In this document: positions 1-64,000 of the stretch, one piece after another
Position numbering within the stretch: the stretch's first letter is position 1
How the letters are laid out: each line of letters starts with the position of its first letter
IMG/VR virus record: IMGVR_UViG_3300035698_019437
Location: 1-64,000 of that record
Reading direction: 5' to 3' (one strand)
Source of the DNA: a virus
DNA: 64,000 nucleotides
Translations under genes and position numbers: made by a program
Notes under the pieces: generated by a model
Seen by the model: only the letters and a program-made list of their open reading frames with translations
What the model was told of the DNA's origin: nothing
The model's database searches: none

Positions 1-66
1 GCGGTCGAGGACGCGCCAATCGTAGAGGTCGCGGGCGAGGTCGCAGATCAAGCGACGATTAAATGA
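1..66 (+). CDS. 3' end of a GC-rich gene (partial)
   Basis: Frame 1 is open from the left edge to a TGA at 64-66 and encodes 21 residues rich in Val, Ala, Glu and Asp. The stretch is much more GC-rich than everything that follows until about 23 kb. I do not recognise it. It could be the C-terminus of a longer acidic, low-complexity protein, or chance open frame in a GC-rich patch. Confidence 0.4.
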   Translation, partial: AVEDAPIVEVAGEVADQATIK

Positions 67-82
67 CGATTAAAGTAAGGTA

Positions 83-156
83 GGGCGCATAACTCAGCGG
101 CTAGAGTGCCTGCTCGACGCGCAGGAAGTCCGTAGGTTCGAATCCTACTGCGCCCA
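83..156 (+). tRNA. tRNA-Val(GAC), with C at position 33
   Basis: The cloverleaf is complete: acceptor GGGCGCA/TGCGCCC, D stem ACTC/GAGT, anticodon stem CCTGC/GCAGG and T arm with loop TTCGAAT; the discriminator is A and no CCA is encoded. The 7-nt anticodon loop at 114-120 is TCGACGC, placing GAC at 34-36. Position 33 is C (base 115) where U is nearly universal. Identity is taken only from the anticodon position. Confidence 0.85.
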
Positions 157-167
157 TTTTATTTGCA

Positions 168-299
168 TTATTCATCTTTTTGTTGGGATTTTTTATTAAT
201 TTCTTCCTTTTTAAGCCATCCGTGCTTAATACCTATGCGTTCCCAATCTCTCTTAGACATGAATAGCAAATTTTTGTCTGATCTGCGTAGGATTTTCAT
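168..299 (-). CDS. Small phage protein of 43 residues, unknown function
   Basis: This short minus-strand gene starts at 299 and stops at 168-170. A GGAG Shine-Dalgarno and an upstream TATAAT-like box (in the 310-345 region, minus strand) precede it. The protein is basic, with an FMSKRDW segment around residues 13-19 and an IGIKHGWLK segment around 22-30, a pattern that to my memory recurs in small phage proteins of unknown role. It is one of only two minus-strand genes in the window and diverges from the gene at 366. Confidence 0.6.
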   Translation of the reverse strand: MKILRRSDKNLLFMSKRDWERIGIKHGWLKKEEINKKSQQKDE

Positions 300-365
300 T
301 GTTTTTTCTCCATTAATATATTATACACTAATACAACATTCCCTTGTTGAGATTGGAAGTGAAAA

Positions 366-599
366 ATGGCTAAAAATAATTTATATAAGCAATGTACTTT
401 ACGTCTTGATGATGCTAAAATGGTTGCGTGGCTACCCATGAAGTTTGCCAAGAAGCACCTGTTTTTAAGATTAAAAGAAAATGGTGAGTGGAAGAATGGT
501 TGGGAAGTTGTGGAAGTCTATGATGATATACTTCCAGAAGATGTTGTTGTTGCTAACAAAAACAGTTACAGAGATGCAAGAGGAACGACAGACATTTAA
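366..599 (+). CDS. Small hypothetical phage protein (77 residues)
   Basis: A GGAAG box lies upstream of the ATG. The protein has the order YKQC (residues 7-10), a VAWLP segment (20-24), a Lys-rich stretch and WEVVEVYDD (46-54). I believe this arrangement is common in small phage early proteins whose function is not known; that is memory, not a search. It ends 6 nt before the tRNA-Phe gene, so protein and tRNA are probably co-transcribed. Confidence 0.75.
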   Translation: MAKNNLYKQCTLRLDDAKMVAWLPMKFAKKHLFLRLKENGEWKNGWEVVEVYDDILPEDVVVANKNSYRDARGTTDI

Positions 600-605
600 A
601 TGCAA

Positions 606-681
606 GGGCAGATGGTGTAATTGTGGTATGTCTCATTGGATCGAAAATCCAGAGGTCTCGGTTCGATTCCGGGTCTGCCCA
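606..681 (+). tRNA. tRNA-Phe(GAA), with C at position 33
   Basis: Acceptor GGGCAGA pairs with TCTGCCC (674-680). The anticodon stem TTGGA/TCCAG encloses loop TCGAAAA (641-647), giving GAA at 34-36. The T arm CTCGG/CCGGG has loop TTCGATT. The discriminator is A. As in the Val gene, position 33 is C (base 642) instead of T. The D arm is irregular. Identity is inferred from the anticodon alone. Confidence 0.8.
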
Positions 682-693
682 TTGGAGAATACA

Positions 694-1038
694 ATGATAA
701 TAGATGTTATTGAATATTTTGACTATGAAGGTTACTCTCTTTACAGTTTCGATACAGAAATTGATAAGAATGACATGTCTCGATTAGCTAATAAAATAGC
801 TAATGGAGAAGCCTATGTTATACGAGTACTTGACAATTCTTCTGATATGATTGGTGAAGAGCTATATGCCATGATCCAAGCCAATAAGGAAAGAGCAGAA
901 CGAGTTAAGAAGAATCGTAGTGCATCAGCTAAGAAGGGTTGGGAAACTCGCAAAGCAAATAAAAAGAAGTCAACTTGCCCGCCCACAGGTCATGGGTTAC
1001 GTAGCGATTGGCAAGAAGGCGATATGACAGACAAATAG
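694..1038 (+). CDS. Hypothetical protein with basic Lys/Arg-rich tail (114 residues)
   Basis: The start at 694 is chosen because GGAG lies at 684-687, directly after the tRNA-Phe 3' end; upstream in-frame ATGs would run through the tRNA. The N-terminal half is acidic and mixed, the C-terminal third is rich in Lys/Arg/Ala (KKNRSASAKKGWETRK around residues 73-88). This could bind nucleic acid, but no known domain is recognised. It stops 7 nt before the next tRNA. Confidence 0.7.
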   Translation: MIIDVIEYFDYEGYSLYSFDTEIDKNDMSRLANKIANGEAYVIRVLDNSSDMIGEELYAMIQANKERAERVKKNRSASAKKGWETRKANKKKSTCPPTGHGLRSDWQEGDMTDK

Positions 1039-1044
1039 AATTAC

Positions 1045-1117
1045 TCGCCCGAAGCTCAACAGGATGAGTACCGCTCTCCTAAAGCGGAGGTTTTGGGTTC
1101 GATCCCCAACGGGCGAA
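1045..1117 (+). tRNA. tRNA-Arg(CCT)
   Basis: Acceptor TCGCCCG pairs with CGGGCGA. The anticodon stem CCGCT/AGCGG carries loop CTCCTAA with normal T33 and anticodon CCT, which reads AGG. D stem GCTC/GAGT and a standard T arm with TTCGATC are present. Discriminator A. It is one of four Arg-anticodon tRNAs in the first 9 kb. Confidence 0.93.
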
Positions 1118-1133
1118 TTAGAAGGAGAAAACG

Positions 1134-1373
1134 ATGCTGACAGATTATATTGAAGAATGCGAAAAATGTGGAAAACCCGGAAGTGTTTCTTATCCTTCGG
1201 ACGAACCAAAACCTGATGTTTGCGATTTATGTATAACGATAGGAGATAATACTGAAAAGGCCCAATACCTTATGGCTTTGAAGAATCTTCCTTTAGAAGA
1301 AAGAATTGCAAAGATTGAAGAATGGATTTATGATGGGAACAGACATTGTGATCCACTTAAGCTAAATCTATAA
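1134..1373 (+). CDS. Small zinc-ribbon protein (79 residues)
   Basis: An AAGGAG box sits 7 nt before the ATG. Two CxxC pairs (CEKC around residue 9-14 and CDLC around 30-33) form a likely zinc ribbon, followed by a helix-rich segment containing LPLEERIAKIEEWI. The function is unknown. It lies between tRNA-Arg and tRNA-Asp, with only 7 nt to the latter, so it belongs to the mixed tRNA/protein transcript. Confidence 0.8.
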   Translation: MLTDYIEECEKCGKPGSVSYPSDEPKPDVCDLCITIGDNTEKAQYLMALKNLPLEERIAKIEEWIYDGNRHCDPLKLNL

Positions 1374-1380
1374 AATAGTT

Positions 1381-1453
1381 CCCGCGCAAGTGTAAGGGTT
1401 AGCACGTCTCCCTGTCAAGGAGATAGAGTCGAGTTCGAGTCTCGCGCGCGGGG
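1381..1453 (+). tRNA. tRNA-Asp(GTC)
   Basis: Acceptor CCCGCGC pairs with GCGCGGG. The anticodon stem TCTCC/GGAGA has loop CTGTCAA with anticodon GTC. The T arm has loop TTCGAGT with one mismatch at its base. The first base is C and the discriminator G. The 3' end leads within about 20 nt into the leader of a homing-endonuclease-type gene. Confidence 0.88.
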
Positions 1454-1473
1454 TTAATAAATAATTATTCTAC

Positions 1474-1539
1474 AAGGAGCGAACTCCTAAAATCCGAATA
1501 CACGATTATAAGGCTGTGTTCATATAATAGGAGTCTGTA
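1474..1539 (+). promoter_or_regulatory. Leader element A, shared by three endonuclease-type genes
   Basis: The leader contains AAGGA (1474-1478), a first CGAA box (1480-1483) in the loop of an AGGAG/CTCCT hairpin, and a second CGAA box followed by TA (1495-1500). A weak ACAC/GTGT stem and a GGAG ribosome site before the ATG at 1540 follow. The order AAGGA - CGAA - CGAA - hairpin - SD is repeated at 4552 and 5831, each time just after a tRNA and just before an endonuclease-type gene. Confidence 0.55.
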
Positions 1540-2235
1540 ATGTCTAAGAAACTAGCAGCAAAAAAAGAAAAAGCAATTTACTACAGGAAACAAATTGGAT
1601 TGTCGTACAGTGAGATATCAGAAAAACTGGGCGGAATATCAAAAAGCACTTTAAGTGGATGGTTACATAACGTATATTTGTCCAAGAAGATAAAAAAAAG
1701 GTTGAATAACCTAAATCCGGCGATAAACAATTCTAATGCAAAAGTAAAAGCAGGGAACGCTTGGAGAAAAAAGAATCAAAAACGTCGTCTTACTTTTCAA
1801 GAACACGGTAAAGAAGAAACCCATGATTTTGATTTGCATCTAGCTGGATGTATGTTGTATTGGGCTGAAGGAAGCAAAGACAAAAATTCCGTTATTTTTG
1901 CAAACACGAACAAATATATGATTAAATTGTTCATGAGATTTTTAAGAGAGTGCTATGATATACAAGATTCAAACATATCATTGTGTTGTCACTCTCATCT
2001 TTTGTCAGATAAATCTCTTTCTGAAGTAGAAGATTTTTGGGTTAAGTTGCTTAAATTGCCCAAAAGCTGTCTTCGAAAAGGGTATGTAGAAAAAAGAATA
2101 CCAAAACGAAAAAAAGTAAAATATCCTAATGGTATATGTTCTATAAAGCTTAACAATACTAATGTTTCTCAAAGAATATTTGGTTCTATCAAACATTACG
2201 CTGGTATTCAGGATAAACAGTTGTGGATCGGATAA
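1540..2235 (+). CDS. Helix-turn-helix protein, putative LAGLIDADG-like mobile endonuclease
   Basis: Residues 1-50 form a helix-turn-helix (YRKQIGLSYSEISEKLG, then STLSGWL), consistent with DNA binding. Residues around 100-125 include LAGCMLYWAEGSK, which resembles the LAGLIDADG-type helix seen in free-standing homing enzymes, though the acidic residue is displaced to Glu. The remainder is basic. Its leader matches those of two HNH endonuclease genes downstream, and it follows tRNA-Asp, which supports a mobile gene. Whether it cleaves DNA is unproven. Confidence 0.6.
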   Translation: MSKKLAAKKEKAIYYRKQIGLSYSEISEKLGGISKSTLSGWLHNVYLSKKIKKRLNNLNPAINNSNAKVKAGNAWRKKNQKRRLTFQEHGKEETHDFDLHLAGCMLYWAEGSKDKNSVIFANTNKYMIKLFMRFLRECYDIQDSNISLCCHSHLLSDKSLSEVEDFWVKLLKLPKSCLRKGYVEKRIPKRKKVKYPNGICSIKLNNTNVSQRIFGSIKHYAGIQDKQLWIG

Positions 2236-2251
2236 AAGGAAATAGTATGTT

Positions 2252-2405
2252 ATGCAAAATGGAAAAATGATGTGTCGTGTTTGCAAAAAAACCTATTCAA
2301 AATAGATTTAAAGGTAAAAGAATTAGGTTCAAAAAAAAAGGCCAACCAGATGAAATTTTCCATATCTGTGGTCAATGCATGGAACAAAAATCCAGAAGAC
2401 AATGA
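2252..2405 (+). pseudogene. Frameshifted zinc-ribbon protein
   Basis: From the ATG at 2252 the frame encodes a start with CRVC and then meets TAG at about 2303. Shifting frame by one base in the A-run near 2299-2303 restores an open frame with Lys/Arg-rich sequence and a second pair, CGQC, ending at a TGA (2403-2405) that overlaps the next ATG by ATGA. The intact version would be a roughly 50-residue protein with two CxxC pairs. A sequencing error in the homopolymer is the main alternative to a real mutation. Confidence 0.55.
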
Positions 2406-2725
2406 ACCAAATATCGTATGATAAACTTGTTAATTGCACATTTCTAGAAAGAGATAGAATGATACATAAGCTTTTCGATTTCTATCTATATTCTGGTTAT
2501 ATTGTAAACGAGATTAAACTCTGTACAAAGGCTTGGCTGCTTTTAAAGCGTTTCATGAGCAATGGCCTAGACATTGAAACTAATAAAAAGATGTTAGACT
2601 TGGGTATACACGGTTATTTATATGGCTCTAATTTAATTATAGATGATAAAATAGATGGAATAAAAGTAGCTATATTTAGCAGGCAGTTTAATAGTTATTT
2701 CTTTTGGAAGAAGATGGAAACGTAA
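2402..2725 (+). CDS. W-tail family small protein (107 residues)
   Basis: The ATG at 2402 overlaps the stop of the broken zinc-ribbon gene by 4 nt, which fits translational coupling better than the in-frame ATG at 2375. The protein is helix-rich with Leu/Lys and ends FFWKKMET, placing Trp at -6 and Met at -3. That C-terminal signature is shared by 28 genes of the window. No other domain is recognised. Confidence 0.7.
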   Translation: MNQISYDKLVNCTFLERDRMIHKLFDFYLYSGYIVNEIKLCTKAWLLLKRFMSNGLDIETNKKMLDLGIHGYLYGSNLIIDDKIDGIKVAIFSRQFNSYFFWKKMET

Positions 2726-2726
2726 C

Positions 2727-3074
2727 ATGTTTAGTGGCGTTATGCAAACAATAAGAGTTGAAACAAAACTGCCTACGTTAAGAGACGTACACGGTATATT
2801 TCCTATTGTACATGAAGATTTTGGTAAAATACTGCATTTTATATATTACAATAAACCTCTCAAACGTAGTGGATGCAGAATTGTTATTGAAGCATTGAGA
2901 GAAAAGCCTATTACTTGGAGAGGATCACCCTCTAATATAAGATATGCAATGGACTTTTCAACGACTGCTTTATCAGATGTCTGGGTTGACCATTTTTGTA
3001 AACTATTCAGCAAATCTGACTACAGTTTTGTGTGTAGATTATCAAGGCTTGTTTGGATAGATATGGAGATTTGA
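2727..3074 (+). CDS. W-tail family small protein (115 residues)
   Basis: The ATG lies 1 nt after the previous stop; an alternative ATG is at 2742. The protein ends VWIDMEI (Trp at -6, Met at -3). The stop TGA shares its last base with the next ATG (TGATG), and the codons of the tail carry GGAG, a possible ribosome site for the next gene. The body shows no recognised domain. Confidence 0.7.
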   Translation: MFSGVMQTIRVETKLPTLRDVHGIFPIVHEDFGKILHFIYYNKPLKRSGCRIVIEALREKPITWRGSPSNIRYAMDFSTTALSDVWVDHFCKLFSKSDYSFVCRLSRLVWIDMEI

Positions 3075-3493
3075 TGAGTAATGGATGTTCTTTAAATATC
3101 GAAAACACTGATTGGCCTAAAAACATAATGGAGGTGGTCAGGATATTCAGAAACTCTACAACTACTCATGGTTTAGGAAGAATCATAGGATTTAACTTTG
3201 TTAAATTTACAGAAATAAGTTATCATCATGCCGAGCATGATTATTCTCTTATATTGTTCCCTATAAGAGAAGACACTCCAATATTTAGCGGTAAAGTTCC
3301 TAGTGTATTAGATAACTTTGCTTTCTATTTTAGGACTGCTAAACTTGCTATTCGATGGCTTAACAGAATCAACATCTTGTTGATATCAAAAGGATATAGT
3401 TTTAACGACCATACTGCTTACAATAACTTTTGGAGTAATCTGGCGAATCCTTGGGGAGAACTCCCGTTTATATGGAGGCCCATGAAAATATGA
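3074..3493 (+). CDS. W-tail family small protein (139 residues)
   Basis: The start at 3074 follows the coupled TGATG junction and has GGAG about 6 nt upstream. The protein ends IWRPMKI. Its tail codons TGGAGGCCC contain a strong GGAGG ribosome site for the next reading frame at 3490. The body is rich in aromatic residues; no domain is recognised. Confidence 0.72.
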   Translation: MSNGCSLNIENTDWPKNIMEVVRIFRNSTTTHGLGRIIGFNFVKFTEISYHHAEHDYSLILFPIREDTPIFSGKVPSVLDNFAFYFRTAKLAIRWLNRINILLISKGYSFNDHTAYNNFWSNLANPWGELPFIWRPMKI

Positions 3494-3729
3494 TTCCTAG
3501 AGTAGGACAATCAATTTAGTTTCTTGAAAAACCGCGTTTAATCCGTAAAGTAACGAAAATAGGAACCAGTAAATATTTGATTCGAATTGGAAATTGTCAA
3601 CAGCAGTATGAACTTGATTTTGTATATAACGACCAAGTATTTAAGCGGCTGTCAAGCGATTTATTTATACCTGTTGAATGTGATATAACCTGTAATTCAA
3701 TGTTTTTATGGCACAACATAACAATATGA
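3490..3729 (+). pseudogene. W-tail gene interrupted by an in-frame TAG
   Basis: The ATG at 3490 overlaps the preceding TGA. After nine codons beginning MIPRVGQSI, a TAG occurs at 3517-3519; beyond it the same frame stays open for 69 codons and ends LWHNITI, the family tail, with its TGA overlapping the ATG at 3726. The two following genes begin MIPEIGQ and MIPRTGQ and are clear paralogues. A nonsense mutation is the simplest reading, since TAG ends many other genes here; readthrough cannot be excluded. Confidence 0.7.
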
Positions 3730-3932
3730 TTCCTGAAATTGGACAAATAATACGACGGTCAGATGGTCAAATTGGCATAGCAACTAAAATTACTATTGTC
3801 AACAAAGTTTCTAAATACAAGGTAATATTAGAAGATACTAAAGGCAATGAACTTGATTGTACTGTTATCCCTATGTATTATACTAATAGTTTAACAGCAA
3901 CAATGTTCTTCTGGAAAACAATGAAATTATGA
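3726..3932 (+). CDS. W-tail family small protein, MIPxxGQ subgroup (68 residues)
   Basis: The start is set by the 4-nt ATGA overlap at 3726 and by the shared MIPEIGQII beginning with its neighbours. The protein looks beta-rich (short hydrophobic strands with IGIATKITI and YKVILED). It ends FWKTMKL. It is the middle member of a local triplication at 3490-4180. Confidence 0.75.
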   Translation: MIPEIGQIIRRSDGQIGIATKITIVNKVSKYKVILEDTKGNELDCTVIPMYYTNSLTATMFFWKTMKL

Positions 3933-4180
3933 TCCCAAGAACAGGACAACATATTGTCTATGGTGGTGGAGAATGCCTTATAATCGAAGTAAAGTCGCTA
4001 GGACGAAGTAAGTTGGTTAATAAATATGGTAGGAATTGCCAAGAAGACTTCGAAATTGCATTTATTTACAAAGGGATTACTTACCTAACAAAGGTAAACG
4101 ATTTGTTTTATCCAGTAGGGTACAAGATACCAGAAAATTGTCCAAGCTGGATGTTCCTTTGGAAACCTATGGAGATATAG
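3929..4180 (+). CDS. W-tail family small protein, MIPxxGQ subgroup (83 residues)
   Basis: It begins MIPRTGQHIVYGGG and ends LWKPMEI. The 4-nt overlap at 3929 sets the start. Compared with its two upstream paralogues it has a longer middle segment. It is the last of the run of six; the next gene starts 6 nt after its TAG stop, so the chain of direct overlaps ends here. Confidence 0.75.
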   Translation: MIPRTGQHIVYGGGECLIIEVKSLGRSKLVNKYGRNCQEDFEIAFIYKGITYLTKVNDLFYPVGYKIPENCPSWMFLWKPMEI

Positions 4181-4186
4181 AAAGCT

Positions 4187-4429
4187 ATGTTTGACAAAAA
4201 AACATTAGACAGACTATTAGATAACCGAGTATACATCAAGCCCGAAACATTCGTTCTGCGGCAGTTTGGACCTGATTATGGAGGAGATGCGACTAAGTTT
4301 CTTGGAGAGGACGATACGTGGACAGACAAAGAACATGCCATCACATTTGACAACGCAAGAGACATGAAATTTGTCGCTAGAAAATTTTGGAAAGAACAGG
4401 ATTTGTTGCTGATTCCAGTTATAATATAG
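4187..4429 (+). CDS. Hypothetical protein (80 residues)
   Basis: The protein is charged with mixed alpha/beta character and several Asp/Lys pairs (GGDATKFLGEDDTWTDKEH around residues 28-46). It ends IPVII and lacks the Trp tail of its neighbours. No ribosome site as strong as GGAGG is seen, although AAAGC precedes the ATG. Unknown function; it lies between the W-tail run and a tRNA. Confidence 0.6.
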   Translation: MFDKKTLDRLLDNRVYIKPETFVLRQFGPDYGGDATKFLGEDDTWTDKEHAITFDNARDMKFVARKFWKEQDLLLIPVII

Positions 4430-4443
4430 TGGAAGGTAAATCT

Positions 4444-4524
4444 GGGAACGTGGCAGACCGGAATGCATCCGACTCTTAATCGGTGGGCAATTGCCCTATG
4501 AGGGTTCGACTCCCTTCGTTCCTA
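4444..4524 (+). tRNA. Class II tRNA with Lys anticodon (CTT)
   Basis: Acceptor GGGAACG pairs with CGTTCCT. The D stem has three pairs, the anticodon stem TCCGA/TCGGT carries loop CTCTTAA with CTT at 34-36, and the variable arm is 15 nt with a perfect GGGC-AATT-GCCC hairpin. The T stem is GAGGG/CCCTT. Such a long arm is expected of Leu, Ser or Tyr tRNAs, not Lys. The amino acid charged is therefore uncertain. Confidence 0.8.
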
Positions 4525-4551
4525 TTGGTTCAACTTTTTTGACATTTTAAC

Positions 4552-4601
4552 AAGGATTTCGAACCCATAATGTCGAATAACTCTATGTAAGGAGTTATTC
4601 T
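4552..4601 (+). promoter_or_regulatory. Leader element B, shared by three endonuclease-type genes
   Basis: AAGGA (4552-4556) is followed by CGAA boxes at 4560-4563 and 4574-4577. A perfect 8-bp hairpin AATAACTC/GAGTTATT follows, with loop 4584-4591. The AAGGAG ribosome site (4589-4594) straddles the loop and 3' strand, so the hairpin could mask or expose the start at 4602. The same plan occurs at 1474 and 5831. Confidence 0.62.
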
Positions 4602-5123
4602 ATGGGTAATGTAAAATCTATTAAAAATTGTCAAAGAAGAAAAAAAGAACTAGCGGTGGAGAGATTTGGCGGCAAATGCTGCATATGTGGATATAAAAAA
4701 TGCGTAGGATCATTAGTATTCCATCATTTAGAAGATAAAAAAGAAAATCCATCTTATATCGTTGCAAGATGGAGTTGGGAAAGAGCAAAAAAAGAATTAG
4801 ATAAATGCATTCTGGTTTGTGCGAATTGTCATGGTGAAATCCACTATAACAACGAAATAGACACAAGATTGTTGAAATACTATAAACCGTTTTTGAAAAA
4901 GAAATGTATCGTATGTCATAAGAAATTTGAAACTAAGAAATACGAACAGAAGTTTTGTTCTCATGAATGTTCAGGATTTTCACAAAGAGTTGCAAAAAGA
5001 CCTTCGAAAAAAGACTTGAAATTTTTATTAGAACAAGAAACAAGTTGGGTCAAACTGGGTAGAATGTTTGGTGTATCTGATAATGCTGTAAGAAAATGGG
5101 CTAGGAAATACGGTTTATTATAA
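4602..5123 (+). CDS. HNH homing endonuclease
   Basis: Residues 25-90 form an HNH nuclease core with zinc-binding pairs (CCICG near 25 and CANC near 67), a VFHH motif (46-49) and NCHGEIH (69-75). A second C-pair region (CIVC and CSHEC, about 102-127) forms an additional ribbon. A C-terminal helix-turn-helix (WVKLGRMFGVSDNAVRKW) likely gives target binding. It is a paralogue of the gene at 5890 and follows a tRNA and leader B, as free-standing phage homing endonucleases often do. Confidence 0.9.
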   Translation: MGNVKSIKNCQRRKKELAVERFGGKCCICGYKKCVGSLVFHHLEDKKENPSYIVARWSWERAKKELDKCILVCANCHGEIHYNNEIDTRLLKYYKPFLKKKCIVCHKKFETKKYEQKFCSHECSGFSQRVAKRPSKKDLKFLLEQETSWVKLGRMFGVSDNAVRKWARKYGLL

Positions 5124-5135
5124 AAGAGTATTCGG

Positions 5136-5450
5136 ATGGCTATAATTTATATGGATGACAAAGAAATAACTTTACATAAATTGCCCTTTAATGAAGGCGA
5201 TGAATTTGTTTGCAACCATTGCAAAAAAGGCGATGCAACGATACGAAAATATGTTGGTAGTGCGTCTCAGCATGACTTTGTTTATTATCTAGGTGGACCT
5301 GTAAAATGGGGACGAACTGCCGAGGCCGAATTTAAAAACGGCATTTTCGATTTGATTGTTGCTTGTACAGGATGCGGACAAAAAATGGATAAACGAGAGT
5401 TTCTTCTTCTTCCTGAAGATACTTTTAAGTGGAGACAGATGTGCCTCTAG
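5136..5450 (+). CDS. Zinc-ribbon W-tail protein (104 residues)
   Basis: Two pairs, CNHC (near residue 26) and CTGC (near 78), form a likely zinc ribbon. The protein ends KWRQMCL. Its tail codons TGGAGACAG supply a GGAG ribosome site for the GTG start at 5441 of the next gene. The following gene has the same domain order, so the pair is a duplication. Function unknown. Confidence 0.78.
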   Translation: MAIIYMDDKEITLHKLPFNEGDEFVCNHCKKGDATIRKYVGSASQHDFVYYLGGPVKWGRTAEAEFKNGIFDLIVACTGCGQKMDKREFLLLPEDTFKWRQMCL

Positions 5451-5740
5451 TATGCCTTTATGATAATGCTTCAGTAGAATTTTACGATATAATTGATGGT
5501 CCTTATAAACCAAATTTAAGATTCACAATAGGTGATATTTTTAAGTGCAAACGATGTGGAACTTCTAGCGCAGAAGTATTCCCGTGTACCCACGAAACGG
5601 CTGAAGCCTATATAGTTTTTAATGAGCGTTTAATTGTTAATCCATCACATATTAGAATAATATGTGTATGCGGATATGAAATGACTAAATGGGGACTTTT
5701 TCCTGAAGAAACGTTTGAGTGGCAGTATATGTATATATAA
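5441..5740 (+). CDS. Zinc-ribbon W-tail protein (99 residues), GTG start
   Basis: The GTG at 5441 is preferred over the GTG at 5429 because GGAG (5431-5434) is at normal spacing to it. The protein has CKRC and CVCG-type cysteine motifs and ends EWQYMYI. It keeps the tail although no gene overlaps its TAA; a tRNA follows instead. It is a paralogue of the preceding gene. Confidence 0.72.
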   Translation: MPLVCLYDNASVEFYDIIDGPYKPNLRFTIGDIFKCKRCGTSSAEVFPCTHETAEAYIVFNERLIVNPSHIRIICVCGYEMTKWGLFPEETFEWQYMYI

Positions 5741-5747
5741 TTAAAGT

Positions 5748-5818
5748 GCTTCGGTAGCTCAGTTTGGCCAGAGCGGCTGTTAACCGCTAGGTTCTGGGTT
5801 CAAGTCCCAGTCGGGCCT
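5748..5818 (+). tRNA. tRNA-Asn(GTT), structurally irregular
   Basis: The loop CTGTTAA (5777-5783) in stem AGCGG/CCGCT gives anticodon GTT. The T arm CTGGG/CCCAG with loop TTCAAGT is perfect. However, the acceptor GCTTCGG/TCGGGCC contains a C-C mismatch and several G-U pairs, and the GAGC needed for the D stem overlaps the anticodon stem, as if about four bases were lost there. It may be degenerate or use a reduced D arm. Confidence 0.65.
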
Positions 5819-5830
5819 TTATATTTTCAT

Positions 5831-5889
5831 AAGGATTCCGAACAGATATTCCGAATATTAACTAGAGGCGTTAATATAAGGAGTATCAA
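5831..5889 (+). promoter_or_regulatory. Leader element C, shared by three endonuclease-type genes
   Basis: AAGGA (5831-5835) is followed by two CGAA boxes (5839-5842 and 5852-5855), here inside a direct repeat of ATTCCGAA. A perfect 8-bp hairpin ATATTAAC/GTTAATAT with loop 5863-5869 follows. The AAGGAG ribosome site is at 5878-5883, just 3' of the stem, and the ATG is at 5890. It matches leaders A and B. Confidence 0.62.
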
Positions 5890-6426
5890 ATGGCTACATC
5901 TTCTGAACATGTAATGAATTGGCGAAATCGCACAAAGCAAAGATTAATTGAATACAAAGGTGGTAAATGCGAAAGATGCGGTTATGATAAAATACAATAT
6001 CCAAGAGCATTTGTCTTTCACCATAACGATCCATCAAAAAAAGAGATGTCTTTAAGTAAGGTTTGTAGAGCATTAGAAAAACTTAAAAAAGAAGTGGATA
6101 AATGCACTCTTTTATGCGCCAGATGTCATGCAGAAATACACGATGAGGCTGATGAAAAAAAACGCCAATTTAGATTAGACATAAAACCAAGGACTCCAAG
6201 GAAACTAAAACTTTGCAAATATTGTGGAACTGGATTTAAGACTTATCACAGAAAACAGAAGTTTTGTTCTGTCAAATGTAAAGCTATAGGAACAAGAAAA
6301 GTTTTGAACAGACCTAGTAAACATGTTTTAAAAAACATGAGAAAATCTATGTCACTAACTTCTATTGGCAAAAAATTTGGTGTTACTCATGGTACTATTC
6401 AAAAATGGTTAAATGTTAAATGTTAA
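5890..6426 (+). CDS. HNH homing endonuclease
   Basis: The order matches the gene at 4602: CERCG zinc pair (near residue 27), FVFHHND (near 43), LLCARCHAEIH (near 73-83), a second ribbon with CKYC and CSVKC, and a C-terminal helix-turn-helix (SIGKKFGVTHGTIQKW). The H, N/R-type and final H positions of the HNH core are visible. It lies behind tRNA-Asn and leader C. Its last seven bases overlap the next gene. Confidence 0.9.
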   Translation: MATSSEHVMNWRNRTKQRLIEYKGGKCERCGYDKIQYPRAFVFHHNDPSKKEMSLSKVCRALEKLKKEVDKCTLLCARCHAEIHDEADEKKRQFRLDIKPRTPRKLKLCKYCGTGFKTYHRKQKFCSVKCKAIGTRKVLNRPSKHVLKNMRKSMSLTSIGKKFGVTHGTIQKWLNVKC

Positions 6427-6602
6427 ATACATTGCAAGACATATTGGCTTTTGTAATTTATGTTGTTATTACGTTGGTGTTATTACCATCTTTTGCATTA
6501 ATATGGCTTGTAGGACTACCTATAATTGGCTTCAACTTAGAAGATACCAGGGATTATTGGGTATCTATTTTGACATGGGAATTTATGGAGTATGCGGTAT
6601 GA
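6420..6602 (+). CDS. Small membrane protein (60 residues)
   Basis: The ATG at 6420 overlaps the end of the HNH gene by 7 nt. Residues about 9-38 form one long or two short hydrophobic segments (FVIYVVITLVLLP and FALIWLVGLPIIGF), so it probably sits in the inner membrane. The C-terminus is acidic. It overlaps the next gene by ATGA. Function unknown. Confidence 0.65.
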   Translation: MLNTLQDILAFVIYVVITLVLLPSFALIWLVGLPIIGFNLEDTRDYWVSILTWEFMEYAV

Positions 6603-7033
6603 AAACTGAAAAAGAGAAAAACACTATAGTTGTTCTGTTTGACGAACATAGAGAAATCACTGACGTTGCTGATCCTAATGATAGTTGGGACAGGGATAAT
6701 GATAGTATAGATGTAGAATTCAAAGAGTTGAGAACTGAACATCCAAAAAGAACTCCGCGAGGATGTTGGCCTCATGAAATTGAAGTTGACTTTGATCCCG
6801 AGAAATACGTTAATAAAGAATTAGGAATGGTTGTTGTTCGCTATTCCACTGGTGATACTTTTGGAAGTACTGAAGGTGCTTGGACTATAGTTGGCATTTT
6901 CACTGATTTGGTAAAAGCAGAAAAGATTGCCGTTGATATTGAAAATGATAACTATGGCAATAATAATGCTTGGCAAGGTTATTTTGAATCGCTAGAATGT
7001 GCAGATGTTAAGTACCTGACTTTAAGGAGATAA
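6599..7033 (+). CDS. Hypothetical acidic protein (144 residues)
   Basis: The start is the 4-nt overlap ATG at 6599. The N-terminal half is rich in Asp/Glu. The C-terminal half has a mixed pattern, with VVVRYSTGDTFG and WTIVGIFTDLVKAEKIAVDI, which resembles the small phage domain in which activity is displayed with a time or size annotation, but I cannot name a family. Coupled to the membrane protein before it. Confidence 0.7.
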   Translation: MKTEKEKNTIVVLFDEHREITDVADPNDSWDRDNDSIDVEFKELRTEHPKRTPRGCWPHEIEVDFDPEKYVNKELGMVVVRYSTGDTFGSTEGAWTIVGIFTDLVKAEKIAVDIENDNYGNNNAWQGYFESLECADVKYLTLRR

Positions 7034-7034
7034 G

Positions 7035-7292
7035 ATGCCTGATCCGATTAAAAGAACTATCATTTGTAAAAACTGTAATCAGAGGGTTCAAGTTACATAT
7101 TTTGAAGATATGGGACAACCAACTCATTGTCTTGATTGTGGCGATGAAGAGATGGATAAAGACAAAGCAGAGTTTGTAAAGGTTTTTATGCAGATGTCTG
7201 AAAAAGAAAGATGGAAAATGCTTGCAGAATTTATGGTTGAAGAGAAGTGTAGGATGAATTTTGCAGAATATATGAGAAAATGCAAAGCTTAA
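7035..7292 (+). CDS. Zinc-ribbon protein (85 residues)
   Basis: CKNC (residues 11-14) and CLDC (about 33-36) form a zinc ribbon, followed by a helical segment (EFVKVFMQMSEKERWKMLAE). It begins 1 nt after the previous stop, with AAGGAG ending that gene as ribosome site. Function unknown; possible role in host transcription or nucleic-acid binding is only a guess from the fold. Confidence 0.75.
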   Translation: MPDPIKRTIICKNCNQRVQVTYFEDMGQPTHCLDCGDEEMDKDKAEFVKVFMQMSEKERWKMLAEFMVEEKCRMNFAEYMRKCKA

Positions 7293-7309
7293 TTTTAATT
7301 GGAAAACAT

Positions 7310-7394
7310 GCGGGCGTGACCAGAATTGGATATTGGAGCGGTCTTCTAAATCGCCGGGCTTGACCCATTGTAGGTTCGAATCCTACCGTCCGTG
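7310..7394 (+). tRNA. Class II tRNA with Arg anticodon (TCT)
   Basis: Acceptor GCGGGCG pairs with CGTCCGT. Anticodon stem GCGGT/ATCGC carries loop CTTCTAA, anticodon TCT for AGA. The variable arm is 15 nt with a GGG/CCC stem, which is a class II feature not expected for Arg. T stem GTAGG/CCTAC is perfect. Discriminator G is compatible with Ser or Arg. It may be a Ser-type body with an Arg anticodon. Confidence 0.8.
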
Positions 7395-7398
7395 TTAT

Positions 7399-7575
7399 AT
7401 GTCAACTCCTTATAAATGTCGAAGATGTTGGTGGAGAGAAGGCAATTGTTGTTTCAACGAAGAATTCGCATTTACTAGTTTTGATAAGAAAGGTCTACGT
7501 GAAGGTGAGTTAATAGAAGAAGCAACTGTTGAAGCATGTCGCAAAAATATTGCTTCAAAAAATATACCCGCATAG
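7399..7575 (+). CDS. Cys-rich small protein (58 residues)
   Basis: The ATG lies 4 nt after the tRNA 3' end with no space for a ribosome site. The N-terminus contains CRRCWWREGNCC, suggesting metal binding. The TAG stop (7573-7575) is supplied by bases 8-10 of the next tRNA gene. The frame continues upstream through the tRNA, but an earlier start would require translating it. Confidence 0.62.
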   Translation: MSTPYKCRRCWWREGNCCFNEEFAFTSFDKKGLREGELIEEATVEACRKNIASKNIPA

Positions 7576-7677
7576 CTCAACTGGATAGAGCAACGCTCTT
7601 CTTGTTCATCCTCCGTTAGAACGGAAACAGGGTTAACAAGAAAGCGTAGGTTAGAGGTTCGAATCCTCTTGTGGGTA
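7566..7677 (+). tRNA. tRNA-Arg(TCT) with a 38-nt intervening sequence
   Basis: Acceptor ACCCGCA/TGTGGGT, D stem GCTC/GAGC, anticodon stem ACGCT/AGCGT and T stem AGAGG/CCTCT are all perfect. Between the two strands of the anticodon stem are 45 nt instead of 7. Removing 7603-7640 leaves loop CTTCTAA with anticodon TCT and a normal 74-nt tRNA. The insert's 3' end AACAAG plus AA pairs with TTCTTGTT (7599-7606), covering the anticodon. An inner TCCG/CGGA hairpin caps it. Confidence 0.85.
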
Positions 7678-7691
7678 TTTGGAGATATAAA

Positions 7692-7880
7692 ATGAAATGT
7701 CCTAACTGTGATATGGAGTTGGAACTTATAAGCGAATCTGGCGAGCATAACGGTCCCAACGGCGGGAACATCTTCGTAGCCGAAGATATGGAAACCTGTA
7801 TCGAAGAATACGACAATAACATTACAACATATAAATGTCCCTTCTGTCGTACAGGTGTATACGTATCAGAACCTAAATGA
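7692..7880 (+). CDS. Zinc-ribbon protein (62 residues)
   Basis: GGAG at 7681-7684 precedes the ATG at 7692, favouring it over an upstream codon within the tRNA end. CPNC (residues 3-6) and CPFC (about 51-54) make a zinc ribbon around a Gly/Asn/Glu-rich middle. It overlaps the next gene by ATGA. Confidence 0.78.
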   Translation: MKCPNCDMELELISESGEHNGPNGGNIFVAEDMETCIEEYDNNITTYKCPFCRTGVYVSEPK

Positions 7881-8047
7881 GTTCGACGTACAAAATCTTG
7901 TTTGTTTGTTGCAAATGTGGTTATGTAACAGAGCTAGAATTATATACCTGCGTTTCTCCTCCTAAAACATGGATATGTATGGACTGTACTCTCGAAACCA
8001 AAAGGTTTGAGGCTGGCGAATTCAATTGGCAAAATATAACCGTGTAA
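7877..8047 (+). CDS. Zinc-ribbon W-tail protein (56 residues)
   Basis: The ATG at 7877 overlaps the preceding TGA. CCKC (near residue 12) and CMDC (near 34) form the ribbon and the protein ends NWQNITV, matching the family tail. It is among the smallest members: almost only a ribbon plus the tail, suggesting these are two separable parts. Confidence 0.75.
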   Translation: MSSTYKILFVCCKCGYVTELELYTCVSPPKTWICMDCTLETKRFEAGEFNWQNITV

Positions 8048-8226
8048 AAATTAAAGACTATTGCAGATATTGCGGATTCCAGATTACTTATAAATCCTAT
8101 AGTAGCTACAATAAAGATTATAGTCTCCTGCGCGATGAAGAATCTGGAGGCATTTTTTTCGCATGCAAAATCTGTGCTTTTAAACTAGGACATACTGGAT
8201 TTGCATGGAAAAATATGACGGTATAG
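8026..8226 (+). CDS. Zinc-ribbon W-tail protein (about 60 residues)
   Basis: The frame opens at a TTG at 8026, within the previous gene's tail; no ATG or GTG exists before the first cysteines, so the start is uncertain. CRYC and CKIC form the ribbon, and the protein ends AWKNMTV. It is a paralogue of its two neighbours. Confidence 0.6.
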   Translation: MAKYNRVKIKDYCRYCGFQITYKSYSSYNKDYSLLRDEESGGIFFACKICAFKLGHTGFAWKNMTV

Positions 8227-8228
8227 AC

Positions 8229-8405
8229 ATGGGAATTAATATTTGTCATTTTTGTAAGAATCCTATAAAACATTGTAGGTTAATGACAATAGTTAAACTT
8301 AAGACAAAAACTTCGTCCGTCTGGATATGCAACAAATGTGTTTCAATCGTTGCAAAAAGTAAAGATTCGAAGTTTGTATTTGTATGGAAAGAAATCGTTT
8401 TATGA
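8229..8405 (+). CDS. Zinc-ribbon W-tail protein (58 residues)
   Basis: Two starts are possible: ATG at 8229, 2 nt after the previous stop, or ATG at 8205 inside the previous tail codon. CHFC (near residue 6) and CNKC (near 35) form a ribbon and the protein ends VWKEIVL. The tail codons TGGAAAGAAA act as a plausible ribosome site for the ATG at 8402. Confidence 0.68.
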   Translation: MGINICHFCKNPIKHCRLMTIVKLKTKTSSVWICNKCVSIVAKSKDSKFVFVWKEIVL

Positions 8406-8788
8406 AGACCAAACGTTACTACCGTGTATTCGAAGTCAAGAAAGATGCCCCACATAGCATCTTTCATGGAACTCAAGGCTCTCGGATGTTGCCACTGAAT
8501 AAGTGGATAGAAGCTGATGTCAAAGACGTAACAGACGGAAGCGGTACGAGAGTTTACAAGTCTGGCTTCCATGTGATGAAAGACTTGCAGGCGACAACCG
8601 ACTTCTTCTTGAAGATGTTCAAGAAGTTCGAGAATCGAGTGATTGTTCCAGTAACGGTTGATGAGTCGGCAGGAATCTGGCGCAAAGAAAGAGCAAGAGG
8701 CGAAGTATTTTTGGCAAAGAAGATACGAATTGACAAGAGACAATGGAAAAAACGGATATACTTAGATAGTATAAATACACGCTCGTAG
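8402..8788 (+). CDS. Hypothetical basic protein (128 residues)
   Basis: The start is the 4-nt overlap ATG at 8402. The protein reads like a small phage protein with KTKRYYRVFEV at the start, a YKSGFHVMKD segment near residue 58 and WRKERARGEVFLAKKIRI near 92, mostly beta strands with basic residues. It lacks the W-tail. Its TAG stop (8786-8788) is formed by bases 8-10 of the next tRNA. Confidence 0.75.
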   Translation: MKTKRYYRVFEVKKDAPHSIFHGTQGSRMLPLNKWIEADVKDVTDGSGTRVYKSGFHVMKDLQATTDFFLKMFKKFENRVIVPVTVDESAGIWRKERARGEVFLAKKIRIDKRQWKKRIYLDSINTRS

Positions 8789-8850
8789 TGAAATGGATAT
8801 CACGGGACGCTTCGAACGTCTCATTCTGGGTTCGATTCCTAGCGGGCGTA
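8779..8850 (+). tRNA. tRNA-Arg(TCG)
   Basis: Acceptor ACGCTCG pairs with CGGGCGT. The anticodon stem GGACG/CGTCT has loop CTTCGAA with anticodon TCG. T arm CTGGG/CCTAG with loop TTCGATT is present; discriminator A. The upstream gene ends inside its first ten bases and the next ATG is only 3 nt beyond its 3' end. Confidence 0.88.
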
Positions 8851-8852
8851 TT

Positions 8853-9203
8853 ATGGATAATCAGATGCCAAGGCCACATGGTAGATATCTTCATATCTAC
8901 GACGATTACGATAGCGTATATTTTCTTGATTTTCCTTTGATAGACAATAGAGCTTGTGTGGTTGTAGATTTACATACTAGTACGGTTGAACATATCTTCT
9001 GTAGCCACATTCAAAAGCAGTATAGATATCTTTGCGTTTATCAGAATAGTATTTCTGGAGGTTTCGAGAGCATGTGGCACGAAGCATTGTCTCTAACAAC
9101 GAAATTTAATATGTTAGTTATTATAGACAGGTTCGAAGGTAGAGTAACTAAAAACGTATATGGTCATGAACTCCTGTTTGTTTGGAAAGAGATAACAATA
9201 TGA
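8853..9203 (+). CDS. W-tail family protein (116 residues)
   Basis: The ATG at 8853 lies 2 nt past the tRNA discriminator, leaving no leader after tRNA processing. The frame also continues upstream through the tRNA, but translating the tRNA is unlikely. The body is beta-rich (RYLHIYDDYDSVYFLDF near residues 11-27) and it ends VWKEITI. The TGA overlaps the next ATG. Confidence 0.7.
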   Translation: MDNQMPRPHGRYLHIYDDYDSVYFLDFPLIDNRACVVVDLHTSTVEHIFCSHIQKQYRYLCVYQNSISGGFESMWHEALSLTTKFNMLVIIDRFEGRVTKNVYGHELLFVWKEITI

Positions 9204-9727
9204 TGGAAATAGAAATCAAGATTCAGATTGGCGAGTTTGTTGAGATTGAAAAGATTGTTGAAGAGCATGCGTCTGTATGTCGTTCTGACTCTTACATAGA
9301 AGATATTTATTTTGACAACGGGACTTTAGCAGATCAAAGGAAATGTCTTCGTATTAGAAATGTAACAGGCAAATTCTGGGATGGGTTTTCTGTTCTGTCT
9401 TGCAAAGGTCCACCGTCAACAGAAGATGGTATCAAAAGCAGAAAAGAAACAGAAATTCCAGTACTCCCAAGAGATAAAGACGATTTCTTACATATCCTTG
9501 GAACTATGGGATTTGAAGAAACCGTACGTGTTAAAAAGCATCGTAGAGAATATACCTATGAATATTGCACAGTCTGCTTAGATGAAGTAGAGGGACTTGG
9601 GAATTTCATAGAGATAGAAGGAAACAGTATAGAAGAAGTTAATAAAGCAAAAGAAGTTCTTATTCCTAAAGATGATTTTGTTTGGGTAGTTGAAAGAAGC
9701 TATCCGGAATTGATGATGGAGAAATGA
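9200..9727 (+). CDS. CYTH-domain protein (adenylate cyclase CyaB / thiamine triphosphatase type)
   Basis: The start at 9200 overlaps the preceding stop. EIEIK at residues 3-7 is the ExExK signature of the CYTH superfamily, which hydrolyses or cyclises triphosphates with metal ions in a beta-tunnel. Further hallmarks are a YFDNG segment (near 36), LRIRN (near 51), RKETEI (near 76) and FIEIEG (near 136). The length fits family members. The substrate cannot be told; triphosphate hydrolysis on a nucleotide or RNA end are options. Confidence 0.85.
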   Translation: MMEIEIKIQIGEFVEIEKIVEEHASVCRSDSYIEDIYFDNGTLADQRKCLRIRNVTGKFWDGFSVLSCKGPPSTEDGIKSRKETEIPVLPRDKDDFLHILGTMGFEETVRVKKHRREYTYEYCTVCLDEVEGLGNFIEIEGNSIEEVNKAKEVLIPKDDFVWVVERSYPELMMEK

Positions 9728-10032
9728 AAAGATATTACGTAATAGCTCCGCCAGATATAGCATGGGAATCGGATTGTGTTGATGCTGCTGATAGATGCCA
9801 TGCTTGGATGATTATAGATACTGAAGAAGAGACAGTACTTGAACTCAAATATCTGCCGAATCGGCCGGGGAGTAGATATTTTTGTATTAAGAATGACAGA
9901 TTCTGCTGGCGTTCATCAGTAAGTACAGTAAATCAACATCTGTTACCTTATGATTTTATCTTTGATTTTAATGATAGCATTGTTGTAAAAAACAATAGGA
10001 AATACTTATCATGGAAAACGATAAAGATATAG
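9724..10032 (+). CDS. W-tail family protein (102 residues)
   Basis: It is coupled to the CYTH gene by an ATGA overlap and a GGAG box at 9719-9722 region. The body is beta-rich with several Trp and Cys residues and an acidic ending. It ends SWKTIKI, with TAG as stop. No other domain is recognised. Confidence 0.75.
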   Translation: MKRYYVIAPPDIAWESDCVDAADRCHAWMIIDTEEETVLELKYLPNRPGSRYFCIKNDRFCWRSSVSTVNQHLLPYDFIFDFNDSIVVKNNRKYLSWKTIKI

Positions 10033-10301
10033 AATTTGCTCCGCAAGATAGAATCAACTATCTTGAACCGTATATCAAAACGGTTTTAGAAGCTGTTGGT
10101 CACCCAGAGGCTTGGGTAAGCGATGAATCTAAAATGCATGATTTCATGGATATCTTCAATTGGATAAGAGATGAAAATGATTATCCGATAGGGTTAACAG
10201 AAGAAGGAAAGAAGTGGCATGCTGATGTAAAAGAAACTCTAGGGATAGATTTCGAATTAAATGAGTTGGTTTGGGAAGTAGCTAAAAGGCTTGCAACATG
10301 A
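10011..10301 (+). CDS. Hypothetical protein (96 residues)
   Basis: The ATG lies within the Trp codon region of the upstream tail, giving a 22-nt overlap; no later start exists before residue 41. The protein is acidic, with a helical pattern (YLEPYIKTVLEAVG near 14-27, FMDIFNWIRDE near 45-55, GLTEEGKKWHADV near 61-73). Function unknown. It overlaps the next gene by ATGA. Confidence 0.7.
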   Translation: MENDKDIEFAPQDRINYLEPYIKTVLEAVGHPEAWVSDESKMHDFMDIFNWIRDENDYPIGLTEEGKKWHADVKETLGIDFELNELVWEVAKRLAT

Positions 10302-10471
10302 AAAAAGGCAAGATGTCTGAAGAAGAATGGCACGATGAGCTTGACGGCTTTAGAATAGATTTCTTGTATAGCTGTCTTAAAGATCACAGAGTACCTACTG
10401 TCATTATGCCAGATTTAATAAGCTACTTAAGTCTTAGAAAAGAATTTTGCTGGATCGACATAATCAAATAA
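10298..10471 (+). CDS. Small W-tail protein (57 residues)
   Basis: The ATG at 10298 overlaps the previous TGA. The protein is helical and charged and ends CWIDIIK, with Trp at -6 and Ile at -3. No gene overlaps its TAA stop, so it keeps the tail without a coupled downstream start. Confidence 0.7.
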   Translation: MKKGKMSEEEWHDELDGFRIDFLYSCLKDHRVPTVIMPDLISYLSLRKEFCWIDIIK

Positions 10472-10477
10472 ACCCAT

Positions 10478-10681
10478 ATGGAAGAAAAAGGCACAATAAA
10501 AGTAGATAATCTGGTTAAACAGACGATTCATGTTGTCGATATTATAGATACAACGTTCAATGATGCGATGCAGAAGGCGATAGAACATCAAGAGCCAGGT
10601 TGCATAGTTGTCATTGAAGGAGAAAATTTTAAAATTAAACTAGACAATGGCAAATTTTATGGTATATATAAACGTAAGTAA
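10478..10681 (+). CDS. Hypothetical protein (67 residues)
   Basis: The ATG follows the previous stop by 6 nt. The protein is of mixed alpha/beta composition, with FNDAMQKAIEHQEPG near 28-42 and a strand-rich end (CIVVIEGENFKIKL). It ends 2 nt before tRNA-Gly. No domain is recognised. Confidence 0.68.
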   Translation: MEEKGTIKVDNLVKQTIHVVDIIDTTFNDAMQKAIEHQEPGCIVVIEGENFKIKLDNGKFYGIYKRK

Positions 10682-10683
10682 TC

Positions 10684-10757
10684 GCGCCGTTGGTGTTTAA
10701 CGGCTAGCACGTCAGCCTTCCAAGCTGAAAGTACCAGTTCGAATCTGGTACGGCGCT
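10684..10757 (+). tRNA. tRNA-Gly(TCC)
   Basis: Acceptor GCGCCGT pairs with ACGGCGC. Anticodon stem TCAGC/GCTGA carries loop CTTCCAA with anticodon TCC. T stem ACCAG/CTGGT with loop TTCGAAT is perfect. The discriminator is T. The next ATG is 5 nt beyond the 3' end. Confidence 0.93.
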
Positions 10758-10762
10758 TTAAA

Positions 10763-10969
10763 ATGTGGTATGTGTATTATATTCTGATTGGGTTGTTTTG
10801 CGGTCTTCTTTCTTATCTATTCGATAAAGAAGATTCTCCGGGTGAAAGAAGAGTATCTATCCTATTCTCTATTTTTGGATGGCCGGTGATTCTTTTTGCC
10901 ATTATATTTATGCTAACTATAGCTTTCTTTATAAGAATTTTCGAAGAATTCAAAGTATATTGGTCTTAA
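10763..10969 (+). CDS. Small membrane protein, two transmembrane segments (68 residues)
   Basis: Residues 3-20 and about 33-57 are strongly hydrophobic, separated by a charged loop (FDKEDSPGERR). The protein is therefore likely an inner-membrane protein with a hairpin topology. The ATG is 5 nt from the tRNA end, with no ribosome site visible. Function unknown; superinfection exclusion or lysis accessory roles are common for such proteins but not shown. Confidence 0.7.
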   Translation: MWYVYYILIGLFCGLLSYLFDKEDSPGERRVSILFSIFGWPVILFAIIFMLTIAFFIRIFEEFKVYWS

Positions 10970-10972
10970 AAC

Positions 10973-11215
10973 ATGCCATCTAAAGAATACATCCAAAGAA
11001 TCAGAGACAGATTCCAAAGAAAAGTAATGGCTTATCCTGAGCCTATTATTACGCATCATGGGGATTGCGAAATTTATCGCACAGATGCACCTGTATGCAA
11101 CTGTGGACTTTTGCATGATTTACTACCGATAGAAGAAGCTGAAATGTTGTATCCTGATTTTGTAAAAGATTTGGATAAGCACTATGCTACAATAGACAAG
11201 GCTTCTGATAGATAG
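10973..11215 (+). CDS. Hypothetical protein (80 residues)
   Basis: It starts 3 nt after the previous stop. Contains HHGDCEIYRTDAPVCNCGLLHDL in its middle (quoted as HHGDCEIY and VCNCGLLHDL), with His and Cys that could bind metal. I recall similar short phage proteins with a CxCGxxHD ending but know no function. It converges with the minus-strand fibre gene, 6 nt apart, with no terminator seen. Confidence 0.7.
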   Translation: MPSKEYIQRIRDRFQRKVMAYPEPIITHHGDCEIYRTDAPVCNCGLLHDLLPIEEAEMLYPDFVKDLDKHYATIDKASDR

Positions 11216-11221
11216 TTTATT

Positions 11222-12391
11222 TTATAGTCCTTCTTCTTCTCTACGCCATTCCTTGCCAGTAACTAGACCTTTGAATTGAAGAAGTCCAGATAGGTCGTCA
11301 TTTATGATTAATCTAAGCTCGTCGGCATCTTCAGATTTTAGTACGATAGGCTCTGTAAATGTGCTAACAAGTTTAAGATAAGTGTTTGTGCCATCACATA
11401 CCACGCTGTCAATAGTTGCATCTGCCCCATTAAGGACATCTCCCAGACTATGGATAACACTTGCTTGTTTAACGATATTATCCTGTACCCTCTGATATGT
11501 TACGCCGTTACCTAGATAATCTGCACCAAGCAGTTTGTCATATGATAATCCAGGTGCTGTGCCATCAGCAACACTTATGTCGAGAATATCTGCAAGAGTC
11601 CAGACCAGTTTATACACATAATACCAAGTTCCTTTTGCTGGTTTAATAGTAAATGTAGTAGGATCATCTCCAACCTGTTGTATCTCAACATAATCCAAAT
11701 AGAAATTGATGTTTTTATCTAATAGTGTTATTCGCAAACCGTCAAATGTACTAGGCAATCCTGCTATTCCAAGATCAGATAATGATATACTAAATTGTTG
11801 CCATGTATTCAGACTTCCTACATCTATGTAATTACCTATGGCAACTGAATTCCCAAGTGTTGTCAATGCTCCAACATCCCACCCCTGGAGTGTCAACCCC
11901 TTGTTTTTCCATTTTGTGAGATAAATCCATCCTGTCACAGTGGTATAGCCGGTTAAATCTAGATCACCACCTCTAGCGAATTGCATAACATCATTTTTAT
12001 CGGCACTCACTGTCTCAACCGACCTAGCAGAAACTGTAATGTCTGCTACTGCTCCTGTAGTCGTTAAATTATCAATGTCGTATCCAACATCTGCTATAAT
12101 AGTTACTACAGCAGCCGTTGCAGATGCTGAAACACCGGTGATACCATCGAGAGCAGTAGCGATATTTGTAGCACAGACATCGTTAGTGGCTGCACCTGGA
12201 CCTACCCAATCCCCTGGCTCGCTTTTAGTAGTCGCAGAGCCGTTAATCGATATTACAATATCATCTCCACCAAGGTCGTCTTTATCGAGAACGGTAATGG
12301 TAGCTTCTTTCGCGTGTGTATTTGCATCATTAAAAGTAAAATCTGTACCAACAATGGATGATGCCGTCCACTGTTTCTGATTCGTAACCAT
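11222..12391 (-). CDS. Fibre-type protein, downstream part of a frameshifted gene
   Basis: This minus-strand frame begins inside the 3' end of the upstream frame (12330-12902) and codes for 389 residues. The content is typical of phage fibres: Ala/Thr/Asp/Gly-rich strands, a jelly-roll-like segment (NINFYLDYVEIQQVG near residues 227-241), and repetitive short strands, ending REEEGL. It is probably the C-terminal receptor- or carbohydrate-binding part of one gene of about 570 residues. Confidence 0.7.
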   Translation of the reverse strand: MVTNQKQWTASSIVGTDFTFNDANTHAKEATITVLDKDDLGGDDIVISINGSATTKSEPGDWVGPGAATNDVCATNIATALDGITGVSASATAAVVTIIADVGYDIDNLTTTGAVADITVSARSVETVSADKNDVMQFARGGDLDLTGYTTVTGWIYLTKWKNKGLTLQGWDVGALTTLGNSVAIGNYIDVGSLNTWQQFSISLSDLGIAGLPSTFDGLRITLLDKNINFYLDYVEIQQVGDDPTTFTIKPAKGTWYYVYKLVWTLADILDISVADGTAPGLSYDKLLGADYLGNGVTYQRVQDNIVKQASVIHSLGDVLNGADATIDSVVCDGTNTYLKLVSTFTEPIVLKSEDADELRLIINDDLSGLLQFKGLVTGKEWRREEEGL

Positions 12392-12902
12392 CTAATATAA
12401 CAGAATTAGCAGATGCGTCTGTTTTTTTGATATAATAGTACTTACCTTCATATTCTGATGCTTCTGGTAAATTAATTGTAACGTCGCCGCCAGATGCATT
12501 TACTAAAATTACGTCTTCTTGATCTGGTGTATAATCAACAGATGTTGAAGATGAAACATATACATTGGCTTCATCCGTAATAAGAGCATTTACTTCTGAC
12601 TTTGTATAATAGTTGTCAAGTTGATCATCTTTTGTTAAGACTACGCCAGTATCTGCATCTTTTTTATTGAATTTCTTTCTTTTGCTGTCTTTTTTACGTG
12701 TGAATTTCAGCCATCCTCGTCGCAAAAGGGATGCCAGATTCTTAGATTGTGATGCTTTTTGCTGCGTTGTAAATAGCAACAAGTCTATAGACTGCCCCGA
12801 TGCTATAGTAGGAATATTCAAGTCACCTATACTTAGTTCTTGACTTGTAGTATTTTTGACTATATATTGTTCTCTCTGGTTTTGGTCTGTACGGATAGCC
12901 AT
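12330..12902 (-). CDS. Fibre-type protein, N-terminal part with shared attachment domain
   Basis: Residues about 13-72 (YIVKNTTSQELSIGDLNI through LASLLRRGWLKFTRKK) match the N-terminus of the glycosyltransferase at 15736 and of the protein at 49789. A basic linker, a NYYTKSEVNALI tail-fibre motif (near 98-109) and a strand-rich segment follow. The frame then ends at 12330 in an atypical aromatic tail, while the other frame carries on the fibre. A one-base shift between 12330 and 12391 joins them. Confidence 0.75.
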   Translation of the reverse strand: MAIRTDQNQREQYIVKNTTSQELSIGDLNIPTIASGQSIDLLLFTTQQKASQSKNLASLLRRGWLKFTRKKDSKRKKFNKKDADTGVVLTKDDQLDNYYTKSEVNALITDEANVYVSSSTSVDYTPDQEDVILVNASGGDVTINLPEASEYEGKYYYIKKTDASANSVILDGYESETVDGIIHCWYRFYF

Positions 12903-12983
12903 ATTGATATAGTTACGTCATTAAACTTATTTTCCTTGAAAATTTGTAGAAAGATATTGACGATTTATAGAGTATAGAATTAT

Positions 12984-14222
12984 ATGAATTGGAACCACTA
13001 CATACATGTACTCTCTCAACAGCAAATGGTAGAAGAGGAAGTAGATGCTCCTCAACTTGATGATGGAGATATCGGTTTGCCTCCAATTGATAATGATAAT
13101 GATGATTTTGGTGGCGATGACTTCCAACCAGATAAAGATATGATTATAAGAATAAGTACTTGGGCTAGTGAAGTTGGAGTCGAAGAAGTAGGACAAAATA
13201 TATTGCCTATAGTATTAGATACTCCACCAGAATCTGTAACTGTTAATACAATTTATAATCCCAACAATATCTCTATATTCAGAACAACTGGACATGTAAG
13301 AGTAACGTTTAAAATTCCTTTTGAAGACAATACTCCTCAACGTTTCTTAATAGAAAACGAAATAAAGAATCATCTTTTAGAATCAAGCATATGGGATTAT
13401 ATCAAGATTCCTCGCGAAAGAGGATTCTTCTATATGCAAAGTGAATATTTCATGAGTGCTGTAATCAACATTCTTACTTGGAATGTTTTGGTAAAGAAAG
13501 AAAAAGATATATCCTTTTGGACTTACGAAAATGCAGATCAGCATATGTCTGAAATAGAACAATCCATATCGCAAAGAATTCCTAATATGGATTTACAGAA
13601 TATGCAACTAAAAAAAGATGCAAAATCTGCAAAAAGTACTGTTCAATTACAGGGTTTGGGTGGAAGGAAGATTACTGTCACTTCTAAAATTGACTATGTA
13701 TTTACTGCTTCTCCGTGGAAACCAGAACAGAAACATGGTGAAGGAGCATTTATGGCATTATCTCCAAATCAGCAATATAGAATAATGGAAGATTTGGCTC
13801 AGGCCGTAGAGAACGTGCAGTATAGAATAGAAGAAGGTGGAGGATTGACAGCAACAGTTAATTTGTTAGGTAGACACCAAATGTCTTATTTCCCAGATGA
13901 GGATAACGATGAGCCAGAAGTTAATTCCGTAGATTTTGATCCAGAGCCATTTATAATTGATTTGCCTTTAGATAGTTTTGAATACATAAACGCTATAGAT
14001 GCCATGACTTTAAAAAAAGCATTACCCTCAATACCTGTTAGACTTTTACATTTAGTTAGAGAACAGATAGAAGTTAGAGGCGATGTTTATAGTAGAGATG
14101 AAAGATCACACGAGGGAGAAGTAGTTAATATCAATGCTATTTTACTTTTAGATCATGTTGATTTCGAAGGTGATTCTGTAAAACTAACAGTAGTTCCTAT
14201 AGAACAAAGCATAGATTGGTGA
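12984..14222 (+). CDS. Acidic structural-type protein (412 residues), MNW start
   Basis: It begins MNWNHYIHVLSQQ, a variant of the MNWY leader peptide found in eight genes here, then has an Asp/Pro-rich disordered stretch (residues 20-55). The remainder mixes strands and helices with no domain I can name. A TTGACG-like box precedes the start and it is divergent from the fibre gene. A virion or capsid-internal role is only suggested by position and size. Confidence 0.75.
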   Translation: MNWNHYIHVLSQQQMVEEEVDAPQLDDGDIGLPPIDNDNDDFGGDDFQPDKDMIIRISTWASEVGVEEVGQNILPIVLDTPPESVTVNTIYNPNNISIFRTTGHVRVTFKIPFEDNTPQRFLIENEIKNHLLESSIWDYIKIPRERGFFYMQSEYFMSAVINILTWNVLVKKEKDISFWTYENADQHMSEIEQSISQRIPNMDLQNMQLKKDAKSAKSTVQLQGLGGRKITVTSKIDYVFTASPWKPEQKHGEGAFMALSPNQQYRIMEDLAQAVENVQYRIEEGGGLTATVNLLGRHQMSYFPDEDNDEPEVNSVDFDPEPFIIDLPLDSFEYINAIDAMTLKKALPSIPVRLLHLVREQIEVRGDVYSRDERSHEGEVVNINAILLLDHVDFEGDSVKLTVVPIEQSIDW

Positions 14223-14272
14223 TATCATGAAAGTGGTATCTTACTGATAATATAAATTGTTAGGATAATCGT

Positions 14273-14932
14273 ATGAAAAAATGTGGAGTTTATGTTATAA
14301 AAAACATAGTAAATGATAAATTGTATGTGGGAAGCAGTATAGACATTGATCATCGATATCGAGTACATATTTCAAACTTGAACAATAATAAACATGAGAA
14401 TTGCCATTTACAATATTCTTTTAATAAATATGGAAAAGCAAATTTTATCTTTTATATTATAGAACAATGTAAAGAACCGATTTTAAGAAAACGAGAACAA
14501 TATTATATAGATACATTAAATACCTTAGATAGAGTAATCGGCTATAACATTAGACCGGATACATATTGCAAAACATTTTCTGAAGAAACAAGAAAAAAAC
14601 TTAGCATTGCTGCAAAAAATAGACCTGCATCTTATTGGAAAAAGTTAAGCGATACAAGAAAAGGGTGGTCTCCTACAAAAGAACAAAGAAAAAGAATGTC
14701 TCTTTCACATAAAGGTAAACCACTATCGCAAAAACACAAGGACAGTATAAGTAGGGCATTATTAGGTAGAGTACCTTCTAAAGAGACTATAGAAAAACAG
14801 TCGAAAGCGAGAAAGGGACGTAAAGTTCCAGACTATATAAAACGAAAAATAAGTAATGCTTTAAGAGGAAGAAAACTAAGTGATGTAACTCGAAAAAAGA
14901 TGAGTGATTACTGGAAAATCTTTCTATGGTAG
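14273..14932 (+). CDS. GIY-YIG homing endonuclease, N-terminal part (frameshifted)
   Basis: Residues 5-22 hold the GIY-YIG core as GVYVI and KLYVGSS, followed by the conserved RYRVH Arg (near 28) and a later Glu in REQYY. C-terminal to it are repeated NUMOD3-type motifs (SEETRKKLS, SQKHKDSIS, SKETIEKQS, SDVTRKKMS) that bind DNA. The frame ends abruptly in WKIFLW while the same repeat type continues in the next frame, so the gene is broken by a frameshift near 14926. Confidence 0.88.
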   Translation: MKKCGVYVIKNIVNDKLYVGSSIDIDHRYRVHISNLNNNKHENCHLQYSFNKYGKANFIFYIIEQCKEPILRKREQYYIDTLNTLDRVIGYNIRPDTYCKTFSEETRKKLSIAAKNRPASYWKKLSDTRKGWSPTKEQRKRMSLSHKGKPLSQKHKDSISRALLGRVPSKETIEKQSKARKGRKVPDYIKRKISNALRGRKLSDVTRKKMSDYWKIFLW

Positions 14933-15282
14933 AACAAAAAGAACGCAATAAAAAAATATCTAAATCCTTGTTGGGACATAAACATTCGGAAGAAACAAAA
15001 ATAAAAATATCTAAAAGAAAGAAATCATATTATACTAATTTGAGGAAAAAAGGAATTTCCATAAAAAATATATCATGGTCTGAAAAAGCAAAAGCAAAAG
15101 GACGAGAACGAAGAAAACAAAATCCAATACTATATAAAAAATATGGTAAAGAAGTGATAGAGTCTTTTATAGGTGAATATGGTAATGGTATGCATATCTG
15201 TGAGGCTATACATAAATATAATATTCCTTCAATTGGAATAGGATATTATATAATAAGACAAAGAAAAAAGGGTAATATATGA
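14926..15282 (+). CDS. GIY-YIG homing endonuclease, C-terminal part (frameshifted)
   Basis: This frame holds one more NUMOD3-type motif (SEETKIKIS near residue 21) and a C-terminal helix-turn-helix-like segment (VIESFIGEYGNGMHICEAI). It is the continuation of the gene at 14273. The two-frame arrangement could be a real mutation, a sequencing error or a programmed shift; no classical slippery heptamer is evident at the junction. Confidence 0.75.
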   Translation: MVEQKERNKKISKSLLGHKHSEETKIKISKRKKSYYTNLRKKGISIKNISWSEKAKAKGRERRKQNPILYKKYGKEVIESFIGEYGNGMHICEAIHKYNIPSIGIGYYIIRQRKKGNI

Positions 15283-15605
15283 AACTAATAATATCGGATA
15301 AGATTGTGGATATACTTGGTGAAGGTGGAAAATCTAGGGGAAAGGACAATAAACAATATGATGAAGAGCAGCTTTTACTTGGTAAAGATATTGAACAAGA
15401 GCATGTAGCATATAATCCAAATTTGACTCAAGAAGAAAAAGATGAAATAGCAGAAAAAATTACACGAGACCATTTAGAAGAAGCAGGTGATGTTAAAAGT
15501 AATGAAGGAACCGATAAAGGCGCGAAGTATTATGATTTGCTTGAGGACATGGAAAAGAAAATAAACAAAAGATTGGGCAAAAGTAAAGAAAACCAAAAAG
15601 ATTAG
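15279..15605 (+). CDS. Small acidic/basic protein, DUF5661-like (108 residues)
   Basis: It overlaps the endonuclease frame by 4 nt. The end has RDHLEEAGD followed by KYYDLLEDMEKKINKRLGK, reminiscent of small phage proteins with an H-L-x-E then YY-L motif (DUF5661 type by memory, not by search). The middle is charged and flexible. It ends 80 nt before a strong terminator. Confidence 0.65.
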   Translation: MKLIISDKIVDILGEGGKSRGKDNKQYDEEQLLLGKDIEQEHVAYNPNLTQEEKDEIAEKITRDHLEEAGDVKSNEGTDKGAKYYDLLEDMEKKINKRLGKSKENQKD

Positions 15606-15685
15606 AAGAGTGAAAGAGATATTTATATACTAAGAACAAAGAATTATATCATTTTAGCGTGTCGGGAGTAGACACGAACGGAGGG

Positions 15686-15722
15686 AGCGCCTTGGTTTGC
15701 AAAAGCCGAGGCGCTTTTTTTT
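15686..15722 (+). terminator. Rho-independent terminator
   Basis: The stem AGCGCCTTGG (15686-15695) pairs with CCGAGGCGCT (15706-15715) with one G-U pair, and T8 follows (15715-15722). A small GTGTC/GACAC hairpin lies just upstream (15659-15675). It separates the endonuclease block from the glycosyltransferase block. Confidence 0.93.
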
Positions 15723-15735
15723 CGATAATTAAAGT

Positions 15736-17127
15736 ATGAGATTCGTCAATACAACTCGAAATACCGTATACATACAAGACATCGATAAAAGCATTCCTTT
15801 CGATGGTGAAAACTCTCAAGAAATCGATATAGATGATGTCAAAAAATCTCGCGGATTTAGAAAGATGATCCAACTTGGGCAGTTTCATATTACAAAATGT
15901 GGAAGCAGCGTTTTTGAGAAGAACCTATTACGTATACAGAGTGCTTCTTCAGATTTTGTTGAACCACTAAAAAAGGCTAAACCAGAACATAAGAAACCAG
16001 ATGCAGGTGAAACTATGGAAGTAAGAATCAAAGGACATTTCTATGATGCTGGCGGATATGCTAAAGTAAACAGAAATTTAGCATTGGCTTTGAAGAATGT
16101 AGGAGTAAAAATACAGATTGATTCAGTGTGTGATTATCTGAATGACTTGAACGAGCTAGAAATAAGACAGCTAGCTCCTATGAAGCAACCACTCAGTAAT
16201 AAAGCAATCAATATAGATAGTATGGTTCCAAGTTTCGGTAACCAGAGTTTCGGTAAATATAACATCCTATATACAACTATAGAATCCTGTACAATACCTC
16301 AACAATTTATAGATGCTACTAATGGGTACAATGAGATATGGGTAACATCTGATTTCTGTAAGAAGATTCTTAAAGACTATATCGACAGAGATATATTTGT
16401 GTTACCTGATTCTATAAACACGAACATGTATAAATGCGGAATAGAGCCTCATGAGTTTCGGCCTCAATTAAGAGACTTTGTGTTTGTTAGTGTATTTGGA
16501 TGGAGTTACCGCAAAGGTTACGATGTTTTATTAAGAAGCTACTTGGAAGAATTCTCCGGTGATGATCCGGTATCTTTGTTAATATTTAGCAGGTATCAGT
16601 CTAATACTGGAAGAAGCGGAGTCATCAAGAAAACTATAGAAGAGTACGTCAAAAAATATGGTGGTTCGAATCCTCCTCATATTTCAAGATGCACCAAGGT
16701 TATACCAGAGTCTCAGATGCCTAACATCTATGCCGCATGTAATGCTTTTGTCCTATTCTCAAGAGGAGAAGGTTTCGGTATTCCTTACTGCGAAGCTAGC
16801 CTATGTGGATTACCTGTTATCGGAGTTGAACATAGCGGGCATACTATGTTTTTGGATCATGATAACTCAACGCTAATAAAACCAGATAAATTTTCTGAAA
16901 TGGCACCAGGAACAATGCATGTTCATTATTGGGATAATCAAGTATTTCCAGAACTCAAAAATGAAAGAGTTATTGAAGATGCAAAGAAGGCAATGAGAAA
17001 AGTTTACAACAATTATGATAATGCTGTCGATAAAAATAAGAAGCTTAAGGAGTTCATCAAAACTCATTACAGCATTGATAAAATAGCGTCTGAGGCAAAA
17101 GCTCGCCTTGAGAAAGCTTGGAGATAA
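15736..17127 (+). CDS. GT4-type glycosyltransferase with phage N-terminal domain
   Basis: Residues 1-60 (MRFVNTTRNTVYIQDIDK then SRGFRKMIQLGQFHITK) match the N-terminal domains of the fibre at 12902 and the protein at 49789. Residues about 95-463 are a retaining GT-B glycosyltransferase: AGGYAKVNRNLALAL (donor/acceptor loop), FGWSYRKGYDVLL, and EGFGIPYCEA around residues 345-354 with the E-x7-E pair of family 4. It transfers a sugar from a nucleotide donor. Its shared N-terminal domain suggests it is recruited to, or packaged with, the virion. Confidence 0.88.
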   Translation: MRFVNTTRNTVYIQDIDKSIPFDGENSQEIDIDDVKKSRGFRKMIQLGQFHITKCGSSVFEKNLLRIQSASSDFVEPLKKAKPEHKKPDAGETMEVRIKGHFYDAGGYAKVNRNLALALKNVGVKIQIDSVCDYLNDLNELEIRQLAPMKQPLSNKAINIDSMVPSFGNQSFGKYNILYTTIESCTIPQQFIDATNGYNEIWVTSDFCKKILKDYIDRDIFVLPDSINTNMYKCGIEPHEFRPQLRDFVFVSVFGWSYRKGYDVLLRSYLEEFSGDDPVSLLIFSRYQSNTGRSGVIKKTIEEYVKKYGGSNPPHISRCTKVIPESQMPNIYAACNAFVLFSRGEGFGIPYCEASLCGLPVIGVEHSGHTMFLDHDNSTLIKPDKFSEMAPGTMHVHYWDNQVFPELKNERVIEDAKKAMRKVYNNYDNAVDKNKKLKEFIKTHYSIDKIASEAKARLEKAWR

Positions 17128-17129
17128 AC

Positions 17130-17762
17130 ATGATAGTAGTATTCGCTGATATGGAAGAAAAGACATTTAGTATTTATACAGATAAAGGGCGTACGTCAAT
17201 TGGATTTGTACAGGCCGATATACTTAGAAAGATAATAGGATTCGAAGATGTTCTATATGTTACATCAGCAACATATACTACAGCAGAAAATCTTATTCAA
17301 TTAGCCGAATCTGTGTTGGTAGAAAATTTAGGTGGAGATGTTGGACCATATTATATTCACTCAATGAAACCAGGATGTCTCTATTTGTCAGATTTAGATG
17401 TATCTTTCAACGGACCAGAAGATTTCAAGATGTTAGAAGATTTAGGCGTAGAAGATATTAACCAGTCTCCTGTCTTAGCAAAACTACTTAGAGATGGTAA
17501 TATAGAAATAGTTTCAGGAGCTAGAGCCAAAATAATGCAACAGAAGTATGCATCACAGAAGAATGCTTTGGAACAGCATTATGAAGCTGAAAGACAGAGA
17601 AGAAAAAGCGGAGAACAAACCAGAACGTCAGATGGACAGATGGTTTCTTCAGAAGATGGAAGCATATCTGTAGATGCTTTACCAATTGATCTAAACAAAC
17701 GAGGCGGAGGTGCTTCGGCTGAAAACGAAGCAAGGATGTTGCCAGAGGACTTATTGCCGTAA
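17130..17762 (+). CDS. Hypothetical protein (210 residues)
   Basis: GGAG at about 17120 is 5-6 nt before the ATG at 17130; an upstream TTG is less likely. The N-terminal 120 residues alternate strands and helices (MIVVFADMEEKTFSIY, then ENLIQLAESVLVE), the C-terminal 80 residues are Gln/Arg/Ser/Gly-rich and probably disordered. It is coupled to the next gene by a 1-nt overlap (TAATG). Unknown function. Confidence 0.75.
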   Translation: MIVVFADMEEKTFSIYTDKGRTSIGFVQADILRKIIGFEDVLYVTSATYTTAENLIQLAESVLVENLGGDVGPYYIHSMKPGCLYLSDLDVSFNGPEDFKMLEDLGVEDINQSPVLAKLLRDGNIEIVSGARAKIMQQKYASQKNALEQHYEAERQRRKSGEQTRTSDGQMVSSEDGSISVDALPIDLNKRGGGASAENEARMLPEDLLP

Positions 17763-18484
17763 TGAATATTTTGATTATACAACTAGGAACAATGGTAGAA
17801 TGCTTGGTATCTACTTGTCTTTTTCGTGGATTGGCAAAGAAGTATGGTGGGTTTGACAATTGCAAAATTTATGCAATAACTGCCAATAAAGAATGCAAAG
17901 TAATATTCGAACATAATCAAAGCATAGAGAAGGTATATAGTCTAGATGAAAACGTAATGCCTTCAGAAATAGATTTAGTTATTAACTTAAGTCCTGGGTT
18001 CAAAGTACATTCTGATGCAGATGTTGTTGGGTTTAGCCCAGATAATAGCAAATACTACGAAGTGTTGTTTGGTAAGCAAAACGTCAACAAGAACATATTT
18101 CAAGTTTATTATGATTTAGCTGGATTAACCTGGAAGGGTGAAGGATATAACTTCAACTATTATCCAAGAACCCGTAGTAACAAAAAGAAAACAGGTCTAA
18201 CTTTAGCAAATGCTAATTTAAGAGATTATGTAGTAGATAGACTGCATCTGGAGGAATCAAAACTGTGGCATGTTCCGTTCAAAAAGAACTTCTTAAAGAA
18301 GGTTGATGAAATCAATAAATGTCAAAATATTATAACAGATAATTTTACAAGTATGCATATTGCTGTGTCTTTAAGAAAGAACGTATATTTCTTGCAGTTG
18401 GCTGAACATCATACAATGGATTTAGAATTTTTTGGAAAGGGAACGTGCATTCAAGTGCCGGTTAATATTTTAAGATGGACATAA
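17762..18484 (+). CDS. GT9-type (heptosyltransferase-like) glycosyltransferase
   Basis: The N-terminus ILIIQLGTMVECLVSTCLF with an aligned ADP-heptosyltransferase-type pattern (ILxIxxGxxxD..L.T..L), AITANKECKVIFE (near 40-52) and the C-terminal TDNFTSMHIAVSL (near 190-202), where family members have DTGPMHLAAAL, support GT9. It is short for the family (about 320 expected), so the middle is compressed. Activity is uncertain; sugar decoration of virion proteins is a plausible role. Confidence 0.7.
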   Translation: MNILIIQLGTMVECLVSTCLFRGLAKKYGGFDNCKIYAITANKECKVIFEHNQSIEKVYSLDENVMPSEIDLVINLSPGFKVHSDADVVGFSPDNSKYYEVLFGKQNVNKNIFQVYYDLAGLTWKGEGYNFNYYPRTRSNKKKTGLTLANANLRDYVVDRLHLEESKLWHVPFKKNFLKKVDEINKCQNIITDNFTSMHIAVSLRKNVYFLQLAEHHTMDLEFFGKGTCIQVPVNILRWT

Positions 18485-19272
18485 CATCAATTACATTTCC
18501 TAAAAATAGGAAAGCTCCTATAAATACCGTTCCTCATGCTCCTTGTTTTTATACTCCATTCAATTTTGGTGTAGATGAAGATTTATATGCCTTGGGAGGT
18601 AAAAATGTTAAGGTCGCTGTAGTTGGGACTGGTTCTCCTGTACATAAAGATTTGTCAGATTCCACTGTATCTGAAGTAGCTGTTGGAGGTATAGACGGTG
18701 ACGATATCCACGGATACTCAACAATGATTTCTGGGATACTTTGTGGTCATGGAGAAATTTTAGGCATGGTCCCAGATATAGAGCTTTTGTCTATACGAGC
18801 AGTAGACAATTCTGGTAAAACGGATTACAAGATGCTTACAGCTTCTGTCCTTCTTGCTACGGTAAAAAGAGCAGATGTTGTTATACTACCTCCTATTTCA
18901 GATCACATGAATGAGACTTTGAAAAATGCTATCGATAAAGCATACAAGATGAACATCATTATGCTTTCTTGCGTTGAAAATAAAATGTCAGATTTTTGTG
19001 ATAGTAATCCAGAAGTATTTTTCTTAAAGCCACCATACAAACGTAAAAAGGTTTTTTATAATATAAAAAGATCAGATAACAGGGTTGATCTTAAAACGCT
19101 TAGTAGAAATGCATATACTACATTTTTGAACAACCAGTATATAGCTCCACCATCTTGTATAGAAGCTATGGGCGTGCTTGCTGGTGTAATATCTATATAC
19201 TTGCCAGAAATACAGCAAAAGAAGTATACACCCTATGATGCTTTAGATTATATTATAAAGCATTCAAAATAG
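18475..19272 (+). CDS. Subtilase-fold protein lacking the catalytic Asp
   Basis: The fold is subtilisin-like: VAVVGTG (residues 48-54) replaces the VAVIDTG motif, so the catalytic Asp is Gly51; IHGYSTMISGIL (His79) matches HGTHVAGI; and APPSCIEAMGVLAG (Ser227) matches the GTSMASP-type Ser motif. The length (265) fits a domain without prodomain. With Asp missing, it is probably not a normal protease; it may be a structural or binding relic. Overlaps the GT9 gene by 10 nt. Confidence 0.75.
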   Translation: MDITSITFPKNRKAPINTVPHAPCFYTPFNFGVDEDLYALGGKNVKVAVVGTGSPVHKDLSDSTVSEVAVGGIDGDDIHGYSTMISGILCGHGEILGMVPDIELLSIRAVDNSGKTDYKMLTASVLLATVKRADVVILPPISDHMNETLKNAIDKAYKMNIIMLSCVENKMSDFCDSNPEVFFLKPPYKRKKVFYNIKRSDNRVDLKTLSRNAYTTFLNNQYIAPPSCIEAMGVLAGVISIYLPEIQQKKYTPYDALDYIIKHSK

Positions 19273-19344
19273 AGGGATTTTTAATCGATCATAGAAAATA
19301 GATACAGCACTATCGCTGTACTAAATAACTTCAAGGAGAAGATA

Positions 19345-19539
19345 ATGTCCACAGAAAATGAAACCCCCAAAGAAGACGTAAAGAAGAATGAAAATACTGA
19401 AGCAATTCAACTGCTTAAGGCTGAAGTTTATGATATTTTGAAAAAGATGGATTTGCATAAAATGGCTGTGCAACAGCTTGAACAAGCAAAGAACGAAAAA
19501 GTTAAAGAGATTCAAGAGTTGGAGAATTCAGGAGCTTAA
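19345..19539 (+). CDS. Small coiled-coil protein (64 residues)
   Basis: AAGGAG precedes the ATG by 7 nt. The protein begins with charged residues, then a heptad-like helix (LLKAEVYDILKKMDLHKMAVQQLEQ segments near 26-50). Charged throughout, likely an oligomerising small protein. A short hairpin ACAGC/GCTGT lies upstream (near 19303-19318) but lacks a T-run. Confidence 0.75.
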   Translation: MSTENETPKEDVKKNENTEAIQLLKAEVYDILKKMDLHKMAVQQLEQAKNEKVKEIQELENSGA

Positions 19540-19547
19540 TTTAGCAA

Positions 19548-21758
19548 ATGCCCAACATATTAGCCATATTTGATACGCTTACATCTTTAAGCGATACTAC
19601 GATTGTAGGTCTTGCAGATGGTGATACTTTACAGTATGATTTTGCTACCAGTAAATGGAAGAATATCCCAGTTGGCGGAGGAGCCGGTGTTCTTTGGCAA
19701 AGAGACATTCCGACGACTACTCTTTCCCCTTTTTTTGCTGGCGATAACATTCTCACAACTGGTAACGTTACTATTGACTCTGATACTGCTGGTTTAGTCC
19801 TTGGCGAAAGTCAATACACTCTCTTGTCGTCTAGCGGAGCAGGTATGTTGCAGTTCTCTACTGCATATGCTGACACAGATATAACATTATTGTTTATAGG
19901 TACTACCAACTCAGGTCAGTTTAGTTGGCTTGAAGATGAAGATAGGTTTGAATTTGCAGATGCTGTAAAAGCATTAAGTCTCTACTCAGCAGCTACTATA
20001 ACTTCAGAAGCTGAGATGTGGGTAAAATCTGATTTACTTGGTATAAATTTTGGTGCTTCACAAGATGCAACTATTTACTTCGATGGCTCAGACCTGATTA
20101 TCAATAATAATGGCATAACTGCTAATGTTGAGTTGGTTGTTTCAAACTTTACTGGTGTTGATTTTTGGAATTCATGGCTTAAAACTACTGGTAATGTAAC
20201 TATAGATTCAAATGCTAACGGTTTAGTCCTTGGCGATGGACAAGAAGTGTCTATGCTGTATAACGGCACGGACACCGTTATTACTCCGCCCGCCACTTCA
20301 AGTTTAGAGTATGCTACTGCTACCGCTGGTGAAGGCATCATTTCTGGTGTTGCGTTTGTTGGCCGGTATGTTTCTGCTGCTGCAAATGCTGTGTTTAGCC
20401 ATACTGCCATGCAAGCCGATGCAACTGGCTACTCTGTAATGCAGTCTACTGCTGGTAGGACATATCTTAATTCAGAAGCAGGACAAACCACTGCATTCCA
20501 AATTGGCGCTTCTATTGAAGCAACAATGTCAAGTACTACATTTGACTTTACAAATTTAGACCTAACTACTTCAGGCGACGTTACCATAGACTCAGATGTT
20601 AGCGGTTTAATTCTTGGCGAAAGCCAAGACTCAACTATATACTTCGATAACACAGACCTGAATATTGCTGGTGAAGCAACGCATGATGTTGCATTGTTCA
20701 AAGACGCAGACGTTGGTGTAGGTGTAGATGGTCATAGCTTATATATACACAGAAAAGGTACTGATCCTGGAGATGACTATTGCAGGATATTTGTTGGACA
20801 TACTTCTGGCTATACTCAGATACGTGGTAGCGACAATATTCAATTTTGGCCTGATAATACGTATGTAGGCCAATGGTATTCTAATGGCTTCATTATGACC
20901 GACGAGAAGGCTTTCCAGTTTGGTGGAAGTACAGATGTGTCTATACACTGGGAGTCTTCAGGAGCTATAGATTATCTATCTATTGCAACACATGTTAATG
21001 CTGCTTTACAGAGTGGGTATATATCTATTCTTGAAGATGGAGACCGTGGCATAGCAAACAGAGTGCCAGCAGGTGTATCTCTTAACCCAGTGTTAAGGAT
21101 ATATAGTTCTGATGGAACATCTGCTGTTTCATATATGGAATCTTTTCACGATCAGACGGATGCAAATATAACAGTTGGCTTAGGCGATCTTCAGATAAAT
21201 TGTCCAACAGATAAAACTCTTGAACTTACCGAAACTGTTTATAAAGATATTAACATGGGTGCTGCGCAGTTGTCAAGACCTGCTTCGTCTCAACCTGATA
21301 TAGATGAATTTGTAGATGAAGTTGGTGCAGACACTGGAATAGAGACATATGCATTTGCTCCTAGCGAAAAAGTATCCGGCAGTTTTGAGATGCAACACGA
21401 TTATAAGGAAGGAACAGATATCGTTTTTCATGTTCATTTCCAGATTATTGCTGCGCCGGGAGGTGGAACAGACAACGTAAAATGGCAACTTATATATACT
21501 TTTGGCAAAAATGGGGATACGCTTGATGCAGTAACTACAATTGTTATCGAAGATGCTGTAACTACTCAATACGCATTTTATCAATTTAATTTTCCAACTA
21601 TTTCCGATGCCACAATTGATATAGGAGACCAGTTCTTGTTTCAGTTATCAAGAGTAGCTGCAAGTACTGACGAATTTGCTGGAGATTGCTTGATAGCTAC
21701 TGCTGGAATCCACTATCAATGCAATACTATCGGTTCAAGACAAATAGGAACAAAATAA
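19548..21758 (+). CDS. Tail-fibre-like protein with repeats (736 residues)
   Basis: The protein has imperfect repeats of the type TTGNVTIDSDTAGLVLGE (near residues 70, 225, 345) and QDATIYFDGSDLII (near 170, 365), which resemble strand-rich phage fibre shafts. The final third is less repetitive with Cys and aromatic residues. It is likely a virion appendage made as a trimer. The last about 150 residues end in a distinct domain (DYKEGTDIVFHVHFQII). Confidence 0.8.
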   Translation: MPNILAIFDTLTSLSDTTIVGLADGDTLQYDFATSKWKNIPVGGGAGVLWQRDIPTTTLSPFFAGDNILTTGNVTIDSDTAGLVLGESQYTLLSSSGAGMLQFSTAYADTDITLLFIGTTNSGQFSWLEDEDRFEFADAVKALSLYSAATITSEAEMWVKSDLLGINFGASQDATIYFDGSDLIINNNGITANVELVVSNFTGVDFWNSWLKTTGNVTIDSNANGLVLGDGQEVSMLYNGTDTVITPPATSSLEYATATAGEGIISGVAFVGRYVSAAANAVFSHTAMQADATGYSVMQSTAGRTYLNSEAGQTTAFQIGASIEATMSSTTFDFTNLDLTTSGDVTIDSDVSGLILGESQDSTIYFDNTDLNIAGEATHDVALFKDADVGVGVDGHSLYIHRKGTDPGDDYCRIFVGHTSGYTQIRGSDNIQFWPDNTYVGQWYSNGFIMTDEKAFQFGGSTDVSIHWESSGAIDYLSIATHVNAALQSGYISILEDGDRGIANRVPAGVSLNPVLRIYSSDGTSAVSYMESFHDQTDANITVGLGDLQINCPTDKTLELTETVYKDINMGAAQLSRPASSQPDIDEFVDEVGADTGIETYAFAPSEKVSGSFEMQHDYKEGTDIVFHVHFQIIAAPGGGTDNVKWQLIYTFGKNGDTLDAVTTIVIEDAVTTQYAFYQFNFPTISDATIDIGDQFLFQLSRVAASTDEFAGDCLIATAGIHYQCNTIGSRQIGTK

Positions 21759-21770
21759 AGGAATAACTCA

Positions 21771-22019
21771 ATGGAATTAACATTTACAATACCTGATAAT
21801 CAAGTATCTCGTCTAGTCGAAGCCATCAATGGGATATACGATATTCCAAAAACAATGGACCCCTATACCCAAGAGTGGGTACCCGATTATACACCTGGCA
21901 CGTGGGCTAAAGAAAGAGTTAGACAATTTATGATTGATACTATTAGACGATACGAGAGGAAGGTAGCTATGGATACGGCTAGAGATACCGTATCTGTTAA
22001 TGATAATTTGGTGATATAA
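21771..22019 (+). CDS. Small phage protein downstream of fibre (82 residues)
   Basis: It contains TFTIPDNQVSRLVEAINGIYDIP (given as TFTIPDNQVSRLV, then GIYDIP) and TWAKERVRQFMIDTIRRYE near the end, a pattern I recall from conserved small phage proteins encoded near tail fibres. Function unknown. It overlaps the next gene by one base (TAATGG). Confidence 0.75.
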   Translation: MELTFTIPDNQVSRLVEAINGIYDIPKTMDPYTQEWVPDYTPGTWAKERVRQFMIDTIRRYERKVAMDTARDTVSVNDNLVI

Positions 22020-22369
22020 TGGCATATACTTTAAACTTTACAATTGGACTTGGATCAGCACAAACTGGTCTTACGCTACGCGCTCAGCTACTAGACAATG
22101 TAGGTGCTGATAGCGGCGCTGAGATTACTACAGGTTTTGTTGAGCTAGGTGATGGTTATTACTTATGGCATTACGAAGCATTTACAGATGATTTTCGTGG
22201 TGGCGTTAAGTTTTATGAAAATGGAGTTCCCGGTACAGTATTAGCTGTATCGTCTATTAACCCAGAAGAAGCAGAAAATCTAGACGAGAAGGTATCGGAT
22301 ATCATTGCTGAATTAGATGGAAAAGTTATCATCAGCGTCAATGATTTAAGAAGAATAATTTTTGGATAG
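22019..22369 (+). CDS. Probable virion structural protein (116 residues)
   Basis: Beta-rich with the order GLTLRAQLLDNVG, TGFVELGDGYYLWHY and DDFRGGVKFYENG, similar in my memory to small decoration or fibre-tip proteins of tailed phages. No enzymatic motif. It precedes a 149-nt gap that holds a GTTTC/GAAAC hairpin and an AGGAG site. Confidence 0.7.
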   Translation: MAYTLNFTIGLGSAQTGLTLRAQLLDNVGADSGAEITTGFVELGDGYYLWHYEAFTDDFRGGVKFYENGVPGTVLAVSSINPEEAENLDEKVSDIIAELDGKVIISVNDLRRIIFG

Positions 22370-22518
22370 AATTCTTAATTTTAGTTTCTTCTCTGAAACT
22401 TTATATAAATATTTTTTCATATAGATAGTATCGGTCTAGCCATAATATAGAGGAAACTTTATCAGAAACGTTGAAACTAGTATAAATACAGTAAATGTAT
22501 CTAAGTAGGAGTCTATAA

Positions 22519-22848
22519 ATGGGAGTAAAAAGTAAACCAACAAGATATGTTCCAGTTCTACTCGCCGCCGCGTCAACAAATGGCTGGACATCTGACGACG
22601 TTGAAGCATTATCTTATGGTGCAACTGCATCTGCATGTAAAGTGACTGTTAGCGAAGGAAGAACCCCAGATGACTTCTTCTATGGGGACATAAAAATCCA
22701 TGCCGTTAATAAACTTCGCCAAGCGGAAGAAGAAACTGCTCTAGCTATAAAAATTGCAGAATTTGAGACAAAACTCAAGACTTCAACACTAGGAACAAAT
22801 GCAGTAGTCACTAGGGACGGGACTGGTTTTAGAATAGAGGGCGTGTAA
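22519..22848 (+). CDS. Hypothetical virion-type protein (109 residues)
   Basis: AGGAG at about 22507-22511 precedes the ATG. The protein is Ala/Thr/Ser rich (LLAAASTNGWTSDDVEAL near 14-31) with a helical, charged C-terminal third. It ends directly before the first beta-helix gene; the two may work together. Not recognised. Confidence 0.7.
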   Translation: MGVKSKPTRYVPVLLAAASTNGWTSDDVEALSYGATASACKVTVSEGRTPDDFFYGDIKIHAVNKLRQAEEETALAIKIAEFETKLKTSTLGTNAVVTRDGTGFRIEGV

Positions 22849-24207
22849 ATGGCAACCTATACAGAATTCTTTGTTTGGAACGATACAGATTATGCTGATG
22901 CTAGTGACGCCAATGGTGGTGGTCCATTGTCTGCTATTACTGCTACTGGTGGACCGCATTATGTCATCGCCGCTGGTGCAGGAACCGGATGTGACTCTGA
23001 TGGTGCTGGCACAACACTAACCGATGATTCTGGCAATAACTGGCTAGGTGTATTAGTCGATGATTGGCTCTGTTTTGACCCGACTGGAACTGCCAATCTT
23101 ACGCGAGCTACTTCGGCAGGTGGTGGAGCAACGATTACTGTTAGTCCTGCTGTGGCTCTTGGGGCTTCTGACAAGGCATGCAATGTCGGTGGAGCTTGGG
23201 CTTTACCACAAAAAGCTGCTACCGTTATGACAACAAGCTTTGTTAATTCTGCTAGTAGTGTTCCTCGTTGCAATATACGAAATAGTACAACAGCATTTGC
23301 TGGTGCTGGCGAGGGCGAAGTTGACATGGCGAACAGCGGAACACTACCTATTCCACTGACCTTCCAGGGCTATACCACTACCGCAGGCGACGGCGGCATG
23401 GCTGAGATCGACGGGGATGGGCTGAGTAACCACAGCGGGACGTGGGATACGAACAATCAAGAACACTGGGTCGTCAAAGACTTGTATATTCACGGGGATC
23501 AGGCCGGTGTTGAGGGCATCTACGCACTGAATGGACACCACAGCAGGATTGAGAGATGCAAGGTCAAGGTCACTGGCGCGGGTTCTGATGCTATTTACGC
23601 CGCGAACAGCAGCGGCATGTGGATTCATGGATGCTGGGTAACGGATGCTAGTGATGATGGGATAGTTGGGGGTTATTACGGGGCCGTGACTCATAATTTC
23701 GTTGAGAGTGCTGGTGGGAATGGCATTGAAATCGTGTCCCCATCTCGCGTGTCTGTTCGGCACAACATTATTAACGGTGCTGGTGCTTACGGGATATGGA
23801 TAGCGAATGACTACATGGACGTTTCGTATAACTACGTCTACAACACGACCGATTCCGGCATCTACTTCGATGACCTTGATGGTGAATATCAGGGGGCTTG
23901 CGAAGGCAACATCCTCGACAACTGCGGCTCAACCAGCTCGCACTGGGGCATTGAGGCTGAGGACGCAGACAAGTATCTGAAGATGGTTACAAACAACGCT
24001 TTTTGGAACTGTGGAGGCGATGGTGGTGGGTCTTCGCAACAAACTCGTAATGTTTTAGAGGCATTATATTCTGTCACTTTATCGGCCTCTCCTGCAATGG
24101 ATGCCCTCAACGGCGATTTCCGTCTCAACGATATTGCTGGTGCTGGTCTATCTTGTCAGAATTCAGGATTCCCATCAGATGCAAGTCAGGCTATTTGGTC
24201 TGGATAA
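22849..24207 (+). CDS. Right-handed beta-helix protein, tailspike-like (452 residues)
   Basis: Residues about 215-400 show the beta-helix pattern with repeated short strands and G-x-x-I-x-x-N turns (GSDAIYAANSSGMWIHGC, then DDGIVGG, GNGIEIVSP, AYGIWIAND, SGIYFDD). Such folds in phages are tailspikes or pectate-lyase-like enzymes. The middle of the gene (about 23340-24000) is much more GC-rich than its ends and neighbours, suggesting a module acquired by recombination. No catalytic residues can be assigned. Confidence 0.85.
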   Translation: MATYTEFFVWNDTDYADASDANGGGPLSAITATGGPHYVIAAGAGTGCDSDGAGTTLTDDSGNNWLGVLVDDWLCFDPTGTANLTRATSAGGGATITVSPAVALGASDKACNVGGAWALPQKAATVMTTSFVNSASSVPRCNIRNSTTAFAGAGEGEVDMANSGTLPIPLTFQGYTTTAGDGGMAEIDGDGLSNHSGTWDTNNQEHWVVKDLYIHGDQAGVEGIYALNGHHSRIERCKVKVTGAGSDAIYAANSSGMWIHGCWVTDASDDGIVGGYYGAVTHNFVESAGGNGIEIVSPSRVSVRHNIINGAGAYGIWIANDYMDVSYNYVYNTTDSGIYFDDLDGEYQGACEGNILDNCGSTSSHWGIEAEDADKYLKMVTNNAFWNCGGDGGGSSQQTRNVLEALYSVTLSASPAMDALNGDFRLNDIAGAGLSCQNSGFPSDASQAIWSG

Positions 24208-24223
24208 TAAAGGAATATGAAAT

Positions 24224-24709
24224 ATGGCTAATATCAAACGAGGTAATTGGAGTTTTAAAGACCCTGGAGATGATGTTCCCAGTAACTCTACTATATATGG
24301 CGGCAACTTCTCTCAATTGACTCCAAGTACAGAAATTCTTAAAGGAAAAACACTTACAATTCATGGCGGAAACTTTACAAATGTAAAGATTCAACCTGAA
24401 TGGACTGTAATTGGCGGAAACTTCTGCCAAGTATCACGTTGCTCCCATGAGCATCCTGAGTGGGTGGCCAGAGGTCTTCCAGAATGTGCAGAAGATTGCA
24501 TACACAGGGTTGGAGCAGAAAAGCAATGGGTTAATGTTGAAGAACAAGAATATCGAGAAGAGAAGAATAGCCTATCTGCTGAAAAAGCTGTGGTTAAGGT
24601 AATTAATTCTACTGATGCCGACAACATCATAACTCAAAAATTGCAGAAAGAGGTTTATGTCTATCAAGATTGCGAACCTCCTAAAGAGCAACCCAAGGAG
24701 ATTAAATAA
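24224..24709 (+). CDS. GGNF-repeat protein (161 residues)
   Basis: Three or four repeats with IYGGNFSQL, IHGGNFTNV and VIGGNFCQV (near residues 25-70) suggest a short solenoid. A Cys/His cluster (CSHEHPEW and CAEDCIHR) and a charged C-terminal half follow. AAGGA is the ribosome site. It lies between two beta-helix genes and may cap or chaperone them; that is inference from position. Confidence 0.72.
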   Translation: MANIKRGNWSFKDPGDDVPSNSTIYGGNFSQLTPSTEILKGKTLTIHGGNFTNVKIQPEWTVIGGNFCQVSRCSHEHPEWVARGLPECAEDCIHRVGAEKQWVNVEEQEYREEKNSLSAEKAVVKVINSTDADNIITQKLQKEVYVYQDCEPPKEQPKEIK

Positions 24710-26067
24710 TGGCCGGTCAATATTATATAGACCCTAGTGCAGATTTTGTAGCCGGTAGAGACGGGACAGACCATGCCGGTGAAGAACTAACCGGCCCCGG
24801 TGGACTGCAAATCGCCATTCTAGGTGGTGGTGGCGCAGCAGGAGAGTTCAAAGCAGGAGGGTTAGTTGCCGGTGATACCCTTTATGTGAAAGCATCAATT
24901 TGTGTCTTGGATACTCTTGTTGTCATTAATATGAATGCTACAGACGGCTCTGCTTGGGAAATAGGTGATGTTGTACGAGACAATGGTGGTGGGGCAGTTA
25001 TTTGGCAAGGTAAAGTTGTACAAGAACGAGATAATGTTGCTACAGGGTTAACTACAGACCAGCACATATTAGTCCAACTCGACAGTGGTTATGATTATAC
25101 GATTGTTAATGCTAACTTAGCGAACGGTGTTAATAATACAGCTAAAGCCGAAACAGATGCGACGATTGATGATGTCGATACACCTAATGTCCGTATAGAT
25201 TATGGTAATGATGGTTCGGCTGCGGCTGGATTTATATCACTTACTGGTGTAAAATCTGACTGGTCTATTGCCAGTCCAGACGCAGGTAATTCAACTGACT
25301 ACCAATCAATTTTAGACGGCACCGGGTGTGTTAATAATGTCCACATCATGACGATGAGCGGGAATGGCTACTGGAAGCTTGAGAACCTTACTCTACAGAA
25401 CGCGCAGGGTAGTGGCAATGGACTAAACGCCTCTGCAACGGCTTGCACCCTGTGCCATATCAAGCACTGCAAATTCGACAGCAACGGAAATTATGGCGTC
25501 TACGCGTACCGCCTTACTGATGCCATGTTTGAGTCCTGCATCTTTTCCTCTAATGGCGGTGATGGCATTTTCTGGCCCTACTCAGCCCTCTTGTGGGCAT
25601 GCGTGTTTGCCGACAATACAGACAATGGTGTCGAGTGCTTCATTGACACGACCATATCTAAGTGCCTGTTTTACGGAAACGACGATAACCTGTTCTCGAC
25701 TTACGGGTGTATGAAAATCCTCGATTGTGTTTTTGACGACCCAGACGTTGACAACATCGACATTGCGGCTGGCGAGGTTGCCAACTACATCTTCGGATGC
25801 CGTCTGGTCAATGGGGCTGGGTATGGAATCCAACACGCCAGCGCACAAGTCAACCCATCCACCATCGAGAACTGGAATGTCTTCTTCGGCAACGCGACTT
25901 CCGACTTGTCAAACGTAGTAAGCGGAACGCGGTCTTACGGCGACGGGACGAACCACATCTCCGACCCGACAACAGATGGAATGTATGATTCAGCAAATGG
26001 AAATTATAATATAAAACGAGGTACAGAACACCATAGCACAAAATTAGTCCTTAACTGGGACAAATAA
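24709..26067 (+). CDS. Right-handed beta-helix protein, tailspike-like (452 residues)
   Basis: Same length as the first beta-helix gene, with the same scheme: an AT-rich start, a GC-rich centre (about 25320-25980) with strand/turn repeats (GNGLNASATACTLC, NGNYGVYAYRLTDA, NGGDGIFWPYSA, DNGVECF) and an AT-rich end. The TAATGG junction couples it to the gene upstream. Sequence outside the helix differs, so it is a distant paralogue with its own recombined core. Confidence 0.85.
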   Translation: MAGQYYIDPSADFVAGRDGTDHAGEELTGPGGLQIAILGGGGAAGEFKAGGLVAGDTLYVKASICVLDTLVVINMNATDGSAWEIGDVVRDNGGGAVIWQGKVVQERDNVATGLTTDQHILVQLDSGYDYTIVNANLANGVNNTAKAETDATIDDVDTPNVRIDYGNDGSAAAGFISLTGVKSDWSIASPDAGNSTDYQSILDGTGCVNNVHIMTMSGNGYWKLENLTLQNAQGSGNGLNASATACTLCHIKHCKFDSNGNYGVYAYRLTDAMFESCIFSSNGGDGIFWPYSALLWACVFADNTDNGVECFIDTTISKCLFYGNDDNLFSTYGCMKILDCVFDDPDVDNIDIAAGEVANYIFGCRLVNGAGYGIQHASAQVNPSTIENWNVFFGNATSDLSNVVSGTRSYGDGTNHISDPTTDGMYDSANGNYNIKRGTEHHSTKLVLNWDK

Positions 26068-26079
26068 GGAGAAACATAA

Positions 26080-26451
26080 ATGTCAGATATACATGTACTT
26101 GAAGGAAACGACAATGGAGAATTCCAAGTCGTATTCCATATTACTATTCCCGATGCCACAAATTCTGTTGGAATAAATTACCGTACCGCACTCGTCAATA
26201 GCGGCTTAGGCGGAACCACTTCACTGGTAGAAGGCACCGCCCCAGGTCAAATTGCAGCAGCAGAAAAGTTACAAGTTGAAGCCGGAGAAATCTACGAGTG
26301 GACTTCTAATTTCACAGTAGAAGGCAATGGAACAACTTCTATTGTAGCCAGAGACCTACTAAGAGCAAAATATACAAGAGAAGCAGCTATAGCAATATCA
26401 AAGCTTCAGAATCAACTGAAGTACTTCGGCTACACCGAATCGGAGAACTAA
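26080..26451 (+). CDS. Probable virion-associated protein (123 residues)
   Basis: AAGGAG precedes the ATG. Beta-rich N-terminus (EFQVVFHITIPDATNSVG), then a helix-rich C-terminus (LLRAKYTREAAIAISKLQNQL). Its overall plan matches small phage structural proteins of about 120 residues seen near tail-fibre genes, but I cannot name the family. The next gene starts 2 nt after its stop. Confidence 0.7.
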   Translation: MSDIHVLEGNDNGEFQVVFHITIPDATNSVGINYRTALVNSGLGGTTSLVEGTAPGQIAAAEKLQVEAGEIYEWTSNFTVEGNGTTSIVARDLLRAKYTREAAIAISKLQNQLKYFGYTESEN

Positions 26452-26452
26452 T

Positions 26453-27070
26453 ATGGCAAGTTATACACAATCAGACCACACATTTATAGCCCATGCCCAC
26501 TACACCAATGCTACCAACTACGTTGTTGTAGGAGCATCAGACGACGTAAGAACCTATCTATCAGGGACAATCTATATAGACCATGCCCCCATTGAAGATG
26601 CAACAGCCAATGACCCTGGTATCGAGTACAGAGTTCAAGTCAACCATGACGACTCTGGTGGCGATGAATACTGGCGAACCATTATCACTGTTACCGCCGA
26701 CACCGCTGCATCAACCATGGAAACATTGGACGCAGGGGCGGCGGGTGCGCAGAAAGTAGTTCCAACTGTTGCGACGGGTGATGTGACTCGCGGCGATTGG
26801 GTCTACATCATGGATGATGGTGGTGCTGCCGGTAGCGAATGGGCACAGGTTGCAGATATTGATGCGGCGGTCAGCTTTACTACTGTTGATAATCTAACTA
26901 ATACGTTTACAAGTGGCGAAGATGTATTCATTGATGGAGTTGCACGTTGGGTTATGAACGTAGACCTGTCTGGAATCGCACATCTTAGAGTCATCTGCTT
27001 CAACAGTGATGAATCCGGCTGCAACTGGGCAACCGCCGCATATGCCAAATACGCAGTAAGTATAGGATAA
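26453..27070 (+). CDS. Probable virion structural protein (205 residues)
   Basis: A Thr/Asp/Gly-rich, beta-sandwich-like protein with a GC-richer patch near 26700-26840. Typical fibre-module residues (VGASDDVRTYLSGTIYI near 25-41; FTSGEDVFIDGVARW near 152-166). A mosaic of phage structural module is likely; no enzymatic motif is seen. Confidence 0.7.
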   Translation: MASYTQSDHTFIAHAHYTNATNYVVVGASDDVRTYLSGTIYIDHAPIEDATANDPGIEYRVQVNHDDSGGDEYWRTIITVTADTAASTMETLDAGAAGAQKVVPTVATGDVTRGDWVYIMDDGGAAGSEWAQVADIDAAVSFTTVDNLTNTFTSGEDVFIDGVARWVMNVDLSGIAHLRVICFNSDESGCNWATAAYAKYAVSIG

Positions 27071-27082
27071 GAGTATTAGTAA

Positions 27083-29677
27083 ATGGCTGACCTGATAGTA
27101 AAACCTAATATGTGGTACCCTGGCATCCGCTCGGGCCATCCGCTTGCGCGTGGACTGGTGGCTTACCTCCCAATGTGGGAAGGGACCGGAAGTGGCGTTC
27201 AAGACGTTTCGGCTACCCAAAATAGCGGTAGTATAACCGGCGCATCTTGGTCCGGGTCTAAGTTTGGCAGTTCTCTTGGATTCAGTACCGCCGGGGCCAG
27301 TCAGTTCGCGAGCATTCCAGACCATTCATCGCAGACGGGGATGTCAGAACTTACTATAGAGTCGTGGGTATACTACACGAGCGGCGAAATATATGGTCGC
27401 ATCTTTGACAAGGTGCCTGGCTCGGCCTACGCGGGCTACATTCGGGATGTCACACATTCCATCGGGTTTGCCATTGCCACAGACTTAGGAACGTTGGACG
27501 TGTCAACATTTCGGCAAACAATTTCAGACAACACTTGGACTCATATAATATGGACGTGGAGTTCTGCGGAAGGTGCTTGCAATATCTATATGGATGGGGC
27601 CGTAGGCACCCCAGAAGCAAGGACCGGGAATGTAGTATCCGACGACGCCCAAGCGATACTCCTCGGTGATAATGCAATCGGTGCGCGCGGCTTTGGTGGC
27701 AAGATTGGCAGCTTTGGGGTGTGGAACCGCCGCCTCTCTGCGGGCGAAATAGTTGAACGATGTCAAGACCCTTGGGGCCTCATCACCCCGCCAAGTACTA
27801 AGACTCATGTTATTTTCTCATCAGGCGATATTCCATCCACTAACGATGTCTATATTACTGCTGGCTTGCCGGTTTATAAAGATACTGACCAGGTTCCAAC
27901 TGGCAATAGTGTATTCATTACCGCAGGTCTTCCTCCTGCCGTAGAAATTACTCCATACAACTATGGATATGTTGATATTGGGCCGTTACAACATGGTGGA
28001 AGTGCTGCTAATGAAGGTGCCGCTGATATAGGGCCATTACAAACTGAATATGATGAAGCGGCTTCAAGTTCTAGCCATAGCAGTTCTAGCCATTCATCAA
28101 GTAGTAGTCATAGCAGTTCAAGTCATTCAAGTTCTAGCCATTCTTCAAGTAGCCATTCATCTAGTTCTAGCCATTCAAGTTCTAGCCATTCGAGTTCAAG
28201 CCATTCATCGAGTAGTAGTCATAGTAGCAGTAGTAGCCACTCTAGTTCTAGTCATAGTAGTTTAAGCAGTAGCCATAGCAGTTCAAGCCATTCTAGCAGT
28301 AGTAGTCATTCTAGTAGCAGTAGTCATTCTAGCAGTAGTCATAGCAGCAGTAGCCATTCATCAAGCAGTAGCCATTCATCAAGCAGTAGCCATTCATCAA
28401 GCAGTAGTCATTCTAGCAGTAGTCATTCAAGTTCAAGTCATTCTTCAAGCAGTAGTCACAGCAGTAGCAGCCATTCTAGTTCTAGCCATAGTTCAAGTAG
28501 TAGCCACAGCAGTAGTAGTCATTCAAGTTCAAGTCATTCATCGAGTAGTAGTCATAGCAGTAGCAGCCATTCATCTAGTTCTAGCCATTCATCTAGTTCT
28601 AGTCATAGTAGCAGTAGTCATTCTAGTAGTAGCCATTCATCAAGTAGTAGTCATTCAAGTAGCAGTCACAGTAGTAGTAGCCATTCATCAAGTAGTCACA
28701 GTAGCAGTAGTCATTCTTCTAGTTCCAGTCATAGCAGTTCTAGTCATTCAAGTTCTAGCCATTCAAGTTCTAGCCATTCATCTAGCAGTAGTCATAGCAG
28801 TTCTAGTCATTCAAGTTCTAGTCATTCAAGTTCTAGCCATTCTTCTAGCAGTAGCCATTCAAGTTCTAGCCATTCTTCAAGCAGTAGCCATTCATCGAGT
28901 AGTAGTCATAGTAGCAGTAGTAGCCACTCTAGTTCTAGTCATAGTAGTTTAAGCAGTAGCCATAGCAGTTCAAGCCATTCTTCTAGCAGTAGTCATTCAT
29001 CAAGCAGTCACAGTAGTAGTAGCCATTCTTCTAGTTCTAGTCATAGTAGCAGTAGTCATTCTTCTAGTAGCCATAGTTCAAGTTCAAGCCATTCATCAAG
29101 TAGTAGTCATTCAAGTTCTAGTCATAGTAGCAGTAGTCATTCTTCTAGTTCCAGTCATAGCAGTTCTAGTCATTCTTCTAGTTCTAGCCATAGCAGTTCT
29201 AGTCATTCAAGTTCTAGCCATAGCAGTTCTAGTCATTCAAGTTCAAGTCATTCATCTAGCAGTAGCCATTCAAGTTCTAGCCATTCAAGTTCTAGCCATT
29301 CTAGTTCAAGTCATTCATCTAGTTCTAGCCATTCATCTAGTTCTAGTCATAGTAGTAGCAGCCATTCTTCTAGTAGCCATAGTTCTAGTTCAAGCCATTC
29401 ATCAAGTAGTAGTCATTCTAGTTCAAGCCATTCAAGTTCAAGTCATTCTTCAAGCAGTAGTCATTCATCAAGCAGTCACAGTAGTACTACTTCTAGTAGT
29501 CACAGTAGTTCAAGCCATTCAAGTTCAAGTCATTCTTCAAGCAGTAAACATATTAGACCTGTAAAACAAAATATTAAAACATCATATGAACAATTAACAC
29601 CAAGTAAACAAATTAGTGTTAACTCTAAAAGATTACAGAATCCTAAAGGAATAAAAACAGGATATCAGAATCTATAA
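27083..29677 (+). CDS. LamG-domain protein with long Ser/His repeat (864 residues)
   Basis: Residues about 60-245 are a LamG/concanavalin-like domain (ELTIESWVYYTSG, TWTHIIWTWSSAEG, ACNIYMDGAVG, GKIGSFGVWNRRLSAGEI) that usually binds sugars. After two short strand repeats (VYITAGLPVY and VFITAGLPP), residues 328-821 are only Ser and His except two Leu and a TT pair. A basic 43-residue tail (KHIRPVKQNIKTSYEQL) ends it. The first third is GC-rich, the rest is not. It is likely a virion fibre with a carbohydrate-binding head and a long flexible stalk. Confidence 0.88.
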   Translation: MADLIVKPNMWYPGIRSGHPLARGLVAYLPMWEGTGSGVQDVSATQNSGSITGASWSGSKFGSSLGFSTAGASQFASIPDHSSQTGMSELTIESWVYYTSGEIYGRIFDKVPGSAYAGYIRDVTHSIGFAIATDLGTLDVSTFRQTISDNTWTHIIWTWSSAEGACNIYMDGAVGTPEARTGNVVSDDAQAILLGDNAIGARGFGGKIGSFGVWNRRLSAGEIVERCQDPWGLITPPSTKTHVIFSSGDIPSTNDVYITAGLPVYKDTDQVPTGNSVFITAGLPPAVEITPYNYGYVDIGPLQHGGSAANEGAADIGPLQTEYDEAASSSSHSSSSHSSSSSHSSSSHSSSSHSSSSHSSSSSHSSSSHSSSSHSSSSSHSSSSSHSSSSHSSLSSSHSSSSHSSSSSHSSSSSHSSSSHSSSSHSSSSSHSSSSSHSSSSSHSSSSHSSSSHSSSSSHSSSSHSSSSHSSSSSHSSSSHSSSSHSSSSSHSSSSHSSSSSHSSSSSHSSSSHSSSSHSSSSSHSSSSHSSSSHSSSSHSSSSHSSSSSHSSSSHSSSSHSSSSHSSSSSHSSSSHSSSSHSSSSHSSSSSHSSSSHSSSSSHSSSSSHSSSSSHSSSSHSSLSSSHSSSSHSSSSSHSSSSHSSSSHSSSSSHSSSSHSSSSHSSSSSHSSSSSHSSSSHSSSSHSSSSSHSSSSHSSSSSHSSSSHSSSSHSSSSHSSSSHSSSSSHSSSSHSSSSHSSSSHSSSSSHSSSSSHSSSSHSSSSHSSSSSHSSSSSHSSSSHSSSSHSSSSSHSSSSHSSTTSSSHSSSSHSSSSHSSSSKHIRPVKQNIKTSYEQLTPSKQISVNSKRLQNPKGIKTGYQNL
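28064..29545 (+). repeat. Ser/His low-complexity repeat (494 codons)
   Basis: The repeat units are S4H or S5H in irregular order, about ninety units. Serine codons alternate between AGT, AGC, TCT, TCA and TCG, so the protein pattern is kept although the DNA is not a simple tandem repeat. One 94-nt block is identical at 28201-28294 and 28888-28981. Two Leu occur, both inside that duplicated block. Confidence 0.95.
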
Positions 29678-29689
29678 TAGGTACAAAAA

Positions 29690-30961
29690 ATGGATATTAG
29701 AGTATTTATAAATATTACAGATTGTCTTACAGAGGATAACAGTGATCCTAATTCTATACTTCTGTCTATAGAAAATCTATCTACTGGGGTTTTCCCGGTA
29801 CCCGAATGGACCGCTCCAACAAAAACAGGTAATGGACAATATGAGTACACGTTTGAAGCAGATACCAATGTTGTTTATTTAGTTACCTGGCGAATCATAA
29901 TTTCTGTTGGAGATGATGTTCTTCTAAAAACAGAACAAATTGGACCGTTTGAAACAACTTGTGATAATAAAATAAGGGCTGTAGCAAGCTATAAAGGAAC
30001 ATTTGCACAAGATACACTGGCTACACTTTTGTTAAAAATAACAAACTTTGATGGAATTCCCAAAGACCCTGAAGATATATCTGTTACTATATCTACGGAA
30101 GCTGGTAGCGTTGTTAAAACAACAACACCCGATAAAGCTGCCGATGGTTTTTATGCTTTTGATTGGAGTATCGCAGATACAATAACACCAGGAGACTATT
30201 ATGTTACTTGGAGGTATACTGTAGATGATATACCTCATAGCGAATTAGATAAAGTCGTTGTCGCAGAAGTAGGCGACGGTAATTTCTTGTATACTGGATT
30301 TGCATATTACTATAGACTAGTTTTAGAAAGCTATCTTACCTGCGCTCAATCAATTCCTGTTTACTACGAACAAGCAAAACCTACTGTTGATAATCATATA
30401 TATCGGTTTACGTTTCCTAGATGGAACCAAGTAACAGGAATTAAACTTTATAGAAATACTCAACCTCTTATAGACAATTATGAAGTTAATTATTTTAAAG
30501 GTGAAATTGCATTTGATAACACAATGACTGATTACGATGTTATCAATGCAGATTATAACTTTGCATGGTTCAGCGATATGGATTTGAACCAGTTCTTAGA
30601 AAATGCAATACAGGTATTAAATCAATTCCCGCCTCATAGCGGCTATTCGTTTACTAATCTTCCTTCTCGTTATGTTCCTGCTATGATCTACAAAGCCGCA
30701 GCAGATGCTTTGAGGAAGCTTATGCTTTGTTTGCAGTTCCAACAGTCGCAACAGGTATTTGGCGGTTCTGAAGCTGCTCAGAGGGCATTCGCAAACCTTG
30801 AGACACTTAAGAAGAACTACGAAGAGGAATGGAAACTTCTACTTGAACAGAAGAAGTACGGTCCTTACGTTGGGCTTACCAGAGCAGTCGTAACACCAGA
30901 ATTTACTTTACCAGGTGGTCGGTCGCGTTGGTTTCGCTACCTCTTCAAATCGGGAACCTAA
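29690..30961 (+). CDS. Probable tail/virion protein with repeated beta domains (423 residues)
   Basis: Residues 1-95 and about 100-200 are two beta-sandwich-like domains with related beginnings (GNGQYEYTFEADTNVVYLVTWRI against ADGFYAFDWSIADTITPGDYYVTWRY; given here as the shared YxVTWRx). A central mixed domain with IYRFTFPRWNQVTGIKLYR follows and a helical end (EEWKLLLEQKKYG) with RSRWFRYLFK. This ordering resembles phage structural proteins but no name can be given. Confidence 0.75.
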   Translation: MDIRVFINITDCLTEDNSDPNSILLSIENLSTGVFPVPEWTAPTKTGNGQYEYTFEADTNVVYLVTWRIIISVGDDVLLKTEQIGPFETTCDNKIRAVASYKGTFAQDTLATLLLKITNFDGIPKDPEDISVTISTEAGSVVKTTTPDKAADGFYAFDWSIADTITPGDYYVTWRYTVDDIPHSELDKVVVAEVGDGNFLYTGFAYYYRLVLESYLTCAQSIPVYYEQAKPTVDNHIYRFTFPRWNQVTGIKLYRNTQPLIDNYEVNYFKGEIAFDNTMTDYDVINADYNFAWFSDMDLNQFLENAIQVLNQFPPHSGYSFTNLPSRYVPAMIYKAAADALRKLMLCLQFQQSQQVFGGSEAAQRAFANLETLKKNYEEEWKLLLEQKKYGPYVGLTRAVVTPEFTLPGGRSRWFRYLFKSGT

Positions 30962-31044
30962 TGGCCCACAAGGACTTATATCAATTCTGCTTTATGGTTC
31001 AGTTATTGTTGTATTTGTGAGTTGTTTATGCCGATAATAAAGGC

Positions 31045-32013
31045 ATGAACAAGCATTATGAAGCAATCCATCGTTACGATTTTCTAACCAAAGAATTGCT
31101 AGAGAAAGAGTATGTACAGGATGGATTAACGGATAAGCAAATAGCTGAAAAACATGATATGCCTTCTAAAACAGTGGTATGGCGAAAACGCAAAAAATAT
31201 GGGATTCCAAACAAGTGTCCCGGCAAGTCTAACAAAAACGCGACAAAGAATAGGCGATTTCATATCAGCTTAGAAAGAGCTAAGGAACTCAAATCCAAAG
31301 GCTATACCATAAAACAAATAGCAGCTACTATTGGTTGCGGTGAGTTAGTAGCCAAAAGAAGACTAGAAGAACTTGGTTTAACCAATAAACACAAATCAAC
31401 CGAAAAGTATTCTTGTTGGGATGTAGAACTATCTGATATCCAGAAAGATTCTATCCTTGGTATGGTATTGGGAGATGGATATTTAACTAATAGTAACGCT
31501 ATATCTTTTTCTCATTCTATTAAACAGTCAGAGTATATCAAACACAAACATAGTCTTTTGCATAATCTTAGGCCGGGGAGCATAACCCTAAATCCGGTCA
31601 AGTTAAAATATAAAGATGATATAAAAATACATGATACGTTGCATTTTACAACATGCACAAACAAACATCTCGCTTATCTAAAAAGTATCTTTTATAACGA
31701 GGCTGGTAAAAAGATATTTCCTTACTATTACCTTATGGAACATCTAGGAAATATCGGTTTGGCATATTGGTTTATGGATGACGGGAATTTACATTACAAA
31801 AGTGCTAGATTATTTACATGCAACTTTACCCTACTAGAACATTTTATGATACAGAAGTTGTTCAAAGAAAAGTTTGGATTGTGTTGCAAAATACTGTATC
31901 ACAACCAAAAAAGGAATTACTATGTTGCTTTCTCTGTTGAAGAAACTAAAAAGTTGTTTTCTCTAATCCGTCCTCACATCATCGAAAGCATGAAATATAA
32001 AGTAGAAATGTAG
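31045..32013 (+). CDS. LAGLIDADG homing endonuclease with N-terminal helix-turn-helix
   Basis: Two LAGLIDADG-type motifs are visible: GMVLGDGYL (residues 139-147) and LAYWFMDDGNL (about 239-249), each with the catalytic Asp. Two helix-turn-helix segments lie before them (LTDKQIAEKHDMPSKTVVW and YTIKQIAATIGCGELVAK). It is free-standing between two structural-type genes. A CCGATAAT box and a hairpin around ATGCC/GGCAT overlap the start, which lacks a strong ribosome site. Confidence 0.88.
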   Translation: MNKHYEAIHRYDFLTKELLEKEYVQDGLTDKQIAEKHDMPSKTVVWRKRKKYGIPNKCPGKSNKNATKNRRFHISLERAKELKSKGYTIKQIAATIGCGELVAKRRLEELGLTNKHKSTEKYSCWDVELSDIQKDSILGMVLGDGYLTNSNAISFSHSIKQSEYIKHKHSLLHNLRPGSITLNPVKLKYKDDIKIHDTLHFTTCTNKHLAYLKSIFYNEAGKKIFPYYYLMEHLGNIGLAYWFMDDGNLHYKSARLFTCNFTLLEHFMIQKLFKEKFGLCCKILYHNQKRNYYVAFSVEETKKLFSLIRPHIIESMKYKVEM

Positions 32014-32373
32014 ATGACCCTCGACCTTAGAAAATGGGAAACTAACGAAGAATGGGAAGTAACCAAGAAGGCTATTTTTAAGAATCTTCCTGGTGGCTTT
32101 GAATTTTTCGTGCAAGGAACTATGTTTAGTTGTGATCTACGTGCTGATGCATGTGGAAAAGACAAATTAGTATATACTGTATACGAAATAGATGATGATT
32201 ATAATTTTGTTATGACGATAACATGTGATTTATATACTGGTGGTTGGAGCCGCACAAACACTTCGGCAAAAAGAGGGAATGAAAGCTATCATAGCATTTG
32301 GTTAGCGGTTATAGACGTTTTTTATGATTGCGTGTTGGATTATCATTTTTCTTGGAGAGCCATGCGAATATGA
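32014..32373 (+). CDS. W-tail family protein, PxxFxF subgroup (119 residues)
   Basis: It starts right after the endonuclease stop. The N-terminal strand motif LPGGFEFFVQGTMFSCDL is the PxxFxF...C pattern shared by the array at 33-37 kb, and it ends SWRAMRI. The tail codons TGGAGAGCC supply a GGAG ribosome site for the next overlapping ATG. Function unknown. Confidence 0.75.
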   Translation: MTLDLRKWETNEEWEVTKKAIFKNLPGGFEFFVQGTMFSCDLRADACGKDKLVYTVYEIDDDYNFVMTITCDLYTGGWSRTNTSAKRGNESYHSIWLAVIDVFYDCVLDYHFSWRAMRI

Positions 32374-32678
32374 AATACTATCCTCATCAAATCAGAACTT
32401 TTGAGTTCTATCATGATGGCAGACATTATTTGGCTTATCAGCGTTTGAGTGAGTATCAGCAGTATTACTATTACACATCTTTTCGAAACAGTTCTGGAAT
32501 GAAGATCAATTTTGTTGGTATTAGATGGAAAGAACCGGGAAGATTATTTATACTCATAGAAGATTATTATTCTACGCGATCACCCGACTTTGATACAATG
32601 GGATTTTTAGATTCTGCAACAGATGCGTTTAAAACAAAGGTTTATTCTGCGTTTTTCTGGGAACAGATGGAAATATGA
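32370..32678 (+). CDS. W-tail family protein (102 residues)
   Basis: The ATGA overlap at 32370 sets the start. The N-terminal part has RTFEFYHDGRHYLAY, an FxF...Y pattern like the other members, with very Tyr-rich strands, and it ends FWEQMEI. A remnant 11-codon frame starting at 32675 overlaps its stop, as if a further copy has been lost. Confidence 0.73.
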   Translation: MKYYPHQIRTFEFYHDGRHYLAYQRLSEYQQYYYYTSFRNSSGMKINFVGIRWKEPGRLFILIEDYYSTRSPDFDTMGFLDSATDAFKTKVYSAFFWEQMEI

Positions 32679-32715
32679 ATAGGTATTACCTGTTTTTTGT
32701 TGTAATATAATTCTT

Positions 32716-33333
32716 ATGAATTGGTATAAGCAAGCACAACCTATCAAGCAACCGTGGGAAATGACTCGTAGAGAGTTCATGGATTACCACAAAACAGGCC
32801 ACATATCAGAAGGTACATACGATATGTACAGCACTCGCGAGGGTATTGACTGGTTGGGGCCAAAAGAAAAACAACCAATGGTTCATAGTAAAAAGACTTT
32901 TGGAGATGTTGAAGTAGAGTTCCGGCAGACCGGCAAAAAAAACAAATACGTACGCACAGATGAAAACAATGAAATAGTACGAGACCCAGCAGGTACCGCA
33001 TTATATTTAACCGATGAAGAAATAGTTGAAAGGGGCTATTCGCCTTACGACACAGGTATTACAGCATACGATTCAGGAGGCCCGATTGGTTGGGTTGCCA
33101 ATAGTTTCGGCGTACCCGAAGTTTTTGTTATCAAAGAACGACAACGACTAGGTATCGGTACATATCTTTTATCTGAGTGGATGAAGCTTCGTAAACCAGA
33201 CCAACATTTCGGTCAAATGACAACTTCTGGCGAGAATATGTCTCTCTCTTATCACAAGCAACAAATTGCCGATGCTATTCGTGAAGGTAAATCCGTTCCT
33301 GATGAAGTGTTAAATGAGTATCCAGAGTTGTGA
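32716..33333 (+). CDS. GNAT-like acetyltransferase, MNWY start (205 residues)
   Basis: The N-terminus MNWYKQAQ is the leader shared with other genes here. Residues about 142-152 (RQRLGIGTYLL) carry the R/Q-x-x-G-x-G/A acetyl-CoA-binding motif of GNAT enzymes, preceded by a strand ending EVFVIKE. A TATAAT box lies 5 nt before the ATG and no ribosome site is seen. The acceptor substrate is unknown. The C-terminal tail (EGKSVPDEVLNEYPEL) is a common ending of phage polyvalent-type proteins. Confidence 0.75.
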   Translation: MNWYKQAQPIKQPWEMTRREFMDYHKTGHISEGTYDMYSTREGIDWLGPKEKQPMVHSKKTFGDVEVEFRQTGKKNKYVRTDENNEIVRDPAGTALYLTDEEIVERGYSPYDTGITAYDSGGPIGWVANSFGVPEVFVIKERQRLGIGTYLLSEWMKLRKPDQHFGQMTTSGENMSLSYHKQQIADAIREGKSVPDEVLNEYPEL

Positions 33334-33387
33334 AATCTTGTTCGTTACAGGATGCCTTTTCTAGTGAAAAACCATTTCTTTAAATCG

Positions 33388-33415
33388 TTGATATTTGGTA
33401 TTTCTGCGTTATAAT
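33388..33415 (+). promoter_or_regulatory. Sigma70-type promoter
   Basis: TTGATA (33388-33393) and TATAAT (33410-33415) are separated by 16 nt. The ATG at 33422 follows the -10 box by 6 nt, so transcription would start at or next to the start codon, giving a leaderless or nearly leaderless message. It would drive the eleven-gene array. Confidence 0.6.
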
Positions 33416-33421
33416 GTGACT

Positions 33422-33769
33422 ATGAGTGGCGATAGAAATGTATTTGAATTTCCTTCTGAGGAGATAATATACTTCAGCTTCATTTTTGATGATGTGAAAT
33501 ATAGCTGTCATGCTTGTTATTGCAACTATGCATCTAGGTATGCCATTTATACCAAGTCTTTAATTAAGGGTATACATGTTCGTGTATCAGATGTCGAGTG
33601 GGTTCCCGCATATAATGGTTGCAAAGACAGATATTTTAGATGCGTCGATACTCATGGATATGTTTTTCCTGCATTTACGAGTTTAGACGACTTTTTTGCT
33701 ACTATCACAAGAACGATGAGGAAGCTTCTTGGGCTTCATCTTTTTAGTTGGAAAGAGATGACACTATGA
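33422..33769 (+). CDS. W-tail family protein, first of an eleven-gene chain (115 residues)
   Basis: The ATG at 33422 is preferred to the upstream TTG at 33395 because the promoter -10 box overlaps that region. Contains FPSEEIIYFSFIFDDVKYSC (FxF...C pattern) with additional cysteines (CHACYC) and ends SWKEMTL. The tail codons contain GGAAAGAG as a ribosome site for the coupled ATG at 33766. Confidence 0.75.
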   Translation: MSGDRNVFEFPSEEIIYFSFIFDDVKYSCHACYCNYASRYAIYTKSLIKGIHVRVSDVEWVPAYNGCKDRYFRCVDTHGYVFPAFTSLDDFFATITRTMRKLLGLHLFSWKEMTL

Positions 33770-34080
33770 ATAAAGACATATTACCTCCGCGTACATTCCA
33801 TGTGATTTGTAGAAATACTACATATAGATTCTTTTTTTATACTATAGAAAATAAAATGATGTACGGGATTCATACGACAAATCTTCCTATAGACCCTATA
33901 ATGGAAGCAGAGCTTTACATCCATAAAGATTTTAAGAAGAATTTTGATGTTCACATGAACGTACATAGAGCTTACTGTAATTTAGGACCAAGGTTTTTTG
34001 CAGACTTATTTGAAAGGGCGTATAAAACTATCAAATTCATTATGTCGAATAGTTTTCGTTGGGAAGAAATTACAATATGA
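33766..34080 (+). CDS. W-tail family protein, array member (104 residues)
   Basis: Start by ATGA overlap. PPRTFHVICRNTTYRFFF shows the shared strand pattern with Phe in place of Cys. A helical C-terminal half (FFADLFERAYKTIKF) precedes the RWEEITI ending. Same architecture as all members: two or three strands, then a helix, then the tail. Confidence 0.75.
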   Translation: MNKDILPPRTFHVICRNTTYRFFFYTIENKMMYGIHTTNLPIDPIMEAELYIHKDFKKNFDVHMNVHRAYCNLGPRFFADLFERAYKTIKFIMSNSFRWEEITI

Positions 34081-34397
34081 CTCATAGACATGAAATGGAA
34101 ATAAGATTACCGGAGCCTATAGAGATTTTTGGATTTGGGTTAGACGGTAATAATTTCATGGCAATATTGGAGAAGACTACAGAAGAATATTGGTTATATC
34201 GTGTTCATCTTGGTAATAAACATGTTTTTTCTTTTATGTTCCGTCTTTACTATTTAAAATTTGCTTTCTTCCATAACGAGGTACATAAATGTGCTGCAAT
34301 GCATTTAGATTATAGGAAGATTGCAGGAGCGGCTGACAAAAGCTTTGACAAATTTATTCTTTCCCAGATTTTTGTTTGGCAAGAGATACAGATATGA
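34077..34397 (+). CDS. W-tail family protein, array member (106 residues)
   Basis: The ATG at 34077 overlaps the previous stop. LPEPIEIFGFGLDGNNF is a divergent version of the PxxFxF pattern. A helix ends the body (YRKIAGAADKSFDKFI), followed by VWQEIQI. Tail codons TGGCAAGAGA weaken the ribosome site compared with neighbours. Confidence 0.74.
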   Translation: MTHRHEMEIRLPEPIEIFGFGLDGNNFMAILEKTTEEYWLYRVHLGNKHVFSFMFRLYYLKFAFFHNEVHKCAAMHLDYRKIAGAADKSFDKFILSQIFVWQEIQI

Positions 34398-34681
34398 TAC
34401 CAGAACTTCCGGAACAATTTGAATTGTTTTTTGAAGAAAAGTTTTTTAGCTTCACCATGAAGCGTCAATGGACGAAGAACATACAGTTCCCTGTGATTTA
34501 TTTTATAAATAGCATTCCTTTTAACAGTAGCAAAAGCTATGTATCATCTTTACATCTCGATGTCCTTCACGGAGATTTATGTTTTAGTATTGCGAATAAC
34601 AGTAACATGGGTGAAGAGGCATGCATCTTGTTAGAAAAAATGAATGGTTTATGGTTTAAGTGGAGTTGGATGACGCGATGA
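34394..34681 (+). CDS. W-tail family protein, array member (95 residues)
   Basis: Start by ATGA overlap. LPEQFELFFEEKFFSFTMK gives the FxF pattern. The C-terminal helix is SNMGEEACILLEKMNG and the ending KWSWMTR, one of two tails with a second Trp. Otherwise unremarkable in the family. Confidence 0.74.
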   Translation: MIPELPEQFELFFEEKFFSFTMKRQWTKNIQFPVIYFINSIPFNSSKSYVSSLHLDVLHGDLCFSIANNSNMGEEACILLEKMNGLWFKWSWMTR

Positions 34682-35076
34682 CAAGGGCACTTGAACAAAC
34701 AAGAGCTTCTTTAAGATATGCCTATCATATAAAAGGACATTACCCTAAAGAATTCAGATTCTACGCGAATGGACTACCTTTTAGATGTGTTGCTAATCGC
34801 CGTCTAACGAGCGGAATGTATTATGCTTTGTATTATGAATTGTATTATGCTGGACCTTTTGCTGATGGTAAAATAGTTGACACGTTGATTGTAGATGTTT
34901 GTGATAGTATGACTTTTGATTGTGGGAGTAATCAGTATATACCTCATGCTTCTGATAGGTTTAAAGGAAATCAATTTAACATAGAAAAATGGTTTGTTAT
35001 ACAAGAAGCTCACGCCGTATTCGTTGATATTATGACTGATCCTTTTCATCTTTGTTGGGTGGATATAATAGTATGA
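34678..35076 (+). CDS. W-tail family protein, longest array member (132 residues)
   Basis: Start by overlap at 34678. After an extra N-terminal helix of about 18 residues it has YPKEFRFYANGLPFRCV, the clearest PxxFxF...C motif, and ends CWVDIIV. A Tyr-rich segment (YYALYYELYYAG) lies in the middle. Confidence 0.75.
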   Translation: MTRALEQTRASLRYAYHIKGHYPKEFRFYANGLPFRCVANRRLTSGMYYALYYELYYAGPFADGKIVDTLIVDVCDSMTFDCGSNQYIPHASDRFKGNQFNIEKWFVIQEAHAVFVDIMTDPFHLCWVDIIV

Positions 35077-35408
35077 TACCTATGAACCCAAATCTTCTTC
35101 CTCTTGAGGTAAATTTTTGTATTGAAGGAATTGAATTCAGGTGTTGTTTAACAAAAACAAAAACGGATACTGGTTTTTCTTATAGTTATAGAGTAATAGA
35201 AGACTTACATTTTCTTCCCGGTAAAGTATATTCCGTTCATTGTTTTTCTATAGAATATGGAGTTGATGAATCAAAAAGAGTCTACTTGCGAGCTGTCATA
35301 GACGGCAGAACGCCGTGTGATAAAGATTTTGTTATTAAACCCACCTGTAAATTACATGACATTCTTGCTGATGAGGGGTATTTTCATTGGAAACAGATAA
35401 TGATATGA
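35073..35408 (+). CDS. W-tail family protein, array member (111 residues)
   Basis: Start by overlap. LPLEVNFCIEGIEFRCCL carries the strand motif with paired Cys, then a Ser/Tyr strand region. Ends HWKQIMI. Its tail codons give GGAAACAGAT before the next ATG. Confidence 0.75.
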   Translation: MIPMNPNLLPLEVNFCIEGIEFRCCLTKTKTDTGFSYSYRVIEDLHFLPGKVYSVHCFSIEYGVDESKRVYLRAVIDGRTPCDKDFVIKPTCKLHDILADEGYFHWKQIMI

Positions 35409-35683
35409 AAGACTTTACTCCTCCTAGATTATTATCTTTTCATTTTGGATTTACGCACTATACTTGTCAAGTAGACTCCAAGAAAAAGACATGTACTGTT
35501 TATAAGACTTTTGGTATGGTTCCTGTTTTTATGGCTGAATTCTTTATAGATAATGAATATCTAGTTACAATGCGAGCGACACGCCGCTATGAGGAATATT
35601 GCTATACTTTAACAAAAAAGGTTGAAAGAGAATTTCGAGATTATATGATTAACAAGTTTATGTGGAAGAACATGAAAACATGA
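35405..35683 (+). CDS. W-tail family protein, array member (92 residues)
   Basis: Start by overlap. PPRLLSFHFGFTHYTCQV shows the FxF...C pattern. A charged helix (TLTKKVEREFRDYMI) precedes the MWKNMKT end. One of the shorter members, near the minimal architecture. Confidence 0.75.
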   Translation: MKDFTPPRLLSFHFGFTHYTCQVDSKKKTCTVYKTFGMVPVFMAEFFIDNEYLVTMRATRRYEEYCYTLTKKVEREFRDYMINKFMWKNMKT

Positions 35684-35967
35684 TAGATGAAGATTACAGA
35701 CTTCCGAGTTTTTTTGGAGTTAGAATCTCTGATCGTCTATTTGTCTGTACTATCCGTAAACTCAGAAATAGTTACAGGTATGTGGTTCATACTTCAATTG
35801 ATGGTGAGACTTTGAAGATTGGTTCTTTTTCGGTAGTTTTACGAAAAAATGGCAAGTATGGTATTATTAACTTTGAGAAAGAATATGTAGAACTTGTTAG
35901 CGTTATGACTAAAGAACTAAATCATGTTGTTAGCAACAGATTCTATTGGATAGAGATGGAAATATGA
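35680..35967 (+). CDS. W-tail family protein, array member (95 residues)
   Basis: Start by overlap. LPSFFGVRISDRLFVCTIRK is a typical strand pair with C. The helix VELVSVMTKELNHVV precedes YWIEMEI. Its neighbour at 35964 is very similar in design, as expected for tandem duplication and divergence. Confidence 0.76.
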   Translation: MIDEDYRLPSFFGVRISDRLFVCTIRKLRNSYRYVVHTSIDGETLKIGSFSVVLRKNGKYGIINFEKEYVELVSVMTKELNHVVSNRFYWIEMEI

Positions 35968-36233
35968 ATTTATGTAGTAATACTTTACCTGTATTTTTTA
36001 AATTCGAGGTCGAGGATGAAGTGTGGACATGTTCAATTGCACAGGAACGTGGTCCTTATTATGTTGTAAGTTGTGGCTCATCAAGCGCAGGAGCTAATTT
36101 GTCTTTTTCCGATTCAGGGGATTACATTATATCATTATATACGGGAACAGATAGATGGGATAAAGTGTTTAAGAAAGCTTCTGATATATTGAACGAGTTA
36201 TGTTATTTTTGTTGGCAAGAAATGGAAATATGA
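35964..36233 (+). CDS. W-tail family protein, array member (89 residues)
   Basis: Start by overlap. LPVFFKFEVEDEVWTCSIAQ carries the motif, followed by YYVVSCGSSS and an SGDYIISLYTG strand. Helix KVFKKASDILNELCYF precedes CWQEMEI. Similar in plan to the member at 36508, which may be its closest paralogue (SSAGxYxxS and ASEVLNDLCYK). Confidence 0.76.
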   Translation: MNLCSNTLPVFFKFEVEDEVWTCSIAQERGPYYVVSCGSSSAGANLSFSDSGDYIISLYTGTDRWDKVFKKASDILNELCYFCWQEMEI

Positions 36234-36511
36234 ACGCAGATTTTCCAGATACATTTTGTTTTACCTACAGGATGGAGAGGATTGAAGCTATAAATAAGAG
36301 GGGAACTGGGCCGTTCTTATATGATTTAACCGGACTTTGTGGAAGAAGTATAGCAACCCTTGAAGTACGAAAATCTCATCTTGAAGGCGTAGTCGCGTTT
36401 AATATTTTAGACAAACTCGATTATCATGCTTTTGAAATTGGAAGAATAGCGTGTTGTTTATTGGAAAACATGTTAGGATTTTGGTTCGGATGGAAATGGA
36501 TGACTTTATGA
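36230..36511 (+). CDS. W-tail family protein, array member (93 residues)
   Basis: Start by overlap. FPDTFCFTYRMERIEAI keeps FxF but lacks the following Cys. Ends GWKWMTL, again with a second Trp. A helix (EIGRIACCLLENMLG) matches the one in the member at 34394 (EEACILLEKMNG), so these two form a subtype. Confidence 0.75.
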   Translation: MNADFPDTFCFTYRMERIEAINKRGTGPFLYDLTGLCGRSIATLEVRKSHLEGVVAFNILDKLDYHAFEIGRIACCLLENMLGFWFGWKWMTL

Positions 36512-36837
36512 GTGATTGGTTTATAACTCGCGTTTCTTTGGGGAACAGGGCTATCAATTTCCCTCGTTTATTTGAATTTCGATTAAGTAATAAAATATAT
36601 CAATGTGAGTTAGTTTTTAAAGATTCGAAGCCTTATTATCTTATGTTTTGTATGGGGAAAGATGGGTTGCATTTTGAATGGGGTTCTTGTTCTAAAATGA
36701 CTATTTCTAGTAATGGTGAATATACTTTATCTGTTAGTCGTTTTGCGGATGAAAATAGTACACTTTCTGTAGCAGCCTCGGAAGTACTGAACGATCTTTG
36801 TTATAAATATTTTCATTGGATTCCTATGACAAGTTAA
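36508..36837 (+). CDS. W-tail family protein, last of the array (109 residues)
   Basis: Start by overlap at 36508. FPRLFEFRLSNKIYQCELV shows the motif; the end HWIPMTS keeps Trp at -6 and Met at -3 although the stop is TAA and the next ATG lies 50 nt away. A TATAAT at 36854-36859 follows, likely promoting the next gene. Confidence 0.76.
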   Translation: MSDWFITRVSLGNRAINFPRLFEFRLSNKIYQCELVFKDSKPYYLMFCMGKDGLHFEWGSCSKMTISSNGEYTLSVSRFADENSTLSVAASEVLNDLCYKYFHWIPMTS

Positions 36838-36887
36838 GTGAAAAACAAATCTGTATAATAGTGTTATTCACATTATAGGAGATTCTA

Positions 36888-37079
36888 ATGAAACCTGCTA
36901 AGAAGATAGAAGTCAATCATTCAATTTGGACGCTTCCTAAATGGGCTAAAGAAGATTCGAAGTACAAAGACAAACCAGCAGAGTACTATAAAGAGTATAT
37001 TGACTACGTAAAGTCTTTTAATGCTGGTGTTGATGCAGCTAAAAAGGAACAGAAGAATGATGAAAGCAAAGAAGCGTGA
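36888..37079 (+). CDS. Small hypothetical protein (63 residues)
   Basis: An AGGAG site precedes the ATG, and TATAAT at 36854-36859 fits a promoter. The protein is Lys-rich and ends with an acidic/Lys tail (KKEQKNDESKEA). A YYKEYIDYVKSFNAG segment suggests a helix. Function unknown. Confidence 0.68.
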   Translation: MKPAKKIEVNHSIWTLPKWAKEDSKYKDKPAEYYKEYIDYVKSFNAGVDAAKKEQKNDESKEA

Positions 37080-37371
37080 TAGAATTCTCACTGGTGCAGA
37101 TTTTCATCCGGACCTTTTAGAAAAACTCTGGCCCATACTTGAAGGCGGTATGGTAGAGTTTTTAGCTAATACTACGGATGTTTTAAGAGTCAAAGTAATT
37201 CCCATGTGGGAATCTGGTGATCCTGTCGTAAAGAATTCACTCGATTTTGAACTTGGTTTAAAAAGATGGCAAGAGGCTCAAGTTAAAATGTGTGGGCATT
37301 ATCTTATTCCTGAAAGTTTCCGTGTTGGTAAAGGAATTGCCGTTGAGTGTGTTATATCTAAAAAGGGTTAA
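37057..37371 (+). CDS. Hypothetical protein (104 residues)
   Basis: It overlaps the previous gene by 23 nt; the ATG at 37057 has AAGGA 8 nt upstream (a second in-frame ATG is at 37060). FHPDLLEKLWPILEGG near residue 17 and VIPMWESGDPVV near 49 are the visible motifs, but no family is recognised. Confidence 0.7.
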   Translation: MMKAKKRDRILTGADFHPDLLEKLWPILEGGMVEFLANTTDVLRVKVIPMWESGDPVVKNSLDFELGLKRWQEAQVKMCGHYLIPESFRVGKGIAVECVISKKG

Positions 37372-37373
37372 CT

Positions 37374-37832
37374 ATGAAAGATGTGACTCAACCAACTATC
37401 ATAATAGAATCTGTTTGGTGTACTCCTGAGATTAATGATGAAAGCTTTACATTTGGAGCAAAAGAAGAAAATGCAGGGAATACTATACTAATTCCTCATT
37501 TCTTTTTTAATGAAGATGGAGCAGTTATAGGTGGAAGAGGTGCTTTGACTATACATAAAACCAGGTATAATACTCGTGAATCTGTTCCAGATGATGCTTG
37601 TGAAATCAAACAAGAGTGGGTAAATAAGCAAATTAAAGCTGCTGTAAAAATGCACCTTTCTTTGGGTGGTACTGAACAGGATAATTTGACTGAATTATAT
37701 GTTTATGTTTTTAGAAGAAGCGACATTCCTTGTCTTGGCATATTTGTAAATAAAACTCCATATATACCTTACATCGTATCTTTTAGAAAAGTAGACAGAC
37801 GAAACATGCCTTGGAAAGAGATTTTCATATAA
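37374..37832 (+). CDS. W-tail family protein, outlying member (152 residues)
   Basis: It starts 2 nt after the previous stop. The body is longer than in the array, with IIESVWCTPEINDESFTFG and a REMIND-type strand structure, not clearly carrying the PxxFxF motif. It ends PWKEIFI with a TAA and no coupled gene, another case of a tail without a downstream ATGA. Confidence 0.73.
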   Translation: MKDVTQPTIIIESVWCTPEINDESFTFGAKEENAGNTILIPHFFFNEDGAVIGGRGALTIHKTRYNTRESVPDDACEIKQEWVNKQIKAAVKMHLSLGGTEQDNLTELYVYVFRRSDIPCLGIFVNKTPYIPYIVSFRKVDRRNMPWKEIFI

Positions 37833-37870
37833 GCTGGTAGGATTGTTTCGTCTATTGTCGTATATTATTT

Positions 37871-38083
37871 ATGGCAACTACACTTACAATGAATGATCTT
37901 ATTGTTGGAAAAACCTATAAATGGACTTTACAATCTAGTGCAAACGTTATAGGAATTTATAGGGGAAGAACATCTAAATTAGACGATGGGTACTACTTCT
38001 ATGTGAAAACCGTTAGTAAAAATGGAGAAGGGTTTTCTTCTGCTTATAATGAGAGAGAAATTGGTACTATCAAAGCAGTATGA
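37871..38083 (+). CDS. Small beta-rich protein (70 residues)
   Basis: A TATATTATTT sequence lies directly before the ATG and no ribosome site is seen. The protein is strand-rich (LIVGKTYKWTLQSSANVIGIY), reminiscent of small SH3-like barrels. It overlaps the next gene by ATGA. Confidence 0.7.
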   Translation: MATTLTMNDLIVGKTYKWTLQSSANVIGIYRGRTSKLDDGYYFYVKTVSKNGEGFSSAYNEREIGTIKAV

Positions 38084-38463
38084 ACTGGTTAAAAAAGATA
38101 AAATTAGGACAGATAATCATAGAAGAGGATTCTCCTCATGCAGAAGAATATACGGGAATAGGGCATTCCGAGTATACTTTTAAGCCTGAAACCAAAATTA
38201 AAAATGAAACAGATGAGATATGGTCGTGGCAGAATGGGAAAATACTTTCTGTATCATCGCCTGGTCAAATGATACATGATGATTATTGGCCCGGTACTGC
38301 TGATGAAGATTATCATGGAAGATATGACGAGAAAGATGGATCAAAAAGGGTTTCGGTAGTACCTCCGTATGATAAAAGGATTCGCAATATCCCAAATCCT
38401 TTGTTGACTGCTATTCGCGAAAGATGGGGAAGCAACGTCTATGTGTACTACTATAATACGTAA
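38080..38463 (+). CDS. MNW-leader protein, paralogue of the one at 39399 (127 residues)
   Basis: It begins MNWLKKIKLGQ. The middle aligns with the gene at 39399 (IWSWQNGKIL against VWVWKDGVIE; YWPGT/FWARP; GRYDEKDGSKRVSV against GRYDDCGGTKKVSV; then LLTAIRERWGSNVYVY against LLKALESKFGNDITVY). The family is unknown. Coupled to its upstream gene by a 4-nt overlap. Confidence 0.75.
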   Translation: MNWLKKIKLGQIIIEEDSPHAEEYTGIGHSEYTFKPETKIKNETDEIWSWQNGKILSVSSPGQMIHDDYWPGTADEDYHGRYDEKDGSKRVSVVPPYDKRIRNIPNPLLTAIRERWGSNVYVYYYNT

Positions 38464-38486
38464 TAACATCCGATAATATTAGTACT

Positions 38487-38708
38487 ATGGATATTAAAGT
38501 AGGATCAAAAGTAAGCTATCATGGCTATTTAGGAACAGTTGTTTGTATCAATTCTATCCCTCAAAGATGCCCTTGTGAAGAATATCGTGGACAACAAGGC
38601 GCACTTGTAAACTGGTATTATATGGATAATGAGAATGTAATTCAGAAATTCAGAAGTAATGATGAAGAACCAGATTTACAGTGGATTCCTTTAGATAAGT
38701 TATCCTAA
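38487..38708 (+). CDS. Small beta-barrel-like protein (73 residues)
   Basis: A CCGATAAT box at 38470-38477 precedes the ATG by 9 nt with no clear ribosome site. The start MDIKVGSKVSYHGYLGTVV is typical of small SH3/KOW-like barrels. It carries a Cys pair (CPC). Function unknown. Confidence 0.68.
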   Translation: MDIKVGSKVSYHGYLGTVVCINSIPQRCPCEEYRGQQGALVNWYYMDNENVIQKFRSNDEEPDLQWIPLDKLS

Positions 38709-38742
38709 AGGGAATTACATCATATTTGAGTAAGATGTAATT

Positions 38743-39399
38743 ATGAATTGGTACCACACAGCGTCTGTCAACAGTGCGGAGAAAATCACTGCACTTATCG
38801 TCCCTCAAGTCTTTGAACGGATAAAAGCAGGGGAAGAAGCTTTCGTTTTATCAACCAATTTAGAAGAAACTGGAATAGAAACCGTAAGGGTTCATGTTGA
38901 TAAAGAAAATCTTGCATATCAAAATTCCAAAGCTACAGACGTTAAAGCTCAATATATGGCAATGGCTGGTGGAACTAAACCTCTTATAGGGCTTCTTGTA
39001 TTGGTTCCTCCTGATTTTGGACCCGAACTATATTCACAATTATATTCAGAACTACAGAAATCAGTTCGTCATGAATTAGAACACAATACTCAATCGTTTA
39101 CCGATATTCTGGAAGAGGGCAAAAAGCAACAGATGGGGGGAGGCCCAGAATCTTTAACTATAGAATCTATTGAAAGATATCTTACAGCACCTTTAGAAGT
39201 TGAGGCGTATGTTTCGTCTTTATACTATCAAGCAAAAAAGAGTAAAATCCCATTCTATCAAACTATAGACAACTTTTTCAATAGAATCAAGAAGACGTAC
39301 TTCCCTAAGTATTCTCTTCGAATAGAAAAATCTTTCGATAGGATAAGACAATCGTGGTTCGCATATGCTAAAGACCGATATCCAAAGGCAGTCATATAA
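38743..39399 (+). CDS. MNWY-leader protein with HELEH metalloprotease motif (218 residues)
   Basis: It begins MNWYHTAS. Residues 110-114 are HELEH, the zinc-binding motif of gluzincin-type metallopeptidases, in SVRHELEHNTQ. A distal Glu-rich helix (LEVEAYVSSLYYQ, near 153-165) could hold the third ligand. It could act as a maturation protease, but substrates are unknown. Ends TAATG coupled to the next gene. Confidence 0.7.
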   Translation: MNWYHTASVNSAEKITALIVPQVFERIKAGEEAFVLSTNLEETGIETVRVHVDKENLAYQNSKATDVKAQYMAMAGGTKPLIGLLVLVPPDFGPELYSQLYSELQKSVRHELEHNTQSFTDILEEGKKQQMGGGPESLTIESIERYLTAPLEVEAYVSSLYYQAKKSKIPFYQTIDNFFNRIKKTYFPKYSLRIEKSFDRIRQSWFAYAKDRYPKAVI

Positions 39400-39791
39400 T
39401 GAATTGGTATAGATATAGCCAAAGCTTTGTAGCTCCTTATGATAGGAGCAACTTTAAAACCATAATGGAAGTCGGTCATAATGCTTATTTTGGCGAAGAA
39501 GAAGAATGTACTGAAATGGTTTGGGTTTGGAAAGATGGAGTAATAGAAACACACGATGCTAGACCTGACAAACGAACTAAAATGACGCATCACGATTTTT
39601 GGGCTAGACCTAGTTTGTTTTTTCGCGGAAGATATGACGATTGTGGAGGGACTAAGAAAGTAAGCGTCAGCGTCTCAGAGGAAAAGTATAATGTTTATAG
39701 GTTTGATTTACCTCAAGATTTACTGAAGGCATTAGAATCTAAGTTTGGAAATGATATAACTGTATATCCGATGAGTGGAGACCCTAGTTAA
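39399..39791 (+). CDS. MNWY-leader protein, paralogue of the one at 38080 (130 residues)
   Basis: It begins MNWYRYSQ. VWVWKDGVIETHD and FFRGRYDDCGG match the gene at 38080. The 1-nt TAATG overlap couples it to the HELEH gene. The duplicated pair flanks a small barrel gene and the HELEH gene. Function unknown. Confidence 0.76.
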   Translation: MNWYRYSQSFVAPYDRSNFKTIMEVGHNAYFGEEEECTEMVWVWKDGVIETHDARPDKRTKMTHHDFWARPSLFFRGRYDDCGGTKKVSVSVSEEKYNVYRFDLPQDLLKALESKFGNDITVYPMSGDPS

Positions 39792-40126
39792 TGAGTCCTA
39801 AAAAAGAAACGATGTTAGAGGCTTTCCTCCGACAGTCAAACATAGACGATGGTGCTGCTGATAGAAGAAATGAAGCTATTGAAGAATCCAGTAAGAAGAA
39901 TGTACAGGAAGCTGGTAAACAGTTGTTTTCGGATCAGTCTATTAGTAAAGCCATGGATATCCCGACACAATTCCCAGACCCTGTAATTAAAGAATCTGAT
40001 ATTCCTAAAGAAGGCGAGAAGGGCTTTACAGAAATTAACCGTTGGACCCACGTTGGAGGCAAAACACCCGTAGAAGGCGGCGACGTAGAAATGGGCGATG
40101 TTGGACCAGAGACAGAGGTATTATGA
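39791..40126 (+). CDS. Charged hypothetical protein (111 residues)
   Basis: Starts with the TAATGAG junction. A disordered-looking, acidic and Gln/Lys-rich protein; no domain recognised. It overlaps the next gene by ATGA. Its end has GGDVEMGDVGPETEVL, weakly similar to low-complexity phage scaffold-type tails, but nothing more can be said. Confidence 0.62.
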   Translation: MSPKKETMLEAFLRQSNIDDGAADRRNEAIEESSKKNVQEAGKQLFSDQSISKAMDIPTQFPDPVIKESDIPKEGEKGFTEINRWTHVGGKTPVEGGDVEMGDVGPETEVL

Positions 40127-42090
40127 ATTGGTATAGAACATCTCAAACTCTTGACAGTCAAGGATTGATGTTTTACCCTTGGTCAAAACCTTATAATGAG
40201 GTAGAACAAAGAAGACCTCCATCTTATACAGATGAAAAAGGTACAAATTATTATAAATGTCATGAGTGTGGAGAAATTATTCCAGAATATAGAATAGAGG
40301 AGTGGGGTGTATTCCCAGATGAATTTGAATCTTATGCATATCCTGTATTTAACATAGACCCAGATGCTTTGCGTAGCGAACTTTCGCGAATAGCACATTT
40401 GTTAGAAAATTATGTAAGAGAATATGAACGTGCTGAACAAGAAAATAAAGACTCTGGTAAAGATAATTATTTTTTTGATTCTACTTATAAATTAGAAGCA
40501 CCCGAAATAAACTCTTTTATTAAAAGTCTTCCGACTTTAAAATTATTTCTTAACTACAAAGCTGCTACCAGCATGTATGGATATACTGGTGCATTATCTC
40601 AACTTGTAAATGGTTTTAGTGGCGAAAGAGTTTCTGGTTATACTTTAAATAATGTTTCGGAATTTGTAAAAAATCCAGAACCAACTATCCAAGAAGCTGT
40701 TGACTCTTTATCCGGAAAAAATCAATTTAGCATAAAAGTAGTTTCACCTGTTTGTAAAGAATGTATGGATGATATACATACATGTGAATTTTGCAATACG
40801 CCGATTTTTAATAAAGATGAAGCGTATACTACTACTTGGAGTGACACCGACTTCATATGTAGAGATTGTATCGAAAGCGGAGAAGCAGAAATATGTCCTG
40901 ATTGTGGCAAAGCCGACGCCGCAAGCGATATGCATTATATAGAGGATGAAGGCGATTTTTGCGATGAGTGTTGGGGAAAAAGGAGACAGGATTATGATTC
41001 TTTAACTCCTGAAATAGAATCCCGTGGCGAGTCAAATACAAGACCATTTGACGATTGGTTTGACGGTGACGAAAAAGTATTTATACCGTTTTTAGATTCT
41101 TTGGAACAACCTGATGATACGGATCAAAAAGTTATGGTATTTTTAGAAGAACAGGGTTGGAATACTACTCCATTAGAGTATAAAAAAGGATATGCTAAAA
41201 AAGGCAAACGTAGTATGAAAATTGGGAAAATTCTTAGTAACATAAAAAAGAATATAGAAAAAAATGGCAAGATGTCTGGAATTACTCCTGAACAAATAGA
41301 AGAAACTAAAAAAGAAGCTTCCGAAGCACTTGAAATTTTCTCTCAGTCTAGGTTTAGAAAAATCAAAAATACTTCTGACTTAGAAATAGTTATTTCTCAA
41401 AATCCTCATGATGTAGCAAAAATGTCTACTAGAAGAGATTGGACATCTTGTATGAATCTAGAATCAGGATCAAGACAAGATGATGTTTTTTGTGAAATAG
41501 GAGAAGGCGGTCTTATTGCCTACATTATAAGAAAAGAAGATGAAGAAATAGAAAATCCTCTTGCAAGGGTTCTTGTAAGAAGATATGACAACAACAATGG
41601 TAAATCTGCTGCTGTTGTAGAAGAAACATATTATGGTAATGCTCCTCAAGGATTTATAGATCAGGTAAAAGATTGGGTTGAAGAAAAACAAGGTAAAATA
41701 ACACCTGGCTCATACAACATTAGAGGAATGAGTTGGATAGATTCTTTAGATTCTTCTATGACCGTGGCGAAACTTATCTCTTTAATGAAGAAACTTGGAA
41801 TGTCCACAAATTGGTATAAAATATCGCAGCAATTATCGTTGTTCGATCAGGACAAGGATAAACCTAAAGAAGAACCGAAGAAACCTGGATTGGATATCCG
41901 AGTTTTGTTTTCAAATAGTTACGGTGAACTGGAACTATTGATAAACGGCAAAAAATATACATATCAGCTTCCTTGGTCTGCTGTAGAAACAGGTCAGGAA
42001 ATAACTGATGCTATGAGAAAAGGTCACGGGAAACAAGTAAAAAGACTTATGGATGGTCTAGATAGGTATAAGAAGAATGAATTGGTATAA
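40123..42090 (+). CDS. Zinc-finger protein fused to a second MNWY protein (655 residues)
   Basis: It begins MNWYRTSQ. Two zinc-binding regions lie at residues about 45-48 (CHEC) and 207-290 (CKEC, CEFC, CRDC, CPDC, CDEC). The segment near 430-500 includes RRDWTSCMNLESG and a conserved core, VLVRRY near 487. At residue 560 a second leader occurs, MSTNWYKISQ, followed by a domain (LDIRVLFSN, ELELLINGKKYTY) as in a separate protein, so two genes look fused. The likely first ATG (40123) overlaps the previous stop. Confidence 0.78.
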   Translation: MNWYRTSQTLDSQGLMFYPWSKPYNEVEQRRPPSYTDEKGTNYYKCHECGEIIPEYRIEEWGVFPDEFESYAYPVFNIDPDALRSELSRIAHLLENYVREYERAEQENKDSGKDNYFFDSTYKLEAPEINSFIKSLPTLKLFLNYKAATSMYGYTGALSQLVNGFSGERVSGYTLNNVSEFVKNPEPTIQEAVDSLSGKNQFSIKVVSPVCKECMDDIHTCEFCNTPIFNKDEAYTTTWSDTDFICRDCIESGEAEICPDCGKADAASDMHYIEDEGDFCDECWGKRRQDYDSLTPEIESRGESNTRPFDDWFDGDEKVFIPFLDSLEQPDDTDQKVMVFLEEQGWNTTPLEYKKGYAKKGKRSMKIGKILSNIKKNIEKNGKMSGITPEQIEETKKEASEALEIFSQSRFRKIKNTSDLEIVISQNPHDVAKMSTRRDWTSCMNLESGSRQDDVFCEIGEGGLIAYIIRKEDEEIENPLARVLVRRYDNNNGKSAAVVEETYYGNAPQGFIDQVKDWVEEKQGKITPGSYNIRGMSWIDSLDSSMTVAKLISLMKKLGMSTNWYKISQQLSLFDQDKDKPKEEPKKPGLDIRVLFSNSYGELELLINGKKYTYQLPWSAVETGQEITDAMRKGHGKQVKRLMDGLDRYKKNELV

Positions 42091-42514
42091 ACATAGCGGC
42101 GAAAAGAAAGAAGTTACCGTATTTTCAGCAGAGTTGAAATTACATGATGGATTCTATTATCTAGATATCCCTCAATCTTTTATCACTGGCCTTTGGAAGA
42201 TGATGAAGCCAAATGCAGATGAGACTCCTTACAAACAAAAGAGTTACGGAGGAATGGGCGCTCATGTATCTGTTATAAGCGAAGAAGAATTTGAAGAAAA
42301 AACTAAAATCAAAGAGGTTGGCGAACGGTTTGACTTTACATTGATAGGTGCTAAAGAAGTTAATCCTGCTAGTTGGGATGAAATGAAGATGGTCTACTTT
42401 CTCGAAATAGATTCTCCTCAATTAAAAGAATTGAGACAGAAGTATGGGTTGCCTAAAACCTATAAAGCAATGGGATATGATTTTCATATAACTTTTGCTT
42501 TGGAAAAGAAGTAG
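42077..42514 (+). CDS. MNWY-leader protein, 2H phosphoesterase candidate (145 residues)
   Basis: The start overlaps the preceding gene by 14 nt. MNWYKHSG leads. Two HxS/T motifs, HVSVI (His63) and HITFA (His139), match the paired H-x-T/S of 2H phosphoesterases, which open 2',3'-cyclic phosphates on RNA ends. The length is near the family size, and the fold of alternating strands is compatible. An RNA-end or tRNA-repair role is an inference. Confidence 0.68.
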   Translation: MNWYKHSGEKKEVTVFSAELKLHDGFYYLDIPQSFITGLWKMMKPNADETPYKQKSYGGMGAHVSVISEEEFEEKTKIKEVGERFDFTLIGAKEVNPASWDEMKMVYFLEIDSPQLKELRQKYGLPKTYKAMGYDFHITFALEKK

Positions 42515-42578
42515 GATAATAGCTTTTTATATAGTATCTTAATATGTCTTATCTCCTTTTGGGTTAGTTTCATGGAAG

Positions 42579-42612
42579 GTGCGACAGGGTTTCGATCTTG
42601 TCGCACTTTTTT
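42579..42612 (+). terminator. Rho-independent terminator
   Basis: GTGCGACA (42579-42586) pairs perfectly with TGTCGCAC (42599-42606), with T6 after (42607-42612). It closes the MNWY gene block. Confidence 0.92.
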
Positions 42613-42724
42613 ATGTACAAAATAAAGGAGAGAACCGTATAAAGCCGAACTTTATTATAAGGAAGTCTACAAACAGGCAGTAATATGGAAACTATAGAAC
42701 CAGAAGAACCTGAGCCTAAAACGT

Positions 42725-42919
42725 ATGAAAAGACTAGCCACAATTTGTTTAATGGCAGCGACGTTTTTCTGCCCTCTTGGATACGATATTATGTTCAAAA
42801 GCATAATGGTGTTGACAGGTGGTTACTGGATTACTGTTGCAGTTTTCTATTGCCTATCTGCTTTGTTCTTTGGACTTTTTTTCTGGTTGTCACGTTTATC
42901 TAAAAAGGCGAAATCATGA
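42725..42919 (+). CDS. Small membrane protein (64 residues)
   Basis: Two hydrophobic segments (LATICLMAATFFCPL and WITVAVFYCLSALFFGLFFWL) and a Lys-rich end. The ATGA overlap with the next gene supports this frame over the alternative open frame starting at 42685. That alternative may be an eroded earlier start. Function unknown. Confidence 0.68.
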   Translation: MKRLATICLMAATFFCPLGYDIMFKSIMVLTGGYWITVAVFYCLSALFFGLFFWLSRLSKKAKS

Positions 42920-43857
42920 AAAAGTATTTTGATCTTATAAAAGAAGCCGCCCCAAATCTTATTGGAAGAAATATAAATCCTCAAACAGGAAGACGACAGC
43001 AACTGCAACAAAGAGTTGCCCCTGGAACACAACAGACAGTCGTTAATAGACCTCCACCCGGCGAGATACCTCTCGCGCCCGCAGGCGATCCTATACCGAC
43101 TAACGCAGTACCTACTGTTAATTCTGGAATCCAATCAAGAGAAGAGTCTATGGAACAAGCTGCCGCTGGTTGGGCCGGTGGAACATTAAACCCAGCAGCA
43201 TCGCCAGCAACAGCCGCGCCAGCAACAGCCGCGCCAGCAGCAGTTGCACCTACCGATACTTCTGCTCCTATTGCAACTCCTACTACTCCGGTTGCAGGAA
43301 CTACTGGTACAGAATCTGGTGCTTCGTTTGCACAACAATTTAACAATTCTTTGACTCAAGCACAACAACAAGCTTCTAACGGGATAACTCAATTAACAGG
43401 TGCTCTTGGTCAATTATCATCGATGGGTGGTAACAGAACTATAAATAAAAAAGTATCAAAAGTAAATAAATTAGTGCAGCAACTAAAACAACGAATAGAT
43501 AATCTACAATCTCTTGGAGTTCCTATTCCAGCGGCGGGTATCGATTCTCGCATGGCAGGTAACTACTTCGATCTTATTAAAAATGCTAATGATATGTCAC
43601 CAGAACAGATGCAAGAATTTCAAGATTTTCAGCAGTTTCAAGAATTAAGACAAGAGCGTCGTCAACGACAACGGCCTCCAACAGCAAATCCTATGCAATA
43701 TCTTGAAAAAACCATAAATGGTGGTTTGTTAGAACTACAAAAATCTATGGATATTTTAAATAGAGCCGCTGCAACAAATCCCAATGTCTTAAAAGAAGTT
43801 AGAGAAGTAGGTAAACTTATAGGCCGGATAAGAATGATACTAGTAGGTCAAGGCTAA
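42916..43857 (+). CDS. Ala/Pro/Gln-rich disordered protein (313 residues)
   Basis: It begins MKKYFDLIKEAA, and the same segment reappears as NYFDLIKNAND near residue 220, so it may be a duplicated docking peptide. Residues 25-140 are Pro/Ala/Thr/Gln-rich and probably disordered; a coiled-coil region (KKVSKVNKLVQQLKQRIDNL) and a Gln-rich stretch follow. Possibly a scaffold-type or capsid-internal protein. Unknown. Confidence 0.75.
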   Translation: MKKYFDLIKEAAPNLIGRNINPQTGRRQQLQQRVAPGTQQTVVNRPPPGEIPLAPAGDPIPTNAVPTVNSGIQSREESMEQAAAGWAGGTLNPAASPATAAPATAAPAAVAPTDTSAPIATPTTPVAGTTGTESGASFAQQFNNSLTQAQQQASNGITQLTGALGQLSSMGGNRTINKKVSKVNKLVQQLKQRIDNLQSLGVPIPAAGIDSRMAGNYFDLIKNANDMSPEQMQEFQDFQQFQELRQERRQRQRPPTANPMQYLEKTINGGLLELQKSMDILNRAAATNPNVLKEVREVGKLIGRIRMILVGQG

Positions 43858-43858
43858 T

Positions 43859-44425
43859 ATGAGTTGGTATAAACAAGCACAACAAAGCGAAAAAGCATTT
43901 TTTGCAAAGAATAAGGCGGTAGATTATAATGCGTCTCCGTCTCCTGATCAAGTGGGTCAATACTATACTATGTTTGATGTACAGCGATACGTTATGGATA
44001 GCTATAGTATGAAAGTTGCAATAAGCAAAACGAAAACCAAATATGCTGTTTCTTTTTTGTGTAATCACGACTTCCTCGGTTCTGTAGCTTGGTCTGCTTA
44101 CTGGGCTTATGATGTAGATCAGTTCAAAGAAGCTGTAACTACGTATGAAAAAGTAAAAGTAGGTGTTGGAGAAGTTGTAACTAAATTTGTTGAAGAGGAG
44201 ATACCGACTTCTATTTTTTGGCCTTTTATGAGACATAAGCTTTATAAAATTGACAACATGGCTCGTTCGAAGAAAAATATCCCCTATGTTAATTATACCA
44301 GAGATTTGGAATATAGTCCCGATTGGCGAGAAAATATCTATGGAACCAGATATCCAACATATGAAGAAAAAAGTTACGCACAGTACCTGAATAGCGGTAA
44401 ATGCTATAACGAAGCCCGAAAGTAG
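43859..44425 (+). CDS. MSWY-leader protein (188 residues)
   Basis: It begins MSWYKQAQ, a variant of the shared leader. FLCNHDFLGSVAWSAYWAYD near 66-85 and a charged helix (DQFKEAVTTYEKVKV) follow. The C-terminus is Tyr-rich. No domain is recognised. It starts one base after the preceding stop. Confidence 0.72.
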   Translation: MSWYKQAQQSEKAFFAKNKAVDYNASPSPDQVGQYYTMFDVQRYVMDSYSMKVAISKTKTKYAVSFLCNHDFLGSVAWSAYWAYDVDQFKEAVTTYEKVKVGVGEVVTKFVEEEIPTSIFWPFMRHKLYKIDNMARSKKNIPYVNYTRDLEYSPDWRENIYGTRYPTYEEKSYAQYLNSGKCYNEARK

Positions 44426-44439
44426 TAAATGATTGTCTA

Positions 44440-44464
44440 CACAGGGGCTATAGAAGCCCTTGTG
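44440..44464 (+). other. Strong hairpin without T-run
   Basis: CACAGGGGCT (44440-44449) pairs with AGCCCTTGTG (44455-44464) through ten base pairs, one G-U, with a 5-nt loop. It lies just after a gene end and may be an RNA-processing site or an unusual terminator; no T-run follows. Confidence 0.6.
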
Positions 44465-44598
44465 ATGACTAAGGATCAACTCTAACGCAGTTTCTTTGTA
44501 TAAACAACCCTATCCTCCAAATGTATTGTTGAATGCCTTGTAATCAATCTACGTTTTCTTACGTAATGTGTGAAAGATGACGCGGTATACTCTCCGTC

Positions 44599-45258
44599 AT
44601 GGCTACGTATTATGAAAGACGCAACTGGAATATAAAATATTTAGGTTATATCTCTTGGGACGAATATTTATCATCAGATTTGTGGAAAAATATACGTAGT
44701 AAGGTTTTTAGCAGAGATAAAAACATGTGTTGTATTTGTAGTTTTACCGCTAATGCTGTACATCATTTAGATTATGATATAAAGACTCTTAAGGGAGAGA
44801 ATAGATATAATCTAATTGCAATTTGTGATAAGTGTCACAACAAAATAGAATTTACGGATAGTGGTAAAAAAAGATTTAGTCGCAAACGTATATTACAGGC
44901 TAAAAAAAGGTTAATTCAACAGTACTCTAAGACTAATAAAATAAACGATCAATTTGTGGAAGTTAAGAAGAAAATTGAAGATAAGCGATTTAGCCACAAA
45001 TTGTCTAAGAAGAAAAAATCTGAAAAAATTCGCTTAAAAATCAGGAAACAACAAAAACTAGAAAATAAGAAAAAATGGCAAAAAGAAGAACAAAAAAAGC
45101 TTAAAGCATTCTTATCTAGACAAAAAGAAGAATATAATAGAATATCTGAATATATTTTGAATCATCCTAGTCTAAATGTGTCTGAATATTGCAATATATT
45201 GCATATAAGAAAACATAAATTACATTTAATTAGAAGAAAAATGCTTTCAAATAGATAA
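44599..45258 (+). CDS. HNH endonuclease with long basic tail (219 residues)
   Basis: CCIC (near residue 45), VHHLDYD (near 54) and ICDKCHNKIE (near 75-84) form an HNH-type core with zinc pairs; the final His of the fingerprint is replaced (NKIE). A Lys-rich coiled region of about 70 residues and an RHKL end follow. TATACT lies 8 nt before the ATG. The leader lacks the CGAA boxes of the tRNA-linked HNH genes. Confidence 0.82.
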   Translation: MATYYERRNWNIKYLGYISWDEYLSSDLWKNIRSKVFSRDKNMCCICSFTANAVHHLDYDIKTLKGENRYNLIAICDKCHNKIEFTDSGKKRFSRKRILQAKKRLIQQYSKTNKINDQFVEVKKKIEDKRFSHKLSKKKKSEKIRLKIRKQQKLENKKKWQKEEQKKLKAFLSRQKEEYNRISEYILNHPSLNVSEYCNILHIRKHKLHLIRRKMLSNR

Positions 45259-45760
45259 AGTTGTTGTTTAGGTTTCTCCTTGCCGGAATGCGATCCAACT
45301 ATAAAATCAAAAATCAAAAGGGAGATAGAGTACTGTCCTTTATTCACAGGCAGTCGTATAGGTATCGCGTATAGTATATCTGTTTCAATATTTAAGCAGC
45401 TAAACAATGTGGCTGCTTTGTTAACTATCAAAAAGTATTGTCGGGTAGAACAACCGCACAAGGCAATATAAAAGGATATTTTCCTTATTGATCGAGCTAG
45501 ATTGGGGCTTCAGCGTATAAGGTCCGCTCGTTAAACTCTACTACCTGTTTGTAATGGTTTCAGTTATCGGTATAAAACTCTTTATATCGCTCTTTCTGTT
45601 GTGACGCTGGTTGAGACTCGCTCGACTATACTGCTAAGGCATGTCTTTCCCTTCAACCCCTGAGCTATTAAGCTTGGGGGTTGTCTGCGCTGACTTCCTG
45701 CTTGGCATATATGTCTTTCGGTAAAATGCCGAAAAAGAAGTATATAGTTGGGAGATAAAC
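45259..45760 (+). other. Non-coding stretch of 500 nt with hairpins
   Basis: No convincing gene is seen; a TTG-started frame (45280-45471) is possible but has no ribosome site or known motif. The stretch contains AAGGA/TCCTT near 45470, a very strong hairpin CAACCCC-TG-AGCT-ATTA-AGCT-TG-GGGGTTG at 45654-45683, and a TCTTTCGG/CCGAAAAAGA pair near 45712-45735. The rest is of mixed composition. A structured RNA or transcription-control region is possible. Confidence 0.6.
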
Positions 45761-46132
45761 ATGGATAACTCATTTAACGTTAACGATCCTTTGGTACAAC
45801 AGAATAAGAAGAAAATCAAGCATCTATTGGATGATCCAGATATCATTCTTTATTTTGTTGCATCAAACAAGTTGAAACAGATTATATCTGAAGGTAAGCA
45901 TCCTCTTATACAGGGTATTACTACTTGGATGAAGTATCATATTCTAGAGGGTTCTTGTATTGTCATACAAAAGAGAATTGTTTGGGAGATGATTAATAAG
46001 ACTCTTGATAAGAAGAATACATTTGTATTTAGTAATGGTGATATCCGTTTAAAATGGGAGAACCAGATTATTACAGATACCGGTGTAGGTCATAGTGACT
46101 TAAGCCTAATGAACGATTGGGTAAAAAAGTAA
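45761..46132 (+). CDS. Hypothetical protein (123 residues)
   Basis: GGAG at 45751-45754 precedes the ATG. Mixed alpha/beta with PDIILYFVASNKLKQI (near 26-41) and a basic/hydrophobic core. No family recognised. Followed by two further small genes in the same direction with good ribosome sites. Confidence 0.72.
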   Translation: MDNSFNVNDPLVQQNKKKIKHLLDDPDIILYFVASNKLKQIISEGKHPLIQGITTWMKYHILEGSCIVIQKRIVWEMINKTLDKKNTFVFSNGDIRLKWENQIITDTGVGHSDLSLMNDWVKK

Positions 46133-46140
46133 AGGAATAA

Positions 46141-46458
46141 ATGATGGTAAAGAAAGAAGAAAAGAAGCCTAAGAAAAGACTAAAGGTTGTTTCCAGTAAA
46201 GGCACAGGGGCTAAGAGAGGTCGTCCAGCAAAGAATACTGTTACGGAAGAACAGCAAGTAGATATAGAAAAGAAAATCGAGTTCAAAGAGTTAGAAGGCG
46301 CTTTTATGCTTGTTCGTGTGGGAAGTCAATCTAAGCCTTCATCAGATGAAGAGATTCAACAGGTTACATCCACCTTGTTACAGTTGATAGAAGGAAATGA
46401 TGTCAATTGCATGATATACATATGTCATCATGATATTGATATTAAAATAATCCGGTAG
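46141..46458 (+). CDS. Small protein with AT-hook-like motif (105 residues)
   Basis: AAGGAA precedes two adjacent ATG codons at 46141 and 46144. The N-terminus is very basic with GAKRGRPAKN near residue 21-30, an AT-hook-like GRP core that binds the minor groove, followed by an acidic/hydrophobic half. DNA binding is inferred only from the hook. Confidence 0.7.
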   Translation: MMVKKEEKKPKKRLKVVSSKGTGAKRGRPAKNTVTEEQQVDIEKKIEFKELEGAFMLVRVGSQSKPSSDEEIQQVTSTLLQLIEGNDVNCMIYICHHDIDIKIIR

Positions 46459-46515
46459 TAGGTTGCGGTTGATATTTTATGGAATAAGAATGTATAAATT
46501 AGTAAGGAGTTTCAT

Positions 46516-46923
46516 ATGAAATCGCAACATGTTATATTTAAAAACTTCCCTGAGTTCTGGTACTACACCAAGAATTTATCAGAGGAACAGAGAGACGTGA
46601 TTTTCCATAGTCTTCCAGAAGAGCAACAGACTAAGCTACAACGCTCTTATAAGGTAGGCGGCTGGGAAGACTTGTTTATCAGGAACAATGTTGACGAGAT
46701 AGTAAACCATATCAAAGAAGACACTGAAGTTGACATGATATACGTCAGATGTCGTGTAATGATGGGTAGAAGTTATTATATGAAGAAAAGTCTATGGACT
46801 TATATCATAGACACTTTTGGGGATTTCCCAGAAGAGCATATATCTCATATTCTGGGTGGGATTACTTATAAATCAGTGAATAAACAGACTGTATTATTAT
46901 TGAAAAACAGTAAAAGCATATAA
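46516..46923 (+). CDS. Hypothetical protein (135 residues)
   Basis: AAGGAG precedes the ATG. Beginning MKSQHVIFKNFPEFWYY, alpha-helical with many aromatic and charged residues; EEQQTKLQRSYKVGGWEDLF near 38-57. Not recognised. Confidence 0.72.
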   Translation: MKSQHVIFKNFPEFWYYTKNLSEEQRDVIFHSLPEEQQTKLQRSYKVGGWEDLFIRNNVDEIVNHIKEDTEVDMIYVRCRVMMGRSYYMKKSLWTYIIDTFGDFPEEHISHILGGITYKSVNKQTVLLLKNSKSI

Positions 46924-46995
46924 AGGTTTTTCCGCCGTTTATAAGAAATATCATAATAATAGTTTGTACTCACTAAATGCTACTAGGAGATTATA

Positions 46996-49617
46996 GTGTC
47001 CTTTTATAGAAGTATAAAGAAACAATTAAGTGATTGGGTTTTTTCGAATAAACCTAATCCTAAAGTAATAAAACTACAGCAAACTCTATATGATGTTCTT
47101 GCGCCTGATCAAGTAACTCAACTTATGGGTGCGATTCAAGAAGCTCATTTAGATACTATGCAAAACGAAGAACTCATGAAGTTTATTGAAGAAACAAGAA
47201 GACCCCCAGAAGAATTGTTCCCTTATTTACTAGAACACCTTAGAGGTCTTAAAGACGAAAACGCTAGAAGAGATCAAGTATATCAAGAAAGACAACAAGA
47301 GATTGAACATGTAAGTCCAGAAGCTAAGCAACAGATGGTGGAATACATTGAAGCTAATGGAATTTTCAATCAGATGGGTCAACTTGTAGGTGCAAAAGAA
47401 CCCGTTACTCAATCTCCTCCTGAGTCGGTTCCGGGTAATTTCCCATTCTTCACTCAGTTAGTTAATGAAAGAGCCACAAGTCAAGAGGGAGTTACAGACG
47501 AAGCGGCTGCTAGTAGATTTATTAATGCTGTTATGCAGTTGTATGAAAGTGGTGGAACTGCTAAAGAAGATCAGGAATCTGCACGTGTACCATCAGAGAT
47601 AGAAACTAGAATGTCACCGGAAGAGTTGCAACAGTTCGTTGGTCAACTAAATGCAGAGAACGCTCCTTGGGTTATAGAAAATCCAATCGCTGTTACCACT
47701 AAAACAGGTAAAGTAGTAGAACATTATCCAATATCGTTTATGTCTGAACAATCCTCTCAATTGATTGAGCAGTTTGTAACTACTAAAGGAGGTATGGATA
47801 GTTTTTTAAATCAATCTCCGGTTACAAGAAGAATTAGCGCGATCTTATCTGATTTGCAGAAGAAAAAAGGAATCAATGCAACTCGTGAGGAGATTTCTGG
47901 AAGATTTGCAAGTAGACTTATTAATTCACTGTCTCCCAGTAAAGCATATAGTGTTAACTCAGGTTCATTATATGATACTAAAGAACCAAGATTTGAGTTC
48001 TTTGCTAGACATCCAGAATACTTACCAGACGATTTGAAAAATGTCGTAGGTGGTACTCCACAAGGTAAAGCTGGCGCTAAGCCAAGAAGAGAACTACTTG
48101 GTGATAGAAAAGGTGAACTTTCTGGTATTGTTAGCGGTCTTGTAGCCGAAGGAAACGAAGAAATATTTAATTATGCAATGTCTCAAGCTCAATGGGCTGC
48201 TTTTAATGACATTGTAAGAGACAGAACTGATGAAGAAAATTTAGAAATAGGTGAAGAAGGCTCTGAAATGGAAAGGGCTGATTTCAAAGGTAGGCAAGAT
48301 GGTAATGGTAAGAGACAAGTCGCTCATGATTTTGGAACAGCTATAACACCAGAAGAAAAAGAAAGACAATCAGTAGCAATTGCTAATTATTTCAGAAATG
48401 TATTCAAGGATGTTGAGATTATATCAAACAAGATTGTTGAATATTTTAAAGCCAAAGGAAAGTACGGATACGCAGATGCCGTAAAATCCTATTTTGATCT
48501 AGCAGTTGATCAACTAGAACAAGTAATTAATCCAGATAATGACAAGCTTACTGAAGACTTGGCTAAGGCTGGTGTTGTTGCACATTATAAAACAGATACA
48601 GGACAAGTCCGTATATCAACTGATTCAGGAACTGTTGATTTAAGTAAACTAGTTAGTAGAAAACTTGTTTTGAAGCATCTTGATGAACTTGGAAGAAACA
48701 AATTAGAACTAAAAAAGGAAGTTGATAGGCGAGCTAGTTATGGAGAAAGCGATGAAAATATTGCTGTTATTCTTGAACAACAAATCAAATCTATTTTTGG
48801 AGAAAAAGCTGATCCTATTCAAGAAGTAAATGCTTTGAGAAGCCAGTCATCTGAAGATATCCAAGCAGAATATTTGATTCCATCAGAAAACGATGTACAG
48901 CAATGGCAGAGAGAAGAAGGTGAACTTATGTTGAAAGTTGTTAACTTCTACGCCGATCATCCAGATATGGATTCTTCAAAAATTACGACTGAACTTGGAT
49001 TTAAAAGGACAGGCGGAAAGGGATATGCTGGTACTCATAGATTCTTTCCATTCTCCAATGCTCAGGTTAAGAATGTTATAGGCTTGGTTGAATCTCTTGG
49101 AGTAGATGGTGCTAGACAAGATATTACTAATAGGTATATTGAGCAGGTCGATCCTAAGTTCAATAAAGTATATAATAGACAAGTTCAAAGAAGACATACA
49201 GTTAAGCTTACGGAATATCCCGGCCAAACTCATGCAGGCGGTTGGATTCCAGAGATTATTCCTCTTATAGCCTCTACAGACCCGATGGCTAGAAAATTTG
49301 TATTTGATATGATTAGGATTCATACTAATATTTCTGGTGGTCGTGCTTGGGGAAGACCTACTACGGCTGCTTATTATGAACTTCTAGGTAAAGAAGTTCC
49401 ACCGGAAGCTGCTGCTGGTGTAGCCGAATACAATAGTAAGAGAAAAAAAGCATCTATGATATATCAATCTTATCTAATTGCTGAAAAAAGAATAGAGCAG
49501 CTTAAAGAAGAGAAAGAATCTCTTAACAAGTTGGCATCGACAGATGCTATCGATTACATGATAGATAGTGTAGTATCGAATACTTTAACTGAAATGGGTA
49601 TTTTTAGGATGTTATAA
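46996..49617 (+). CDS. Large helical protein, GTG start (873 residues), unknown
   Basis: AGGAG lies 6 nt before the GTG. The protein is mainly helical with acidic/Gln-rich coiled parts: QQIEH/KQQMVEYIEANG near 115, a Pro/Ser-rich stretch near 145-160, EKERQSVAIANYFRNVFKDVE near 455, LKKEVDRRASYGESD near 577. It looks like a phage internal or packaging-associated protein. No enzymatic fold is recognised. Situated before actin-like and head-tail genes. Confidence 0.75.
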   Translation: MSFYRSIKKQLSDWVFSNKPNPKVIKLQQTLYDVLAPDQVTQLMGAIQEAHLDTMQNEELMKFIEETRRPPEELFPYLLEHLRGLKDENARRDQVYQERQQEIEHVSPEAKQQMVEYIEANGIFNQMGQLVGAKEPVTQSPPESVPGNFPFFTQLVNERATSQEGVTDEAAASRFINAVMQLYESGGTAKEDQESARVPSEIETRMSPEELQQFVGQLNAENAPWVIENPIAVTTKTGKVVEHYPISFMSEQSSQLIEQFVTTKGGMDSFLNQSPVTRRISAILSDLQKKKGINATREEISGRFASRLINSLSPSKAYSVNSGSLYDTKEPRFEFFARHPEYLPDDLKNVVGGTPQGKAGAKPRRELLGDRKGELSGIVSGLVAEGNEEIFNYAMSQAQWAAFNDIVRDRTDEENLEIGEEGSEMERADFKGRQDGNGKRQVAHDFGTAITPEEKERQSVAIANYFRNVFKDVEIISNKIVEYFKAKGKYGYADAVKSYFDLAVDQLEQVINPDNDKLTEDLAKAGVVAHYKTDTGQVRISTDSGTVDLSKLVSRKLVLKHLDELGRNKLELKKEVDRRASYGESDENIAVILEQQIKSIFGEKADPIQEVNALRSQSSEDIQAEYLIPSENDVQQWQREEGELMLKVVNFYADHPDMDSSKITTELGFKRTGGKGYAGTHRFFPFSNAQVKNVIGLVESLGVDGARQDITNRYIEQVDPKFNKVYNRQVQRRHTVKLTEYPGQTHAGGWIPEIIPLIASTDPMARKFVFDMIRIHTNISGGRAWGRPTTAAYYELLGKEVPPEAAAGVAEYNSKRKKASMIYQSYLIAEKRIEQLKEEKESLNKLASTDAIDYMIDSVVSNTLTEMGIFRML

Positions 49618-49618
49618 T

Positions 49619-49789
49619 ATGAGAATATATTGTGTATGTGAATGCGGTGAACACTCTGAAGATGAAGCTACAATAGAAATAAATTTTGGCGAAGAATGTA
49701 TGTATTTTGTATGTCCAAAATGCAAAAAAGAAAACAAGATTATTCTTAGACCGCCAGATAATTCACTTCCAAGAGTAAGAATGAGATAA
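49619..49789 (+). CDS. Small zinc-ribbon protein (56 residues)
   Basis: Starts 1 nt after the 873-residue gene; ends at TAA 49787-49789, whose last A begins the next gene's ATG. It carries CVCECG (near residue 5) and CPKC (near 34) around an acidic, strand-rich centre, a compact zinc ribbon. No specific family is recognised. Confidence 0.7.
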   Translation: MRIYCVCECGEHSEDEATIEINFGEECMYFVCPKCKKENKIILRPPDNSLPRVRMR

Positions 49790-50382
49790 TGTATCTTGTA
49801 ACCAATAAAAGTGGTAGCGAATTAGTAATAGCCGATCTTGGTATATCAATATCACCAAGACAAGCTATGGATTTAGATAAAGTGTGCAAAAACCCACCAG
49901 AGTCATCTAAGGATTTAAAACTAAGTATAAAATTAGGTATGCTTAAAGTAGTTAAAAGTGATAGAAAGAAAAAAAGAAAAGACGTAACCAAGAAGATAAC
50001 TAAAGAAATACATAAAGTAGACAAGTCTATGCTTGGGGATATCAAAGATATTATTCGCGATGAGTTAAAGAAACTACAACCAACGCAACAAACAGAAGAC
50101 CCAAGGATGTCTCAAGTATTGAAAGCTTTAGGAACATTGTTACAACAAAAGCAGAATGTATCTAAAGAAACTATAAGAGAAGTTATTATAAACCATAATC
50201 CAGAAGATGAAGATGAAGATAAAGACCTTAATATTGATGAAGATATTCTTACTGAGATTCATGCTAGAACAGTTAATAGGATAGCTAAAGAAACTACAAC
50301 AGGGGTCATTACATATAAGAATGAACAAGTTAAATCTGATATTGATAAAAAGGTGTCAGAGTTAGATGATCTACTCGGATAG
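49789..50382 (+). CDS. Protein with shared N-terminal domain and coiled coil (197 residues)
   Basis: Residues 1-62 (YLVTNKSGSELVIADLGI then SKDLKLSIKLGMLKVV) match the N-terminal domains of the glycosyltransferase at 15736 and the fibre at 12902. A Lys-rich linker and acidic coiled region follow (EDEDEDKDLNIDEDI near 143-157). It ends KKVSELDDLLG, similar to the end of the next protein, KKADDLSDILGE, which may indicate a common partner. Confidence 0.76.
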   Translation: MYLVTNKSGSELVIADLGISISPRQAMDLDKVCKNPPESSKDLKLSIKLGMLKVVKSDRKKKRKDVTKKITKEIHKVDKSMLGDIKDIIRDELKKLQPTQQTEDPRMSQVLKALGTLLQQKQNVSKETIREVIINHNPEDEDEDKDLNIDEDILTEIHARTVNRIAKETTTGVITYKNEQVKSDIDKKVSELDDLLG

Positions 50383-50426
50383 AAGACAAATTCCGATATT
50401 ATAAAAGTAAATTTAGGAGACAATTT

Positions 50427-51542
50427 ATGTCTAATTCAGCTATACGAGGTGTTGACCTTGGAACGATGTTTTTTCAAGTTGCAGAGTCGGCAGAAGATAA
50501 ACAGATAAACATCAAAACAACTAGAAATGCATTTGTAGAGTTGGCAGAGTCTGAAGATATTGAAGACGTTCTTAGTCAAAACAAATGGCAATATGTGAAA
50601 GATGGTAAGAAATATTATGTTATAGGCGAAGACTCTTTAAGAGTAGCTAAGATGTTCCCTGGAAAAGTCGAACTTAGGAGACCTCTTAGAGATGGTGTTT
50701 TGAACAAAGGCGAAGAAAAGAAGATGCTTATTCTAGCAGAACTTATTGAGTCATCAATTGGTATCGCACCAGATGATAACTCTTTAGTCTGCTTTTGTGT
50801 TTCATCTCAATCCGTTGATGGTTCTGCCGACAGTACGTTCCACAAGGCTAGACTTTCAGGTATGTTTAAAAGACTTAAGTGGAATACAAAAGTCATTGAA
50901 GAAGGAATGGCAATAATTTTATCTGAGAGACCAACTGTTATAGAACCAGATGGTGAAGAATCTCCATACAGCGGCATAGGTATATCTTTTGGCGCAGGTA
51001 GAGTAAACTGTGTTTTAGCCTACAAGGGTTTACAAGTTATAGGGATGTCTTGTGCTAGAAGTGGAGACTGGATTGATAAGAAGGTTTCTGAACAGACGGA
51101 TACGCCTATTTCTCAAGTAACGTCTAAGAAAGAAAAATCTTTAGATTTTAATAACATAGATTATGATGATGACGTTTTGTTTGCGTTAGATGCATACTAT
51201 GGTTCTATGATAGAGTTTGTTTTCGGTCATTTTTCCAAGAAATTCTCTGAAGTTAAAAGCCAATTTGATGCTCCTCTTGATATTGTTGTTGCTGGAGGCA
51301 CCTCAATGCCTAAAGGATTTTGCGACAAAATTGAGGAAGTAATAAGAGGACTAGACTTGCCGTTTGAGGTAAAGTCAATTAGAAGAGCATCGGACCCAGT
51401 GAATACCGTAGTTAAGGGTTGTTTGACTCAAGCTATGGTTTCACAGAAGAAATTGGCTAAAGACAAAATAGAAACCAAAGAAGAAAAACCGGTTTCTCTT
51501 GAGAAAAAGGCAGATGATTTGTCTGACATTCTTGGAGAATAA
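50427..51542 (+). CDS. Actin/Hsp70-fold ATPase (ParM/MreB-like)
   Basis: The three nucleotide-binding motifs of the superfamily are visible: GVDLGTMFFQVAE (residues 8-20, phosphate 1), GISFGAGRVN (about 183-192, phosphate 2), and IVVAGGTSMPKGF (about 289-301, adenosine). The length is close to ParM. AGGAG precedes the ATG. In phages such proteins form filaments or segregate DNA; being placed between coiled-coil and head-tail genes is unusual. Role here unknown. Confidence 0.8.
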   Translation: MSNSAIRGVDLGTMFFQVAESAEDKQINIKTTRNAFVELAESEDIEDVLSQNKWQYVKDGKKYYVIGEDSLRVAKMFPGKVELRRPLRDGVLNKGEEKKMLILAELIESSIGIAPDDNSLVCFCVSSQSVDGSADSTFHKARLSGMFKRLKWNTKVIEEGMAIILSERPTVIEPDGEESPYSGIGISFGAGRVNCVLAYKGLQVIGMSCARSGDWIDKKVSEQTDTPISQVTSKKEKSLDFNNIDYDDDVLFALDAYYGSMIEFVFGHFSKKFSEVKSQFDAPLDIVVAGGTSMPKGFCDKIEEVIRGLDLPFEVKSIRRASDPVNTVVKGCLTQAMVSQKKLAKDKIETKEEKPVSLEKKADDLSDILGE

Positions 51543-51547
51543 AAAGA

Positions 51548-52282
51548 ATGGGTTATTGTACCCAAACTCATATTGAAAGAATAATTGCTCAATCGTTAAC
51601 TACTGCATCTCCTGATGACTTGGATACGCCTGTAGATTTGCTTAAGATTGGCAACACATTCGATACTAACGTAATTCCAGAAAGCACAGTTGATCAATAC
51701 ATTACATGGGCTGATGAAGAGATTAACGCATTTCTTAGCGAATTATATATTACTCCATTCTGTGAATTATCAGATTTTGAGACTCCTCTATTAGCAGATA
51801 TCAACGAATATAACCCATATATTATTACATGTAAACGATGTCCATTCAATATTGGGGATATTATTGTTCTAATAGACGGAAAAATTCAAGAAAGACATAT
51901 TATAGATGAGGTTGTTAACAGCGTAGATAGAAACGTATTTGGAACGGAAGAAGCAATTGTTAACGATTTTAGTTCAAGCACTACCAGAGTTGTTCGCGTA
52001 AAGTTTCCCGAACCAATTACTCTAATGTCAGCTAGATTAGCCGCTGCTAATATATACGATAAGTATTTCGCATCTCAGTCAGACCCTAATGAATCTAAGT
52101 TTGGACAATATCTTAGACTTCAGGTCAGACAAGAAGTAAATAATATATTAACTGGAAGAACTATATTACATGGTCAACATCGAATAGGAAGAAGATTCTA
52201 CAATCCAACACTGGTTGATAGATACGGATTACCGGGTTCTGTTGGAGACGATAGTAATATAGATGATTTAGGCAAAGCATGA
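51548..52282 (+). CDS. Head-tail adaptor-like protein (244 residues)
   Basis: The start MGYCTQTHIERIIAQSL and the acidic helix ADEEINAFLSELYITPF (near 58-75) match the head-tail connector (gp6/DUF1320-type) pattern of ring-forming adaptor proteins. It carries a long middle insertion of strands. ATGA overlap with the next gene. The family assignment is from motif likeness only. Confidence 0.65.
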   Translation: MGYCTQTHIERIIAQSLTTASPDDLDTPVDLLKIGNTFDTNVIPESTVDQYITWADEEINAFLSELYITPFCELSDFETPLLADINEYNPYIITCKRCPFNIGDIIVLIDGKIQERHIIDEVVNSVDRNVFGTEEAIVNDFSSSTTRVVRVKFPEPITLMSARLAAANIYDKYFASQSDPNESKFGQYLRLQVRQEVNNILTGRTILHGQHRIGRRFYNPTLVDRYGLPGSVGDDSNIDDLGKA

Positions 52283-52596
52283 TAAACATAAAATCTACAG
52301 GCGGAAAAGAAATCATAAGCTCTTTGACCAATCTCGAAGAAGGATTGGATGCTATGCCTAAAACTCAAACAGAAGAGATTGTCAAAGATTCTCAGTTTAC
52401 AGAAGGTAAAAATATAATCAACGAAAATGTTCTTAGTCCAACAAACAAAAGTGCAAGATATGAAGCTAGATATTTATCTGCTAGAAAACAAAAGGGTTTT
52501 GATGAAAGTAAAACTGAAGATAGTGAATTAGCGGAGGCAGAAGAAGAGGTTATAAACAGATTTTTCAGGGATTACTTTGATAATTTGCTTTTTTAA
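52279..52596 (+). CDS. Small morphogenesis protein, unknown (105 residues)
   Basis: Charged, helical protein starting MINIKSTGGKEIIS, ending EEEVINRFFRDYFDNLLF. Its position between adaptor-like and tail-type genes suggests a neck or tail-completion function; no family can be named. Coupled by a 4-nt overlap and spaced 3 nt from the following gene. Confidence 0.65.
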   Translation: MINIKSTGGKEIISSLTNLEEGLDAMPKTQTEEIVKDSQFTEGKNIINENVLSPTNKSARYEARYLSARKQKGFDESKTEDSELAEAEEEVINRFFRDYFDNLLF

Positions 52597-52599
52597 ACT

Positions 52600-53496
52600 A
52601 TGGAAGATATACTAGACAGTGTTAGAAGAATCATTTCAAGATGGACTGCCACGAGCGTTCCCATCACATCTGACATTTCGCGCGGTGATACTAATGTTCA
52701 ATTAAGATCAACGATACGTCTAAAAGAAAATGACGAAATAATATTTAGGACATCTACTCAAGGTGAAACTCCTGTCATAGTAACTTCAATTGTAGACGAT
52801 ACGAATATTACTATATCATCTCCCGCAAGGTTTGATTGGGCAGTAGCCGATAACGCACTGGTTGAAAAGACATTTAATCAAATGTTTATTCAAGGAATTT
52901 ACGTTGGTGAACCAGAAAATATCCCAAGATATCCAGCTATTACTGTTAATCCTGTAAGCAGAGATTCAGAATGGCTTACGATTGATAGTACAAAAGAAGA
53001 TTACAGGCTCCAAATAACAGTATATGTAGAAGATGCTACGCAAGAATCTGGATATAGATTTCTTCTGAAGGTGGTAAAGGCAATTGAATTCGGCCTTAAA
53101 CAGAATATATATCCATTGGTAGGGGAATATGATACTGTAGCATTGACATCAGATACAGCCAAGGGAGATGTTTTTATTAAAGTAGCGGATACATCTGTTT
53201 TTGAACAGTATAGTAGAATTATGGTAGAAGACCCATATGTTACAGAAGAAAAAACAGTAGATGAAATAATAGATGCTACTACTTTGAAAATATCTCCTAG
53301 TATTTGCGAACCATTTACAGTCAGTTCAAATACGCAAGTTATCAATGTAAACCGATTTATATATAACTCTTGGCCCGAACACATAGATTATGGAAAAGTT
53401 TTCAGAGGCACTATGCTAAAAGCAGCAACAATTGACTGGTTTGCTTGGGAAGAAGAAGTCCAAGGACAGCCGCCAATTGATGTGCATCTGTGGTAA
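52600..53496 (+). CDS. Probable tail completion/tail tube-associated protein (298 residues)
   Basis: Two strand-rich segments of the SRGDTNVQLRSTIRLKENDEI type (near 25-45 and AKGDVFIKVADTSVFEQYSRI, near 188-208) suggest a duplicated virion beta domain. Middle section resembles tail terminator proteins (RLQITVYVEDATQ, near 135-147). The ending is acidic and aromatic. Assignment uncertain. Confidence 0.62.
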   Translation: MEDILDSVRRIISRWTATSVPITSDISRGDTNVQLRSTIRLKENDEIIFRTSTQGETPVIVTSIVDDTNITISSPARFDWAVADNALVEKTFNQMFIQGIYVGEPENIPRYPAITVNPVSRDSEWLTIDSTKEDYRLQITVYVEDATQESGYRFLLKVVKAIEFGLKQNIYPLVGEYDTVALTSDTAKGDVFIKVADTSVFEQYSRIMVEDPYVTEEKTVDEIIDATTLKISPSICEPFTVSSNTQVINVNRFIYNSWPEHIDYGKVFRGTMLKAATIDWFAWEEEVQGQPPIDVHLW

Positions 53497-53513
53497 GAAA
53501 GGAAGAGTAAACC

Positions 53514-54710
53514 ATGAAACTACTCACCGTCAGTGCATCTCCGTACCTACTCACACGACTTGGAAAGATGAATTCAGATTTTTTATGCTATCTGAAGGAA
53601 CAAGGTCACGAAGTTTCTTCTGCTGTTTGGCATTTAGACAGAAGTTGGTTTATGCCTAATGAAGAAGGAATTTACTCTTATGAAAAAGATGGCGATAAGA
53701 TATGCGAAATTCATCCATTCAATCATTTGTCTGAACAATCTTCAACAAGTTTGTATGAGATAATGAAGAAAGTTCAACCAGATGTAGTAATTACTATTGG
53801 CGACTATTTTGAGTCAATGTGTGTTGCTCCTATTAAATCCATGTACCCAGAAACATTCAATTGGATTGCGGTATTAACTATTAATGCTGCTCCAATAAAC
53901 GAAACTTTCAAAGAAATATTTGATAATATTGATTTTGCGATATCAACTACCAAAAAAGGGAGCAAGATGGTTAGTGATATTATGCAAGACAAGTGCGAAT
54001 ATATACCTTATGGACCTGACCATAGTATATATAAGCCAACGGATCAGCTAGATGATGATGTTTTTAGGGTAATGAGCTGTGACAAAAACTCTCAATCGAC
54101 TAATTTACCGTGTTTGATAAGTGCTTTGTCTAATCTAAAGGATAAGAAAGTAAAAGCTTATCTTCATACTAACATATATGAATTAGGAGATTATGACTTA
54201 AATATCCTCATTGATAGGCATGATCTTTCTTCTTTGGTAGAATTACCTGGTAGATTTGTGGGTCTAAATGATGGATTTACAACAGAAGAACTTAATGAAC
54301 AATATAACAAATCTGATGTTATTGTTGATGTAGCGGTTAAGTCTTCAACAGGATTGTCGGTTTTGGAAGCGATGTCTACTGGGTGTATCCCAATATGTTC
54401 AGAAACAAATGCTTTGTTAGAAATATTGCAAATGTTGCCAGAAGATATGAGGTTTTTGGCAGTAGGAACGGAATACATAGGTGAAAGAGAAGAATCCTAT
54501 GCCGTAACATCTTGGAGAGACGTTAGTAATTGTATATCTGATATTTATTATACAAAGTTTAACAATCCTGACAAATACAGGATATGGAGACAGAAAAGCA
54601 TTGAAGTGGCTGCAAAATTTTCAAAGGACAAGATTGTAAAAAGAGTAGAAGAAATAATAAAGGAAAGCAAAGATCATAAAAGTAAGATTAGTATAGAAAC
54701 TGTATCGTAG
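53514..54710 (+). CDS. GT4-type glycosyltransferase (398 residues)
   Basis: An N-terminal Rossmann-like half (MKLLTVSASPYLLTRLGKMN, then LKEQGHEVSSAVW) and a C-terminal half with STGLSVLEAMSTGCIP (near 278-293), the family 4 E-x7-E region in the form GLSVLEAMSTG. Phage glycosyltransferases modify DNA or virion proteins; its position among tail genes suggests protein decoration. GGAAAGAGT precedes the ATG. Confidence 0.82.
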   Translation: MKLLTVSASPYLLTRLGKMNSDFLCYLKEQGHEVSSAVWHLDRSWFMPNEEGIYSYEKDGDKICEIHPFNHLSEQSSTSLYEIMKKVQPDVVITIGDYFESMCVAPIKSMYPETFNWIAVLTINAAPINETFKEIFDNIDFAISTTKKGSKMVSDIMQDKCEYIPYGPDHSIYKPTDQLDDDVFRVMSCDKNSQSTNLPCLISALSNLKDKKVKAYLHTNIYELGDYDLNILIDRHDLSSLVELPGRFVGLNDGFTTEELNEQYNKSDVIVDVAVKSSTGLSVLEAMSTGCIPICSETNALLEILQMLPEDMRFLAVGTEYIGEREESYAVTSWRDVSNCISDIYYTKFNNPDKYRIWRQKSIEVAAKFSKDKIVKRVEEIIKESKDHKSKISIETVS

Positions 54711-54803
54711 AAGAATATTTTTTAATGAACAAAGGAAAGATGTAGTTATTTACGAATAATGAACTAATGACATGCTAGTAATAGCATTTACAGGAGAATT
54801 AAA

Positions 54804-55172
54804 ATGGCCGTTATTTCAGGTACTGATTATAGAGCAATCTCTGATGATTACGGAGATGCATATGAAACCGCACAGCAGGTAAAAGACTTTTTGTTTGATG
54901 CCGTTTATAAAGTTGTACTTTTGCAGGTTATTATTCCTGAAGTTGATTTGCTTCAATCATACTGGGACAGCTACTTGGTAAACACCCCAATATATACTTC
55001 ACCAGTTAATTTTACTGCTGCTGTAAAAGCATTGCAATCTCACGTTTTAACTAGAGGCGGATATGCAACTGTTGATGCTTACTTAGCTGCTGAAGGAATC
55101 TTGGTACAAGCATCTTGGGCAGATTTGTCTGCTGATGCGGGTTACCCAATTGGTAGTGCATACATAGAATAA
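54804..55172 (+). CDS. Probable virion protein (122 residues)
   Basis: AGGAG precedes the ATG. Small protein with helical N-terminal half (AISDDYGDAYETAQQVKDFL near 10-29) and LQSYWDSYLVNTPIYTSPVNFT in the middle (given as SYWDSYLVNTP and NFTAAVKAL). It resembles small phage head or tail proteins near the tail tube. Not named. Confidence 0.68.
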   Translation: MAVISGTDYRAISDDYGDAYETAQQVKDFLFDAVYKVVLLQVIIPEVDLLQSYWDSYLVNTPIYTSPVNFTAAVKALQSHVLTRGGYATVDAYLAAEGILVQASWADLSADAGYPIGSAYIE

Positions 55173-55200
55173 GCATAGGAAAAGTATAGGAGTAAACTAA

Positions 55201-56136
55201 ATGGCAATATCACCACCATTAGCTAGTCTTGGCTTTGTAGGATATATTGTCTTCGAGAACGCTGCAACATCCGGAGGCAACATAAATGTCAGGTCTACCT
55301 CGTGTGATTTGAAACTCAGCCAAACTATCGACAAACCAGATGTTGTTGACAGTAAATATGACAAAACTGTTTATCAACTTGGTCCGAAGGAAGTTGGAGG
55401 TTCAATCGCATTCCCGGCTGTTCACGAAGATACTGAAGCTTCTATACAAGCTATGTGGAGAAGAGCAGTAGAAAGAGATTCAAACGGAAGACTAAAAGAT
55501 TTTAACGTAGTTGTCAAGTACGCTGATCAAAATTCGTTATTCAGGTACAAAAACTGTATTTGCGATACGTTTGAGTTCAGTGTAACTCAAGGTGATGTTG
55601 TTAATGTAAGTACTGGACTTATTGGTATAAGTAGAGAGACAGTTACTGATAGATTTATTGAATATAACTTCCGTAACTCAAGAATTGTAACTTGGAACGA
55701 TGCTATAGTTGAAATCGGAAACTCAGCAGGATTACTGACTAGTGGTATTCCAAGTTCTCATATACGAGAATTTACTGCAACGTTAGAAAACAACTCAGAT
55801 AGATTCTATACTTTGAACGGCAGATTAGAGCCGCAAGATGTTGCCGCTATGAAGAGAGATATAGATGGTTCTATAGTTGTTATGGGTAGACATCCTAACT
55901 TAGGTGCTTTGGCTCTAGGAAACGAAAATAGATGTACTGAACAAACATACATAGATTTTGGATACACCTTACAAACAGGCGATTGTGTTGGTAGTTGGTT
56001 AATTAGGCTTCCGGGTGTAGTATTCGAAATCGAAGAATTAGCCCTTACTAATGATCTGTTTGAAACTACGATGAACTGGCATGCCCTTACTGGAGCTGTT
56101 TACAGAGAAGGCGAATCAGAGAACTTCGAAATTTAA
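55201..56136 (+). CDS. Probable major tail (tube) protein (311 residues)
   Basis: A strand-rich protein with start ISPPLASLGFVGYIVF, QLGPKEVGGSIAFPAVHED (near 61-79), IREFTATLENNSDRFYTLNGR (near 196-216) and FGYTLQTGDCVGSW. The phage-typical order of tube protein before chaperones and tape measure supports this role. AGGAG precedes the start. Confidence 0.72.
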   Translation: MAISPPLASLGFVGYIVFENAATSGGNINVRSTSCDLKLSQTIDKPDVVDSKYDKTVYQLGPKEVGGSIAFPAVHEDTEASIQAMWRRAVERDSNGRLKDFNVVVKYADQNSLFRYKNCICDTFEFSVTQGDVVNVSTGLIGISRETVTDRFIEYNFRNSRIVTWNDAIVEIGNSAGLLTSGIPSSHIREFTATLENNSDRFYTLNGRLEPQDVAAMKRDIDGSIVVMGRHPNLGALALGNENRCTEQTYIDFGYTLQTGDCVGSWLIRLPGVVFEIEELALTNDLFETTMNWHALTGAVYREGESENFEI

Positions 56137-56178
56137 TAGACGTATAAAGTCCCTACAGAATATCAATTTTGTTCTAAT

Positions 56179-56220
56179 CCCTGTACTCATCCCATTATCT
56201 TCCGATAATACAGTACAGGA
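56179..56220 (+). promoter_or_regulatory. Nested inverted repeat with CCGATAAT box
   Basis: CCTGTACT and AGTACAGG form an outer 8-bp inverted repeat, and within it ATTATC and GATAAT form an inner 6-bp one. The CCGATAAT box (56202-56209), which also occurs before other gene starts, is part of the inner stem. It could be a regulatory hairpin between the tail tube and the chaperone genes. Confidence 0.55.
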
Positions 56221-56241
56221 ATAATCTATAGGAGTGATAGC

Positions 56242-56685
56242 ATGTCTCTATTTGATACAAGTGAACAACAGATTGAAGTTGTACTGTACTACAAAGAAGT
56301 AAAAACCAAGCATGGGATAAGAAAAATCGTTGTTATTGAAGAAGAAGAAGCAAAAAAGATGGCTAAAGATCATCCTGATGACAAGTCTATTAAGAATATA
56401 ATTACATTCTGGAAAGAACTATCATGGAAAGACGATACCGATCTTGTAAAAGAGGCTACTGTTCGTAATCAAATGACAGGACTTACAGAATTTGATCCGT
56501 TCATGTATAGACAAAATAAGATTAGAAAATGTCTGACAGGTTGGAATATTAAAGATGATAACAATAACAGTATCACGTTTAGCATGGATTTGTTAGATAA
56601 AATGCCAGCAGATGTTGTTTATTCTTTAGTATCCAAGTACGAAGGTATTGTTGGGTTAGAAGAAGAAGAAGAAAAAAAATCATAA
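56242..56685 (+). CDS. Tail assembly chaperone-like protein, first (147 residues)
   Basis: GGAG precedes the ATG. The protein is acidic/helical, with WKELSWKDDTDLVKEATV (near 55-72) and SMDLLDKMPADVVYSLVSKYE near the end (given as LLDKMPADVV). The position before a tape measure and the LxxLxPxxxxxI-type ending resemble gpG-like chaperones. It overlaps the next gene by one base. Confidence 0.7.
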   Translation: MSLFDTSEQQIEVVLYYKEVKTKHGIRKIVVIEEEEAKKMAKDHPDDKSIKNIITFWKELSWKDDTDLVKEATVRNQMTGLTEFDPFMYRQNKIRKCLTGWNIKDDNNNSITFSMDLLDKMPADVVYSLVSKYEGIVGLEEEEEKKS

Positions 56686-56906
56686 TGGCAATGGTTGATC
56701 TGCTGAAAGGCAGGTGGCCTAAAACACAACCATTGCCGGAAGAAATAACAGAGTATTTTTTGGCCGAAAAATTCGGGTGGACATTACATTATATAAGAAA
56801 TGGGATGTCTCCTAGAGATGTACAAGTTACTGTACAGCTATTAAACCTACATCAAAGATTTATAGCAGGTGATTTAGATTCGACTGCTAAAAAGGAGAAG
56901 TCATGA
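56685..56906 (+). CDS. Tail assembly chaperone-like protein, second (73 residues)
   Basis: Small protein with LPEEITEYFLAEKFGWTLHYIRNGMSPRDV-type order (quoted as ITEYFLAEKFGWTL), the second small gene typical of the chaperone cluster. ATGA overlap with the next gene. No programmed frameshift can be identified here; it is an independent start. Confidence 0.68.
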   Translation: MAMVDLLKGRWPKTQPLPEEITEYFLAEKFGWTLHYIRNGMSPRDVQVTVQLLNLHQRFIAGDLDSTAKKEKS

Positions 56907-57319
56907 GCGGAATATTTATAGAACCCAATGAAGAAATAGAAATCAACATTTTTGTGGCGATATCGGAAAAGGGAGAAGTATTTTCAGATACAGATTTGAA
57001 ATTAGTAGAAGAAGACTTTGAAGGAAATAAAGAAGATATTGTAACATATACAGTTAAGTTTCGTAAACCAGACTATAAGGCAGAGGTCGAAATATATTCT
57101 GATATACTCAAATCAAACCAAGATGGTGAGAGCAATACAGAGTCTCCTTTGAGTTTAGACTTGGCTGGTGTAACCTATAAGAGATTTGTTACACTTATAA
57201 AAAGTTGGACGTTTAAGGATGATGAAGGTAAGGCTATTCCGCCGACGCAGGAGAATATAGATAAGCTACATCCATCAATTGCAAGAGCTATCACGTCAGA
57301 GTTGGCTGATCATGTTTAA
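56903..57319 (+). CDS. Tail assembly chaperone-like protein, third (138 residues)
   Basis: It has a helical C-terminus (PPTQENIDKLHPSIARAI) and a domain similar in layout to the first chaperone (WTFKDDEGKAI against WNIKDDNNNSI), suggesting duplication. It is coupled by ATGA. The 67-nt gap before the tape measure holds a GGGAT/ATCCC-type inverted pair and no clear ribosome site for the next ATG. Confidence 0.7.
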   Translation: MSGIFIEPNEEIEINIFVAISEKGEVFSDTDLKLVEEDFEGNKEDIVTYTVKFRKPDYKAEVEIYSDILKSNQDGESNTESPLSLDLAGVTYKRFVTLIKSWTFKDDEGKAIPPTQENIDKLHPSIARAITSELADHV

Positions 57320-57386
57320 ATAAAAAGGGATATGACGTATAGTTTATTAATGTAATACTAATAATCCCCTGTACTATTCGTGTATT

Positions 57387-60266
57387 ATGGCTAAATCAAA
57401 TCAAGGCATTGTAGGAGAACTCACTAAGCAGTACACGATCTCCGTGGATTTGCAAGGAGGAGATAAGACTGCTCGCCAAACTGCCAAAATAAACAAAAAC
57501 TTCTCCAAGATGGAAAAGTCGGTGAAGCAGCTTAGTAAAGGCTTTAAATCACTTGGTGGAGTAATTAATAAGCTTGGGGCGATTGCTGGTGTTAGTGCTG
57601 GTTTTATCAAAGGTATACAAACGGCGGATAAGCTTAATAAATCTCTCGTTAGATTGTCTAATTCGTATAATAAGTGGGGATTTAACATTAAGCAGGTTCA
57701 AAGTACTATAAATTCCATGGGTAATTCCTTAAAGTTGACTAAGGAAGAAAGCATGGATTTGATGAAGATATATGAAAAAGATTTTCCAATGGCTAGCCTT
57801 AAAGAAGGCGTTGCTATGTTTGTTCACATGAAAAAAGCTGTTGGAGCGAATAAAGAAGCATTGGCTGAGATGGCAGGAGGTATGGCTCAAATAGCTACTG
57901 AATTCCCTGAATTGCAAAAGTTAATGGAGAAGTATGCTAAGGGAGATAAAAAAGCTGGTCAACAATACCGAAGACAATTAAATATGATGACAGCAACTGG
58001 TAAGATATCTAAAGATTTGTTTAGAACAGGCCAAGAGTTTTTGAAAGTTAATAAACAGAATACCGCAGAAGCACAAGCATTACTAGATAAAAAGCAAGCA
58101 GAGATTGATGCAGTTCAGACAATAAAAACTACATTTGAGAAATTAAATCAGACTATAGGAAGTGTGCTTCTTCCATATGTACGACAATTAACTGAATGGA
58201 TAAATAAAAATACCACAAAAATTGAAGGATGGATTAATCTGTTTAAGAAGATTGGCCCCTACATAGTAATGATTGGTGCCGGTATCAAAGCATGGCAAAT
58301 GGGATCAGGTCTTGCAAAAGGCTTAGGTATGCTTACTGGTGGAGGAATTGGGAAGGGTCTTGGAGGCAGCGTAGGAGGTAAAATTGGAGGAGGTATAGGT
58401 GCTGCCGGTGCTGGTCTTGCTGGTGGATATATCGGTGGTAAACTTTCTAAAGGCTTAGCGGCTACAGCAGGTGCAGGTCAAGCGGGTCAAGATTTCTGGG
58501 GCGGCGTGGGTGCGGTTGGTGGTGGAGCAGCAGCAGGTGCTAAAGTCGGCGGCGCTCCCGGCGCTGCAATCGGAGCACTTGCAGCAGGTATTTCTGAAGT
58601 GGGACAAGGTGTTTGGGCTATTCATAAAATCAACTCGCAGACTAAAGACTTAATAGCAAATCAAGATAAGAATATAGCAAATAAACTTGCTACTCTTCCA
58701 GATAGATTTAGTGCAAAAGTTGCGCCTTTGGTAAAAGCACAGTATGAAGCAGGTATGAGGTTAGCAAAAGTAAGAGAAGAAGCTACGAAAGCTTTACAAA
58801 AGAAGAGAGGGGTTAGTCACCAGTTTACAGACGAAGACCTTGCAGCATCTTCATCCGAGTTTTCAATGGCTCAAAGCCAATTCCAGAATGCTAGAAGTGC
58901 CAAAAGACGAGCGCAAGGTTCTGGTAGTATGGGACAACAAGATGCTGCTTCTAAAAGAAGAGCGAAACAACAACAAAGACTTGCTATTGCTCAGAAAGCA
59001 GAAGTTGCTCGAATTGCTCGTATCGCTCAGCTTGATGCTATGCGGTTGAGAAATTATCAAACATTGCAAAAAGTTGTTGCCGCACAAACAGGTTCATTTG
59101 ATGAACAACTTAATTATGTTCAGTCAATAGTGGATGTATGGTCTAGGGCTGGTTTTACAAATGAGGCTGCTGTATTGAATGCTTTAACAGAGGCTCGCGT
59201 TCGTTCTGAAAAAGCGGAAGCTTCTTTAGTGAAGCAAATAAACGAATTGATCGTCCGCAGAAATAAAATGATGGCAGAGGGCACTAAAGACCCTCAAGTA
59301 ATTGCCGAGGCAAATCAAGAGATATCAAAATTATATGCACAACAAGGTCAGATTGTTGCTAAAAGAATGGATATGGAAACTAAAGCTGTTGACATGTATG
59401 AACACAGAAAAACTTTAGCCGGTGCTGAGTTGCAGGTTCAAGAATCTCTTGTTGGTTTGATGGATCAATTTGCTATAGGTATCGGAGCAAGTGCGGAAAT
59501 GAGAATGAAAGCAATTGCTGGCGCACAGAAGCAGGGAGATATAATTGAGAAACAAATTAGTCTTGCCAAAAAGCAGGTAGAGGCCGGTAAGGGCGGCTTA
59601 CCTATGCAGATTAAATTGAAAAACCTTCAAGCTGAAAGATTAGGTTTATTGCAGAAGGAAGCACAGCTTGCCAAGGCTTTGAGAGATGGATGGGTCACGG
59701 CTGTAAAAGCGATGTCTGTTGGTAGCGGAAGAATAACAAAGATCGCCATGACAGCAGATAAAAACCTTGGATTAGCTGTTCAAAACCTTGGAATGGTAAG
59801 AACGTTCTATTCAGGTGCTGTTGGAAGAAAAGGAGAAAAAGAAGTAGGAAGTAGAAAAGGCGAAAGATTTACGGCTTCTGGACCTGGTGGCGGTATAGCA
59901 GGAGTAAGCGGTGGGTTCCAACCTACATATGATACAGATACTGGTGTAGGTGGTATGAACGCAGAAATGGCTATACGAAAAGGCATATCAGGGAAATGGG
60001 CCGGTAAAACAATTACTGCTGCTAGTAAAAGAGCGATGTCTGGTTCTGGTGCTGCTTATGGAGCAGGTACTAAAGCTTTAGCTCCTGCCAGAGCGGCTAT
60101 GAGAGCACGAGGTGGTTTTCAAGCAACTTCTCCTGGCGCTGTTGGAGGTGCTGGTATTAGTGTTAACGTCAATGTTAATGGCTCTATTGCAGAAGTTGCC
60201 AAAAAAGTAGGCGAAAAATCAGCAGCAGCATTCCAAAAATCTATGAAGAGTAGATTAGGCAAATAA
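57387..60266 (+). CDS. Tape measure protein (959 residues)
   Basis: Long helical protein starting MAKSNQGIVGELTKQYTIS, with a Gly/Ala-rich hydrophobic section near residues 300-410 (GLGMLTGGGIGKGLGGSVGG and GLAGGYIGGKLSKG) that could insert into the host membrane, and coiled-coil parts (LVKQINELIVRRNKMMAEG, near 610-630). Length, composition and position after chaperone-like genes support the call. It sets tail length and guides DNA delivery. No peptidase or muralytic motif is obvious. Confidence 0.9.
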   Translation: MAKSNQGIVGELTKQYTISVDLQGGDKTARQTAKINKNFSKMEKSVKQLSKGFKSLGGVINKLGAIAGVSAGFIKGIQTADKLNKSLVRLSNSYNKWGFNIKQVQSTINSMGNSLKLTKEESMDLMKIYEKDFPMASLKEGVAMFVHMKKAVGANKEALAEMAGGMAQIATEFPELQKLMEKYAKGDKKAGQQYRRQLNMMTATGKISKDLFRTGQEFLKVNKQNTAEAQALLDKKQAEIDAVQTIKTTFEKLNQTIGSVLLPYVRQLTEWINKNTTKIEGWINLFKKIGPYIVMIGAGIKAWQMGSGLAKGLGMLTGGGIGKGLGGSVGGKIGGGIGAAGAGLAGGYIGGKLSKGLAATAGAGQAGQDFWGGVGAVGGGAAAGAKVGGAPGAAIGALAAGISEVGQGVWAIHKINSQTKDLIANQDKNIANKLATLPDRFSAKVAPLVKAQYEAGMRLAKVREEATKALQKKRGVSHQFTDEDLAASSSEFSMAQSQFQNARSAKRRAQGSGSMGQQDAASKRRAKQQQRLAIAQKAEVARIARIAQLDAMRLRNYQTLQKVVAAQTGSFDEQLNYVQSIVDVWSRAGFTNEAAVLNALTEARVRSEKAEASLVKQINELIVRRNKMMAEGTKDPQVIAEANQEISKLYAQQGQIVAKRMDMETKAVDMYEHRKTLAGAELQVQESLVGLMDQFAIGIGASAEMRMKAIAGAQKQGDIIEKQISLAKKQVEAGKGGLPMQIKLKNLQAERLGLLQKEAQLAKALRDGWVTAVKAMSVGSGRITKIAMTADKNLGLAVQNLGMVRTFYSGAVGRKGEKEVGSRKGERFTASGPGGGIAGVSGGFQPTYDTDTGVGGMNAEMAIRKGISGKWAGKTITAASKRAMSGSGAAYGAGTKALAPARAAMRARGGFQATSPGAVGGAGISVNVNVNGSIAEVAKKVGEKSAAAFQKSMKSRLGK

Positions 60267-60319
60267 CATACCTTCTTTTCTTAGAGTAATTTCCATTATT
60301 CATCCGAATCATATATATA

Positions 60320-63300
60320 ATGGCTGTAAAAATAGACATATTAAATCCTGCTGTACATTCAACAAAACTTTGTTGTTTGTCTGGCAACGGAAACGCATAC
60401 TCTGAAGAAAATCCAGAGATTTGGGGTTTAATTCCTTATCAACTTCAGCCGGTAAAAAGCCTAAGATATGCATTTTCAATAAGTTCTCTTCTAGAACACA
60501 CTAATACAATCCCATATACTGTTAGAGATCAATATCTATCAGACGAATCTAAGTTTTGGCCTCTTGTCAATCAAGGATGTAAAGTTAGATGGGCTTTTGA
60601 TATTAAAGATTCGGACCCTATAAAGGTTTGTGAAGATTGTTTCTTTGTAGAACCAGGATGTGAAGATAAATACAGTGCTGCATTATCAGAGTTAAATGAG
60701 AATCTACAAAGTATAGATGATCTTATTCTATTAGCGGTTGATACCATTGCTGGTTCTAATTTTGAAACTATCTGGACAACAGCAATGGATGAAAGCTCTG
60801 TTATCTTAACAAAAGTTGCTGGGTTTATTTCATCTGCAAAATCAAAAAGAGATACTAATTGCGCAAATGCACTAGTAGACATAAAATCTGCAATAGATAA
60901 GGCTATAGAGGCAGTAGAGGTTCTTTCAAAGTACGTAGTTAGTATTAATGCTAGAGCAGAGCGTTCCCAAGATGATACTCTACCCGCTGAGTTTATAGAT
61001 TTGGCGGATGATTTTGATACCATACAGGTTAATTTGGTTGTTCTTGTTCAATCAATTATTTTAGCTGGAAGACAAGTAGTAGCTTCTGAAGGTATATCCG
61101 GCTGGTTTACATCGTTTTTCAATAATGGATGTTTAGAGCTTTCTTCTGAAAATGAACAACTTTATGAAGCAGAGGTTCCTGCGTGTGCTGTTTTTAATCC
61201 AGTTCCTAACGGAGAAATAAACTATTGTGGAGACCCAGAAGGTTTGCCGGATGACTGTCAGCCTGAATGTTACTATCCGTACGGTTTTTCTACATGGGGA
61301 TTTAGGAATAAGATTGAAGATGTCTTTCCTGTTCATAGTGGAGAAGAAAACGATTGCAATTTTGTCAGAGTTTTAGACAGCAATTGCTTTCCAGAAATTG
61401 CAAGTAGCAGCACTACGAGTAGTACTAGTAGCGTAAGTAGCAGTACTAGTAGCACGGATTGTGTTCCAGGTAAATTTGTTATACAGCTAATTAAAAGAAG
61501 AATCTTAGCTAGTTCTAGTAGTAGCATAAGCAGTGGTAGCAGCAGCAGTAGCCACTCTTCAAGTAGCCATTCTTCAAGTAGCCATAGTAGCTCTAGCCAT
61601 AGTAGCTCTAGCCATAGTAGTAGTAGCCATAGTTCAAGCAGTCATTCTAGTTCTAGCCATAGTTCAAGTAGCCACTCTAGTTCTAGTCATAGTTCTGCAA
61701 GTTCAGGTTGTGATTGTCCTGGCTCGTCGTGTTCAAATTGTGCTGACACAACTCCTGATAAATTCTTATTAGTATTAAGTGGAGTTGATGCTGGTATTTG
61801 TAACTGTATTAATGATACAACAAATGGAGTTAGCGTAGACGTAACGGGTCTTACTATAGATGGAACTTATGTATTACATCAAATAACTCCTTGCTTATGG
61901 CGAGCGGATACTGTAGGAGCATGGTCATTAGACTATGACGACACTGGAATTGGATGTAATGCAGTATCTAAAACTGACTTTGGTTCATTTGATATTAACT
62001 TGCGAAAAACAGATGCTAATACATTTCATTTAGAAGTTTGGGTCTATGGAACATATGGACATAATATTCGCTGTTACGAAGCGACTTGGAGCGATACCGA
62101 CTGCTGTAACGACTATTATAATAAGTCAAATACATTAACTTGTTCCTATAACAGTGCCGTCGGCGGTCGGCTAGATATATCTGACACAGGCGAAGCGGAC
62201 TTATATGTTTGTTTAGAAAGTAGTAGCCATTCAAGTAGTAGCCATAGCAGTGCCTCGTCCGGCGGCGCTCCATTTTTGACAGAATACTCGTTTGAAGATT
62301 TTCTAGAATCAACATACTTTGTTAACGATATATTTGTTAATGACGACCATATTCTTAATCTTGTTAAAACAGAAGATATACAAGATTGCCCGTCAGAAGT
62401 TAAATGTGGTTTAGACGAATGGCTATTAGAACTATTTGTATATTTCGAAATGGATGACAAGTTGGAAGATGGAAGTCGATACAGCTTGTTACTTTTTAGA
62501 GGACAAAGAACATTCCAACCAGAAGAGATTCCAATTACAGGAACGGACGATGGAGGACTAGATATTGATAACATGCTCTTAGAAACATATTGTGGACAAG
62601 AGTACGAATTCGATGGAGAAATAAATAATCTAGGAGAAGTAGAAGAAGAAATTTGTGGATTAAGTTCTGCAAAATGGTCATATAACTTCCTCAACACAAC
62701 GATATTCCAAGCTGGTTTTGGCGGAAGTATAAGAATATATCCAACTATAGAACAAAATGATGGTTTAACTACAGATATTCTTGATGAGTCTCTTAAAGGT
62801 CATGATAGAGATTACAACGGTCTATTTGAATTGAATACTGATAACTACGCTTATATGAGGGCAAATGAATTTAAAATCTATAAAGAATCGTTGGATGACT
62901 ATGTAGAAGCAATCGATCAGAAATGGAGAAACACGGATGAATGCGATAAACCTACTACGCTGTTTACTCCTCCTCTGGTTTCTCATAATACAGTAACAAT
63001 GCATTTATGTGGAGAACAAATTCTATTAAACGAAGAATTCATCGTAGAGAAAGCTGTATATAATCAAGCTGATAATACTACAAGAATATCTTTAAACGGT
63101 ATTATCCCAATATACTGTTATGGCATAACGAAAGAAGAAATCATCGATACCGAAGATGATTTTATGAAGCCATGTCCAGGTAAAGCAAATAATAATATAT
63201 TCGAATGCGTTTATATGGATCAAGAAGTTCAAAAGAACAGCGCAGATTATCCTCTAGATACTTTGGTATACACTAGAGATATTTATAAAAGAAGAGTATC

Positions 63301-64000
63301 AAAATTCCTGTACTACGATGAATTTGGATACGACTTAGATGCAGTAAAACAGCTTCTCAACAATCCAGAAGGGGCCAAAGCGATTGATCCATGTTTGAGA
63401 GACAATTGCAAAGATACTCTGAATACTCATTTTCAGGGTATGAACAACCTCACATCTGATGAAGTTATCGTTCAAGGCGAAATAAAAGCAGGAACATTCT
63501 TATATTATTCTGGGACCGCTGCTCAAGATAGATACCTTAGACAGATAAATATGTTGCACACTAGGATATCTAATGATAGGCCAAGGCTATATAAATATTA
63601 CAACTGGGATGATCTAGATGAATCGATTGATCTATGGGATAAATACAATTGTCTTGATCCCAAGTCTATCGTTGAATCATTTTGCTTCACACTTGTTCCA
63701 TTTACTAAAGAAAGTGGAGAAACTGTAGATGCTTGGAGAATTTCCGAGCTTCTTACGGATGCGCAAAACATTCACAGAAGATTTTTGAAAGTATTCCCAG
63801 AAGATGAGCTTCCGTTTATAATCAAACCACCGGAAGATTTCGATAAAGAAACTGCAAGTTCTACACAGAAAGAACCGTATAGAGAAGCATTCTGTTGGGC
63901 GGCTGATCATAGAGGTATACTAAAGCTATATGTGTGGTTTGATGGATCGTTTGAAGCAGAAATAAAAGTTTCGAAAGCAGAAATCAGAGATCAAGAATGG
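60320..64000 (+). CDS. Very large Cys-rich tail protein with Ser/His linkers (partial, runs off the right end)
   Basis: The frame is open from the ATG at 60320 to the window edge, at least 1227 residues. Residues about 290-310 are Cys-rich (CGDPEGLPDDCQPECYY). Ser/Thr and Ser/His linkers (61376-61460, 61505-61705, 62216-62255) flank a Cys-rich domain beginning CDCPGSSCSNC. The last third is acidic with Cys. Placement after the tape measure suggests a distal tail, baseplate or spike protein; the linkers look like inserted flexible hinges. Confidence 0.8.
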   Translation, partial: MAVKIDILNPAVHSTKLCCLSGNGNAYSEENPEIWGLIPYQLQPVKSLRYAFSISSLLEHTNTIPYTVRDQYLSDESKFWPLVNQGCKVRWAFDIKDSDPIKVCEDCFFVEPGCEDKYSAALSELNENLQSIDDLILLAVDTIAGSNFETIWTTAMDESSVILTKVAGFISSAKSKRDTNCANALVDIKSAIDKAIEAVEVLSKYVVSINARAERSQDDTLPAEFIDLADDFDTIQVNLVVLVQSIILAGRQVVASEGISGWFTSFFNNGCLELSSENEQLYEAEVPACAVFNPVPNGEINYCGDPEGLPDDCQPECYYPYGFSTWGFRNKIEDVFPVHSGEENDCNFVRVLDSNCFPEIASSSTTSSTSSVSSSTSSTDCVPGKFVIQLIKRRILASSSSSISSGSSSSSHSSSSHSSSSHSSSSHSSSSHSSSSHSSSSHSSSSHSSSSHSSSSHSSASSGCDCPGSSCSNCADTTPDKFLLVLSGVDAGICNCINDTTNGVSVDVTGLTIDGTYVLHQITPCLWRADTVGAWSLDYDDTGIGCNAVSKTDFGSFDINLRKTDANTFHLEVWVYGTYGHNIRCYEATWSDTDCCNDYYNKSNTLTCSYNSAVGGRLDISDTGEADLYVCLESSSHSSSSHSSASSGGAPFLTEYSFEDFLESTYFVNDIFVNDDHILNLVKTEDIQDCPSEVKCGLDEWLLELFVYFEMDDKLEDGSRYSLLLFRGQRTFQPEEIPITGTDDGGLDIDNMLLETYCGQEYEFDGEINNLGEVEEEICGLSSAKWSYNFLNTTIFQAGFGGSIRIYPTIEQNDGLTTDILDESLKGHDRDYNGLFELNTDNYAYMRANEFKIYKESLDDYVEAIDQKWRNTDECDKPTTLFTPPLVSHNTVTMHLCGEQILLNEEFIVEKAVYNQADNTTRISLNGIIPIYCYGITKEEIIDTEDDFMKPCPGKANNNIFECVYMDQEVQKNSADYPLDTLVYTRDIYKRRVSKFLYYDEFGYDLDAVKQLLNNPEGAKAIDPCLRDNCKDTLNTHFQGMNNLTSDEVIVQGEIKAGTFLYYSGTAAQDRYLRQINMLHTRISNDRPRLYKYYNWDDLDESIDLWDKYNCLDPKSIVESFCFTLVPFTKESGETVDAWRISELLTDAQNIHRRFLKVFPEDELPFIIKPPEDFDKETASSTQKEPYREAFCWAADHRGILKLYVWFDGSFEAEIKVSKAEIRDQEW
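61505..61705 (+). repeat. Ser/His linker in the large tail protein
   Basis: About eleven S3-4H units with mixed serine codons, of the same type as the 28-29.5 kb repeat, followed by a Cys-rich domain. A short copy (about 62216-62255) closes that domain. Their use on both sides of one domain suggests flexible hinges. Confidence 0.9.

What the first reader, a model, noticed from the sequence alone, without database searches (positions are those of the whole stretch)
7566..7677. tRNA-Arg(UCU) with a precise 38-nt insertion at the anticodon, like a tiny tRNA intron
Outside the insert every stem of this tRNA is perfect. Removing 7603-7640 restores loop CTTCTAA, identical to the loop of the other UCU tRNA at 7310, so the insertion is between positions 36 and 37. 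In the precursor the loop and insert pair (TTCTTGTT with AACAAGAA) and hide the anticodon. Bacterial and phage tRNA introns known to me are group I introns of 200 nt or more; short introns near position 37 are an archaeal or eukaryotic trait. If spliced, this would be a new type; if not, the tRNA is inactive or has an extended anticodon stem.
Basis: partly seen in the sequence, partly recalled or inferred. Interest (0 to 1): 0.9.

Follow-up and report, generated by a model that had tools for sequence, protein, structure and literature searches.

The report
Hairpin intron in a phage tRNA
A phage arginine tRNA gene is interrupted at its anticodon by a 38-base hairpin, and at least ten other distinct viral tRNAs, some in cultured Aeromonas phages, carry differently spelled hairpins folded the same way at the same spot, so this is probably a real tiny intron whose removal nobody has yet explained.

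Summary
A tRNA-Arg(UCU) at 7566-7677 has intact stems and a 38-nt insert (7603-7640) exactly between positions 36 and 37. The insert pairs with the anticodon loop. It is not a one-off. Scans of viral contigs gave seven other distinct tRNA-Arg(UCU) genes, two tRNA-Thr(UGU) and one tRNA-Ile(UAU) with 24-28 nt inserts at the same point. Their sequences differ, but all continue the anticodon stem, past a one-base bulge at position 32, into a helix across both junctions. Pairing and covariation far exceed controls.

Members include cultured Aeromonas phages PX29, AsFcp_1, AsFcp_2, Ah1 and avDM12-TAAL; phiAS5 has the intact gene at the same locus. PX29 and Ah1 have diverged with four base pairs of the interrupted tRNA body compensated and none broken, which implies the interrupted gene is functional and hence probably spliced.

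The two junctions are offset as an RNase III cut would be (2-nt 3' overhangs). Proposed mechanism: host RNase III excises the hairpin and an RNA ligase rejoins the halves. Excision is supported indirectly; the enzymes are inference, and no RNA ligase was found in this phage. Enigmatic tRNA introns are already reported in Lak megaphages, so this is a new variant of a known kind.

The parts
7566..7602 (+). 5' exon of tRNA-Arg(UCU), positions 1-36; anticodon TCT at 7600-7602, C32 at 7598
   Evidence: Rfam RF00005 55.0 bits; 74-nt spliced cloverleaf; spliced form matches annotated phage tRNA-Arg(TCT) at 82.9%
7603..7640 (+). 38-nt insert between tRNA positions 36 and 37 (hairpin intron)
   Evidence: exact boundary from loop CTTCT|AA; register same as PX29 versus intronless phiAS5; single copy in the contig
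7641..7677 (+). 3' exon, positions 37-73 (A37 A38 at 7641-7642, discriminator A73 at 7677, no encoded CCA)
7599..7606 (+). 5' arm of the 8-bp helix: U33 U34 C35 U36 plus the first four insert bases
   Evidence: fold; covariation
7635..7642 (+). 3' arm of the 8-bp helix: last six insert bases plus A37 A38
   Evidence: fold; covariation
7608..7633 (+). apical hairpin of the insert
   Evidence: minimum free energy and centroid structures agree
7593..7597 (+). anticodon stem 27-31, paired with 7643-7647
7310..7394 (+). second UCU tRNA, class II body (long variable arm, G73); context, not part of the intron
8779..8850 (+). intact tRNA-Arg(UCG); context, argues against reading the interrupted gene as UCG

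Best explanation
The insert is a small hairpin intron in a working tRNA-Arg(UCU) gene. In the transcript the anticodon loop pairs with the end of the insert, so the anticodon stem continues (past a bulged C32) as a helix of about 20 bp. A double-strand-specific ribonuclease, most likely host RNase III, cuts both strands with a 2-nt stagger: after U36 and before A37. That releases the hairpin and leaves a nicked tRNA with 3'-OH and 5'-phosphate ends in a normal 7-nt anticodon loop. An RNA ligase (T4 Rnl1-type where the phage encodes one, otherwise unknown) seals it and restores tRNA-Arg(UCU). Shown: position, conserved architecture, covariation, empty alleles, maintenance of the interrupted tRNA body. 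Inferred: that excision happens, RNase III as the cutter, the ligase.
For: (1) Same architecture in 11 distinct viral tRNAs: helix through both junctions, with bulged position 32 in the eight Arg members folded. On 11 sequences 92.1% of cells pair (shuffled 65.5%), 12 of 15 pairs change on both sides, covariation score 0.733 against 0.201 (0 of 500 shuffles), and sliding the partner by 1-3 columns destroys it. (2) In the scan that did not require the complement, the three UCU tRNAs with a 36/37 insert all end the insert in AG, completing UUCU:AGAA. (3) phiAS5 has the syntenic gene without insert (loop CTTCTAA), fixing boundary and identity; MT835482 is an empty relative of L135. (4) PX29 and Ah1 tRNA bodies: 4 pairs compensated on both sides, 1 changed on one side, 0 broken. 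(5) In the sampled tRNA regions of the PX29, L156, L185 and L201 phages ARAGORN finds no other tRNA-Arg. AGA is 57% of Arg codons in this phage. (6) Boundary pairing 35:-1, 36:-2, 34:37 gives a 2-nt 3' overhang, the RNase III cut geometry (end chemistry from established knowledge). (7) T4 Rnl1 rejoins tRNA broken in the anticodon loop (PMC3014915). PF09511 (Rnl1) is in the PX29, L201 and L210 contigs.
Against: No RNA data. No PF09511, PF09414 or RtcB match in this contig, although it is linear and may be incomplete. Several helices have a mismatch at the second insert base, close to the proposed cut, and helices of 17-20 bp are near the short end for RNase III (established knowledge). Most further members were found with patterns that required UUNN:NNAA, so those four pairs are partly imposed by the search.
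Confidence: 0.5

Rival explanations
1. A hairpin intron removed by a different enzyme: a phage- or host-encoded endonuclease not recognised here, leaving cyclic phosphate/5'-OH ends healed by Pnkp plus ligase or by host RtcB.
For: The class is defined by structure rather than sequence, which fits any structure-specific nuclease. No known ligase was found in this phage. The same phages carry other inserts (CAGCAA type) that need some removal route.
Against: The recurrent register matches RNase III geometry without needing a new enzyme.
Confidence: 0.25
2. Never spliced: an extended-arm tRNA-like RNA with another role, such as an anticodon hidden from anticodon nucleases, or a decoy.
For: The helix completely sequesters the anticodon. 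Anticodon-loop nucleases are common anti-phage weapons (PMC3014915, PMC7824862).
Against: U33, the anticodon and A37 A38 are kept as in decoding tRNAs. Phages with near-complete tRNA sets carry this gene as their only detected tRNA-Arg. phiAS5 keeps a normal tRNA-Arg(UCU) at the same place.
Confidence: 0.15
3. A dead tRNA: a chance hairpin insertion inactivated the gene.
For: One copy, no RNA data. The phage has another tRNA with a UCU anticodon at 7310-7394.
Against: At least eleven distinct cases at the same position with the same fold. Compensated, unbroken divergence of the PX29 and Ah1 bodies.
Confidence: 0.07
4. Archaeal-type bulge-helix-bulge intron cut by EndA, the virus infecting an archaeon.
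For: The only hit in 84,980 prokaryote genomes for the strict pattern is an archaeon.
Against: No pair of 3-nt bulges in any member folded. Position 36/37. No tRNA_int_endo match in ten member contigs. Known hosts of members are Aeromonas. This phage has bacterial-type DNA polymerase III, DnaB and primase genes.
Confidence: 0.03

Closest known systems
tRNA introns of Lak megaphages (Devoto et al. 2019, PMC6784885)
   Same: Inserts in phage tRNAs, present or absent between relatives, mechanism unknown
   Different: The passages read here give no common hairpin architecture or anticodon-insert helix. At least one Lak intron is itself tRNA-like, which resembles our L055 and L110 type rather than this one.
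Split tRNA annotated in Aeromonas phage PX29 (GU396103, 101162-101261)
   Same: Same class: tRNA-Arg(UCU) with a 26-nt hairpin at 36/37
   Different: Annotated as a two-piece tRNA-Lys; the T4-relatives genome paper read here does not discuss it
Archaeal BHB tRNA introns
   Same: Short; interrupt the anticodon loop; removed by protein enzymes
   Different: Need two bulges and EndA; usual site 37/38
Eukaryotic nuclear tRNA introns
   Same: Short; an intron base pairs with the anticodon loop
   Different: Site 37/38; cut by the TSEN/SEN complex; splice sites in bulges rather than continuous helix
Group I introns in bacterial and phage tRNAs
   Same: Interrupt the anticodon loop
   Different: Self-splicing, about 200 nt or more; no Rfam intron match here
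T4 Pnkp/Rnl1 tRNA repair
   Same: Would seal exactly this kind of nick
   Different: Repairs nuclease damage; not known to splice introns

Membership tests
Archaeal BHB tRNA intron | two 3-nt bulges separated by a 4-bp helix at the splice sites | tested here: not met
   continuous helix across both junctions, one 1-nt bulge at position 32
Archaeal BHB tRNA intron | EndA-type endonuclease in the host or virus | tested here: inconclusive
   no PF01974 match in ten member contigs, all four archaeal controls positive; host of this phage unknown
Group I intron | conserved catalytic core, about 200 nt or more | tested here: not met
   38 nt; no Rfam intron match
Eukaryotic nuclear tRNA intron | insertion between 37 and 38 | tested here: not met
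   between 36 and 37, fixed by the phiAS5 empty allele of the same class
Hairpin tRNA inserts of phages (class described here) | insert at 36/37 whose 3' end pairs with U33-U36 and continues the anticodon stem | tested here: met
Lak-type phage tRNA introns | insert in a phage tRNA, absent from relatives | tested here: met
   met for the class (phiAS5, MT835482); for the window's own gene the nearest intact genes seen are only about 83% identical tRNA-Arg
RNase III substrate | duplex of about 20 bp cut with a 2-nt 3' stagger | tested here: inconclusive
   geometry fits; cleavage cannot be tested computationally
RNA-ligase-dependent splicing | RNA ligase available | tested here: inconclusive
   Rnl1 in 3 of 11 member contigs, none in this one

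The most novel reading that the evidence does not exclude
Bacteria and phages have a protein-based tRNA splicing pathway: hairpin introns at 36/37 are cut by the housekeeping enzyme RNase III and the halves are sealed by an RNA ligase, a third solution beside group I self-splicing and EndA/TSEN splicing.
Probability: 0.4. Interest if true: 0.9.

Novelty: new variant of a known kind. Interest (0 to 1): 0.74.

Why it matters
Bacterial tRNA introns are thought to be self-splicing. A recurrent class of 24-38 nt hairpin introns in phage tRNAs needs an enzyme route nobody has described, and it would give phage RNA ligases a role in making tRNAs, not only in repairing them. Because cultured Aeromonas phages carry it, with an intronless sister phage, the question raised by the enigmatic Lak introns can be tested directly. 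Standard tRNA finders miss or misname these genes, so phage tRNA counts are too low.

Tried and rejected
Insert as a repeated mobile element: single copy in the contig, other local matches at chance level. Exact insert in viral contigs: none. Relatives through a neighbouring 412-aa gene: none; through the DNA polymerase: one 46-kb contig without tRNAs. Reading the gene as tRNA-Arg(UCG) with the insert at 35/36: rejected, because the empty allele reads CTTCTAA and the phage has a separate UCG tRNA. ARAGORN intron mode: splits misplaced, for example it calls this gene tRNA-Leu(aag). Belonging to the CAGCAA insert type: only the four letters ACAG are shared, taken as chance. RtcB, EndA and RNase III genes in the phages: none found. 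RNA-ligase enrichment: suggestive only.

Full report
What is there. The window is the first 64 kb of a 147,268-base IMG/VR virus contig. All of its tRNA genes lie in the first 11 kb, among small genes. At 7566-7677 Rfam finds a tRNA (55.0 bits) that ARAGORN misses. The exons make a perfect 74-nt cloverleaf with loop CTTCTAA, tRNA-Arg(UCU). The 38-nt insert lies between 36 and 37. It folds with the anticodon loop into one long hairpin: 5-bp anticodon stem, bulged C32, 8 bp (UUCUUGUU with AACAAGAA), then an apical hairpin.

Is it a lone oddity? No near relative of the phage region is in the phage collection at DNA level. So viral contigs were scanned for tRNA-shaped patterns. A scan for tRNA-Arg or tRNA-Lys loops followed by extra sequence, without any demand on the insert, gave three UCU tRNAs with a 36/37 insert (L073, L135, L156). 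All three inserts end in AG so that AGAA pairs with U33-U36. A second scan that required this complement gave 43 stretches. Seven of them (L210 and L196 hold the same insert) and the window form all 21 cloverleaf pairs; every other stretch scores 14 or less, as expected for chance. Further scans for other U34 anticodons added tRNA-Ile(UAU) L305 and tRNA-Thr(UGU) L288 and L289 with 27-28 nt inserts in the same register; L288 has one unpaired acceptor position. The strict UCU pattern over 84,980 prokaryote genomes gave a single match, an archaeal tRNA. Within the limits of these patterns the class is viral.

Structure statistics. For eight Arg members, 38 of 48 insert-insert pairs beyond the imposed ones form in a fixed register. 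Shuffled inserts average 19.4 and never reached 38 in 20,000 trials. With anticodon stems included, 11 members have 92.1% of cells paired, 12 of 15 pairs with changes on both sides and a covariation score of 0.733 against 0.201 shuffled (0 of 500); slid controls fall to 36-55%. All eight Arg members fold to the same plan, each with z below -4. Caveat: four anticodon-loop pairs were partly imposed by the search patterns, except in the window, L073, L135, L156 and the Ah1 homologue, which was found by similarity.

Natural experiments. L073 is Aeromonas phage PX29. AsFcp_1 and AsFcp_2 carry the identical gene, and Ah1 and avDM12-TAAL a 28-nt version. phiAS5 has the same gene at the same place, between the homologue of the PX29 gp57B gene and two tRNA-Leu, without any insert. 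Across PX29 and Ah1 the tRNA body differs at 13 places: four pairs are compensated on both sides and none is broken. If the insert predates their split, as the shared position and alignable sequence suggest, the interrupted gene was under selection as a tRNA. In the sampled tRNA regions of PX29 and of three other member contigs ARAGORN finds no other tRNA-Arg. In the window's phage AGA makes up 57% of arginine codons. The simplest reading is that the insert is removed.

How it could be removed. Pairing puts the 5' boundary (36|insert) and the 3' boundary (insert|37) in one helix, offset by two base pairs with 3' overhangs. That is the cut pattern of RNase III, which leaves 5'-phosphate and 3'-OH (established knowledge). 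The nick would lie in an otherwise normal anticodon loop, the kind of end that T4 RNA ligase 1 seals during tRNA repair (PMC3014915). Rnl1-family genes are present in the PX29, L201 and L210 contigs. None is found in this contig, and the enrichment is weak (3 of 11 against 5 of 68, p about 0.08). No EndA, RtcB or RNase III gene was found in the phages that were searched; RNase III would have to be the host's. These steps are inference.

Known or new. Lak megaphages were reported to have tRNA introns with no known mechanism, one of them tRNA-like (PMC6784885). PX29's record annotates its gene as a two-piece tRNA-Lys. In the papers searched here I found no description of a class with a fixed site and an anticodon-sequestering helix, nor of a removal mechanism; the library is partial and holds no bioRxiv preprints. 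I call it a new variant of a known kind.

Noticed in passing
L016, L028, L041, L067, L081 (two), L084 (two), L087, L089, L105; L263 and L266: A second insert type, about 40-50 nt, mostly in the 5' side of the anticodon arm of viral tRNAs: a stem-loop followed by CAGCRA and often TTC. The motif occurs in 14 of 68 distinct insert-bearing tRNAs against 2.2 expected by shuffling (a few of the 14 look like chance). It also occurs in PX29 and the L156 phage. Looks like a separate mini-intron class.
   Followed up: partly
L055/L148, L110, L116, L010/L024: Anticodon loops (Lys UUU, His GUG and others) interrupted by a nested mini-tRNA with an acceptor-like stem and T arm, some ending in CCA; RNase P and 3'-end processing could in principle excise them. 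Resembles the tRNA-like intron reported in Lak phages.
   Followed up: partly
4444-4524 and 7310-7394: tRNAs with Lys(CUU) and Arg(UCU) anticodons on class II bodies (long variable arms; A73 and G73), as in Leu or Ser tRNAs. Possible recoding or suppressor tRNAs.
   Followed up: no
L281 1501-1600 (Aeromonas phage PX29); L282, L283, L284: GenBank annotates the PX29 gene as a split tRNA-Lys; it should read tRNA-Arg(UCU). The same gene is unannotated in Ah1 and avDM12-TAAL, and the intact one is unannotated in phiAS5.
   Followed up: yes
33395-36511, also about 2375-5740: Runs of small overlapping genes, each about 100 aa, with different sequences but mostly a shared C-terminal F-x-W-x-x-(M/I) ending (for example LFSWKEMTL, RFYWIEMEI), many consecutive ORFs overlapping by 22 bases.
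   Followed up: no
27083-29677: 864-aa protein with a long repeat of (S)HSSSS units.
   Followed up: no
50427-51542: Actin-like protein (Pfam Volactin, E 1.2e-60) just before the head-tail genes.
   Followed up: no
14273-14932, 31045-32013, L004:395-1327: GIY-YIG and LAGLIDADG homing endonuclease genes; HNH-like small ORFs at 4602 and 5890 (by eye, no Pfam match).
   Followed up: partly
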